This document shows, piece after piece, positions 1 to 64,000 of a stretch of DNA of 64,000 nucleotides. Origin of the DNA: Fomitopsis serialis (Eukaryota; Basidiomycota; Agaricomycetes; Polyporales; Fomitopsidaceae). Location: NCBI RefSeq assembly GCF_022376445.1, contig NW_025954978.1, positions 1 to 64,000 on the forward strand. The letters are read 5' to 3'. Position 1 is the first letter of the stretch, and the number at the start of each line of letters is the position of its first letter. Position numbers and translations under genes: made by a program. A model generated the notes under the pieces. That model saw only the letters and a program-made list of their open reading frames with translations, made no database searches and was not told the DNA's origin.

Positions 1-549
1 TAGGACGGACAGTAGACGAATACAGTCGCGTCGGTTGTTCAACTTGACGGTCCTCCAGTAATGTGATCGCGCTGTCCAGCTCCATGTACGGCAGACCATA
101 TTGCATGACTTCAGAGTCTCACGGTCATCATGGAGCTGATCCACGACGCGTTCCTGCACTTCAATCGGTAGTTCCGGAGGGGCCATTCTATATGCTTGTA
201 AGTGGGTTAGCTGATCTATTGACAATGCAAGACTCACTTCAGACAACTTGAACGTATCTAGCGAAGTAGCTATAAGCTACCGATGCTGGTACTTGTCTCG
301 ACAACTAGGTCAATAGCACCCAACTGCACGTCGCGATGTACAACAGTATTGGTGATATGTGGGCGGGCTTGGTGTCAATGCCAGTGCCAATCGTGATTCG
401 TAACACCAATTAGCTCGAGCGCGTCGTTACCCGGCGGCCGGGCTCTCGGGATGGCGGAAAAGTTGATGTGCGGGTCGTCGACGCGTGCGGGTGAGGGGAT
501 GTTTTCCCTACGCAGATGAGCGCAGACTCGGAGGAGATGATTGCAGGAG
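1..549. other. No recognisable gene
   Basis: I see no gene here. Short open frames occur on both strands but lack splice context, domains or a low-complexity signature that would support coding. The homology shared with the second F-box locus begins at about position 550, so this stretch lies just outside the inverted duplication. Confidence 0.6.
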
Positions 550-1110
550 GAGACTCAGAGAGGCGATCCTTGATCGGTCCGATCGACTCCTCCTTCCACG
601 TGCCTGCGACTCGGAGGGCAGATAGCCCGAGGTGCACTACTACTGTAAGTCTGGACATCAGTGAGCGACAAACCTTGAACATACTGAGCCATGACCATGG
701 TGTCTCTGTTTTGTGCTACTACTAATCACTCTCTCAACCTGATTTCCAGTCCTGCAAGGGCGCGCCAGTCGACATCTTCAATGATCGTGGCAATTGTTCG
801 GACGAGCATAGTTCTGAATGTCCGAGGATACTTGCATGCAGCTTGGGATAATATGAAGGTATACGGCCCGCTCGAGCACTTGGTCATACAAGGGACATGA
901 TGGGGAGAGGCCTAGTCAATGTATACAGCGTCCCCAAATTATCTGTCGTGGATCGTTCGTCAACACAATCCTAAGTACACAATATCACAAGAGATCGAGC
1001 CGGAGACTTTTACAGACTATACAAGAGGACTAGATTACACCGTTCAAGAAAGATATCAGCGACAAGATGTGTCCGAAGCCTTAAGTCTAGATACAGCTCT
1101 TGGTCACCAG

Positions 1111-2485
1111 TCAAGCTTCAAGTACGACGCGCTTTGACACTATAGGTATCCACCCATCCGTGAAAAGTCCGCCTTTGCTAGTGACGACGCGCCGATCGAC
1201 AACTACACGCATTCCTATGGCGAGAACTGAAGCAATTCGTACCCTCAGAGGATCGATTGCATCGGGGATGCCAGTGGTGCCACACCCCGCATATGTACAG
1301 AAGTAGAATGTGACCGTCATCGTCAGGCATTTGCGATGCAAAGCGATCAATGCATCGCTCAGAGCCGGCCAATCGAAGAACTCCCGGAGAAAGTGTTGTT
1401 CGGAGGAATAGAAGTGGAAGTCCACAGTGCGCAATTCCGTAGAGGTAATCCTCGACAGGAACAATGGGACGTGGGGCCAATGATCTCGGGAGGAGAGACG
1501 GAAGGTGAGTGAGAGGGACTTCAGACGACAATGATTAGCCAAGTCGAGATGTTCCAGCCACACTGAAACATAATCACAGTCTAGTCAGAGATCTGACATT
1601 CAGAGTGCCACAAAACTGCCACTTACCGTCACTGGACCTGAAGGCAAACTCGAGGTGCTCCAATGTTGCTTCTGCTCTGCGGAACATCGGCACCAGCACA
1701 GGCAGAAAGTCGTCCCATCCAGCTACCATTCCCTCATCCGTCCATCCCAATCTCTTGAGCCGTAAGTCAAATGGGGGAACCGTTAGCGCCGCCAGTAGCT
1801 CGGACAGCGCTTCTAGCCGTGTGACGAAGTTGTCTCCCATGATATCTTGTATAGTGATACATCCCTGATGACGCCTTGCGACAAAGTCCTGGATGGCGGT
1901 TCTCTCGAGAGGCCACGGTTCTACCCGCCGGTGGTCACTAATGTTATGCGCGTGCAGGGAAGAGACTGTTGGGAAGGCCCCGAGGAACTCCAAAAGTTCG
2001 CTAGTGCTTCTGAGCTCCAAATAGTTGTAGTGAATCGCTTTGAGGCGGGGGAAGACGAGAATCGAGGATATAGCATCTTGCAAATTGAAAGCCTCGTCAT
2101 CGGACCATAAGTATTCCATGAACGCGGTTATATTGAAGTGCTTGACATAGAGAACCTCGACCACAGGAAGGCGGCGCGAGATGCTGCGCAACAATTCGTA
2201 GGTCATCTCTGTGTGCTCCTGGTAGTAAGAATCCCCCATCGGCAGCTGAAGCTCCCGCACTCCGGATGCAACACCGGTGCCGAGCTGATCAGATTCCTCT
2301 AGAAGAGACAGGAAACGGATGGCATCGTGTTCTGTGTTCAACACGATGGTCCAGAGAAGGTGCAATCGCGTCGTATGAGTCCATGCGCGACAGATGAAGC
2401 TGCAAGACTTCAAACTTTTGAGGTCGCCGTGAAGGTGGTCCAGGGCACGTTCCTGGACCTCCAAGGGTAGCTCCGACGGTGCCAT
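1111..2485 (-). CDS. F-box/LRR-like protein, copy A
   Basis: Predicted F-box protein of about 436 residues, the type that recruits substrates to an SCF ubiquitin ligase; no specific substrate can be named. It has two exons, 2485-1627 and 1562-1111. The 64-nt intron 1563-1626 has a GTAAGT donor and contains stops, so it must be spliced. The start is the Met of MAPSELPLEVQERAL, as in the paralogue at 12177. The N-terminus carries the F-box signature (ELPLEVQERALDHL, then LKSCSFICRAW); the rest is leucine-rich, typical of the large basidiomycete F-box/LRR families. A 5'-UTR intron at 2508-2563 (GTGAGT donor) is conserved in the paralogue. Reading frame and phase are intact, so it is probably functional. 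It lies divergently to the second copy in the inverted duplication. Confidence 0.8.
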
Positions 2486-2764
2486 GTCGTGTGTCCTAGT
2501 AGACGGGCTATCATTCGTCAGAAACACATAGAAAGGTCAATAAAGCATCCATTCAAAACTCACCTCAAGTATGCACACTATGCAGACTGCGTCCGGTTGG
2601 CTACAAGCTGAGGGCGACTCAATGAACAGCGTACAGCGTGAACTAGCTCTACAACGTACAATACTGTATCCGCTTGCGCAGCGACACAGAGAAGTACCGT
2701 AGCTTTGACCTGATTGCGCCCGACGATTTTGGTTTGGAGATCGACGACGACGCACGTCGCGCGT

Positions 2765-2819
2765 CTCGCGGCGATTGCGTGGCGCCACTTACGCGCTCGC
2801 ACGTGATCGCGAAGCGCTA
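2765..2819 (+). promoter_or_regulatory. 55-bp perfectly conserved upstream element, copy A
   Basis: All 55 positions equal the reverse complement of 11652-11706. The block sits 280-334 bp upstream of the copy A start codon. It contains the palindromes GGCGCC and CACGTG (an E-box core) and the short inverted pair TCGCG/CGCGA. Flanking sequence in the duplicated arms is clearly diverged, which makes the perfect block stand out. A regulatory role is inference. Confidence 0.5.
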
Positions 2820-2830
2820 CTTACCCCGAC

Positions 2831-5800
2831 GTCTGACGGTGGGACGACTCGCGACTGCAAGAGTCCGACCCAGTCTACTTACTAACTGTATGCCATCAGT
2901 CGCCGCATCAGCCTTTGCTAAGTGCACTAGGCTACTACAGCGAGAGCGCCGTGGCGCATGCCGGTTTGTATGAACATACTAGTCGGATATTTCTGTCAGT
3001 GGTATACTAATTGGAGCCTAACTTGCCAGTCCACTGGCAAGACTACATACCGCGCCCAGAACGTACTAGTGTCATGTATGTACGTCTATCATGTATGTCT
3101 GCTAACGACGGCGCTGACAAGACAAGTCCAGATGCCCATGCGACTTCTGGCGTCACATGCGGTAAGGTATGCTCAGCGATCGGAACTGCATACTTTTCCT
3201 CACATCGTTTCTGTCTCCAGCTCCGAGTCTCCACTGGGGAACTAGCGACGACCAAGCGCCAGTGCGAGAAAAAAGTCAGCGGAGCTTCCACCTGTGCCTG
3301 AAGTATGATATATCTGGACGCTGCGCGCCAGCAGAGAAGATACCTTGCTCACGATACTTTGTCTCCTTCGTCAGTTGATAGGCGACTCACGTTCCGAGGC
3401 AGAACCTCCCATCCCTGTGTCCGCGTGGCGTTGGGAGAATACGTGTAAGGTGGCTTGCAGTGTGGCCTTATTGAGTCCGTTCATTATCAGGAATGCATTG
3501 TTGTAACAGAATCCTAGAAGAACGTAGGCATCTCGTGTCGCTGATGGATCGTCGTTTTTCATAACCCGCATTGCTCTCACATGCGACTCGTAGAGGAATC
3601 GCCAGTCGGTGGGTTCGGACAGCACACTCGCTGCGTCGGCCGACGGTCAATGTAAGCAATCACCAAAGAGAAGGTCCAGTCTCTGTCATTGCAATACAGG
3701 TGAGTTCGTGACTTCCAGAGATATCTCACATAGTCCTGCCAAAGTCTGCAGCATTTTCCCTGCGCAGATATTTGATGACTCCTCCTCGGTAAGCCATCGC
3801 TTCGCCGTGTGAACTAACTGACAGAGGGAACGAAGCCGGGGACCTCGATGGAGGACGTTCGTCTCAGGTTACGAAATGCGCGCAGTGCGGGATCAACACG
3901 ATGCTTTGATGAAGAAGCACCACGCATACGGATTGAACGAGGCTTCTTTCGAATCCCGGTGCCTTTCATGCCGAATCAAACCCAATCGCCTTGACCGACT
4001 GCACCTCGGACGACGCGCAACCCTGGATGCATACGACTGCTCCGCCTGACACTGTACGCACGACACAGTGAATGAATCTTCTGCTGACTGACTTGCTTAC
4101 CCTGCAGCCACCCACGCCTCTGCGTGCTTGATGCCGAAGCCGGGTCACAGACACTAGTAATGTCATCTGCAAGGCGAGGAAGAGCTGACCAGCAAAATCT
4201 CTGTCGGGCTAGGCAGCCGAAGTAGTGCAGTCCGTGCGCTGCTGTATGTTTCTATCGGATACATGTGCCGCAGGGGTTCACCGCCGATACTCACGAAGGA
4301 CCCTGACGAGAAGACCAGAGTACATATCCTATCAACCAGCTCACGGAGAAACACCTCGTTGGCGAACCGATGTGCCGGCGGCTGACGTGAAGCCGTCTTG
4401 CCTAGGTACGTCGCTGGCATGCAACTCTATACAATTTACTATCGCGCCTTTCAACTTGCAAACTCGCCGGCGTCCCACTGGTTGCCCCGTGACGGACGTA
4501 GGTCAAAAAACGCCCAGAAGGATCATCTAGAATGCGCAACGTGTATCTGGCCCTGGATAACACGCGACAATTGTTTGTATTGCAGTGGCTTTTGAGGGGC
4601 AATCCTCAGTGACGTGCCGGCAGAGCTTTGGTAACACAAGGAGTCTTCTTTGGCGCAGCGATGAAGCATCTTCGGACCAGCAGCGTAGGACATATCCAAC
4701 AGAGTGCGAACGACAGCACAACTTCAAGATGTGCCAGCCGATACAATATTTTCTTCAGCATTTTTGATCGAACGCGGCGCGGCGCCCGGGTGATACGCAA
4801 CCATAGAGTAGGGGCCATCGCCAGAGCGAGATCTTTCCCCAAGGTTGCGCTCAATGGGATCGCTGTCGCTGTGCTGTCGTAGAACACGTCCGGAGCCCGG
4901 ACAACGCAGCCGGCAAGTTTGGATTTGCCGCCGCCGATGGGCGGAAGACCGTCCGAAGGCCTCATCTTGGTGTTACTTTGGTCGCAACTATGGCGGCGAT
5001 GCCAGTTGCGAATTCATCATCGTGTCAGGGGGGATCTCTCACTGCAATTTACTGAGTGCGAGTGCACTTAGGTGACTAGGGAGCTCCGTGACTCTGGAAG
5101 GAGTCGATAATGTGATTACAGAATCCCCCGCGCAACAGCCGAAGGAGGCGCGTAAAGCGGTGCGTGGCGTGTAGTTTTCGGCGAGAATGAATGCGTACCA
5201 ACTCCGATCCAGTGGGGGTAGGACCAATCGTCGATTGGATCCGCGCAAGAAGGTTCAAAATCACATCGGGGGAAGGTGCATCCCGACGCGTCGAGGTTTC
5301 AGCTCTACCGTACGTTACATTCTCCTCTAGGAGTACGAATCGAGCTACGGGCCGTAGATTCCATTCCTATGTAATTATTGATGTGTCCTTCTCAGCTTCG
5401 AAACACTTCTGTAAGGGGATAAAACTCGGAACTGGTCACGTATAGTTTTCATTTCACCTCGCCAATTCCGCAACGAGCTGACGAAGTGAGTACAGACCTA
5501 GACCGGCTGCTCGCATGGCGGAGGCGAAGTCGCGCTGAAGGCCGACAGTGTAGCTGCTGTAGCATGCACAGCACATTCATGTGGCTGTGAAGGTACACAC
5601 AACAACGCGACCGTTCCGAGTCGGCGGAGGCGCCTTCTCTAATCGCGCTGATGCAAAGCCGCGGCGCTGATTTTACCATTGGGCACATGCTGTCAACGTG
5701 GACCGTGGGAGGCTCGGAAAGATCGCATCGCGGTGCTTACTAGGGGCAGATCGAACGAAGAAGATCCGCGAGGCGTTGGTTACCGACTCGAGCAGTACGT

Positions 5801-7506
5801 ACCTTAGACCTCGGCGCCTCCGTGTCAGTCCGTGTCCTACTCCCGCTGCCGGCGGGAATCGTAATCCCGTTCTAGTCGAGGAGGCAATGATGAGAAGTCC
5901 ACCAAATTGTTGGTGTCATGACTGGAGGCTATTCAGTATGCTCTGTCATTGCCAACAAAGCTCGGCTGAAGAAGATGAACGACCTCCAGACGTGTCGTGG
6001 TTCGTTGAATGTGCTTATACGAAGAGAGCGATCATAGGGCGACTACCGTTAGTCAAACACTTCGTCATGCTGTCCAGATTCTGCAGTGTTTTCCCCGGCG
6101 ACTATGTGTGCCTCCGCATGCTGCGTCTCAGGCGCTGCTGACTATACCGAAATGACACTCACCTCGGGTGCGTATGTGAGATTGAATGGGACCTGCATGT
6201 CCGCCGATGAGTGCTAGACCCGGCGCGATGCACTCTTCGCATTGGAGATGGGTCACAGTGAATCCCTGACGCGTCTGCGCGTTTCAACCTCGCCAAGTGC
6301 CACCCAAAGGAGTGAAACAGGTCCATGCTGCCGTGGATCGCTGCAAACATGTGCATCGATGCTTACTGCGTCCACAGCGCTCGCGGTGACGCCGTTGCTA
6401 CAACGGTCCGCGCGCGCCGCGGGCTTTGAGGCAATGAAGCCGTGAACATTCGCCCTGGGCTGACAACGAAATGCAGGTTAGCTAAAGAGTAAGCTATGCT
6501 TATTGGACGGACCCGAAAATGGTAGATGCGCCGAGGATGATTGCGCCGCATGAAGCTGAGCCTGACAGACACCGTCATGATTCGTTGACAGTGGTGACAC
6601 GTGACCGTCGACTGGGCAGAACTGGCAATGGCATGGACAACTGGACGACAATTCGGACGAGCGAGCACGAAGGGGACGGAGAGCGCATCACGGCGACACT
6701 GAGTACTGAGCAGGCGAGGAGCGAGGAGCGCGAACATCGAGGCGGTTTCGACTCCGCGAGGAACAGGTCACGGGCGGCTGCTAACCCGCGTCGCGCCGCA
6801 ATCGACGAGTCTCAGATCGCCCCTGCTGCGACGAGGCTGCATCACCTCCTGCAGGTTTGCTGGCGCGAAGACAATGCTGAGATGACCGCTTCTCTCAGCG
6901 TTTCGTATTGATTGGCCGCCAGTCGGATGGCTAGCTGCTGATATCGAAGACCTAGTCCTCCGACATCAAATCCGACTCGGACCTGCGACGAAATGACCAC
7001 GGCGGCTGTGCAGCTCAAGTTACTCGAGTGTCTAGTGGGTTAGTCTTGGGTTAGTCGATCCGACTCACTCGGAGAGCGGGAAGAGGTACGGCGTGCCGTC
7101 GCTGTCACGCCCACGCTGGATTTCTGAATCGCCCGTGTCATGCCGTGACTGAAGCCAATCGAGCTGGGGAACAAGCCTTTCTGGACCTTCCGAGGTTGGG
7201 ATGTCCTTCCGAAGGAGATTGCCACGGGCATTGCCCTGCGACCTCTCCCTGCCGCGGAACCAGTCCCAGAATCGGTGCGCCTGCTACGATCCGCGAGGTG
7301 CGCTCCTGCTCAATCTGGAAGTCCAATGACAGCTTCTCCGAGCGCCCGGGCTTTCGAATATATAGAGATCTACTCTATCTCTGGGCGCCATTCAACACCT
7401 CTGCAGACAGCGGCACGCAACCCGTCCTGCTCACGAACCATACGCGTCCTACTGCGCTGTGCTGTCTTCCATCATCTGCGTCGCGCGTAGGCATATTTCG
7501 TCGGCC
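2831..7506. other. 4.7-kb gene-poor stretch
   Basis: No convincing gene was found. Near 3865-4000 a plus-strand stretch reads KCAQCGINTM and, after a stop and in a different frame, ESRCLSCRIK: two CxxC pairs in the spacing of a zinc ribbon, which may be the remnant of a broken gene. A minus-strand open stretch at about 3391-3625 ends in a GTGAGT donor and could be an isolated exon, but I found no partners. A sequence like TTTTCCC(T/C)RCGCAGAT recurs near 500 and 3755, hinting at degenerate repeats. Confidence 0.5.
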
Positions 7507-10500
7507 ATGGTGCCCCAAGACTGGACGCAACCCTCGCTCGGCATGCACCCTGGCGGACAACCCCAGCAACTACAACTCGAGAACGAGTACGAAGTAGATC
7601 CTGCTCAATTCCAGATGTTCCACGCAGGTCGTGACCCCCAGAGTAGTCGCCATGCAGGCTACACTAGCTACGGCCCCTCCTTTGGCAGCGGCCAGATGTC
7701 CTACGCCTCGCAAGAGCCATTGATGCAAGACGCGTTCTCGGGTAATTACGCGTATTCGAGTGTGCATTCATCTGCTTTCACGCATTGATTGTTATAGTTT
7801 ACGTCTTTTCTGCAGGCCAGGGATTCAATGCAGCTTCATCGAGTTCCTTACAAGTATCCTCGGTCCCATCGGTGTTCCATGGGCACAGCAGTGCTCAGGT
7901 CGACCACTACTCCTTCGGAGTTCAGCCCACCTCTATGGCATCAAGCAGTCAACGCCCAAATTCCCGTGCCTCCTCAACCTACGGGGGGTTTCAGCAACCA
8001 ATAGATGGCCCACAGCACATATATGCGCCGTCTGCTCCTCTGTCAGGCCCGCAGGGAGGCGCCGACTTCCATACGAACGCCGCCCTCGCCTACAGCAGAA
8101 TGTCGTATGACATGCAGGGCGGCCGAGGCGTGGCCAAGCGCATGCGCACGATGGGAGATGGGCTTGATGTCGACGACGACGACGCTGATGGTCTGTGGGA
8201 CGACGGCACGTCGCTTGAGCAGGAGCAGAAACCCAAGCCGTGAGTGCCGGACAAGTCTCCCTTTTCTCGGAGTCTGACTGCGATCACAGACTCGGCGCAT
8301 GCGCGCGGTGTAAAGGCCTGAAGGTGTGTAATATCCTCGTAGTTCACGCCGAGACGCGCCTAACCTGGCTATATGCGTTCTCGCTGCCGCTATATGCGCC
8401 CTGTAACAGGTCAGATGCGTCTTCTCGCGCGACTCCGACGTCTGCGAGCGCTGCACGAAGGGCAACCACGACTGCATCATCCCCGGGCGCAAGAAACGCA
8501 GACCGCCCCCGTGAGGCCGCCTTTCCCTTCCTCTCTCCTGCGCGCAATGCTGACCCCTGCGTCGCGTCGCGTCCAGAAAGCGGGAGCACCTCATCAACCA
8601 GATTAAGGAACAGGCCGCGCAGATCTCGGACCTCATGAACAAGCTCGAGGAGGCGAACCGCATCGCGTCGCGCCGCATTTCCGTGTCCAAGTCCGCGGGC
8701 CAGCGGCCCATGCCCAACATCTGCGACGAGGGCGCCGCGGCGGTCCTCGCGGCGGAGGACCTGCACGGGTCCGTGCCCGTCCCGTGCCCGCCTGCGGAGG
8801 GCGACGTCGCGGACTGGGTCACGAACGCGCGCCGGTCTATAGTGGAGCTCGGCAAGTACGTGAGCATGGGCGGGGCGAGCGTCACTGTGGACATGCTCGG
8901 CGAGGAGGGGAGCGTGGACGACGCTAGCGACGATGAGTATGAGTACGAGTACGAGGCTACCGTGGAAGACGAGGATGCGCGCTCTTCTCATGGGGAGGGG
9001 CGCGTGGGGTCGGTGGGTGCGGAGTCGTATGAGCCGGGGCCGAGCGGCAGCGCGCTCTCGCCTGCTAGTACGGCTAGCACGACGGATGGCGCGCCCGGGA
9101 GGAAGGCGGGAGGCGGTGGCGCGAAGCTTGCCATTCTGCCCAACGAGGATGCCACTTTCGGGTTTATGGCCAATCTTGCGCTCAGCATGTCGCGAGGGGT
9201 CTCGCGGCGCGAGGCCGCACCTGGTGCTGAGCAGGAGGAGGAAGTAGGACTGGCCAACAACAATTATTTCCGACCGAGTAATTGTTCTTGTCGTCTGATC
9301 TCATTTGGGGGTTGCTGATCCGTACATTTGCAGGCCCCGCACCGCACACACCCCTCGTCGATGAGCAGTTACAGCCTGCCATCTTGCGCAATGGAATTAT
9401 TCGACCGGATGAAGCTGAGAAGCTGTTCTCCACGTATGTTCCGTGACCTCTTAATCCCTTTGCCTTCTGACCACGATCGGCACAGCTACTTTGATTACAT
9501 GAACGTCTCCGTCTCTCTGCTCGACCCGGTCATCTACACGGCGCAGAAGACGTATTGGCGCTCACCATTCCTATTCACTGTCAGTGAGTATTCCGTGCGT
9601 ATGCGCGCGGAGAACGTCAGTTGACGTGCTCTATGTCGTACAGTATGCGCGATCGCTTCGAGGCACTATTGTCCGCGCCCGGAACTCTACCAGGAAGCCA
9701 TGAAGTATGCCCGTTTGGCTGCGGGTACGGCGCTCATTGGAGGTCAGAAGTCAATCGAGGCGGTTCAGGCGTATCTCCTGCTCAGCTTGTACCCGGTGCC
9801 TGCACGGCGGTGGGAGGACGATAGGAGCTACCTCTATCTGGGGCTCGCCATTCGGTCAGTCCTATTTTCCTGACACTGCGTGCTCAGCGTGTTGATGCGT
9901 TATTGCACGGTCTCGTAGCATGGCGACTGATCTCAAGCTGCGGTACCCGGTCACTACTACCAAAGGCGAGAACGAACTACGGGCACGCGAGATGCTGAAC
10001 CGTACAAGAACTTGGCTCAACTGCTACAACCTCGACCGTTCGACGGGGGTGCAATACGGAGAGGCGCCTGTGATCGATAACAACGACTACGTCGCGAAGC
10101 ACACGGAGGACTGGTGGCAGAGCTCGCCGTACAACATGCAAGGCTTTGACGTTCACCTCTGCTGTTACAAGGCGGAGCTGGCCGTGTTGGGGGAGTTCCG
10201 GGCGTGCATATGGAGCGACCCGGAGCGCCCTTCAGGGATTAACAAGGTACGTTCCCTTCTCCGCCGCTTCTCCCGCAGAATGCAGCTCTGACGCCCCGCA
10301 GAACATCGATGTGGCTCAGATAGCGAGCGAGACTGACGACCGCCTCGCCGCCCTTGAAGAGAGCTGGAAACCGATTCTGTGCAACGCTAAGACCGACGAC
10401 CCGCAGTGCCACTTCCGGATAGGGCTACTGAAGTTGGCGTACAGTTATGCACGGCTCTCCGTGCTGTCGGTCGGCTTCCAGCACTCCTTCGGCAAGGCGT

Positions 10501-11468
10501 CTCCCAGCAACGAGGTGCCCTTTCTCTGGCGCGTACGTAACTCGTCTTTCGTCACAATGTTGATTCTGATTTGCAATCGTTTAGTGCTTGCGGGCGGCGA
10601 AGGACACGGTGCTGTCTGTCGTAGATGGCCTTGGCACCCCTAGTCAAAGTAAGTTCATAGTTGGAATGGACCTGTCAATGACTTAGCAGTGTCACACAGT
10701 GATTTACATTCGACACGGACCAGAAGCTCAAAGCGTTTTTGTTACCTTCGCGTCGGCGTTTCTCATCAAGGTACCAGATCTGTTCCTAGAAGCCCAACCC
10801 GCGACTGAATTGTCAATGCACAGCTCCTGCAACCGAAATACAGTGTATACCTTTCAAGGGAACAGCGGGTAGAAATCAAAGACCTGGTCCATCGTGTGAT
10901 CGATCTCCTTGGGTCGCCTGAAGTGGCCATTGACGACCGGCATGGCCCCAAGCTGTATGCGCGTTTCTTGCAAGGGCTGCTTAACACGCCGATGGCCAGA
11001 ATCGACCATTCGCCGTCTTCACTCAAGCGTGATAGTCGACGGTCAAAAACTACGTCGATAGCATCGTCACCTTCTCATGCCAGTACCTCCGCGCGACAAT
11101 CACTGTCTCCTGCGCCTGACAGCACGAGCACCCAGTCTAGTCCCAAACCGCACACACCACCGCCTACATTGTCGCCTACGATATTCAGCTCAACCATCAC
11201 TGCTACGTCCGCGTCTCAGATGTCACATCCAATGTCGTCTCAGTTAGCGGCGTCCAGTTTTTCTGCGCCCATGTCGCCGCCTCTGTTCTTTGATTCGGAG
11301 CTCATACAGTCCATGCAGTCTGTCGACGTGTTCCCAGATGTCGTTCTACCTGGTTAGTTGCTTGGTCAATAATAAAAGGCGCGATCGCTTCGAAGCTAAT
11401 AACGTGTCCGCGTAGGCTTCAACTGGTTGGGATCCGACCCCATGTCGGCGTTTGCCCATTCCTATTGA
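7507..11468 (+). CDS. PriB-like Zn(II)2Cys6 transcription factor
   Basis: Nuclear regulator of the fungal binuclear zinc cluster class, most like the PriB type of mushroom primordium-associated regulators. The 14-exon model gives 1059 residues: 7507-7741, 7816-8239, 8290-8323, 8410-8510, 8577-9277, 9334-9433, 9486-9583, 9644-9854, 9919-10246, 10302-10532, 10585-10648, 10700-10770, 10824-11352, 11416-11468. All phases close. The N-terminus is rich in Gln, Ser and Gly. The zinc cluster Cys residues fall at about 224, 227, 234, 243, 246 and 253 (CARCKGLKVRC, then CERCTKGNHDC), followed by basic GRKKRRPPP and a short coiled coil. An acidic linker precedes the fungal middle homology region (for example ICAIASRHYCPRPELYQ, then LGLAIRMATDLKLRYP). 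The C-terminal Ser/Thr/Pro tail is low complexity. An intron splits the zinc cluster between its second and third cysteine. The family call is firm; the target genes are unknown. Confidence 0.9.
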
Positions 11469-11651
11469 TACGAGGGCGACATCGCCGCAAGCATATTTGT
11501 ATCTTTTTTTCTTGGTATTAGGATGAGACGAACAGAGTCTTGCTTCTTGCACCCCCCCCCCTTCCCGTCGGATATTGTAGCTGCGTCTTTAGGTAGCATT
11601 GCTTTCGTCTAGACTGGGTCAAGCAGGATCATCCTCAGTCGGCGGGGTGTA

Positions 11652-11706
11652 TAGCGCTTCGCGATCACGTGCGAGCGCGTAAGTGGCGCCACGCAATCGC
11701 CGCGAG
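11652..11706 (-). promoter_or_regulatory. 55-bp perfectly conserved upstream element, copy B
   Basis: Reverse-complement identical to 2765-2819 over all 55 positions. It lies 471-525 bp upstream of the copy B start, further away than in copy A because arm B has gained sequence in between. It contains the CACGTG and GGCGCC palindromes. It also lies about 190 bp downstream of the transcription factor gene, so a role for that gene cannot be excluded. Confidence 0.5.
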
Positions 11707-12176
11707 GCGCGCGGAGTCGTGCGTCCTCTCTTTCACTCAAGGTCCGATCATAAGTCACCAAGGGACGGACACGTAGCGACAATTGAACGTTCATTCCTAA
11801 GCACCACTACAGCCTCTCAGCTGTCTCTATCTCGCGGCTCTTACTGCCATTGCGTTGTACTAAGTACTCCGTCATCCAAGTCGTTTTACACGTGCAAATA
11901 CACGACCGATAACTCGTCGGGAGCAATCAGGTCAAAGCTACGTTACTTCACTGTGTTGCTGTGCAAGTGGATACAGTACTGTGCGTCGAAGAGCTAGTTC
12001 AAGCTGCACGCTGCTCACTGAGTCGTCCTTAGCTTGTAGCCAATTATCAGGGGCATAACGAGGCTGGCTTGGACGCAGTCTTCACATTGCGCATACTTGA
12101 GGTGAGTTTTCGACGGACCTTTATGGATATTGCTGTGGGTTTCTGACAAATAATAGCCTGTCTACGAGGATCCAAC

Positions 12177-13544
12177 ATGGCTCCGCCCGAGCTACCCTTG
12201 GAGGCCCAAGAACATGTCCTGGACCACCTTCATGACGACCTGAAGACTTTGAAGTCTTGCAGTTTCGTCTGTCGCGCTTGGACTCGCACAACGAGATTAC
12301 ATCTTCTCGGGACCATCGTGCTGAACACAAGATGCAACGCCATCCGTTTCCTCTCTCTTCTAGAGGAATCTGACCGGATCGGAACTGGTGTTGCTTCCTG
12401 TGTGCGGGAGCTTGAGTTGCCTATACTGGGGTTTCCTCGCCGTGGGAAGCGTTCAGAGATGCGCTGCGAATTGTTGAGCAGCATCTCGCGCCGCCTTCCT
12501 GTGGTCGAGGTTCTCTGTGTTAGGCGCTTCAATATCACCGCCCTCATGGACTATTTACATTCCGATGACGAGGCCTTCAATATGCAAGACGCTTTATCCT
12601 CGATATTCGTCTTCCCCCATCTCAAAGCAATTCACTACCACGGGCTGGAGGTCATGGGTATCAACGAACTTTTGGAGTTCCTCGGGGCATTCCCAACAGT
12701 TTCCTCCCTGCATGCACATAACATTGACAGCCGTTGGGATGAGCCGTGGCCTCTCGAGACCACCGCTATCCAGAACTTCGTTGCAAAGCGTCAACAGGCA
12801 CCTATCTCTATAGAAGACATCATGGGAGACCTCTTCTCACGGTCAGATGAGCTGCGCAAGCTACTAGCTGCGTTAGCGGTGCCCCCGTTTGAGCTACGGC
12901 TCAAGAGATTGGGATGGACAATAAACGGAACATCTGGGTGGCTTCCCTTACTGCCTATGCTGCTTCCGGTGTTCCGCAGGGCCAACGCAACATTGGAGTA
13001 CCTCGAGCTCGCCTTTAATGCCAACGATGGTAAGTGTCAGTTCTGTGGCTCTCAGAAAGTCAGGTCTCTCACCGGACCGTGTGCTGCAGTGTGGCTGGAA
13101 CGCCTCGATTTGTCCAATCATCGTCGTCTGAAGTCCGTATCGCTCACCTTCCGTTTCACCCCCGAAAAGCATCACCAATGGCCTCGCGTCCCAGTGTTTC
13201 TGTCGAGGATCACCTCTACCGACTTGCAAGTTGTGGATCTCCACTTTCATTCTTCCAAACAACCCTTCCTCTGGGAGTTCCTTGATTGGTCGGCTCTGAG
13301 TGATGCATTCATCGCTTTGCATCGCAAATGCCCGAGGATGACGGTTACATTCTACTTCTATATAGATGCCGGACACGGCGTCGTCATTCCCGATGCAATC
13401 GATCCTCTGAGGGTACGAATTGCTCCTGTTCTGGCCACAGGGATGCGTGTAGTCGTCGATCGGCGCATTGTCACCAAGCAAGTCGGACTTTTCGCGGATA
13501 GGTGGATACCTATACAGTCAGAGCGTGGTCTACTTGAAGCTTGA
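12177..13544 (+). CDS. F-box/LRR-like protein, copy B
   Basis: Paralogue of the minus-strand gene ending at 1111, predicted at about 435 residues after splicing (exons 12177-13029 and 13090-13544). The N-terminal F-box reads ELPLEAQEHVLDHL and LKSCSFVCRAW; the remainder is leucine-rich. The 60-nt intron 13030-13089 (GTAAGT to GCAG) is a multiple of three and has no stop, so an unspliced transcript would also be open and add 20 residues. The same intron in copy A is 64 nt with stops, which shows that it is a true intron. A 5'-UTR intron at 12102-12156 is shared with copy A. A role as SCF adaptor follows from the family; the substrate is unknown. Confidence 0.82.
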   Translation: MAPPELPLEAQEHVLDHLHDDLKTLKSCSFVCRAWTRTTRLHLLGTIVLNTRCNAIRFLSLLEESDRIGTGVASCVRELELPILGFPRRGKRSEMRCELLSSISRRLPVVEVLCVRRFNITALMDYLHSDDEAFNMQDALSSIFVFPHLKAIHYHGLEVMGINELLEFLGAFPTVSSLHAHNIDSRWDEPWPLETTAIQNFVAKRQQAPISIEDIMGDLFSRSDELRKLLAALAVPPFELRLKRLGWTINGTSGWLPLLPMLLPVFRRANATLEYLELAFNANDGKCQFCGSQKVRSLTGPCAAVWLERLDLSNHRRLKSVSLTFRFTPEKHHQWPRVPVFLSRITSTDLQVVDLHFHSSKQPFLWEFLDWSALSDAFIALHRKCPRMTVTFYFYIDAGHGVVIPDAIDPLRVRIAPVLATGMRVVVDRRIVTKQVGLFADRWIPIQSERGLLEA

Positions 13545-14419
13545 CTGGCGACCAAGAGATGGACCGTCCTGTATCTAGACCCTAGCTTCAAACACATCTT
13601 GTCAACAATTTCTTGAACGAGGCATTTCAGTCCTCTTGCATAGTCTGTTATCGTTGTTATCGTCTCCGGCTCGACCACTTGTGTTACTGTGTACTTAGAA
13701 TTATGTTGACGGATGATCCACGACAAGTAGTTTGGGACACTGTACTGTATATATACGCCTCCCCTCAGTCCCTTGTATGACCAAGCACTCGAGTGGTTTG
13801 TCCCGCTTACCCGTGCGCCTTCATGTTCTCCCGAGCCGCATGCACGTATCCTCGAGCATCAAGAGCCACACTCGTGGTGCAATATGCTACTATGAGATCT
13901 TTGGCAGTAGTGCATGAGGTTCCGACAGTCACTCACTGATCTTCGCCACGACCGTTGAGGACGTCTACTAGCACGCCCTTGCGCAGGTCTGAAGAACGGT
14001 TTGTGAGAGGAGTTTTTAGCACAAAACAGGGACACTATGGTCGCTGACTGGTTTAGTACTCGCTGCACTCGGAGGCAGCTTGTCGATCGGACGGATCAAC
14101 GGTAGTCTCCGCCTCTCTGAGTCAACGCCTGGGCATTATCGTTTTTGTTTGTAATCCGTTTATCGTCATTTGAGGCGAAGCCTATGTAGACTCGAACAAT
14201 ACACATGTACACTACTGAGGTTCGATTCGATGGTGTCTAGCTGATCATTGGCTCAGTGCGCTCCGGCATTATCGTAACATCGTCATCGCTACAGCTCTGT
14301 ATACGTAGTAGTTCATCGTAAAACATGGGTCAAATGATACATCTAGGGTGACATCTATGCGTTAAAGGCCAAAAAGTAGCAGCGTAAACCGTGACATTTC
14401 GTCGTCCACGACCACAACA

Positions 14420-21402
<6,983 letters not shown>

Positions 21403-22490
21403 GGCAGGCACAGAAGTCAAGTGCAGCTACGAAGGAAGGACGTTGCTCCTGAAGATCGAGGCGAGGCGAAGGAGAGTGGACGAACATGGTGGGCCATATA
21501 TACCGCCGCTGCGCGGCAAGCTATCTACGATTTGGAGCACGAGCAGGCACCGATCAGCGCTTCAGCAACGAGTCAGCACGATGCTCATCGGCGTGTAACC
21601 CGCCGAACCGCCAGGCTGACGACAAGCTTGAAAGCTTCGGCTGTCTGGACGCGTGAAAGACGGTTGTACAAACATCTGTCTCTATTCCGTGGAGTGATGA
21701 AGAAATAGACAGGCATTGCGGCGCCGGATGCCTCGCATGTGAGCTCAGGCGTGCGTACGTAGAACACGGCAGAGATAAGTACTGAGACGGCAGGAGGATC
21801 TGGAGGTCGAAGTTGTCGAAGTGGTAGCATAAGAATAGAGATCTCATCGGTCGGCATCCAGTGCCGAGGCCGTGGGGGCCGGGGGGCACCGAGTCGGCGG
21901 CCGCGCCGAGGAACGCGTCGGCATCCTTGTCACGGTCTTACTTGCACAGCTGAGTACTTACTTATAATTAGTTGCAGGAGGACCACTCATCCTCGCCGTT
22001 GGTCCTCGCGGAGTGATCCCTGTGTCGCTGCTTGTGTCTCTTGACCGCGACTTGACCGTCTTCGAATCCCTTGGACATATTTACTCGTCTCCGGGCCGCT
22101 GCGCAGGTGTGGCTAAATGGCATCCTCCTCCCTTCGATCCGGTCGCGCCTCCTTGCGCTCTCTTGGAGGGTCAAAATTGGCTCTCGTGAATGCATGGTCG
22201 ACTCTTCTCGCCTGCGCCAAGATCACCAGTATCCTCGAGCTCAGCGTCGCAGTCGCGCTCTTCTGTCACCCTCGCTCGACAGGGGCTGGCTGTCTTCGTT
22301 CATCATACGTGTACGCCATGCTCTCTGGTCCCATGCCCATCCTCTGATCTTTCCTCTACTCACCCGCGAGCCCATGACAGGTGCCGACCTGTAGTACGAG
22401 GCTGCAGGAGTGGCCTACAGCATCAACGCAGCGTTCCCAGGAGCAGCATACGTCGCACTCTGGTGCTGAGCCTCCGTGCAACATGGCCCA
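21403..22490. other. Upstream region of the ABC transporter; no gene seen
   Basis: No gene was recognised. The first few hundred bases should hold the promoter and 5' UTR of the minus-strand ABC transporter. Plus-strand open frames at 22071-22561 are compositionally Ser/Arg-rich with no domain. Confidence 0.5.
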
Positions 22491-22652
22491 GCGAAACCTA
22501 CGACGCGCCTAGCCACGGCGACGTAGCGAAACCTATGATGTGCCTAGCCACGGCACCATAGCGAAACCTATGATGCGCCTAGCCACGACGCCATAGCGAA
22601 ACCTGCGATGCCCCGCTGAGGCTTCGCAGCGAAACCTATCCTACGCCTAGGA
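22491..22652 (+). repeat. 35-bp tandem repeat array
   Basis: Copies begin at 22491, 22526, 22561, 22596 and 22629, each opening with GCGAAACCT. The first three are exactly 35 bp and nearly identical, with a shared GCCTAGCCAC core. The fourth is 33 bp and diverged, the fifth partial. There are no spacers of unique sequence, so it is a minisatellite, not a CRISPR array. Confidence 0.85.
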
Positions 22653-23100
22653 TAGCGAGCGGGTCATATGGCATCTGGCGAGTCGCAAGAGCACCGGACA
22701 GGGGTTTGTCCCAGGTGCTCCTCTTCACTTGCCAGGGCTATCCTGTTCACATCTACCCGCCGTCCCAGTTCCCTCAAGTCTTCATGTACCACGTGCATCG
22801 AAACCTGAAAGAGAATCAAATCAAATATTCTTGGCCAGCTGGTGGGCTATAGCCGCAGGAGGGTCGAGCACCGCTACTCCTTGTCAAACATGAAGTCGAT
22901 TGGTACATGTTGATCGAGGCAAATTAAATACAGTCTGCACGTTATCCTACAGTACCCGACACCCTGCCCGCCCAACGTCTACGCAGGAGCACGGAGCACG
23001 GCCGTGCTCAGCGTTTCACTCCACGACCACCGCTCGTGCGCACCGTACATGGCCAGGGCGCTCTGCCATCGCCCAGTATATTCCTCGACGCACACACCGC
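22653..23100. other. No gene seen
   Basis: No coding signal was found between the minisatellite and the protease-like pseudogene. Confidence 0.5.
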
Positions 23101-24214
23101 CTAGGCAATGACCGGGTGGAGGTGGGCGTCCGGGAACCCGTTGGCCTTGATACGCTGGAAGAGCCAGGCGAAGGGCGTCGCGTACGTGATGTCGGTGGAC
23201 TCGGTATCGCTAGTATCGCCAGTGTGGGGGTCGCCAGTACCGCCAGTGAGGAGGCCGCCGATACGTCCGCGCCTGTCAACAATGACAGAGCCAGAATCGC
23301 CAGCGGCGGAGAAGTCGCCAGATTTTCTGTCGTACGGCAGAATGGACCATTCCACCGATGTCTGCTTAGTGCCGTCCCCGCAGTACTCTCGCACGTATGA
23401 GAAGACGCCGGTGGCGCTACCAATGGTCACCCCAGTGGCGCTCCCGTTCTTTGTGACGAAGAGGCAGGGTTTGTTGTCACGATCGAGCATGTCCGGGTTG
23501 TGCATCGCGTCCTCCGTGATGAAATCCTGAAGCTTGAGGAGGCGGTCCACAGGATACTCGTAGTAGCCGTCCTCGTAATGCGGGTACATCTTCCGGACAA
23601 CTTGACGAGGAAGACCTTGTCACTATCGCCGCCTTCGGCGATGTAGAGGCCTCCGGTGCCCTCAGTGAAAGGCGTGCGCTCGGCAGCGATGTGCAGGCCG
23701 AGCACGGAGAGGTCCGCGCACGTCGACAGTGGGGTGAAAGTCGTTAACAGGTTTGAGGAGCTCCTGGCCGGCCGACCGGGTGTAGACCGACACGCGGAAC
23801 TCGACGTCGACGTCGGTGATGTCGAACTCCTTGAGGAGGGCGAGGCAACCGAGCGCCGCGGTGTGGGCGTCCTCGCCAGAGACTCGGGGAGCACGCCGAT
23901 CCAGAGTACGACGGGGCCGGGAGCCTCGCCAAACTCAGCGAAGCGAACCTGTCGATGCTCGTCCACTTGACCTTTACGGAGTCGAGGCAGGCGACGACCT
24001 TGTCACCCAACTCCTTCCAGACCGTGATGATCTTGTGGCCGAAGACTGGCCTGAGCTCCCTCCGCACGCTGTAGGCCTCCGGGCCGGTAGGTTCCCTCCA
24101 CGGCGTGGTCCCCGTACGGTACACCAATTTCGGCTCGGAGGGCAAGCCCGCATAATAGGCAATCGCCTCCAACTCGGAGACGGAGTATGGGGGAGAAGAA
24201 GGAGTGACAGACAT
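23101..24214 (-). pseudogene. Decayed GDSGS trypsin-fold protein
   Basis: This is a remnant of a basidiomycete family whose members begin with a conserved N-terminal region (here SVSELEAIAYYAGLPSEPK) and end in a trypsin-like segment with a GDSGS serine motif (FSAAGDSGSVIVD, about 23275-23313). The frame changes several times without splice signals: near 23955 (after WTSIDRF), near 23877 (ESLA to EDAHTAAL), near 23710 (VDVRG to LHIAAERTP) and near 23600 (KVFLV to MYPHYEDGYY). The last junction also lacks the middle of the protein, where family members carry the catalytic His (ARHV) and a long linker. The C-terminal 162 codons are still open. It is probably a pseudogene; sequencing error could explain one shift, not the missing centre. 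Confidence 0.75.
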
Positions 24215-25256
24215 TGTATATTGAAGTCGTGAACGGGGCTGAGGTCGGTCTCGGTGGTTGGTGGTGTGGTAATACTTAGGGGGTCTCTGGCTGCAAAGTG
24301 TAATAGCGAACCCCACAACCCGGCCGTCACACGTCACAAGCCCGCCGCCCGCCGCTGCAGAGATTGACGTGCCGCAAGTCACACCCGACCCCGCCGTCGG
24401 CTGGTCTCGTCCGACGGTGGTGGGTGCGTACACACGGATGGGTACGAGACCACCGTCGGCCTGAGGCGGGCGCAACGGCGGGGGCGCGTCACACGTCACA
24501 CGTGTCCCGCCGCTGCGCCAGATCGTGTACCATTGTCACACGGCGCACCTGTGGGGCTCGCAGTTCGCCACAGTATTCATAGTCTCCCGAGCAAGCAATG
24601 CACGTATGGACAATTTATACAAGCATGAGGAGTCACTGGAAGAAGAGAGGCCTAGGGAAACCCGGGAAGGTGAGTGCGAAAACTCGAAGCAGCAAGCTGA
24701 AGGACTGCCTTGTGATTTTCCACAAACATCAACATCAATCTGTTGAGTAGGCGGTGAGACATTTGACTGGGTAGCGCAAGGATAGCGCTAGCGTTTGACT
24801 GGAACTTTGGTGCAAGGGGAACGTAGAGTAAGACAACCGGCTCCCCTTTGATAAGATATTATTAGATGGTCATATGATAGCCTGCGTCGCGTCGCGTCCG
24901 AGTCGCGGCCGGCGCTAATGATGGGATCGTTTCTTCCTCCTCCCAAGCTCCTACCTCTACAGTAATATACCGCATTCCTCGTGAAAGATTATTAGGCATG
25001 GTGCACCTCATAATAATCTTCCACGGGAATATCGCATCAAAAGCTAAGCTTCTGCACTTACTTCTCAAACTGTGTACACTGCCCGCCCGCGCGTTCAATC
25101 CCGGGCCAGTTGAGGCTGACCTAGTGCTGCCTGGCACAATGGCAGCCTCAACTTGCCCTTTTAATAGCAGCTGCTCATCACTGTGCTTCCTTGCCTCCGC
25201 CCACCTGGGTTCCTTCAAGTAGCAGTACACTCTTCGACGTACACAAGCCCACACCG
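24215..25256. other. No gene seen
   Basis: No supported gene. The right end should contain the promoter of the coiled-coil gene at 25257; the left end is upstream of the protease-like pseudogene. Confidence 0.5.
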
Positions 25257-28200
25257 ATGCCGCCCAACATGTCAACACGCCAGCGACTTCTACTCTACCA
25301 ACTACTGGTCTCTCTCATAGCCACAGGATACTTCGTTGGCTCTCCACCTCGGCCCGTTGAAGAATACTTAGGTTCTCTCTCTGTCCTCGGCAACTTGGTG
25401 CTGTACTTCTCCGTCCTCGGTCTGTATGCCTCCTCGGTCTTCGCAGTCATTCACTGGTGCATCTTGCCTTGTGTCATACTCTGTGTCTCTCGGCTCTTCG
25501 GAAGACCGGTCAATTCCAGGAACTGCCATCAGCATGTGCAGTACCTGCAGGTTCGTACTTCACTTATTCCCATCTTACCGCTCCCTCACGTCTGCCCGCC
25601 GTAGTCCGCGATCCGCGGCTATCTTCACAAGCAATGTCGGGAACAGGTACGTCTTCCCTCTTCGCCTCTCGGTTCCCTGCGGCTGACATCCTTTGCGCCG
25701 GCAGCTGGCTTCGACTTCGCTGGATTGGGAGCTCCGCTTCCAGCGCCTCCAGCACGCGAATGCGGCCCTCCAGCAGACAATCGAAGCCCTCGAAGCCAGC
25801 ACCGACGCCGCCCGCGCCGACAACGCCGCCCTTCGGACGAACGGCGCGAAGCTGCTTTCCGTTATGCAAGCCTGGCGCGTGGCAGGCAGGCGCCGCGTGA
25901 AGAAGCAGACTAAGAAGCTCGTCGACTCGCGCATTGGACACAAGAGCACCCTTTCGGACCTACGGAAGGAACGGCGCACGCATGCGACGACGAAGGACAC
26001 GGCTACCGACTGGGAGACTCGCGCTCGCGAGCACGAAGCGAAGGTGCTCGAGCTCCAGTCCGCGCTGAAGGAGTGCGAGATCCGCGCCCGGAAGCACGAG
26101 CTCCTCGCCAACGACTGGAGGTCGCGTACATCCGATGGGAAGGCTGCGATCAAGGAGCTCGAGTCTCACAAGCGCAACTTGGAGGTGAAGGCCGCCGACT
26201 TCGAGACCAAGGCTACGGATTGGGAGACACAGGCTACGGAGTGGCGGACAGAGGCTACCGACCTGCGGGCCGAGGCCGAGGCATGGCAGAAGTATACCTA
26301 CGATCTGGACGCCACCGCTAAAGCTTGGAAAGTCAGTTCGAAGGAGTTCGAGGCCAAGGCGCACAAGCATGAGACCAAAATCCACGAGCTGCGGACGCTT
26401 AACGAAAAGCTCAAGGAGAAAGTCGTCAAATGGAAGGATAATGCGACTACGCTGGAGACCGAGGCCGGTGAATGGAAGGTCCGCGCTCACAACGAGGAAG
26501 GCAGGGCCAACGATCTCAAGACACACGCTTCCGAGCTCGAGACGCAGATCGACGAGTGGAAAACACTTGCCATGGAGTACGAGTGTCTGGCCAGCAACTG
26601 GGAAGCTCACGCTCGCGACGAGGAAGTTAGGGGCAATGGCCTCGAGACGCACGCTTCCGAGCTCAAGGGTCAAATCGACGAGTGGAAAGCCGTTGCCGCG
26701 AAGCACGAAACTCACGCCAATAACTGGGAATCCCACGCTCACGACGAGCAAGCCAGGGCTAGCAACCTCGAGACGCGCGCTTCCGAGCTCAACGGACAAA
26801 TTGACACATTGCAGGCCCTTGCCACGGAGCATGAGACCAAGGCTTGCGAATGGGAATCCCGCGCTCACGACGAGGAAGCTAGGGCTAATAGCCTCCAGTC
26901 ACACGCTTCTGAGCTCACGGTGCAGATCCACAAGCTGGAGACCCTTGTTATGGAGCATGAGGCTAGCACCAATGACTGGAAGGCCCGCGCCCACGACGAG
27001 GAATCTAGGGCCAACGGTCTCGAGACACACGCTTCCGAGCTCGAAGGGCAGATCGACGCGTGGCAAGCCCTTTCCAAGGAGCACGAGACCAAGGCGAGTG
27101 ACTGGGAAGCTCGCGCTCATGACGAGGAGGCCAGAGCCAACGGCCTCGAGACTCGCGCCTCCGAGCTCAATGTTCAAATCGAAGAGTGGAAAGCCGTTGC
27201 CGCGAAGCACGAAACTCGCGCCAGTAACTGGGAATCCCGCGCTCATGACGATCAAGCCAGGGTCAACGACCTCGAGACACGCACTTCCGAGCTTGACGGT
27301 CAAATCGACACATTGCAAGCCCTTGCCGCGGAGCACGAGACCAAGGCGTTCAACTGGGAAACTCGCGCTCGCGACGAGGAAGTCAGGGCCAATGGCCTCA
27401 ACACACGCGTTTCCGCGCTCAAGGTGCAGATCGACAATCTAAAGACCCTTATTACGGAGCACGAGACCAACGCCAATGACTGGAAGGTCCGCGCCCACGA
27501 CGAGGAATCTAGGGCCAACGGTCTCAAGACACGCGCTTTCGAGCTCGAGGGGCAGATAGTCGGGTTGCGAGCCCTTTTGAAGGAGCACGAGACCAAGGCC
27601 AACGAATGGGAAGCTCGCGTCCACGGCGAGGAAGCCAGAGCGAACAGCCTTGAGGCACACACTTCCGAGCTCAACGGCCAAATCGACGAATGGAAGTCCC
27701 TTGCCGCGAAGCACGAGGCCGAAGCCAATGGCTGGGAAGCCCGCGCTCACGATGAGAAAACCAAGGCTACCGACCTCGAGACACGTGCTTCAGAGCTCGA
27801 AGGGCAAATCGACGAGTGGAAGGCCCTTACGACCGAGTACGAGACCAAGGCGGGCTATCTGCAGACCCGGGCTACCGAGCTTGAGGCGGCAGCTGCTGAC
27901 TGGAAGGTGCGCGCCCACGAGCACGAGAACACTGCCAACGAGTTGGCGTCCCGTATCGCCGAGCAGGAAGCACAGGTCCACGACCTCCAGGCACGCACTA
28001 TCGAGCTTCAGGCCACCATTGACGGCTGCAACACCCGTGCGGCTGAGCAAGAGGCCAGGGTGACCATCTTGGAGGCTCGTGAGCGCGAGTTCAAGACGGC
28101 GATCTGCGACCGGGATTCTCGCGCTCAGGAGCTGGAGACGACAATGCGCGACCGGGACTCTCGCGTTCAACAGCTTGAGGCGACAATATGCGACCAGAAG

Positions 28201-29577
28201 TCACGCATTCGAGTACTTAAGGCCGAGGTCAGAACTTGGGAGTCGCGCGCAGAGGATCATTTGTTCAAATACGAGATCACGGAGGCTCACGCTCGCGATG
28301 AGCAAGCTAGAGCTGACATTGAGGAGGCCCGCGCACTCGAGCTCGAGACCAAGGCAAACAACTTGGCGGCCGTGATTCTTCGATTGGAGGCGCAAGTCAG
28401 CATCAGCGAGGCGAAGGCCCACACCTGCGAGGTCCGTGCGCAGGAAGCAGAGAACAAGGCTGACGACTGGAAGACTCGCGCCTTCGACGAGGCGACTAAA
28501 GCAAAGGACTCGGAAGATCGCATCCACAAGCTCGAGGGCAAGATCGATGACTGCGAGACGGAGCGCAACCAGGTCAAGTCTCAACTGACTGCAGTCCAGC
28601 AACGTTCTCAGAAGACCGAGGCCGAGCTTGCCCGCATCCGCACCACGCTCGACGCACAGAAGAAGACGAACACCTCGCTTGAAACCCTGAACGTCACCCT
28701 TAAGACGGAGCGCGACGACTTCAGAATTCAGTTGGCTGCAAAGGAGGCGCGCGTGCAGGATGTCGAGGCTCAGCTGTCACGCGCTGAAGGCGAAATCGAC
28801 GCTCAGAAAATCGCCTACGAGCTAGTCAAGGAGAACGTCACTACCAGGAACGACCACGATGTTCCGCAGGTCGAGATTCCCGAAGCAGACCGTCAGCATG
28901 GCCGCGATGACGAACACCAGCCGGTCAAGGAACGCGCTCAAACAGCAGAGGCTCAGCTCGCTCTGGTCAAGGAAAAGCTCGAGAACTCCGAGATGCTGTC
29001 TATTCGACTCAGTGAACGCGTGGCTTCGATCGAAATGGACCGTGCCCTGCTCCTGCATCGGCTAGACGAGATGAAGGGCAACAATTGCGGAGGCAACCCG
29101 AATGGCGAGAAACCGGTACCCAACGACAACATGATTCAGCCCGACAAGGAGGCCCAACATCCTTCTGTTACCTTGGACGATTCCTCTGCCATGCGGGACC
29201 TCGTGGTTTTTCTGGCGTACGCCCGGAAACAGCACAAGATTGCACAGAACGCCCAGCAGGTTGATCACGCGAAAACTCATGAAATCCACCTTGCGGCCCA
29301 CACAGTTCTCGACGCTGCCAACAAGAAGGTCGCCTCTGTGCTCAAGGAGATGCATCGACAGCACCATCAATACGAACTCGATCGGTACAAGCAGCAACTG
29401 GATATCGACGCCAAGGACCGCGAACTCAAGGACAACTGGGAGCGTATTCAGGCGCTGGAAACGGCGCTCTGGAAGATGTCTGCACATATCGCCCCGGATG
29501 ATGATGACGCAGAAGCGAATTCGTCTATGGATGCGGAGACCGGCCTCTCTACGGAGGGGCTGGCCGCATTGGCTTGA
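25257..29577 (+). CDS. Membrane-anchored giant coiled-coil repeat protein
   Basis: Uncharacterised protein of 1402 residues in three exons: 25257-25550, 25605-25646 (14 codons) and 25705-29577. The phases close, and the start is the ATG of MPPNMSTRQR. Residues about 9-26 and 43-77 are hydrophobic and look like one or two transmembrane segments or a hairpin, so the rod probably hangs from a membrane. From about residue 113 to 1250 the chain is almost continuous coiled coil, with Glu/Lys/Ala heptads and regularly placed Trp. Residues 369-830 are eleven consecutive 42-residue units (six heptads each). The end is less regular, acidic, and terminates in GLSTEGLAALA. No catalytic domain is visible. 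A tether, spacer or cytoskeletal rod role is inference from shape only; I know of no named family. Confidence 0.85.
26473..27858 (+). repeat. Eleven 126-bp coding repeats
   Basis: Each unit is exactly 126 bp (42 codons), beginning at a Trp codon: 26473, 26599 and so on every 126 bp to 27733. The unit consensus starts W-E-(A/S)-R-A-H-D-E-E-A-R-A and contains L-E-T-(H/R)-A-S-E-L and Q-I-D. Units 2-5 pair one by one with units 6-9, so a 504-bp block of four units was itself duplicated. Confidence 0.95.
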
Positions 29578-30562
29578 GGCAGTACGTCTGTCAGGGTTTC
29601 CTAGACGCGGGTGTGGATGGTACAATCTCCAATGGGGATGCGAGGGGTTCGTAGAGCGGGGATAAGTAGGGATTGTCAACGACAGAGTGCAGGAGATCGG
29701 CTTCAAATACCTATCAAGTACGTCTTCCTCAAGAAACGCTATGACCCAGCTGACAGGACCTGTGCATGGTCAATTAGTGCGTCATGATCCATATCTAGAG
29801 GTGCGTAGAACGCCCTCCACTGTGATGAATAACTTGACTGATCTCGAACTAACTGATAGCACGCACACCGCGGGACCTGCGGTGCTCATTACTCTGGAAC
29901 GCGAGGCTGCTTCCCGTCGCATGCCATTACACGACGAAGCGTCCTCCAGGATCACATCCGAAGTGGACTGCTGTGTTGGACACATGACTTGTGAGTCTCC
30001 CACCATCCGATACATCGTACCGTTCAATAATCGCACCCCAAAGTGCGGTCACATTAGTGCGGAGCTCAGTCATCCAATACGGCCTCCACGACGTCGATAC
30101 GACTCAAACTGGAAGCATTCGAACGTTCTTGATGATTCTGTCATCCCTTCCTTATCAATTCTCTCTACCCCCTTCGTCAGTACTCCGGACGATGCATCAA
30201 CTCACACCCTTTCCTACGTCGAAGATTCCCTAGCACATGCAAGACATACTTTATCCTCCCGATGTCCGTGTCTCCCTGCGATCTCTGTTTCGTTCCTTTT
30301 TACGTTCATTATTTCACCATCCTTCCCTACATCTCTTTCTACTTCCCTACATGCCTTTGTTTCATTCCATTCTATTTCTACCTCACTCCCTCGTCTCCCA
30401 CACATCCATCATGATCTTATTTTTCGCTTGCCCACCTTGTCATTAGCCTCGTGTCTCATCTATTCATTCATTGTGAACTACTCTCGGTATGCGCATGCTT
30501 GGAAGTCGGCAAGTACCAAGGTCAGAAGCCATGAAACTGTGAAGATCACAATATGTATGCAA
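29578..30562. other. No gene seen; pyrimidine-rich tract
   Basis: The stretch contains a long C/T-rich tract at about 30260-30440. A 313-codon open frame runs across it, but it shows no domain and owes its length to the tract, so I do not call it. Confidence 0.5.
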
Positions 30563-30634
30563 CTCACTCTATTTAGAAGCTGCGGCTTTTGTGTGATTTG
30601 TCACACAAAAGCCGCAGCTTCAAAATAGAGTGAG
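30563..30634. repeat. Near-perfect 34-bp hairpin
   Basis: Left arm 30563-30596 and right arm 30601-30634 are inverted copies with a single mismatch (position 13 of the arm) and a 4-nt loop, TTTG. The arm begins CTCACTCTATTT. It lies 115 bp beyond the 3' end of the minus-strand capping-protein gene. It could be a small-RNA precursor, a foldback MITE relic or a 3'-end structure; nothing else in the sequence decides. Confidence 0.9.
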
Positions 30635-30748
30635 GCTGGAATCGGGTTTGATGACACACAGCACCCAGCGCCGCTCTCGTAGTCAAGAATACATTCGATA
30701 GCACTTCTTCCAGTACATCACATTGATCGCGTCCCGATATCAGCACTA

Positions 30749-31944
30749 TTACCGTTTGATAAAGCCGACGAGCTCCTTCTGCAGCTCACGCTGCCGCCGT
30801 GCCTTCTCCAGATCATCTATGCTGCGAAGGTCGAACACGATGTCTCGTGTTTTACCGAAATACACCTTCAGTAGTGGCGAGGTCAGTGGGCACGGGTACG
30901 TGAGACAGAATACGAGGACATGCCTCTTGAAGGAGGTTCCTCATCTTGATCTCCATCTCTTCGATCATCCGCCCTGTGTTCGAGATGTGCGACGACTGAT
31001 CTTGCAAAGGGTGGTCTTGTTCGCTCTGATGTACATAGTATATCAATGAGCTGGGGTACGCAAGGCCACGAGAACAACGCACCTGTCTCGTCATGCTCCC
31101 GCTCAGCACTACCTCGCCTTCCCTGTTCGCATCTCCCGGCCCGCTCTCCTTGCTCTTCTCATCTTTCCCGGCAGGAGCGGTCACTGCACGGTTCGTCATC
31201 TGCAGCATGATGGTGGAGGTGAGCTTGTAGTGCGCTTGTCGCCCGCGTTCGGCGGCCTCGAATACGTGGATGGAGTCCCATGAGCCGGAAGGCTCGCTTG
31301 GTGATGACGCGTTGAGTACTGCGAATTGAACGATCGTGAGGGGGCGCATTCAATTGCGAGGTATGGATATGTCAAACCTTTCTTCAGCAAGACGACACCC
31401 GCGAAACCGCCGTCGTCGAGATCCCAGAGGAAGACAGAGGATACACCGCCCTCATAGTACCTACATCGAAAGACTGCGATGAATCTCGGGGGTGCCCGCG
31501 ACAGAGCAACACGACACTCACATCTCGCGGTATGTATCGAACGCCTCGTTCGCGGTGATCTCCAACTTGCGCAGCTTTGGGGAGGGGACGGTCCCATCTT
31601 CCAGCGGAGGGTCGTACTCGTTCGACCACGGACTCCTGCACACTATCCATCAGACACTGCATCTTACTCGTGCACGCGGCGGGTGTACGTGCATCCTCTG
31701 TTCAGTGCCTGCACCGCGGAGACGACACGTACCGATAGCTCTCCCCGTCTCTGTTATAATCGCACGTGAGGTAGTCCCTGCCCGTCGCGCGATCCGTCAT
31801 CACCCTCAAGGGCTGGTCCACGCTGCCCAGGAGGTCGTCCGCATAGTCGGGGCACATCGCGACAAGCGAGGCAACGTTCTCCTCAACATGGGTCGGTGGA
31901 AGCCGCCGCATCAGGTCGAGCATCGAGTCTACGAGGTCGCCCAT
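30749..31944 (-). CDS. F-actin-capping protein subunit beta
   Basis: Beta subunit of the capping protein heterodimer, which caps the barbed ends of actin filaments. About 287 residues, the usual family length. Hallmarks in order: LDLMRRLPP near the start, [66 protein letters not shown], a SGSMTRQ stretch, [15 protein letters not shown] and [10 protein letters not shown]. Exon 1 is 31944 down to the GTACGT donor after SYR. The last intron, 30923-30866, uses a GC donor (GAG|GCATGT, acceptor GAAG); without it the frame breaks and YFGKTRDIV is lost. The insert between TNRAV and SGSMTRQ (about 30 residues, Lys/Glu/Gly-rich) is longer than in animals. Stop codon 30749-30751. Confidence 0.95.
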
Positions 31945-32253
31945 TGTGCGTCGACGGTTCCAGGAAGACGATCAAGCGATGTAAGAGGTAGCGTTGAAAG
32001 TGGGTGTTGCGGTGTAGCAGAGTGTGCAGTCCAACCGAGCCTACGCGCCCAATGCAACGCGATGAGATCGCGGTCACGTTTTGTCGTACGGACGCGCCCC
32101 AGGAAACTCAAACCTTGGTAATATGGTATTGACACCAAACGGACAATCGCGCGTATTCTTTCAACGTAGATACAAACATCTTATGCTATAGCTACAGCAT
32201 GACAGGTACTTTGGTCTGCATTTCGTTACACATAATGATAGTACAACCATCAT

Positions 32254-33478
32254 TCAGTAGCATCTTTGACGGTTGAGCTGGAGTCGGCCATTCTCCCGTC
32301 CTCCGGTGCGTCGCTGTTCTTTGCATGCGCGATCTCCATCACGTTGAATTTGTGCAAGCTGTAGTAATCCTTCACAACGCTCAGGCCGCAAATGCTCTAC
32401 TCGATCGGATGAGTTGATACGGAAATCGAGTATGTAGTGGCACTAACCTTGAAGACTTCTACCAAAATGAACGCCTCCGCGTTGTCTAAATTGACCTGGT
32501 GTCTCTCTGGGATACATTTTGCGAGCCCTTCAATGAGAGTGCTCCTTGACATCGTGTTATGGTTACGCATTCTGAGCTCAATCTTGTACTGCGACGTCTC
32601 TTGAGATCAGAAACGAGACAAGAACATGAATGAACGATACGACTCACGCGATATATTTTCTCCGGATCGTCTTCGAAGAATGGTACAACGATCCTCTTAC
32701 ACAGCGATTGCACCTCCGAAAGGTTGGCGACACAGGTTCCGGATACCGGTGTCAGTCGCTGCGTGTACCTAGACAACATGACAAAGGACGACGGTGTTCG
32801 GATACAAAATAATACGTACCGTGTCTGGGTGACACCAGCGTCCACCACATTCTGCACATGCTTGACAACCATTTGCACTGGATCTACTGGAGGCTTGCAC
32901 GATATGAAAACAACTGGTGGTCGTCACTCGTTGCACTCTGTCAGTACTAATATTCAGACTTACCACAGGGCGTATTCGTCTGACAATTAACTGCGACGAC
33001 TCTAAGTACCCAGCGGAAGGTCCATGACGAGGGACTCACCGAACCTTTGCTCTTTCCTAGGCCGTTTCATCGAAGCGACCTCCTTCGCAATCTGCTTTTC
33101 GAGCTCTTCTTCGTCATCGCCCCCGTTATCACTGTCGGTCTCCCCATTTCCGGCTTTTGCGCCCTCTTCCTGCCACAGCTCGGACGCAAGCTGAGACGCA
33201 TTAGCACGACGAACAGATGGCCTTGCCATCCACCACTCACAGAGTCAAACAGATCGTAAAGCTCTCCGACAGTCTGTTTCTCCCTCCCCTTGATGCAAGT
33301 GACCCAGACTCCTGGACCGTCTATCACCCGCTGCCCCCAGATCGGAGTGCCATCCTGGGCATAGATCGTTCTGTGTGAATAAGGGCTCATTGCAAGTAGC
33401 AGAGCGGCGCACCGAGCGATATCGTCTTCTGCCCCCATCCCGCGCTTCAGTTCTTCTCTTCCCTTCTCTGGATGCCAT
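32254..33478 (-). CDS. TAN1/THUMPD1 tRNA acetylation adaptor
   Basis: THUMP-domain protein that presents tRNA-Ser and tRNA-Leu to the Kre33/NAT10 acetyltransferase for N4-acetylcytidine at position 12. About 286 residues in eight exons. The start is the ATG at 33478 (MASREGKRRTEARDGG); exon 1 ends at 33413 with a GTGCGC donor, and exon 2 begins at 33354 with DGTPIWGQR. Family signatures follow: GPGVWVTCIKGREKQTVGEL, an acidic loop, VVFISCKPPVDPV, RYTQRLTPVSGTCVANL, YKIELRMRNH, VNLDNAEAFILVEVFK and YYSLHKFNVMEIA. One exon encoding NCQTNTPC is only 27 nt. The gene lies 309 bp upstream of the capping-protein gene on the same strand. Nothing is truncated. Confidence 0.93.
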
Positions 33479-34047
33479 GCAGACCGATATATGGAGAAAA
33501 CTTGAAGACCAGAAGAGAATGCTTGGAGGTCGATACAAGTCCGAGTCGATGCAACAGTCAGTAGACGCCTGTTTCTTTCAATCTTTGCGGCCCCAGTAAG
33601 TAGCCACAGGTCGCCCGGACCGTCGGGACCGATCAGCTTTGAGCGCTTGAGCGCTCGTCCCCTCCTGCCAGTGACCTCCTGCCATCTGCGCACAAAGACC
33701 ATCGACTCGAGCGCAGACCTCGACAACTCAATGATCCTCCGTAAACCTACTTGGGGATATGGCTAACCGCGGGGCTCAGCGACGACGCGGTTGAGGTACA
33801 ATTTGATCTCTGTCGCGACTGTCTTCAAGTTGCCCTCCGCTAAGCCTGGAGTCCAGATTTCACCAGTATCGCATCGCGATGCCCAGTTATGTGCTGTCAA
33901 ACTAAGTGGTGTTGACGAGTGCAAACCCTGATAGCCTAGAAGCCGTTGCATTGATTCCGCTCAGGTCGTTCGGCTCGGTGAGTTGCAGTCACTTGCATTG
34001 TCGAAGGCGCGTGGATGACATGATACAGGAACTTGCAAGCATATAGC
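33479..34047. other. No gene seen
   Basis: Intergenic space between the divergent starts of TAN1 and the F-box pseudogene; no feature was recognised. Confidence 0.5.
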
Positions 34048-34770
34048 ATGGCCCCACCGGAACTACCCCTCGAATTGCAGCAGCATATTCTGGATGAGTT
34101 CAGCTGTCTCATTCCCAGTGATCGCGAGACTTTGAAGTCTTGCAACCTGGTCTGTCGTGCATGGAGCTGGAACGCGCGATCGCGTTTCTGGACAGTTATC
34201 GAGTCGAACAACACTCGCGACTGTTGTCATCTCCTGTCCGTCCTAGAGGAGTCGGCGCGGGTAACTTTGTCGGAGCGCTTCAGCTGCCCAAGATGGAGCA
34301 TACCCGCGAGCATGCGTTGCGAGCTACTGCGTCGCCTCACACCTCACATGTCGATGGTCAAGTGTCTCCATGTGAAGGCTTCAACATCAGCTCCCTGCTT
34401 CACCACTTGCACTCCATGTACGAGACCTCCAACATGCAGCACGCTATATCCTCCATTTTCAGCTTCCGCCGTCTGTTAATGCGATTCCTTAGACCTTGCC
34501 AGCATGGACTATCTCCCGCAATTCAATGGAGCCTTTCCGTCGGTCTTGAGCTTGAGCATCCACTTGCTCTTCGTGACTAGCCAAGGCTTAGGACGATGTT
34601 CAATGTAGCCTCTATCAAGGACTTCCTCGCACATCGTAGAGAGGGGACTATCCGTATACAAGAGCTCGATTTGACGAACTGCCTCATACCGATAGGACTA
34701 ATGTCGGGGCTGCTGGACACATTGGCAGCCCCCCCATTCGAGTTGCAGCTGTCTTCAAAAATTAGCTAAG
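34048..34770 (+). pseudogene. F-box gene remnant related to copies A and B
   Basis: It begins MAPPELPLELQQHILDEF and LKSCNLVCRAW, closely matching the F-box start of the paralogues, so it belongs to the same family. The frame is lost at about 34375-34385: the segment FNISSLLHHLHSMYETSNMQ, equivalent to FNITALMDYLHSDDEAFNMQ in copy B, lies in another frame. A further piece at about 34610-34760 (SIKDFLAHRREG, then LAAPPFELQL) matches the middle of the paralogues. The leucine-rich C-terminal third is missing. This is a third, decayed family member 20 kb from the intact pair. Confidence 0.85.
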
Positions 34771-35463
34771 GAGAATAACGTCGAGTTGGGCGCAACTATC
34801 GATTACGTGAGTTGAAGACGTTACGAGCCGGTGGCCCAGTGTGAACCTGTATATTTCCGTGTGAGTCCCAAAACACGCCATTTTATCTTCGATGCATACC
34901 TTTCTGACAATCAAGAGACGGTGAACAGGCAACTGCGACCAGTCGTACTTATTTGCCTCCGAGTCCTGGAATGTTCGGAAGGCGCGTCCTGCCAGTAGGG
35001 TATTCTGATGGCCGTGCGTGTGTAGTCTCTTGTATTTGCTGGCCCGTAGTAATTTATGAAGACGGCGAGATACCAAGTACTGACCCTGCAAAGTGAATGT
35101 CGTTTTGATGTCGTCGGTCAGTTCGCACTGGCAAAATGTGCCTAGATCTGAGATTGAACGTTGTTGGCAATCGGCGATCGTGGCTGGGGCATGATGGCGG
35201 TGAGTGGCGGGAGTGACAACCGTGTGTGTCGGTCCAAGTCGGTCAATCGTTCGATTCCCGCCCGCGCGACTGCGACCTATCCACACCTGCCTGCTGCTCC
35301 TCCATGCCGTCCCTGCAGCCTCGCCCCTCTACTCAGCCCCGCTACTAAGCCCAGACTTTGTCCCCTCGTCGTCAGCACGGTGCACGGCGAACTGGGAACA
35401 TTCGCACCCGCGTAGCTACGTTGACGGCAACCACCCCCATACCACCCTCCTGCTCTGGCCTAG
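34771..35463. other. No gene seen
   Basis: No supported gene. The right end should contain the promoter of the gene starting at 35464. Confidence 0.5.
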
Positions 35464-37520
35464 ATGGTACCCGCCGTCGCAGAAGATGTGTTTGACACGG
35501 AGCTGCCTGCGTGGAAGAAACGGGCTGCAAAGATAAGGCCCCATGGTCTGTCTGCCTCGCCTTATAGCAGACTGCCTGGCGGGCTGGCTGTGGTACGTAT
35601 CTTCCCATCTCAACTGGTACCACTCCCGCTCATACGATCTACACAGAAGAAGATGAGCAATGCAGAGTTTGAACGACGCTACCCATCTGCCCCGCCGCCT
35701 CTGTGAGTGCTCGCAATGGATCGGACACGGTCTGTTGATCAAACTATGTTCCCGTGTAGCACGCCAGATCTCACCGCCAGCCAGAGCCTCTCTTCATCTA
35801 CGCCACGTTCTCTCTCCACGAGCTTGCCGCGATCCTCCTCATTGACGCTCGAACCTGCTGAACCTGCTCCTCGTGACCTCTCACCACGTTCTCGCCGACA
35901 GCTGCGCTACCACCGTGCGCAGGCTGCCGTGTCTTCGTCTCTGCAGCACAGCCTCGCCGAGCCTGCACCGGTCGATCAGCAAATCCGCGCTCTCGAGCGC
36001 GCAACGGCCATGCTGGGCACGCAGGCGCGAGAGGCCAAGGAGCAGGCTGCGAGGCTGCGCGAGTGCCTCGCAGACCGCGCGAATAGGGATCCCACGGAGT
36101 TTGAGACGATGTTGCGCGAGCGGTGGCTGGCGGCCAAGCGGGAGGCAGAGATGAACGACGCGGTGCGTGTGCTCGAGGCATCGCTCGCGACTCTGCGGGA
36201 GACCGGCCACGCGCGCGCACGCCTCGAGGAGGGAGACGGAGGAGGCCCGCGGGTGTCGCCGCGGAAGCAGGCTCAGGCGCATGCGAACCTCGCACTATTC
36301 TTGGAACGGGCGGGCACGCGGGTCCCGCTGGCCTCGCGGCTCGCGCCCGGCCAGCACGTTGTCGCCGCCGCCCAGCGCCGCAAGACCATGTCGCGCGTCC
36401 ACTCCCTCCGCCTCCGTCACTCCGCGTGTGTCCTCGCCTTCCAACTAGGCATGCCTCACCCGGCCTCCCCGTCCGCCCGCCCCCTCAGCCCCGCCGGCTC
36501 CCACTCATCCAGGTCTGCGTCTGCCTCCCCGTCGCGGTCGCCCCGGACGCCGCTTCCGTCCGACACGCCGTCCAGAAGCCCCCTCGCGAGCCCGCGCTCG
36601 CCCAAGACACCACCGAAGCACACCTCGCGGCTCCTACCCCTCCCCCCTCCGCCTCCGACTCACCCTCGAGTCCGTGGGCAGGCGGCTTCGCAGACATCCT
36701 CCTCCCCGGCTCGCCCCGCTCGCGCGCGGACATCCTCTCCCAGGCCGAGGCCGACGACCCCGGCGTGCCCGCCTACGCAGTCGACCTCCTCGACGCGCTC
36801 GTCGCCAGCGAGCTGGACGTCTCCCTCCGCACACCGGCCTTCGCCCACGGGCCGCCCCCGCGCACCCCGCCGCGCGCGCGCCACGAGAGCGAGTCGTTCG
36901 GGACCGCCGCCGCGCGGATCCTCGCAGACACCTCCCTCCCGCCCTCGCCGCGCGCGGGGTCCCCCGCGCCCTCGCGGTCGCCGGCACGCGACAGGAGCAC
37001 GTCGGCGACCTCGATGCCCGCGTGGATCAACGTGGCGATCCCCCGCCCGCGCGCGAGCGCGTCCAAGGCGGGCGCGGGCCCGTCGAACGCGCAGAGGATC
37101 CGGAGGAGCCTGCACCTCGGCGGGCTCGGCGCGTCCAAGTCGAACCCGAACATGAAGGCGGCCGCCGCGGCGCACGCGCACGCGCACAGCAGGCTCGGCT
37201 CGGGCTCGCCCCTCCGGAGCGCGCTCGCGCAGACGTCCAGCTCGCTGTCGTCCGTCCCGGAGAGCCTGGCGTCGAGCACGTCGGACGACGAAGACGGCAA
37301 TGGCAACGGCGACGGGGAGGCGGAGGCGGAGAGGAGGGGGCGGGGGAGGAGAAAGGCGGGCCGCGCGGAGGACGCGAGGATGGCGGAGATGGGCGCGGAC
37401 CTGGACGAGAGCAGGTCGTTCTCTGTTGTGTCGTTCAGTGTGAAGGGCGAGGAGCCGCAGGGCGTGGGTGGGCTCGTGGCTAGAGTGCGCAACCGGCTGA
37501 GTGGGTTGGGCAGGCGGTGA
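35464..37520 (+). CDS. Hypothetical low-complexity protein, GC-rich
   Basis: Not recognised. The first exons are clear: 35464-35592 (MVPAVAEDVFDTELPAWKKR), 35647-35702 (KKMSNAEFERRYPSAPPPL) and from 35760 on. The first intron is 54 nt, in frame and stop-free, so retention would keep the frame open. Exon 3 encodes a coiled-coil stretch (about 35970-36200, QIRALERATAMLG onward), then Ser/Pro repeats. The C-terminal part (about 36690-37520, with AYAVDLLDALVASELDV and FSVVSFSVKGEE) reads in a different frame, so a further intron or an indel must lie between about 36400 and 36690; I could not place it. Third codon positions are almost all G or C, far above the neighbours. No domain or function can be assigned. 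Confidence 0.6.
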
Positions 37521-38138
37521 GGGATGCCAGTTGTGGATGTAGTTTGGGGAAGCGGAAGTGGAAGTGGACTGCTGCTTGGATCATTGTAGGTTTGCTCGTT
37601 TGTTGCTCTCGCTGCATGATGTATGTATTGGGACTTTGCTTGCGAAACCTCACATGCTACTACGACTACTCTCTTGCTTCATTTGACGGGCTATGCTGTA
37701 TTCTCGTTGAGTACGACATTGACAACCAACACTAGGCAGCTGAGCCTACGTCCTGCATTCCAGTCAACTCACACTCTGAGTACATACGTAATGCAGCTGA
37801 GTCTTTGTGTACAACGTGAAGGAGCAGGCAAGTTCCTATCAGTTTTGATATCACTGAAATCTCTAAATAAATGTAGTAGATATGGAGGTGTGGTACGGCC
37901 CGTACAATTGTATGTTATCCTGGAAGCATGCCTTGCTATCCTCGCACAGCTACACCCCACGAATCATCCGCCTCACAATGTGCTTCCACCTATACGTCTT
38001 CGCACCCAGGTAAATAGGGTCCTTGCTCGAGATGACGCAGGTATGCATCTCGTCGACTGAATCCTGTACCACTAGTATCTCCGAGTCAACGGTCGTAGGA
38101 CGCAAATACAGGTGGCGTTGGACGCCATCGGCAGGCTG
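37521..38138. other. 3' flanks of convergent genes
   Basis: AT-richer than its left neighbour. No gene recognised; it should contain the 3' UTRs of the two converging genes. Confidence 0.5.
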
Positions 38139-38651
38139 CTACGAATCGAGAGGAATTCCAACGCAGCAGACAACGTCTTCCGTGTCCCCTGAGGCATGAG
38201 TCTGGACTCGGTGACCCTCGAGGTCAGCGTCGGTGATCGGCTTTCCGCAATAAGGACATGGGGTTGTGGGAGCACCAGCGTCGCTCAGGATACTATCGAT
38301 AGCATCCCGGGATAGTCGATACTGAACGTTTCGCGCCCTTGATGACGTCAGTATCACCGACGGAGGGTCGCCGACGTCGACGTGGAGGGATACTCGTACA
38401 GCAAGAAGCCCGTGTCCTGCGGCTTGCGGGAGTAGGGGCTGGAACGAGGGCTGCGCCGTCGGCGAGGATGGCGCAGGAGACTCCTCCCGGATGAGCCAGA
38501 GGGTTGTGCGTCTTGCAAGATCCGCAAGCAGGACGGAACCACCTTGGTTCGGAGGGATGCCGAGATCTGAGGGAAGGGGTATGGGTCCAGCCGTCATCGT
38601 AGGTGGCGCCGGGCGCGAAACGGATGGTGACGGTGTCGACGTCGGTCCCAT
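38139..38651 (-). CDS. Hypothetical protein with one C-terminal C2H2-like finger
   Basis: An open frame of 170 codons. The N-terminal half is Pro/Ser-rich, the middle contains an apparent folded stretch (LLAVRVSLHVDVGDPPSVIL, then YRLSRDAIDSILSDAG), and near the end CPYCGKPITDADLEGHRVQTH gives a C-x2-C and H-x4-H pair in the spacing of a single C2H2 finger. Further exons may lie upstream: 38826-39119 on the same strand is open from MRNLKLLVAQWGPLS and followed by a GTATGT donor, but I could not join it in phase. Function unknown. Confidence 0.45.
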   Translation of the reverse strand: MGPTSTPSPSVSRPAPPTMTAGPIPLPSDLGIPPNQGGSVLLADLARRTTLWLIREESPAPSSPTAQPSFQPLLPQAAGHGLLAVRVSLHVDVGDPPSVILTSSRARNVQYRLSRDAIDSILSDAGAPTTPCPYCGKPITDADLEGHRVQTHASGDTEDVVCCVGIPLDS

Positions 38652-39475
38652 GAGGTAGGCATGAGGTCAAGGGATTGAGCCTGACCAAAATTGAGCCTGA
38701 CCAAATCCCTCGTCCAACGCTTCTGGAATGCAGGGTGCGCGGTACCACGGTAAGCCATAGCCATACCATGACGAGCGATTGGGCTTCGCCGTCGTCTGTC
38801 GTGCTCCGTACTTCCCCACCACGGCCTATCTTGTCGGGTGCATCAGGTTGCGTAGCAGACAGTGGCCGCTCGTTGGAATGTTGATGGAACCTGGACTCCC
38901 CGCGGAGGTCCCTACACCAGTATGACGAACCCTTGGCCGGGGACACCTGCAGAGGAGGTCAGCGGGACGCGACAAGCGGCGAGGTGAGAACATACATGGC
39001 CATGAGAGTCCGCCGAACAGCAATCCGGCGTGGGATGACGATTGAATCAGGAAGCGCGATGCTTGGAGATGGCTCGAGAGCGGGCCCCACTGGGCTACGA
39101 GAAGTTTCAAGTTTCGCATGAGGAGTGGATGCGATGGCGAAGTGAGAGAGTGGAATGAGTTTGTCGGCCCTGCAGTAGGGCCTTAAATACCAGTAAGGAC
39201 AGGGGTTTCACGAGCTTGTGAACTCTGGTGCCAAAGCGTCGGGTGGCGCTAAGGGTGGCCACCGCAAGGCCATAGCAACAACACACAAAGCGCGGCGCCG
39301 AAAGAGATAAAGTGTGTGGCCAAAGCGCGGCGCAATCGCCACACAGGGGCTCTGCTCTCTATCTCATTTTGGTTAAGCGTCGACGTAGCTGGGCCTGACA
39401 TTGTCATGTCAATAGAAAGCAGAGACCACACTTGACCCACGTACTGACTACGGGTGGCCACCCTCGCGACGTCGA
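38652..39475. other. Possible 5' exons of the C2H2-like gene; short tandem repeat
   Basis: It contains an imperfect tandem duplication of TTGAGCCTGACCAAA at about 38678-38706 and a possible minus-strand first exon at about 39010-39119, with a TTTAAGG TATA-like sequence upstream near 39180-39187. No complete gene can be built. Confidence 0.35.
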
Positions 39476-40865
39476 TCATTTGCCCAAGTTCAGCAGCGCC
39501 TCGTGCACAGCGGTACCCTCCTCTTCGGACAACAGAATCACGGAACGAGCGGAGAAGCGCGGAATGACCCGATACCACATAAAGCGAGGTTCGTGCCAGC
39601 TCGGCGGAACGTACGCAGTGTCGGCGGCGGGTGCGCGATTGAGCCCGATGTGTTCAAGATGAGGCGAGCGATTCGCTAATTTGAATGCGCGCCGATGCGC
39701 CCATTCGGTGAACCCATCGTCTTTAAAGGTTGCCGGGAGAGTGATGGTTATGGCCACGAGGTATTTCGTGGTTTGATCGTCCACGCAGCGCTCCTGATAG
39801 CAGCAAAATAAGAGGCGTGAGGAGGCAAGAAGAAACATATACGCAATGGCTTACGATGTCATCCTCGATCTGCATTGCATCTCGCCCATCGCAGAAAGTC
39901 AGTTGCAGAAATTTCACTGTCTCGTTCTCCGAGTTCCAATATAATGGTATCGAGACAGATCCTAAGATGACGGGTCGGTATGCGTGGATCGTGTTCTCAG
40001 CCATGTACCCCATTTCGGGACTACGTAGGGTCAAGCGCCGTACATGACCTTGAAGGGGCAGCGGTATGTCCGTCGAGAGGAAATCCAACTTTGGAGGGGT
40101 AGTGACGGTTTGACGATTAAAAATTGCCAGTTTGGGGCCTACCCGAAGTGTGTGGATGCCGGGGAAAGCGCGAAATATAACGCCAACGTGCGAGATGATC
40201 CCATGCGATATCGCGAGTTCTTGCAATTTCGGCCAACTCGGTCCCGTCGCTGCTAAGAGAGGGTCCGTGTGGTACCCTATCGAAAGGGAAACAAGCGACT
40301 CGGAGAACTTGTTAAGTGTCGCGGTCAGCTCCTCTCGAGGAAAGCTCTGAGAGTCATCGAAGCGACAGGTCAACACCTTAGGGCGGCTCACCGCTCGGGA
40401 CAGAACCGTAAGTGTCGCCCCGTTTGCAGCCAAGAGGTGTATCGTCTCGAGCGCAGCGGAAGCCGCGATTGCTTCAGCTAGGTCGGGAATGTCCTCCAAC
40501 AGGTAGCCTATCGATCCGAAGGACAGAGTTCGCAATTGGTGGGACCTTCTGATGACTTGGGCGAGCATGGAAGGCCCTTCCGTGTAGTCGGCACAGGACA
40601 GCGACCGTTCCCCATCAAATGGCCAGGATTTGATACAAAGGGATGCCAAGAGCCCGGGACGAGAGGGTTCGTTGAGCATGTACTCGCAAAAGCGGCGAAT
40701 CGACTCGGGGCTCCATCGACTGGTGATAGTCACCTCTCTGACGAAATATCGTAGCGCGATGTTATGGACAGCGTGGCAAGTATGCGCTAGACGCAACATG
40801 TCTCGCCGCTCTGTGTATTGTAGCAATGTGTTGATGATATCATAATATAAGTCCATGAACCTCAT
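39476..40865 (-). CDS. Divergent F-box-like protein
   Basis: Predicted 442 residues in two exons, 40865-39855 and 39793-39476, joined by an intron of about 61 nt with a GTAAGC donor; phase 0 is preserved. The N-terminus (MDLYYDIINTLLQYTERRDML, then LAHTCHAVHNIALRYFVREV) has the pattern of the F-box-like N-termini common in basidiomycete F-box/LRR proteins, and the body is leucine-rich with short repeats. It is not closely similar to the other F-box copies here. A second Met nine bases in (40856) is an equally good start. A role as ubiquitin-ligase adaptor is inference from the family. Confidence 0.65.
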
Positions 40866-41429
40866 CTTGGTTCGCGGCCTGGGCAAATCTGGACGGTGGT
40901 AGATGCGCCAGCACTGCCACGTCAATGTCAGTAGTACGCTAGTCGCCTAGGAATCGCTCTCGTGACGTACCTCCTCGGACAACGGATTTCTGCTGTAAAT
41001 GCTGTAGAGTCAGTGTGAAAGCATTACGTGCCACCAGTGGGTGGTAGGAGGTCACAGCGATTCGGAGGTTCGCTGGCGACCGTCACCGTATGTAAAACAC
41101 GTTGTATTCGGGCGTCTATGGATCGAGATTATGTTTCTCGCAAACACCACGCAAAAGGGAACATCTGCACACCCTTCGGCGACTGGGTCCGACGAGCAAG
41201 GTCGGGTTGCTAGGTACATCCGAAGATCATTAAATGTACATCCCATCTCATCATCAAACTGAATACGGCCCGAGGTACGTCGTACTACACACAAGTACAC
41301 AGGTAGTAGTGGCACACCCCCAGGCCGGTTAGCGAACACTGAAAGCACATACATGACGACAACTTGCTCTGAGTACTGAGTACATGGGGACGTGATTGAT
41401 TCACGGAGAGCATAATCAGCAACTACGCA
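40866..41429. other. No gene seen
   Basis: Between the divergent F-box-like gene and the 3' end of the secreted repeat protein. No supported feature. Confidence 0.5.
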
Positions 41430-42051
41430 TCAATCCAGGTCATCGATTTTCATCCTAGCCAACAGATCCGCGAAGGTTTCCAAATCGGCGCGCTTGTGCT
41501 TCCTATGATTCAAGCTCTTCTCCACCGGCTCTGGAGTGTTTGGCGGCGGCGGAGGAGGCGGCGGAGGTGAAGGGGTGCGATTTCTCGCAGGAGAGCGAGC
41601 CTGCAAGTAGTCAACGATGTCATAGAGATCGCGCTTGTGCTTCCTATGATTCAAATTCGTCACCACCGGCTCTGGGGTGTTTGGCGGAGGAGGAGGCGGC
41701 GGAGGAGGCGAAGGGGTACGATGCCGCGCAGGAGAGCGAGCCTGCAAGTATTCAATGACGTCGTATAGATCGCGCTTGTGTTTCCTATGGTTCTTCTCCT
41801 CCGGTTCCGGGGTGTTTGGCGGCGGAGGGGGAGGCGGCGGGGGCGAAGGGGTGCGGTTCCGCGCAGGAGAGCGAGCCTGAACGGCACGGGCATCAAGCGA
41901 CCCGTCATAGAATCCACGAGTATTCCTGAGGATGGGTCAGGATTGTCAATGGGATGTTACGGGCACGGACGTACAAATCAATGGGAAGAGCAATAGCCGG
42001 GACGATAGCACCTGCAACGAGTGCCGCCGTCGCAACGATGGAATAACGCAT
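41430..42051 (-). CDS. Secreted repeat protein with Lys-Arg-punctuated units
   Basis: Predicted 190 residues in two exons, 42051-41975 and 41925-41430 (GTACGT donor, phase closes). The start MRYSIVATA is followed by a clear signal peptide ending near AIALPID. The mature part has three repeats, each with QARSPAR(N/H)RTPS, then a run of about nine prolines, NTPEP and HRKHKR. The Lys-Arg pairs lie exactly 141 bp (47 residues) apart, at 41772, 41631 and 41490. After the first two comes DLYD(V/I)(I/V)(E/D)YL; after the third comes the terminal ADLETFADLLARMKIDDLD. This is the layout of fungal Kex2-processed repeat proteins, some of which give pheromone-like or cyclic peptides, others surface proteins. 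No modifying-enzyme gene (UstY or tyrosinase type) was seen nearby. A wall-type proline-rich protein is the alternative. Confidence 0.75.
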
Positions 42052-42056
42052 GTTGG

Positions 42057-42183
42057 CTGATGTTTGAAGTCGTCAGGTGGCGTACAGGGAATGAGTGTTG
42101 GGCGTGAACACAAAAAGCGCGACTGGTAGCAGCGAGAATCATTAACAACTGCGTAGTAGCATCACAATATAATGGTCACTTAC
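42057..42183 (-). other. 5'-UTR intron of the secreted repeat protein
   Basis: GTAAGT donor at 42183 and CATCAG acceptor at 42057, ending 5 bases before the start codon. At 127 nt it is about twice the usual intron length here. Its position between the TATA box and the ATG supports a 5'-UTR intron. Confidence 0.6.
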
Positions 42184-42255
42184 CTGCCAGAGTCTGCACT
42201 TGAGTTGAGCTCGAAGAGGAAGAGGAGCTGAAGACAACCAGCGATGAGAGCTCTC

Positions 42256-42263
42256 CTTATATA
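42256..42263 (-). promoter_or_regulatory. TATA box of the secreted repeat protein
   Basis: TATATAAG on the minus strand, 73 bp upstream of the 5'-UTR intron donor. This is the expected position for a transcript starting near 42230 and is one of the clearest core promoters in the window. Confidence 0.55.
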
Positions 42264-44016
42264 CATGCGAGGCATGTACTCCTACGACCAGATGATACGC
42301 CGCGGTGAGACCGTATGCATTCTGCGCCGATCTCTGCATCGGTTCATCTGACTCCACCGGTCTTCTACGGGCGCGATTCTGACCACAGCGCTGCATCCTG
42401 ATGTTGTCTGAACACGAGTATCAGCTGCCGCTGTGATTGCGATTATGAGATATACAATGCAGTTGTGTTCTGGCATGTTGTCGAGATCATGTCCTCGGTC
42501 CAGCCTCTGCTCAGTCCATGAATGTGTATAGCACGCCACGGGACCACTTGGCCGCTCTTGACTTGTCTACTCGGTGATAGAACGACTTACAGTCGTGCAG
42601 TGAGAAGCCTCGAGATTGCTGTGCCAACAACGGGGGGACACGCCCTAGTGGTGCCAGAGTCGGATATTGTACCATCAAGACGCTTGACACAGCGCCCAGG
42701 GCCCAGGCTAGTGCAACTGGACGATCTCCCGGTGAGACATCCGGCTGGCCGGATGCTTTAGCAAGTAAGTGTGATGTCAAGCCGCGCGAGATGAACTGAT
42801 AATTCACCTGGAGTTCAAAGCACAACTTGAAGCCGGTCGAAGCTGCGCAGCAATAATTTAACTCGTCACGTCAGCAGGCCAGGCAGTCTCCTAGTTGATA
42901 TTTCTGGGTCATTCTTCCTGAGGCTATCCTGCTTGCACTTGGCGTGTGGCGTAGCAGCCATAAATCTATCTAGATTCTCTGCCGAGGGTTTCGAGAGTCA
43001 GCGAAACTTGGACGCAGAGAAAAGGCATGCAACACACCGCCTGTGAGCGTAGCTCAGAGCCAAGTCAATGATTGACTAGCACAGCCATCGCGGGCGATAC
43101 GCCCTTCGGCGACATGACTTTGGCCGCCTTACAGCCAGGCTGGCGAGGGTACTTGTGAACACAGAGGATATCCGACTGATGGCCGTGGGCGCATAGTGTG
43201 ATCGAAGGATTGCCCGAACGGCGCGTAAGTCTCTGGACATAGCTGTGGTACGGTCCTCCCCATGGTAACAGCCCTGCCAAAAGTAGACACCGCGGTACAT
43301 TGTGGAGACTCTAAAGGTTCAAATTGAAGTAGTAAGTAAGTATTGGTAGCGACTGAGACGGCTTGAGACGGACTCACACACACCACATGGAAGCTACACA
43401 CTGAGTACTGAGTACCTGCCTCCGGATATCTCACCACATGTATCACGCCTCCGCACATTCTCGAGCGTGGACATGGTACGGTGGGCATCAAGGCGGCGGC
43501 GATCATTTAGCGATTTTAGCCGAGGAACGAGTTGAACTATGCGGTCACGTGCACTATGCAGAACGCGACTCTAGACGACTTCAAAACCGGGCACACGAAG
43601 GTCTGATTTTGGTCTTATATACATGTTACAGTAACAAGCGGTACTTGCTATGATGAAGCAGTGTGGAGGGTGAACTAGACCGAGATTTGCATGATGCCGA
43701 GGCCGACTGGCAGAGCATGCGGATCGCCTGAGAACGTTCAACAACTTGGCCAGACGAATTTCTTCACGGTATTCAGCATGATAGTCCATGCATGCTCTGA
43801 CTAAGCTGTGACCATCTACGCCCAGCCCAGTGACATCTACTAGCGTTCGTAATGATGCGGCAACTCCAAGTCAATACAATGACATCACATCGACGTTATG
43901 TGTATCAAAGTCATGTAAGTCACGGTAGCACACATAGCATCAAGCCAACGAGGGATAGTGAGCATTGATGTTATGAGTTCCCGCTACTCAGGTAGCAAGA
44001 AGCGGCTGTGCCTAAC
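42264..44016. other. No gene seen
   Basis: No coding model could be supported. The repeated word ACTGAGTACTGAGTA occurs near 43401 and, in part, near 41370 and 6698. Confidence 0.5.
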
Positions 44017-44258
44017 AGCTAGGTCCATATCGTTGGGCCCCGCCCCGAAAGCGCGTATAGGAGCGGAGGTCGCCGGAAGTTGGTGTTCAGCGATTCGGGC
44101 ACTGTGCCGCTCAATCTGGGCCACCGTAGCCACAGTCGCGGCGGCCTGGCTCAGCCTAGCCGTCGAAGTCCGCTGCGTCCAGCGTGATCCCATATCGAAC
44201 CCGCTGGACTCCGCCTATGTGTTTGAGAGGCGCGGGGCCCAACGATATGGACTTAGCT
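44017..44258. mobile_element. MITE-like element with terminal inverted repeats
   Basis: The ends are inverted repeats: left 44021-44043 begins AGGTCCATATCGTTGGGCCC, and right 44232-44254 is its reverse complement with one mismatch near the tip. Both ends are bounded by AGCT, which could be a 4-bp target duplication, though as a palindrome it could also belong to the repeat. The 234-bp interior is GC-rich and encodes no transposase, so it would be non-autonomous. Confidence 0.8.
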
Positions 44259-46744
44259 GAAACAGGGCGTAAAGAAAACACGACAAATCCTGTCATATCT
44301 GCAACACTGTCACACTAATAAGTAGCCCAGAAAGTGCAACCAACATGCGTGAGCGGGCTGGGATTTGGTACTTTAGGATGCACTTTGCATGCATTTTATG
44401 CTGTCCAAATATCCTCACTGCGGTCACAATAAAATAAGATCCGCCTGTACCAACAACATCCTCAGTGGAGATCGCGACCGCGCAGAATGTAACTCATGAT
44501 GCCCTTGTGGGCGTGAGGGAAAACATTAACTTATGTACCATGGTTCGGCGTCCGAGACGACATCAGCGGCTGAATGTGGTTCCAACTTCGCATATTTGTC
44601 CTCCCAGATTGTGTGCCCACTCAGCTAGTATTGACACGAGTCTGTAATAGAGTTCAGGCCACAGTACTTCGTTATCGGCCCCGGCGATCGAACCTTACAT
44701 ACCTCAAATTCTGTCTGATCGGCACACGAGCAGTCGTATGACTGGGCTGTTGACGAGATCCTACCAATACCTACTTATCTCCGAGCAACTGTCTCTTCCT
44801 CACCGTTCCTGCGCACCCACCGTCGTGAATACAGTGTAGTATCAGCAAGGTAGCGCGGGCAAGAACACATCAGCTATGCCCCAAACTCGTAATTTTGAAA
44901 AAAAAATGTGGAAGATGCACCTACAGCCGGATACCACGGGAGCCCATGCTATTCATGGACCGCCTGTAGCGAGGCACCCTTTGAGTCGTACCTGGCATCG
45001 CGGGAGCACCTCGCATGCGCGACAGAACCTAAACACGACGCCCAGAGGCATATTCCCGCGGACGCTTCCATGGGACACTGAAACACTTGGGTTGTGCCGA
45101 GCGCATCCCGGGCCATTCGGTGCCAGTGGTTGTGCATGCAGCGCTGACATCTACTCTGCGAGCGGCGGCAGAGTGTCGACTGGAAGGTGCGGCGTTCATG
45201 TCAGCGTGCTGTCCACTTCTCTTGAATCAAGCGTGTCACTTACGGTAAAGAGGTCGACTGTGAGACATGCTCAGAGCTAATATACCAGCTGAGACAACTG
45301 ACGACGGGCCTTCGAAATCCGGTCGTATGAGTTGTTCGTACAGAGCGCATTGACTCGAAGGTTGCCGAGAACAAGCTAGTGGAATCCAACGGCCTCAGGG
45401 TATGTCCGAGGTTCGGACGTCTTTAATATCCACGGAAGCCAGACCTGCTGCGAAACGTCAACTAATCCCGCATACTGCCTTGTTGCCGGACGGCGTCCTA
45501 ACAAAAATCTTCAGCATGAGGATTCGTGCGGAATACGTTCGACAGTGCGCCCACCTCCTGACATCGCGCATCCCTCCAACAACACGAGGAATGCAGCATT
45601 AATGACAGTCCGATGTCACCTCGGAGGAGGCAGAAAAAAACCTGACAGAAGCAGTTTCCGCGAACCACAGGAGACCACAGCCACACCGAATTCCCACCGC
45701 GGGCAGCGAGATTGAGTTCTGCCGAAATGCTAGCAGCTCAGCCGCTCAACGATGATCCCTTTGAGAAGCAATACTCACGTCAGCGCGGATATTGGTAGCT
45801 GAAGTTGAGCTAAAGACTTCAAATTACTGGAAGAGACTTCGGATCCACTGTCAAGCGAGGCTGCAGAGCCGCGTGTATCATATACTGTGGACATTGTGTA
45901 TGCCGGTCTCTTCCTGGGTGCTATCTTTGATACCTTGTGCGATAACACCGTAGGAGAAACAATTCGACGACAGCCCGGAAATGCCTTCAACCTAGAGATG
46001 GGGCTAAGCTTGATTAGCTCACAAACACAGGAGCCTCCGTACGCACCGCAACACAACACGGCATCCCGGACCCACAACGGCCGCCGAACATAGCACGTCA
46101 GGCCGTCGTCAGCCTTCTGCGCGCGTGGCTTTGCACTTGCCAGCCAGGCACCACACCGCAGCAAATAGTGAGCCAACGCCGAGATGGATCTACGCTGCGT
46201 AACCAGCCAGAAAGCACAAATAAAGCACGAATAAAGCGTCGGCATTGCCGGCGCGGAGGGCTATAATGTACAGGATGTGCCAACCACGAAGAACGACATT
46301 GACACCAACGATGACGACGGCTACCGCGAGCCGGCATTGCGTGCGATCAAGGTATCTCGATACCGGACACGCATTTACAAAAGTACAGTAGTAAAGTGTG
46401 GCTAAGATATGCAGCAGTGGGGGGTGGTGATGAATAGGAGGGTGGTACGAAGGCCAAACTAAGTCAGGTGTGGTGCGGCGCTCTATGTGAACTGGACTGT
46501 GATGATGGAAGATGCGGAGACGGGGTACGGTACGATGAGCATGCGGTGCGACGGCGAAAGCGATAGTGCGAGTGTCTGTTACAAACTGGCGGACTGCAGG
46601 CGGCGAACGTCCCTCGGGGCGGGCGTTGACGTATTAGGTGGGCGCCAGAGCGCAGTTTTGGACACAGGATGGCCGCCGCATGCCACGCCGCGCGTGCAGG
46701 GGGCAACGCGGCGGGCGCGGCGCGGTGCCACGGAGGGCGGGCAG
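44259..46744. other. 2.5-kb gene-poor stretch
   Basis: No complete gene. A minus-strand stretch at about 45782-45897 (MSTVYDTRGSAASLDSGSEV) ends in a GTGAGT donor, and a downstream piece (45605-45715) could be a second exon, but no family is recognisable. Confidence 0.45.
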
Positions 46745-47338
46745 TCACCGCTTCGGCGCGAGAGACGAGAGGGAGAGGCCCTGGGCAAGCTCGGGCTTCC
46801 ACGCGAGTCTGCGGAGAGCCTCGGCGTAGTCGACCCACTCGCGGCGGCGCTCCTTGCTCTCGAGCCATTCCGCGTCGAGGTCGGCGACGTCGAGCTCGTA
46901 GAAGTGGTATGTCGAGGACGCGGTGGGGATTGTCGTCACGAATCGGGTGATTTTGCCACGCACGCCCGCTGCAAAAGATGCACACGCAAGGCATGGTGAC
47001 GCGGCGCAGAGGGGAGGAGGAGGTTAGGCAGGGGCGGGGAGGGTAGAGGAACGGATGAGACCTTCTTCCAAGGCTTCCCGCGAGGCTGCTGCTTCCAACT
47101 GCCCATCTGATGGCTCCCATCCTCCTTTCGGCACTTTGTCACCCAAGAGCATGGCGCGAGGAGCAGAGTCAGCAAGCTGGATGACACCTCGCCGATCGAC
47201 GAGAAAGGGGAGGAGGGACTCACAAACCCAGTTATTTGGCCGTTTCCGACTTGTGATCACCAGGACTCTGTTGGCGTTCCTCGCGATCGGGATTGCACAG
47301 CAAACGACGCGGGGAGTAGACCGTCCTTTATTGCTCAT
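46745..47338 (-). CDS. Nudix hydrolase, diphosphoinositol polyphosphate type
   Basis: Predicted 136 residues in three exons: 47338-47224, 47133-47062 and 46968-46745; phases close. It resembles Ddp1/Aps1-type enzymes, which hydrolyse diphosphoinositol polyphosphates, diadenosine polyphosphates and polyphosphate. Seen in order: AIPIARNANRVLVITSRKRP, NNWVLPKGGWEP spliced across intron 1, and the Nudix core REALEEAGV spliced across intron 2. The C-terminal part has FYELDVADLDAEWLESKERR and WVDYAEALRRL, as in the family. The protein is short and lacks extensions, consistent with a soluble enzyme. Confidence 0.9.
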
Positions 47339-48182
47339 GGCGGCGGCGAGCGGAGACTGAGGTGGCGGTGGCAGAAATCTTCGTGTGAGGCTTGAACGAG
47401 GTGCCGGCGGACAATATCCGAGCCGGTGGCAGCGTCACGGCCTGGCTGGCTGGCTGGGGAGGCGACTAGAGCGAGTGCAGTAAGATATGACAATGTGTGC
47501 GCCGACGCGAGACCTGCTGGGAGGAAGAGGGAGGCAGTCAGGGATGTGGGGTGTCTGGAGGGGTGCGGCTCACGGATGGTCGTCGGGCGAGGGCTGGGGG
47601 CGACGACGGGGGAGGGCGAGGCGGCACACGACCGTGGTGGCGGTTTGGAATTAGCAGGAGAGGGCGGGAGGTAGCTTATGAGGGCGAGGGCAGAGGCGTC
47701 TGGCCGACGAGTATCGTGGTGGCTCACCAGGCGGGCGTCAAGCGCGGCCGAGCGGCCGCCCCGCCCAATGAGTGCGCGCACGTTCGCCGGCCAGCGACTC
47801 GCCGCGCTCCCGCCCATCAACCCTCCATCAACCCACCCCCTCCCCAGCCCTGTCCGTGCGAGCATCCGGTGTGGCCGCACGCTCGAAGGCACTGTGTTCA
47901 CAGACAGATAGCACACCGTGTTCTCGCATCTTAGGTTCACAGCAGCGAAGATCCACCGTGCTTCGCAATCTCGATAGCAATATACTACTCATCTCAGACG
48001 CGCGAAGATCTCCGTATAAATACCACCCGTCCAACATACACTACGGCGACCTCTGCTCGCCCACAACCCGGGGTACCCTCCGTCTACGTCTACCAACGGC
48101 TGCACAGGCGGATGCTCGGAGCAGCGTTTCGAAGATCGAAGCTCGCACGCGCCTTCTACTCGTTCCATCTGTCCGAGAAGTA
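47339..48182. other. No gene seen
   Basis: Holds the promoter of the Nudix gene on the left and the 3' flank of the ZIP gene on the right. The GC-rich middle has overlapping open frames on both strands but no domain. Confidence 0.5.
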
Positions 48183-51100
48183 TCAGTGACGCCATTGGCT
48201 TCCACCAGTGCGAACGTAGACCACGTACGCGACCATGAACATGCACGCCACGCCGAACGCCATTGCTGCAAACTGAAGATCCCAGTCAGCGAATGTTCAA
48301 TGCACTCGTTCCCTGCACGACCAGACACAGCACAGACAAAGTCCACGTAGTGAGCGCTGTCGCTCGTGACAGCTGTTTCCAAATCGTCAGGCCTGCGATG
48401 TCTCGATCTTGGTGTTCCCGAAGGGGGGCCAAATCTGTGTACATCGGGGATGGGCCTGTCGAATTGGAAACCGCTGAAAGCGATACGCCCGTAGGAGCAC
48501 ATATGGCTGCCTATAGGGTTCACTGCGACAGCACAGGAGCGAACGCCAGCTCATCTACCACTGCATCGCAGGCATTGACTCGAGTGGTATCACCCGTCCA
48601 CTACTGTAGCTGTCATACAAGCCAGCGTCCTTGCATTCCTAGTAATCAAGGGGTTGTGCCACTTGGAGTGAATCCCCTTGATGTCTATCCGGCCGCGCAG
48701 GGTCAGCCTAGGCCCTTACCTCGCGAAGCGCCTGCTTGCCGCTTGAACTCTCCTCTAGTAGTCTGCAAGCCATACCAAAAGTCAGTCACGCCTGCTACGA
48801 TTCCCGAGCCATCCAAATCCACGTACGTTGGCAGGACCGCCACAGCGCCAATGTACATAAACCCGCCAGCGACAAACGGTATCACCTGGAGGACGTCCAG
48901 TAAGTAACACGCCGCCGCCCACACACCCACTCAATTGATAGGAAGGTCCAGACGCACCAGATCGGCCAGCTGCACCGTCGTGCCCAGGATCCCAGCGGCT
49001 GCCTGCCGCACCGCCGCGGCGAGGTCAGACGCCCCGCTCTCGACCGCGTCCGATGCTGAGAGGTTGTGGATTCCGATCCCCATAAACGTCCTAGCACCGA
49101 GTTAGCGTTCAATGCGGTCACGGAAATCTATACAGTGGGTCACTGGTACGCACCCGACCTGCGCGTGAGAGAGGCGGATCCGAGCCGCGAGTCCGAGTCA
49201 GCAATCATTCAGGGATGCCGTCACGGCGGAAGCGCACACAGAAAAGCGTGCTTCATCTGGGAGTAGAACGAGGAGAGAGCACGCACAAACGCCCCGACGG
49301 CAGTCAAGAACTGGGACTGCATCGCCTGCTTCTTCGTGAATCCGCTCCTGACGAGGATCGAGTAGTCGGCGATCTCGTGCGGGATCTCGTGCGCGAAGCA
49401 AGCGAGCGTCGTCGTCGCGCCGATCAGAGGCGAGGAATAGAACGACGCCGCCATCCTGTTGATCGCACCGGTAGCTCCATCAGTTTGACCCGCAAACGCC
49501 GCAGAGGGTGTCACGTAAGAAGGACGCACGCAAGCCCGTCCGTACTGTGTGAGGTTGTCAGCGCACGTCGAACGTGCTTCGAGGCTCTGATACGGCTCAC
49601 ATGTTGTGCACGAAGTCCCCAAACAGATTCAGATACGCGGAAAGCTTGGACGGCTGCTTCCCTGCCTTTTCCGGCTCCGACGGCGCAGCGTCGCCCTTCT
49701 TCGAACTGCGTGCGCGCAGCTCGTTCGCAGCGCTGTTCTTCGCAGCGCCAGACGCCTTACCCTCATCTTCGGCCGTCTCGCCGTGCGAATGACTGTGCGA
49801 GTGCCCGGCATGGCCGTCTTCGCTGCCAAGGACGCGCAGGGTCTTTTCCATGAGGAAGAAGGACGCGAAGCCGACAAATATGCCTAGCCTGTGTACGCCA
49901 CATTTCAGGTGTTTGGACTTCTGCAAGAGACTGAGGAAACTATACCCGATTAGGATGTTGCGTTTCTCCTCGACCATGACGAAGTGCACACCGCCGCCCT
50001 GGTGCTCGCCCATGAATGAGTGCGGCACGAGGTGCAGAAACACGTCTGAGAGGAGGCCCCCGGTCTACACGCATGTCACCGATTAGAGGATGCAGTCGAC
50101 CAGGAAGGAAGAGAGCGCCCACTGCGAAGGCCGTCATCGTGTTGAGCGTGTTGGTGTTGATTTGCGCCGGGATGAACGCGAGAATAAAATTAGGTACGCT
50201 GTCAATTGTGAACGAGAGGCGGAGGCGCCGCGCCGGCAGTTGTGAGCGCGCTGGCAGGAGAGCACGAGGATGCAACACTCACGAGCTAATGTAGAAAGTC
50301 CCCAGAACTGTAAAATTCGAGTCAGGCCCACTGTCTTCCGGAATCGTACAGGAAGATGCGTAGACACGTTCGTCGCGTACGAGGACCGCATCAGGACCCC
50401 GGAACGGTATGGGAACCGAAGTCAATGTCCGACAGAAAACCAGTCGGCGAGCGCCCAGACTTACACCGGCCACTAGAGCCTGCTAGCTGGTCCTGTTTCA
50501 ACATCCACGCTAGATCAAATGCCCGTAAACTCGAGGGTGATCGATTTGCGAGTTCAGGGCGAGAAAGGCCCGTTAACTCTGCTTCGACGCTCCGAGGAGG
50601 CACCGATCCTCGAAGCAACCCCTCGTGCGTCGACACTGTGTCAATGGGCAAATCAACGGTCTTCTTGCTTTCTCTCTCACTCCGCTTCGTTCTACGAGAG
50701 GCAGACAAGTCCCTAGGGAAAGGGAGTCCCATATAAAGGCACGTCGCCATATTTTGAGCACATCAAGACACGTTATAATCGAACTCTACAGCCTCTTGGA
50801 ATACCGGGGAGCTGTCTGTCATGCTAGCATTGCCGCCAGGTAAGACTCCCCCTCAGGCTGCGTGGAGCGAGGCAATACCAAAGACGCGGAGGAATCAAAT
50901 TAAGCGCTGGAACGGATGTATTGGACCGCTTCCAGACGCAGTACGACCACCTGCAGCGCACAGAGGCCTGGCCGCTGAGTCTGTCAATGGATCACTGTGA
51001 TAGCCGCACAAACTGCACCGACTGAATAATAGCCAGGAGCCTTGTTCAGCCGCAGCTGGACATGACTTCCCGACGAGCACGGTCACTGCAAGTGCGTCCA

Positions 51101-51651
51101 GAAGGGTTGTACGCATGCCGATGCACTACGCAGTTCTACCTTCTCATGCCTTATGACCGGTGTACCAGGGAAGAGGCCCCATAATCGTGCGAGGGCACCC
51201 CAGCACTCAGAGGTCTGGACATGGGACATAATAAAACCGGCCTCCACGCCGTTTCGTACTTCGTGGCCAACCCAACAAACCACAGAATCAGAAGAAGGTA
51301 CTCACCCGAGTTCCATCCCGGTCCGAAAGGAAACAGCCATGCAAAGACCTGTCGCATGATGGGCGACTGCGCGGCCTCGAGCTCTTGCTTGAGTTCACCG
51401 AGCTGGACAACTGGAGCACATTGCTCTATCTCTGTCGACTGTGATCGATGAACTCTCGTTAGCCAGACCTCCAGTGCAGACACACGTGCGCGAAACTGGA
51501 TACGTGGTTGAGCGAGCGAAAGCGGACTCACGAGAACGGTCAGCGGCGTTTTCGTCGTGTCCGCGACTATGCTGGATACTCCTGCGGTCAAACTGGCGAG
51601 GATAGTGAGAAGCACGAGACGGCGCCGACACCGTAGGAGAATGGACTGCAT
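48183..51651 (-). CDS. ZIP zinc transporter, KE4/Yke4 type
   Basis: Predicted 424 residues in 13 exons: 51651-51532, 51438-51306, 50307-50283, 50198-50123, 50064-49946, 49888-49601, 49544-49530, 49455-49287, 49158-49154, 49090-48958, 48885-48827, 48762-48720, 48272-48183. All phases close. It probably moves zinc out of the ER or another organelle. Seen: signal peptide MQSILLRCRRRLVLLTIL; FAWLFPFGPGWNS; SSVPNFILAFIPAQ; VFLHLVPHSFMGEH; a His-rich loop GHAGHSHSHSHG; TM4 HN-ITDGLA-MAASF; TM5 HEIPHEIADYSIL; and a final VIPFVAGGFMYIGAVAVLPT. The TM4 metal-binding residues TDG come from the 15-nt exon 49544-49530. The 5-nt exon (Val-Gly) is less certain; a GC-donor intron two bases downstream would also keep the frame. 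Introns of 998 and 447 nt are unusually long. Confidence 0.9.
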
Positions 51652-51868
51652 GGCGAGTTCAAGGAGTGAAGACGGTGCTGTACGTCGGGGTGGCCGAAAC
51701 GAGCGGAGACGAAGCGCCGAGAGTAGACGCGGTCGCGATCGTGTTCTCCGGCGCCCGTCACGTGGAACAGACGCGTTGACGCGTCGCGCGCCGGTGGCTT
51801 GCCAGGCGCTAAGCGCTTGTTGTCTTTCCCAGACCACAATATATTCCTTGTTGATCGTTACTCGTTCT
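51652..51868. promoter_or_regulatory. Bidirectional promoter, ZIP and HD genes
   Basis: Only 217 bp separate the divergent start codons of the ZIP transporter and the HD-domain gene, so both must be driven from here. I see no certain TATA box. Confidence 0.55.
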
Positions 51869-52826
51869 ATGCCTCTCGCCTGGGCCTGCTGCTCGATTTA
51901 TCCCACTCAGAAAGAGCAGGCTGTTATTGAGGCAGCAGAATCTCTGATGACTGAAACGATGGCCCGGTACGACTCATCTCACGACGCGTACCATGGTATG
52001 TCCACCGCAGTGTCTCGCAGTTAGCAGGGCTGACAGATTTCCCATCAGTGCAACGTGTAAGAAAGACGGCCTTAAACATAGCACGGTCTCTCTCTACCTT
52101 GGACCCTTCCGTTCAGCCGGACCTGCTCACCGTAGAACTCGCCGCCCTCCTACACGACGTCCTCGACAAGAAATACGTGTCTGCAGCTGAAGCGGCGGAT
52201 CCATACGCGTTCTTCTTGCCTTTCTTTCAGAAGCTTTCCGCAGCGCACTCCGTAGATCTCGTACATGATGGTAGAGCAAGAACCATCACGAAGATTGTGG
52301 ACAACGTCAGCTGGTCCACAGAAAAGAGACTCAGGGCGGAAGGGAACTGGGGCAAATGGCATCAAGGGTGCGTCGAGCTACACTGCGTGCAGGATGCAGA
52401 TAGGCTGGATGCTATAGGAGCATTTGGTGCGTAGAGTGTCAAACTAGTCTTGCAAATTGACCAACCTCGAACATTCGGTTGCAGGCATCATGCGTTGCGC
52501 CGCATACAGCGCCGCGACAAATCAGTGTGTATTCCTTTGCATCATTTGCTGAGTCCGTCAGAACGAGCGAAACTACAGCGCACTGCACACGCCTCCGGAC
52601 GATCCTGCACTATCCGCCTCTGCTGTCCAGCACTTCTATGACAAACTCCTCCACATCCGTGAGCGGCTGAAGACTGAGCCAGGCAAGCAAATGGCCCACA
52701 AGCGTCACAAGCTGGTAAGTGGTCTACACCCGTCATGAAGGCATAAGTTGTGATCAGTTGCTGCACCCGTCGTAGATGTTGGACTTCTTGCAAGCAGTGG
52801 ATGACGAATATAACCTCGGCGTCTGA
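51869..52826 (+). CDS. HD-domain metal-dependent phosphohydrolase
   Basis: Predicted 243 residues in five exons: 51869-51995, 52049-52426, 52485-52524, 52579-52714, 52776-52826; all phases close. The protein resembles the YedJ-like group of HD hydrolases, whose substrates are mostly unknown. The HD metal site is visible as the His of SSHDAYH-VQRV, the His-Asp of ELAALLHDVLDKKY, and the Asp of VQDADRLDAIGAFGIMRCAA. The first start codon in frame is used; an alternative with a tiny first exon cannot be excluded. The gene is transcribed divergently from the zinc transporter. Confidence 0.85.
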
Positions 52827-53292
52827 GAGCTGGGGCGAATGTTCCGGGGGATGCATTCATATACTGGGCTGCAAGTTGAAGGTCACGAAGGTATCGCCTT
52901 TGCAATTGCGGTACTGTTCCATCGACTCACAGAATACATGTGGTACGCTATGTATGCATTGTAGGGGTAGGCTGCTTTGTTCAGCCGGTAGTCTCATACC
53001 AAGACCCTCCACACTGCGACACGTGAGGTGTTTGTGTCGAACCTAGTTCAGCCGGAGGGCATGTGCTGTTGAACGACGCAGCAAATTACAGTCGTGTTTA
53101 AGCATGTTGCGACAACAGCGTTAGTATGACTAGCACTAAGGTAAGAGTAACACGGCTTCCAGTAACAGTCCTGGTCCACGTCTGTTGTACATGTCAGAGC
53201 ACACACGGTTGCCACGACGAACTATCCATACTCTCCTCCGATTTCCAGTGTCCACCACCCCGCATAGTGACTTTGTATATCACCTCTACTCT
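52827..53292. other. 3' flanks of convergent genes
   Basis: Between the stops of the HD-domain and bHLH genes. No gene recognised. Confidence 0.5.
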
Positions 53293-54513
53293 TCAGGCTT
53301 CGGGTTCGCTCCCTCCAAAGTCGTCACCGTCATCGTCATCAGCGCCGTCGTCAGTGCCCGTTCCGCCGTTCCACTCGCGCTCCCAAAGCGGCACACCGCT
53401 GATATCCCGGAGTTCGGTGTTTAGGACCAAAGCGGGGTGCCCCTCGCCGAGGGCTTGGCGCGCGGCTTGTAGACGAGAGAACAACGCCTCGCGGTCGCTG
53501 AGCAGTAAGTGTATGTGGTCAATGGCTGAGAGAGCACGGACGTGAGCACATCGTACGCGTAGAGCGGTGAACGAGGTCTCACTTTTCTGCAGTACCACAT
53601 TCTCACTCTTGGGGCCTGCTCGTCCATCGAGTGCACTGTCTTCGCCCTTCTTCCGTCGTTTTCGGCCTTTCGCGCTCGACTCTGCCTCGCCTCCACCGTT
53701 GGCCTCCTCCTGCGCAATTGCCTCCCGTAAGGCAGGGACAGCAGCGCATAGTGCCTCGTATCCTCTCCGTATATTCGCCCGGCGTTTTTGTTCGCTCTGG
53801 ATGTGGTTCGCGCGTTTCTCGGCAGGAGTCAGCAGGGCGGGCTTGGCAGCCTTGCTGGCGGAGCTCGCACTCGCCGACGACTGCCTGCGCTGCTTCTCGC
53901 GCGGCGCAGCCGGTTTCGCCCGTTTGGAGCTGCTGGGCTCGGAATCGTCTGGTAAGGAGCGCTTCGACGAACTGCCCGCTGGGTGGCCCAGGGTTGAAGG
54001 AGCGGAAGGGGATGAGATGAGCGCGTTGCGATGAGGGGTATCGAAGCCGTTGGTAGGCGGCAGGTCGCCGTTAAGGGGCGGTAGCGTGTATGGGGGCGAC
54101 CCCGACGTGAGCGAGTGTATCGACGGCTGCGACTGGCTGTGTGGATGCGTTGTGTATGCGCCGGGCTCTGGCTGCATCATCGACTTGGACAGGTCGAACG
54201 AGCGGGGAGACCGCGCGTCACCCCCATTCGAATCTGGGCTGAAGCTCGGCCAATGGCTTGGACCCGCCGCTGCTCCCGAGCCTAACCCCGCCCCTGCTGC
54301 GCGGCCGCTGGCGCCCGAACGAGTCTTGCTGTTGCCGTGGGCGCGGTTGCCCAGGGACATGAGATCCTTCGTGGCCTTTGCGAGGGCATGCCTCCCCTTG
54401 CTGATGGAGATCTGCTCGGCGAGGTCGGGGCTGATCTCTGCGATGTGAGTGTGGTCGACCGAGGCGAGAAAGGCGTTGAAGGACAGCGTCTCCGACGACG
54501 AGAGCAGGGACAT
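53293..54513 (-). CDS. bHLH transcription factor with a long loop
   Basis: Predicted 387 residues; exons 54513-53583 and 53525-53293. The 57-nt intron (GTGAGA to TCAG) is in frame and stop-free. The N-terminus reads MSLLSSSETLSFNAFLASVD. A long Ser/Pro/Gly-rich region follows, then the bHLH: basic region and helix 1 RANHIQSEQKRRANIRRGYE (His, Glu, Arg as in E-box binders), helix 2 after the splice, VLQK-TIDHIHLLLSDREAL. The loop between the helices is about 45 residues and contains KGRKRRKKG, a likely nuclear signal. The C-terminus is acidic. Spliced, helix 2 reads continuously; unspliced, it is interrupted by 19 residues. Specific targets are unknown. The gene is divergent from the DUF4604 gene. 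Confidence 0.85.
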   Translation of the reverse strand: MSLLSSSETLSFNAFLASVDHTHIAEISPDLAEQISISKGRHALAKATKDLMSLGNRAHGNSKTRSGASGRAAGAGLGSGAAAGPSHWPSFSPDSNGGDARSPRSFDLSKSMMQPEPGAYTTHPHSQSQPSIHSLTSGSPPYTLPPLNGDLPPTNGFDTPHRNALISSPSAPSTLGHPAGSSSKRSLPDDSEPSSSKRAKPAAPREKQRRQSSASASSASKAAKPALLTPAEKRANHIQSEQKRRANIRRGYEALCAAVPALREAIAQEEANGGGEAESSAKGRKRRKKGEDSALDGRAGPKSENVVLQKSETSFTALRVRCAHVRALSAIDHIHLLLSDREALFSRLQAARQALGEGHPALVLNTELRDISGVPLWEREWNGGTGTDDGADDDDGDDFGGSEPEA

Positions 54514-54654
54514 GATGGTGCGGGGCCCCGCCTTTACATAGTCGTTGGCGGCTTGTGATAAACGCGACGGCGGTCGAGGGGCGGCCGTCACGTGATGCGG
54601 GGTGCCCAATACGGTGCGTTAGGCGGCTAAGCAGTGCTCCGACTTCCTATCGCC
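54514..54654. promoter_or_regulatory. Bidirectional promoter, bHLH and DUF4604 genes
   Basis: Only 141 bp lie between the two divergent start codons. The spacer is short enough that both transcripts must start within it or have very short leaders. Confidence 0.55.
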
Positions 54655-55276
54655 ATGTCCAAGGACCCGACTCGCCACCAGCTATCATCCAGGCTAGCCT
54701 ACAGCGCACACACGCCCATCTTTCTCCAGCGGCTGCAGGCACGCGTTGGCGGGGCAGAACGAGACGATGACGACGACGATGAGTATGAGTACGACGGATC
54801 TGGGCGTCCACCGATACCCAAGCGTCCTGCCATACCAGAGCGTCCAGACGACGACCCGGGCAGTGCTGACGAAGACGGTGGTGAGGAGAAACCGCAGATA
54901 GTGGTACTGAAGGAAGGGAAACATCTCTCAGAGAGGGAGGCAGAGAACGAGAAGCGAAAGGGTGAGAGCTAGGCCTCCGTGAGGAAAGCGCTTGTTAACC
55001 GGTTCATGGACAACAGCGAAAGGCTTGCCGCCTCTGCCTGACCCTGAGGACAGAAGCGCAGAAGAGTCCGCCTCGCCTGACAGGTTGAAGAAGGAGAGCG
55101 CAGAAAAGCAGGCTCAAAACTACGGGTTGATTGGTTCGAAGACAAAGCCTTCCAAACGGAAAGCTGTAGGCGACGGGCGAGATAGCGAGCCACCAACAAA
55201 CAAATCATCGAAGAGCACAAAAAAGAAGCCGAAGAAAGCAGAGAAGAAACTACTCTCCTTTGGAGACGAGTCTTGA
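54655..55276 (+). CDS. DUF4604-domain protein
   Basis: Predicted 188 residues in two exons, 54655-54961 and 55017-55276. It matches the DUF4604 family (human KIAA1143 and relatives): N-terminal FLQRLQARVGG, an acidic run of aspartates followed by EYEYDG, KPQIVVLKEGKHLSEREAE, and GLPPLPDPEDRS after the splice. The C-terminus is Lys-rich (SSKSTKKKPKKAEKKLLSF), suggesting a nuclear or nucleic-acid-associated protein. The biochemical role of the family is not established. The start is the first ATG after the bidirectional promoter. Confidence 0.85.
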
Positions 55277-56294
55277 TCTGTGCGCATGCTATCGCGCGTC
55301 GCCTTCGCGAACGCTGCGTATCAGACCTGGTCCTCCCTCGAAGGTGTCATTCGCACTTCTCACTATTTGCGGGAAACTCATTACATTGATCGTCAGTGAT
55401 TATGATCGAGAATTTCGACCTCCTTTGGGCCCAGGGTCATCGTCCAGGAGCCGCGGAAGCTCTCTGGATCAGAACCCTGCAGCTGAATTGGAGCCTCACA
55501 CAATGGTATTGCTTCTGCTGCGTCTACCTTGCGCTTGCTTGCACCAGTGCGGCGCGGAAGATTGCCGAGCAGAGTCGCGACAGAGAGCGGAATCTACGCT
55601 GCTATCGCTCGCCTTGATTTACGACAGGAAGGGGGCACTATGTCGTGAGCGCTTGAGCTCCGAGTCGTGTGTACCGCAGATACTTAGCGATGACGACCTG
55701 GACGATGGAGCCATCCCGTGTTACACATCCCTCGTTGGGCACACCCGTGTCCGCAAGTAAGGGCAAAGCGCGAGATGATCAGCCAGCTCCTGCGGGTATG
55801 TTACATACCTCTACTTACTGGAGTCGCTTGGTATCGTCGATGTTTCGGTTGACGCGCCGCACATGCACTTTTCCGTGACGGCTCACTGAGCCCCCGCCGT
55901 GTATGAATTCAGGATTTGCCAGACGGAAGTGACTGGATCTGATCCCTATCATGAACTATGGTCATGTTGGCCTTGTGTTGGCCCGCTGTGAAACGAACTT
56001 CCATACCGTCAAGAAGCTTGACATAAGGTCCGAGAATCGATTGGCTTGCGCCGATGTCGTGAGGCAGTACTTACTATAACTGATTCGTCTCTCAGGATCT
56101 CATGACCACTGGCACCAGGCCTAAGGCCTAAGGAGGGAACTCCTCACGGACATTCCCACTCTTACGGTAGCCGCAGGAAGTTGGCCCGCCGCTGGAACTC
56201 AACGCGTACGCATTGTGTATCAAACCGTCATCGCGGCATACTAGTACCAGCTAACCTCTGTCGTCCGCAGTCCGCGCTGTAGCGATCACTCGAG
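55277..56294. other. Possible intron-split gene, not resolved
   Basis: Several coding-like pieces lie on the plus strand: an ATG at about 55286 (MLSRVAFANAAYQTWSSLE), YDREFRPPLGPGSSSRSR near 55398, and GTPVSASKGKARDDQPAPAG near 55738-55797, followed by a GTATGT donor. I could not connect them in one phase, so no CDS is called. It may be a small fast-evolving gene or remnants of one. Confidence 0.3.
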
Positions 56295-57975
56295 ATGAAT
56301 ACCGATTGGCTTCCACTTTCGATGATGCCCAAAACGGCCTTGCCTGTATGCTTGCCACAAGCTCTGCTCGACGATCTCAAACTCCAAGTCGATCCAGATT
56401 TCTACTCCGAGCTTTCCGTGGTCTACGGCAGGGCCGCCAGGGTGTCCCCTATGCGTCACTTGATACTACGACACTACGTTCTCGCACTGGGGGATGCGTA
56501 TACGACAATCGACGAAACATGGGCTGGTCACAACGACAACGACTGGTCCCTCCCGCAGATCATGCCAAATGGGTGCGGGAGCACACACCTCCAACTCGCC
56601 GTGCGGCTCTATGACGTGCCATTCGTATACGAATGCATCCGTCTAGGTGCCGACGTCAACCACTCGGACGTCAAGGGGCGGACACCGCTGTTCTGCGCCA
56701 TGAACGAGTTGCTTGGGTTTTCGCTAGACCTGGCCACGCGACAGCTGCGCCACAATGGCACCGAGGACGAAAGCCTCACCGTATCCACTATTTCTCGGTT
56801 GCGACACGTGGCGCAGATCCTAGTCGAGCAGCACGCCGATGTCAATCTCGTCCCTTACGAGAGCCCGGTGCTCTCGCCGTTTGTCATGGCTCGGGCAGCT
56901 CTAGACTTAGAACTACTCGAGTTGCTGGCGCTCCATGGGGCCGCTGCTGGACTTGATAGGGCCTTCCTCGAAGGCCCGCCTTCCCAGCTTGACACTTGGG
57001 TTGCCGATCCCTCGAGAGCATCAGCTTGCACAGAGCTAATGGCGCGTCTGGCATCGAGAACGGAACTACCAGCGCGACCACCGCGTAAATGCCCATGCTT
57101 CTCGGGGAAGTCACTCTCCGAATGTCATGAAACGGGCGATCACCCATATCCTCCTACGTTCGCATGCATCTGCAGGTCGGCGAAGACATATGCAAACTGC
57201 TGCAAGCTCAGAAATATCGAGCTGGTGGAGAGATGGGACGAGGAGCGGGGGCGTATGAAAGTCACCCAGCGCATGATGGAAGCCGACGGACATACGGCTA
57301 CCTACATACCCTTTTCCACTGTGAACACGCTGATGTCCGCGAAATGGCCGGACACGGGAAAGAAGAAGTCGTCCGAGCTCGTGCTCATGGCCATCGAGCA
57401 TAACGATACCGAAAGCGAAGTGAAAGCTGACCCGGCTTTCCGGTATGTGGCGACTCAGCTTGAATATCTGCCTATGTCAGTGTTCCATGCCGAATGTTTT
57501 GTATCTGTCTGACAGGTCAGACATCTTCAGGCCCGAGGGATCGGAATGGTATCCAAAGGATTTGGGCAAGTTTATCAGCACCGGTTGGAATAGTTGTGTC
57601 GACAAGTACATCGCATCCGGCCAAGACACTCGGAGTGTACCCACGATCGAACGGGCCGCCAAGCTGGATCCCTTTTTCCTGCCCTCTGGAAGAGATGTGA
57701 AGCGTCCAGGTGTACAACGACAGAGCGTCCGGGGCTCAAGATGAAGCGCTGTCACGGGTGTCAGAAGGTTCGCAGTTTTTGTGGATGTCTGGTTCTACCT
57801 TAGCTCATCTGGTAGCGTAGATATATTACTGCGGCGCGCCATGCCAGAAAGCACATTGGCGGGAGCACAAGGATGCATGCAAGAGAGGAGACCATCCGCT
57901 GCAGATGTTGCGATCGCAGAGAATCTACTCGACTATTCTCAACGACGTCATCAAGCCTGGGGAAGAACGTAGATT
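56295..57975 (+). CDS. Ankyrin, SEC-C-like and MYND-finger protein, possible frameshift
   Basis: Exon 1 (56295-57442) encodes about 382 residues with at least two ankyrin repeats (THLQLAVRLYDVPFVYECIR, LGADVNHSDVKGRTPLFCA) and a Cys-rich region KCPCFSGKSLSECHE followed by FACICRSAKTYANCC, like a SEC-C metal-binding motif. Exon 2 starts at 57516 (SDIFRPEGSEWYPKDLGKF). A MYND zinc finger follows: KRCEASRCTTTERPGLKMKR, CHGCQK, then after the intron 57768-57820 IYYCGAPCQKAHWREHKDAC. The MYND part is one base out of frame with exon 2; a run of five T at 57673-57677 is the likely site, so this is either a recent frameshift or a sequencing error. The 3' end is uncertain. MYND domains bind proline-rich partners; the role here is unknown. 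Confidence 0.7.
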
Positions 57976-59648
57976 GCTCGAGTACGTTCATTGTGTTCAT
58001 ATCGGTGTTCGAATGTCTCATCTGCAGTTTCTAATTGTTGCACGCAAACCAGAGACCGTGGTTCGAAGGATCCTGCTGTGTCTGAGGACTGACCACTGTG
58101 CGAGGCCGCCTGATCCAAGTCGTAGTGAGTCAAACAGTGACCGTGTCAAAAACGCTCACCGTACCATGTCTTACGCTTTGCATAGGTAGTTGTGCCGTAC
58201 GAAGGAGTCTAACGGAATGTGCGGGGAGGTGCTCAGAACGAGAACAGTGCTCCGAGTCGGATGCCTTGTTCCTGTACGATTATTCATCAACAGCCCCGGG
58301 AGCCGGCTTCGACGTCGCGCAGTTCGTTAACACCGACGTCGCGAAGCTCGCGTGAGCCACCACCACCGCTCGGGCGGAGCGTGAATAGGCAGAATCCAGT
58401 ATGCATTACAGCAGGGAGACCGTATGAGTGAGTATATACCGCCGAGGCCTGTGTCCCTAGCAAGGTCGTGGTAGAAGTACGTAGATGGTCTTTTGGTGTG
58501 TAGCGATATAGAGTCGGAGGCACGCATAGTGAGTGGGCGAGCAGACAGATGTTCCTACACAGGTCCATCAAGCGTCCGTGAGGTAAGCTAGATACTACAG
58601 AGGTGCGCGGGCAGTGGGGGATAGAGTCATTATGTGGGCGTGCGTGGCAAGTGTCAGTGGTGGTTCAACAGTGAGTAGCAGCAAATAATAGGAAGGGTGG
58701 CTCAACGATTCGTCACTGTCCCTGTCTCCCCGAGTAACTGTTCATGAGCGAAACTAGGGTGAAATGCAGTTCGACGTGGCCCATTGTGAGTGCTAGGCCG
58801 TCCCACCAATATCCCACGTCGTACAGAGGTCGGCACCGGGCAATGCCTGCACATCCGTGTAATGTGTACCGTAGGCATGGCCTTTGTCGATATCTCTCAT
58901 AATGGCTGCCCTGTGGTGCTTCTTCCGAACTGAGTGCTGAGCGCTGAGACTGTGCTAGGTGCCTATATGAAAACGTACCTTTCGATTAGGCTCAGGCTCT
59001 CGTCTAGTGCCGACAAGCTTGTGTCCCATGCATGCATGCTCCGGTTGTGGTCCGCATTACGCATATCATCCGTTAATGTATCAAGGGTCCGTCCGTCTCG
59101 AACTTTTGGCACGAGTTAGTCAGTGACTCAGACAGAACTTGAACGTTTGAACCCACAGCGGCATTCGCCCCGACTCCTCGTGACCATCGAGCGGCCTCCT
59201 ATTGAGCCGCAGCTGGATTGTGTGGAACTACTCGTTCCCGAGGGCAACCGTCGCGCGTGACGATAATCGCAGCAGCCTGAATGAATACGAGGTCAGCATT
59301 TGACTTGAGTCAAAATGGAGACAAATTTACCACATGTCGTACCACGATGTGGTTTGCACCCGCGGCGCAGCGGAAGCCTGCTGTGCTCGTTATCAGGGCT
59401 TGCAGTTACTCAGCTGCATGAGCTGCTGAGACGCCTCACGGAACAATATAATGCGGTGCGGTGGTCAATGTCGACTGTCATCACATTCATACTCCAAGTT
59501 AGCGGAGGCGCCTCGGAGCCACGAAGGTCAGCAACGAATGGGGTCAACTCGTTTGGTTATACGGAGACGACCGTGCGTTAACTTATCCATCTTCACCCAC
59601 ACAGATCTTAGTGGACGTTGCACGCGAGCCGGTCCCATTGACGCGACT
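57976..59648. other. No gene seen
   Basis: The left part may contain the last exon of the ankyrin/MYND gene. The rest shows no supported feature. Confidence 0.45.
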
Positions 59649-60227
59649 ATGATCATCGACACCGAGCCGGAGGCTAGCACCGCAGCGCAGTCCTCAGTCG
59701 CACGACCTACCATCCGCACTGCGACCCCCGACGACGTTCCCGCCCTCGCGCGGCTTCTCCTTGCATCCATGGACACGTCCCTTCCCGACGTCACATTCTC
59801 GGATCGTCCGGAGTACAACCTGCGCAGCGTTGAGACGCACCTGTAGGAACGGCTCTTCCCGCCTCCAGCTGTGCAGACCCTCTGCCTCGAAGATGCAGTC
59901 TCCGGTGAAATTCTAGGATATGCTGCCGTAAAAACATGCAACGATACGGAGAAAGAAGACAGGGAGTCGGAGCTAGACATGCTGTTCGTGAGGGCGGGCA
60001 TGTCTGGGCGAGGATACGGGAGCATGTTGGTGCAGGCTGTACAAGAACGATGGATGGGCAATGCGGTTTGCGTCAGGGTGTTCGTCAGAAACACGCGTGC
60101 TGTGCAGTGCTATAGAAGATGGGGATTTGTGGTGGTGGGCGAGGAGGAGATGGAATTTGGTGAGGGTGCTGAGAGACAGATAGAAGAGGTCTTCACAATG
60201 CGGTGGCGTCCGGTGCAACCCACGTGA
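59649..60227 (+). pseudogene. GNAT N-acetyltransferase with one in-frame stop
   Basis: A single uninterrupted frame except for one TAG at 59844-59846. It reads PTIRTATPDDVPALARLLL at the N-terminus, then after the stop ERLFPPPAV, YAAVKTCNDTEKEDRESELD, and the acetyl-CoA-binding motif A with SGRGYGSMLVQAVQERW, followed by NTRAVQCYRRWGFVVVGEEE. Total length would be about 191 residues, normal for the fold. No splice site pair removes the stop. Either a young pseudogene, an allele, readthrough or a sequencing error; all other features are intact. Confidence 0.8.
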
Positions 60228-60528
60228 CCGCGTCATTCGTGTGTGTTCACGGCAAGTGTGGTATGTACTGAATGTAACTCTACGTATACGGTCATCAAGT
60301 GATTTGCCCGTGAGGGTAGATGACGGTGCATAGCTAGGCGGACTGGACGAGGAGGCAGTCGAGCAGCCTGCCTCGGGCGACGCGCCTCAAAACGCCTAAC
60401 GAGACGCGATGTGTTTACACGTCCATGTCCACAGGCGACCCAAAGGCGACAGGCTAGTCCAGGGCTAGTCGCCTCCGTCTCCCTTTCGTTGCACTGTGGT
60501 CGAGCCAGCTGTCCAATCGTCGACACGG

Positions 60529-61971
60529 TTACGGCGCCGCCACACCCTCCCCAGTCCTCTCCCCGCTCGTCTCCCTCGTCGGCGAGCTCACCACACCTCG
60601 CCTCGCACGGCTGCTGTGGCTCCGCACCCACCGGCTCCCATCGCTCGCCGTCCTCCGATGCCCGTCCCGCTCCGCCTCCCGCCAATCGACCGACCGCCTC
60701 GCGTCCAGGTTCCGCCGCACGCCCTCGTCCACGGTCGTCGGCAGTGCGGGCGGGTCGTACTTCCCCTCGCGGATGCGTAATCTCCGCGCGCGGTGCACAT
60801 CCTCCATATTCGCGACCCACTCGCGGCGCTCGCGGGCGAGCTCGTTGTGCACCCGAACAACGGTCACCGCAGTCATGAGGAGTGCCCAGAGCCACGGGAT
60901 CCCGTAGCCGATCCCGTAGGCCGTGTCGACGCTCGCGGTCCAGCACGCTGCGAGCACGCCGCCGGCGACGATCAGGCCCGAGACTCCCCAGAGGACGGAG
61001 AGCTGGCGGACCATGTGCCGGATGACCTGTGATTCTTCGTAACGCGTACGCCAGGCCTGAAAAGGGTTGGTTACTATCAGTGGGAGCAGTTAGAGAGTAT
61101 ACGTGACGACTCACCTGACGAAACTGCGTGCAGCCACCTCCGTCGACTGCGACGATGTCCTCGACGTAGCAGTAGCCGAGGGGAGGGAGAGGCTGGCGCG
61201 GTGGGAAGGAAGAGACTCTCCAGGGTACGCGAACCCGGTAGGGGAAGATACCGGTGATGAGGAGGGGTAACGTCAGGACGAGCATGACGCATGGCAGAGC
61301 CATAGCAGTAATTCGCGGACTCCCTGGATTTCTGCACGGGAAGGTCAGAACAACGACATTGAGCAAAAAGGTGGGAACGTACACTGAGGAACCAATGATG
61401 AGTGGGATGAAGAACGCTGCCATGGCGAGGCTAAGAATGTATCTGCACGTCGAGGTTAGTAGGGCTGGTAGTACGAAGATGTGATCGCTACGCACTGGAA
61501 GAAGTCGACGCCCCAGCGTCCAACACCAATAGGTCTCCGACTGACATGATCCCGGATAAACCATAAGAACCACATGCGCTGGGCGAACTTGAACCCGGAG
61601 ACGGTGCCAATCAAGCTCGTGATGATCGCAAGGTTCTTTGTGGTGCTCAGATGCGCACCCCAGGCCAACGAGTAAAAGAGAATGAGGGGAAGAATGCCGG
61701 ACTCGACGAAGAGAAGAGTGAACCAGATGATTATGGCACGCTCGCGGCTGCCGGTCTTGATGGTATAGTTGAGTGAAGGTGGCTCGTCGTAGAAGAGGAT
61801 GGTGTCGTTTGAGTTTGTTTGTGTTACTGCGACAGTGGGCCGCTCCTTCGTAGTGATTGTCTGCTTCTCGGAGCCATTCTGTAAGTCTTGGTGGTCGGGT
61901 GGATGGCCGCGCCCGCGGTCGTCGACGGCAGTAGGTGTGGTGGACGTCTGCGAGCCCGGTCGGTCGACCAT
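60529..61971 (-). CDS. Multi-pass membrane protein, uncharacterised
   Basis: Predicted 426 residues in four exons: 61971-61496, 61442-61383, 61331-61115, 61056-60529; phases close. An N-terminal hydrophilic region of about 80 residues is followed by hydrophobic segments: IIIWFTLLFVESGILPLILF, LAIITSLIGTVSG, ILSLAMAAFFIPLIIGSS, ALPCVMLVLTLPLLITGIF, and after a hydrophilic loop LWGVSGLIVAGGVLAACW and IPWLWALLMTAVTVV. The C-terminal 110 residues are charged and probably cytosolic. Such proteins are common and unnamed in basidiomycetes; no transport motif is visible. The gene converges with the GNAT gene. Confidence 0.75.
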
Positions 61972-62653
61972 GGCGATACTGTGGGGTATAGCGTCGAGTG
62001 GTCGTTACGGGTCGTAAAGAGGGACAGGAACGGACGGGAAAGAGAAAGGATTGGGGCGTGTGGGGCCCGAGGTCGCCTATAACCCGACCACAGCTGTGGA
62101 GTGCGTTGAGGCGCTTGACGTCAGCCTCGTCGTTGCTGTCAAGGTGCTGCCACGCACCTGCGATGGGTGGCTTCTTGGAAATCGTTGACATGGTGCGCGG
62201 CGCCGCTGCTGCTGGCCATCGAGGAGCGCGACGAGGAGATCATCCGCACCCAACGCTCGTCGCTCGGGTTCGGCGCCAGTTCGCGCGTCATCGCGGTCAC
62301 GTGGAAAGCCATATACCACTCACGCACGAACATCGACTTCCTCCCGTTCCAACCTCCAATCGAGATTCCAAGCCCCACGGTACAAGCTAACCCCCGCATC
62401 GGACGGAGGAGGCGCCCATGCTGAAGCCGTCTTTACGGCCGTCTGTACGTTCCCTCGCCCTGTCCACTTCGTCATGCCTTGACGCTTTGAAAGCCAAATG
62501 CTCACCAATCCTCCTATGCACCCTCCATCCTCTCCGTCGTCTGACAAAGGAACGAGCGCTTCTCGAGATACAGGTCCCACTGCACTGCGACGCAAGATGT
62601 TCACACCAACTGGACGCAGTATCCCAGACTGCACATCACATTCACGCTAGACG
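61972..62653. other. No gene seen
   Basis: Promoter side of both the membrane protein gene and the SDR fragment. No other supported feature. Confidence 0.5.
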
Positions 62654-62851
62654 ATGCCTGCGATCACGTCGGGTAAAGTGCTCGTCACTGGTGCGAATGG
62701 CTATATCGCCCAGTGGCTAGTGCGCAAGCTCCTCGAACAAGGCTACGCCGTGCGGGGCACCGTGCGCTCAGAGAGCAAGGCCCAGCAGCTCCGCGAGACA
62801 TTCGCGTCGCACGACAAGCTCGAGACGATGGTCATCGAGGACATCACCAAG
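62654..62851 (+). pseudogene. SDR-type reductase, first exon only
   Basis: Encodes 66 residues beginning MPAITSGKVLVTGANGYIAQ, with the TGxxGxxA/G nucleotide-binding motif of extended short-chain reductases (Gre2 or dihydroflavonol-reductase-like), and QGYAVRGTVRSESKAQQLRE. It ends at a valid GTACAG donor, but nothing downstream up to 63120 matches the catalytic YxxxK part. Family members have about 330-340 residues, so most of the gene is lost. Confidence 0.75.
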
Positions 62852-63123
62852 GTACAGTCATCTACCCCCTGGTGAGTCGCTACCCCTGGTGGGTCGACTG
62901 CCTATCGCGGGTGATAAGAGCCCGATTTGGTAATCAACATCTTATCTACACCGAGATAACGAGGGACGCGTCGCACGCACTGGGTCTACACTCCGAGTGG
63001 GCGTAGGATCTGCATCGCTTGCAGGGCATTGAACGAGCAATTAGTGTACATTGACTACAACGAATGTACTGTACATGAGCATGCTGTAGGGTACAATATA
63101 TACACATAAGAATTAAATCAGTC
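62852..63123. other. No gene seen
   Basis: Only 272 bp; AT-rich near the right end. The missing exons of the SDR gene are not here. Confidence 0.5.
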
Positions 63124-63940
63124 CTAGTCCGACACTAGCAACCCCTTCATTGTGTCGAATAAGACCTGTTTCTTCTCAGGCTGCTCTTTACCCTTCACTG
63201 AGTCGTCCGCTGTGTCATGGAGCTCCCTCAGCTTGTCCTGATCAAGACCATCAACAGCTGCGATCCACTCCTCATAGATGGGGGGAGTCTTTGCACGTCC
63301 TTCCACACACTTCGGCTTCTCAGGCTTCTTCTCACCTCGTGCTATGCTCTCGTCGCACTGATCATTCCATCTCTTTATCTCCTCATCCCTGCGCTCCCTG
63401 AGCACCCGCCTATGCGCCTTCTGATCCTCACGCCACGGTGTACGCTTTGCTTTGACAGCCCGGATTGTTGCCCCGCGTGCCTGTTCCAACACTGGCACCT
63501 TGCCTTCCGCTTCGTCTCGATCCTGGCGACGTGCAGCACGGTACTCCTCGTCGGTGTACACACACCGGACTCCCTGCTTCAAATACTTCTGTGTATGCGA
63601 TGTTCACTTCTCGGTCTCCTTGTCCTGCAAGATGCGAAGGCTCGGCATTCGCAGCTTTGTATCGGGCTGCAGCCAAGTTAATATTCTTGTCTTTTGCATA
63701 GACACGTCGGTAGATCCGTTTGAGCTGTGAATCTGGGCGACCTGGCATGATGCCAGGGCATATAGTCATCGACAGAGAGTTGTGCAGGTGGTAACCTAGC
63801 CGACATCGCAACGCACCAGAGGGTCTTTGCCGCGACAGGTGGCGCGCTGTCTCTAGTTTTTGCTGTGCTGGTGTAGTCTCAAAAGGCTGCTCGTATTTTT
63901 GAAACACCGCCCTGGACATTTGTTTGTATCGTACATGCAT
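63124..63940 (-). CDS. Charged hypothetical protein, incomplete model
   Basis: Two overlapping minus-strand frames look coding. One (63124-63582) gives a strongly charged segment with YTDEEYRAARRQDRDEAEGK and IYEEWIAAVDGLDQDKLREL; the other (63620-63940) contains MPGRPDSQLKRIYRRVYAKD. They are not joined by any plausible intron (the only GT-AG pair is 19 nt apart), so a frameshift may separate them. No start codon opens the downstream piece. The family is unknown to me; a remnant of a mobile-element gene is possible. Confidence 0.35.
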
Positions 63941-64000
63941 GAAGACAGGTCCGTTTACATTAGCCCCGCAAACGGTAAGCCACGAACATCGCGTCGGGCT

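What the first reader, a model, noticed from the sequence alone, without database searches (positions are those of the whole stretch)
41430..42051. Candidate Kex2-processed secreted repeat peptide precursor
Signal peptide, then three repeats with a Lys-Arg pair every 141 bp (47 residues), each preceded by HRKH and, for the first two, followed by DLYD-x-x-x-YL. A polyproline run sits in each unit. The layout matches fungal Kex2-processed repeat proteins, which include precursors of pheromones, repellents and cyclic ribosomal peptides. The gene has a clear TATA box and a 5'-UTR intron. Repeated Tyr next to the cleavage site would be a candidate for modification, but no tailoring enzyme is visible nearby, so the product may be a linear or wall-associated peptide.
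Basis: partly seen in the sequence, partly recalled or inferred. Interest (0 to 1): 0.75.

Follow-up and report, generated by a model that had tools for sequence, protein, structure and literature searches.

The report
Fungal secreted repeat-peptide precursor gene
A polypore fungus carries an apparently unannotated but clearly selected gene for a small secreted protein whose three repeats end in cutting signals for the Kex2 protease, so it probably releases proline-rich peptides, and it looks like one branch of a large fast-changing family of secreted proteins in the same genome.

Summary
The minus strand encodes 190 residues in two coding exons (42051-41975, 41925-41430; 49-nt intron): signal peptide, three units with nine prolines each, HRKH-KR every 47 residues. 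It meets published rules for Kex2-processed repeat proteins (KEPs) as I re-coded them. A neighbour protein identifies Fomitopsis serialis. An allele-like copy and a four-unit paralogue pair exist. The paralogue keeps the TATA box, both introns and HKR at each unit end, the fourth behind a frame break. dN/dS is 0.16 in the mature part, 0.01 in prolines. A kexin homologue exists; no UstYa match lies on the contig, so linear peptides are likeliest.

New: the gene is probably an outlying member of a clustered family, about 55 places on 21 contigs, haplotypes counted together, with a 77-nt signal exon, phase-2 intron and acidic caps around a variable core. Against a simple KEP reading, KR/RR sites are rarer than in shuffles there; 5 of 15 complete models have none, 2 of 15 no dibasic at all. 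Cleavage, expression and function are untested.

The parts
42256..42263 (-). TATA box (TATATAAG)
   Evidence: read directly; the block GCATGTATATAAGGAG is identical in the paralogue on C423
42123..42183 (-). 5'-UTR intron (GTAAGT..CAG), 61 nt
   Evidence: consensus ends; donor and acceptor conserved in the paralogue; no RNA evidence
41975..42051 (-). coding exon 1, 77 nt, signal peptide MRYSIVATAALVAGAIVPAIA with likely cut AIA|LP; ends in phase 2
   Evidence: highest 11-residue hydropathy 2.40 here, at most 0.76 beyond residue 30; SignalP was not available; exon 1 is 77 nt in all 25 family models
41926..41974 (-). coding intron, 49 nt, GTACGT..CTGAC..CAG
   Evidence: same place and phase in the C27 copy (49 nt) and in C554 and C423 (54 nt)
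41430..41925 (-). coding exon 2: leader, three repeats and C-terminal tail, stop included
   Evidence: dN/dS 0.16 against paralogue C554 up to the last KR
41772..41879 (-). unit 1 (QARSPARNRTPS-P9-NTPEPEEKNHRKHKR); KR at 41777-41772
41631..41771 (-). unit 2, 47 residues (DLYDVIEYLQARSPARHRTPS-P9-NTPEPVVTNLNHRKHKR); KR at 41636-41631; predicted product without KR 45 residues, 5096.649 Da monoisotopic
41490..41630 (-). unit 3, 47 residues (DLYDIVDYLQARSPARNRTPS-P9-NTPEPVEKSLNHRKHKR); KR at 41495-41490; predicted product without KR 45 residues, 5089.627 Da
   Evidence: unit 2 against unit 3: 12 synonymous and 7 non-synonymous changes
41430..41489 (-). C-terminal acidic tail ADLETFADLLARMKIDDLD and stop; 2164.072 Da if released
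   Evidence: the allele-like copy on C27 differs by K to E; resembles the family cap ...ELFERGFEIDELD

Best explanation
A KEP-type precursor. The protein enters the secretory pathway by its signal peptide (inferred from sequence). A kexin cuts after the three HRKH-KR sites (inferred), and Kex1-type trimming of K and R leaves peptides of about 45 residues: an acidic Tyr/Leu arm (DLYD[VI][IV][ED]YLQAR), a Ser/Pro hinge, nine prolines and a basic His/Lys/Arg end. The leader with the first proline unit and a 19-residue acidic tail are released as well. No UstYa gene is linked, so the products are most likely linear, perhaps O-mannosylated at Ser/Thr-Pro (general knowledge, not tested). The peptides most likely act outside the cell on biotic partners or on the wall (guess). 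The gene probably arose inside a clustered family of secreted proteins with constant signal exon and acidic caps around variable proline-rich or basic cores; the regular KR sites are a feature of this branch.
For: Gene structure and KR register; KEP rules met as re-coded; the four-unit paralogue has HKR at each unit end (three in frame, the fourth behind a frame break) and keeps TATA, both introns and start; purifying selection, 39 proline codons with 22 synonymous and 1 non-synonymous change, HKR plus arms dN/dS 0.09; kexin homologue with S8 and P-domain matches on C68, best PDB match Kexin 1OT5 at E 3.2e-58; KEPs of other agaricomycetes give linear peptides seen by mass spectrometry (PMC9769878); family context.
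Against: No expression or peptide data. No relative in another species was found. KR/RR sites are rarer than in shuffles in the wider family, 5 of 15 complete models have none and 2 of 15 have no dibasic at all, so the shared function of that family does not seem to need Kex2. P1' is Asp or Ala, not a known optimum (recalled). Both paralogue copies have one-base differences in C-runs that break the frame: assembly error or decay. The link of the window gene itself to the family is moderate: 5 of 23 models reach at most 2 of 300 shuffles, 18 do not, and the search with the 224-residue member listed neither C90 nor C554 at E 0.01.
Confidence: 0.6

Rival explanations
1. Secreted disordered proline-rich protein that works whole, in the wall or matrix. 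The acidic arms and basic ends pair between chains, and the KR pairs are part of the basic linker, cut only in passing or not at all.
For: The wider family keeps caps and mostly proline-rich or basic cores while dibasic sites vary (5 of 15 complete models without KR or RR, 2 of 15 without any dibasic). The proline run is the most constrained part. The single-sequence model is mostly unstructured with three helices at the arms, mean pLDDT 59.7, pTM 0.17, too weak to decide.
Against: In this branch HKR stands at each unit end of window and paralogue, and a kexin homologue exists in the genome.
Confidence: 0.25
2. RiPP precursor of the dikaritin type: the Tyr residues next to the KR sites are cyclised by UstYa-type enzymes encoded elsewhere.
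For: Signal peptide, Kex2 repeats and Tyr in the first four residues of units 2 and 3; the genome has at least 33 UstYa exon matches.
Against: None of the 33 matches is on C90, C27, C423 or C554, nor on any of the 21 contigs with family places. The core is 45 residues, longer than known dikaritin cores (recalled). Where DUF3328 genes accompany KEP genes (22% of KEPs) they lie on average 3.09 genes away (PMC7329392 abstract).
Confidence: 0.07
3. Pheromone or alpha-factor-like signal peptide.
For: The KEP layout is shared with alpha-type pheromones (PMC6339444 abstract).
Against: KR is followed by DL, DL and AD, not the XA or XP of STE13 substrates; no CAAX end; 45-residue units.
Confidence: 0.03
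4. Not a functional gene: repeat-rich relic.
For: Not in the protein collection searched although a neighbour on the same contig is; paralogue frames broken by single bases.
Against: dN/dS 0.16, prolines 0.01; conserved promoter and introns; the allele-like copy differs by 2 coding bases in 570.
Confidence: 0.05

Closest known systems
KEX2-processed repeat proteins (KEPs) of Agaricomycetes (Vogt 2022, PMC9769878; Umemura 2020, PMC7329392; Le Marquer 2019, PMC6339444)
   Same: Signal-peptide-like start, under 300 residues, similar fragments separated by KR, kexin homologue in the genome, no linked UstYa match.
   Different: Units of 47 residues made of an acidic arm, nine prolines and a basic end, against short cores such as SGTGEASAADW; no Trp in the protein; no Gln after KR; probably belongs to a family in which KR is not general.
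MiSSP8 of Laccaria bicolor (seen only as a passage in PMC7329392)
   Same: Small secreted repeat precursor with Kex2 sites in an agaricomycete.
   Different: No sequence compared; the DW[KR]R motif of that group (recalled) cannot be present, since the window protein has no Trp.
Dikaritin precursors (ustiloxin, phomopsin)
   Same: Secreted Kex2 repeat precursor with Tyr in the core.
   Different: No UstYa match on the contig; long proline-rich core; no EDYXI motif (motif from PMC6339444).
Ustilago maydis Rep1 and Rsp3 (Rep1 in a passage of PMC7329392; Rsp3 in a search listing; otherwise recalled)
   Same: Repetitive secreted proteins of a basidiomycete; Rep1 is cut into peptides.
   Different: Rep1 peptides are hydrophobic (recalled); here no 11-residue stretch beyond residue 30 exceeds a hydropathy of 0.76.
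Conotoxin or MSDIN gene families (recalled)
   Same: Wider family only: constant signal exon and constant flanks around a variable core.
   Different: No Cys in the mature window protein; nothing known of toxicity or of a matching maturation route; the analogy is one of gene design alone.

Membership tests
KEP | N-terminal signal peptide, no other membrane segment | tested here: inconclusive
   Hydrophobic stretch and AxA site; hydropathy 2.40 against at most 0.76 beyond residue 30; SignalP and TMHMM were not available
KEP | At least 2 dibasic sites, one fragment similar to at least 2 others (70% identity), under 800 residues (Vogt rules) | tested here: met
   cut at KR, RR, KK, RK: fragments of 51, 42 and 42 residues are pairwise 83-90% identical over 31-42 residues
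KEP | At least 3 tandem repeats of at least 8 residues between Kex2 sites, none over 100 (Umemura rule) | tested here: met
   3 repeated stretches, aligned over 31-42 residues; the first is bounded by the signal peptide on one side; my repeat scoring approximates the author's script
KEP | At least 4 fragments after KR/RR cuts and at least 3 similar (Le Marquer rule) | tested here: met
   Fragments of 54, 45, 45, 19; first three pairwise 81-89% identical; BLASTP used in place of FIMO
KEP | Actual cleavage by kexin | not testable with these tools
   No peptide or protease data; a kexin homologue exists
KEP | Dibasic sites kept in relatives | tested here: inconclusive
   HKR at each unit end of the paralogue, the fourth behind a frame break; in the wider family 5 of 15 complete models lack KR/RR and 2 of 15 lack any dibasic
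Dikaritin RiPP | UstYa/DUF3328 gene close by | tested here: not met
   33 matches listed for the genome (a lower bound, exon by exon), none on C90, C27, C423 or C554
Alpha-type pheromone precursor | STE13 XA/XP dipeptides after KR | tested here: not met
   DL, DL, AD
Basidiomycete lipopeptide pheromone | C-terminal CAAX | tested here: not met
   C-terminus is DDLD
F. serialis cap-core-cap secreted family (described here) | 77-nt signal exon beginning MRYS, phase-2 intron of about 50 nt | tested here: met
   same in all 25 models (donor looked for at 74-80 nt), among them the window gene and its allele-like copy; the members were found by a pattern for this layout, so the feature is partly the selection rule
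F. serialis cap-core-cap secreted family (described here) | Post-intron acidic cap and C-terminal acidic cap by sequence | tested here: inconclusive
   5 of 23 models at most 2 of 300 shuffles with the window protein; 6 of 23 at 0 of 300 with paralogue C554; C554 found by member L074 at E 3.9e-4, not by L057 at E 0.01

The most novel reading that the evidence does not exclude
The gene is one branch of an undescribed, clustered, rapidly diversifying family of secreted peptides in a brown-rot polypore: signal exon and acidic caps are held constant while cores are swapped and rewritten, and regular Kex2 sites were gained in this branch, turning a capped protein into a multi-copy peptide precursor. 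It would be a fungal counterpart, in gene design, to variable-core peptide families such as conotoxins or MSDIN.
Probability: 0.4. Interest if true: 0.7.

Novelty: new variant of a known kind. Interest (0 to 1): 0.5.

Why it matters
Published surveys find KEPs in nearly all fungi, with largely unknown function (abstracts). This case adds an apparently unannotated one with clear evidence of selection, a paralogue, and a family background that suggests how repeat precursors may arise. The family, about 55 places in an assembly that seems to hold both haplotypes, offers a natural series to ask whether Kex2 sites, proline runs or caps are what selection keeps. If peptides are released, the masses given here can be sought directly in culture fluid.

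Tried and rejected
Database relatives: the plain protein (718 candidates, none at E 1e-3) and a proline-masked two-row alignment (4302 candidates, none at E 1) found nothing, not even the gene itself; the database does hold Fomitopsis serialis, Rhodofomes, Daedalea and Postia proteins. A gene model of very different length would have been missed. Pfam: only hits under the curated cut-off for the gene and for four family members. PDB: only weak hits, E 0.013 to 0.092. Weaker own-genome hits on C1, C623, C290 and C241 were read and dropped as chance proline or low-score matches; those on C468 and C216 led to the family, the one on C223 showed nothing, those on C335 and C417 were not read. A first motif pattern was badly chosen and told nothing. 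An amphipathic-helix claim was dropped: hydrophobic moments of the four arms tested are ordinary, reached by 33-50% of shuffles; only the tail is near the edge (5%). A promoter/terminator scan models bacterial signals and gave nothing usable. Enrichment of KR/RR before acidic stretches across the family was tested and not found: 10 of 21 observed, 8.6 of 37.4 in shuffles, 689 of 2000 shuffles reach it. Some of the 15 are close to one another (L052 and L057; L054 and L067). Paper searches for such a family showed nothing fitting; only listings were read.

Full report
What is there. On the minus strand, 42051 to 41430, a gene with two coding exons encodes a 190-residue protein: MRYSIVATAALVAGAIVPAIA signal peptide, a short leader with TRGFYDGSLDAR, three units each holding SPARxRTPS, nine prolines, NTPEP and NHRKHKR, and the tail ADLETFADLLARMKIDDLD. 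The KR pairs are 47 residues apart. The repeat stands out by DNA and by protein: 163 of 169 mature residues are in repeated windows, against none in each of 20 shuffles.

Organism. A neighbouring ORF of the window (56283-57512) is 100% identical over 96% of its stop-to-stop length to B0H18DRAFT_158812 of Fomitopsis serialis, on a contig of 499,200 bases; the window's contig C90 has that length. The assembly has 66 Mb in 806 contigs and seems to hold both haplotypes (inference from near-identical copies). The taxon is a polypore of the Fomitopsidaceae; its brown-rot habit is recalled.

Is it a real gene? The protein is not in the collection searched, although its neighbour is, so it seems unannotated. 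Evidence of function comes from copies in the genome. C27 holds an allele-like copy with 2 coding differences in 570 bases, one of them K to E in the tail. C554 and C423 hold a paralogue pair with four units. Between window and paralogue the TATA box, the 5'-UTR intron, the start region and the coding intron are conserved. Over the aligned codons dN/dS is 0.18 in exon 1, 0.16 from there to the last KR, 0.09 in HKR plus arms, and 0.01 in proline codons, where 39 codons carry 22 synonymous and 1 non-synonymous change. The prolines are therefore kept by selection on protein. The estimate is Nei-Gojobori on one pair, with dS above 1 in the mature part. Both paralogue copies have one-base differences in C-runs that shift the frame, in the fourth unit in both and also early in C423; this looks like assembly error but cannot be settled here. 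HKR is read at all four unit ends of the paralogue, the fourth behind the break.

Does it fit a KEP? Three published surveys give explicit rules (methods sections read). Cutting in silico at KR/RR gives fragments of 54, 45, 45 and 19 residues, and the first three are pairwise 81-89% identical over 37 to 45 residues; with the four-dibasic cut 83-90% over 31 to 42. The rules are met as I re-coded them; SignalP, TMHMM and FIMO were not at hand. The genome has a kexin homologue: S8 and P-domain matches adjoin on C68 (the only P-domain match listed), and one stop-free stretch matches Kexin 1OT5 at E 3.2e-58, ahead of furin. KR is followed by DL, DL and AD, so STE13 trimming is not expected. In other agaricomycetes KEP peptides were found by mass spectrometry as linear, little-modified peptides, and six kep knockouts had no visible phenotype (PMC9769878: abstract, results parts 1 and 2 of 3, one methods section and discussion read). 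Of PMC7329392 I saw the abstract, one methods section and passages; of PMC6339444 the abstract, one methods and one results section.

Tailoring. The genome search lists 33 UstYa matches, a lower bound, on 14 contigs; none is on C90, C27, C423 or C554, nor on any of the 21 contigs with family places. In the window 20 of the 135 listed stop-to-stop ORFs of at least 120 residues were scanned with Pfam at E 0.01; no tailoring domain appeared. These scans ignore introns, so small exons may be missed.

The wider family. Low-scoring hits to the signal peptide led to a pattern for the exon-intron layout: ATG CGN TWY TCN, donor near base 77, acceptor. It gave 67 rows against 6 for the reversed control; by my reading 46 rows (45 places) are family-like and 21 are not. 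Of the 30 loci handed out, 19 encode family-like proteins and 11 do not. Eight more loci were fetched, all with the signal exon that had brought them in. The layout in the main clade is: 77-nt signal exon, phase-2 intron, RATEDASxVERELQDxLVERGYYDDLVSRDLEAR, a variable core, and REYDLDGELFERGFEIDELD at the end. In 10 complete members of that clade mean pairwise identity is 80% in the signal peptide, 70% in the N-cap, 23% in the core and 83% in the C-cap (45 pairs; identity over the longer sequence, so unequal core lengths lower the core value). Hits form 55 places on 21 contigs when hits within 1,200 bases are joined, haplotypes counted together and the window gene with its three copies included; I chose the rows that entered this count. 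Of six gene pairs compared, the core has pN above pS in three (L054/L067, 4 against 0 changes; L062/L064, 0.38 against 0.19; L062/L063, 0.19 against 0.14) and not in the other three. Poor core alignment may cause this. In L054 and L067 the cores are nearly identical while the leaders differ, which suggests exchange between genes.

Does the window gene belong to it? The gene layout is the same. L071 on C435 has three units of YYDDLVAR-SRG-S-P9-NTP, matching the window's S-P9-NTP; with proline runs masked, that pair is not above shuffles (91 of 300). Five of 23 members exceed nearly all shuffles against the window protein and 18 do not; six of 23 exceed all 300 against the paralogue. A genome search with member L074 finds C554 at E 3.9e-4, signal peptide included; the one with L057 lists neither C90 nor C554 at E 0.01. 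I take membership as probable, about 0.75.

What this does to the KEP reading. If KR processing were the point of the family, dibasic sites would be kept. In 15 complete models, the window gene among them, there are 21 KR/RR sites against 37.4 in shuffles, fewer than in each of 2000 shuffles or equal; 5 of 15 have no KR or RR, and 2 of 15 no dibasic even with KK and RK counted. Alternating Pro-Arg cores may explain part of the deficit. The window protein alone shows no deficit (906 of 2000 shuffles reach its 3 sites). So regular KR sites are a property of this branch, where they stand at the unit ends of both loci. The likeliest account is a secreted capped-core family, one branch of which became a multi-copy peptide precursor.

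Mechanism and its status. Shown by sequence: gene structure, conservation, selection, layout, presence of a kexin gene. Inferred: secretion, cleavage at KR, trimming, linear products of 45 residues with a possible helix at the acidic arm (single-sequence model, mean pLDDT 59.7) and a stiff proline rod. Guess: action outside the cell on partners or on the wall.

Novelty. KEPs are a known class. New here are the composite 47-residue unit and the probable nesting in a family where KR is not general.

Noticed in passing
G000 contigs C216, C797, C127, C128, C468, C71, C457 and others: Clustered family of secreted proteins with constant signal exon and acidic caps around variable cores; 9 places on C216 and 13 on C797 within about 34 and 71 kb.
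   Followed up: partly
window 25687-29577 (+): 1296-residue ORF with an array of about eleven 126-bp repeats (26455-27851); only Pfam hits under the cut-off, the best to Tropomyosin.
   Followed up: no
window 56283-57512 (+): Annotated gene B0H18DRAFT_158812; relatives in F. serialis, Rhodofomes and Daedalea carry MYND or ankyrin domains.
   Followed up: partly
G000, 14 contigs: 33 UstYa (DUF3328) exon matches in this polypore, several on the same contig such as C113 and C151.
   Followed up: no
L026 and L027 (C554, C423): The two copies of the four-repeat paralogue differ by single bases in C-runs, which looks like uncorrected assembly error.
   Followed up: partly
L054 and L067: Two family genes with almost identical cores but different signal exons, suggesting exchange of cores between genes.
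   Followed up: no
window 42051-41430: NRTP occurs in units 1 and 3 but HRTP in unit 2: a possible N-glycosylation sequon, weakened by the following Pro, that varies between units.
   Followed up: no
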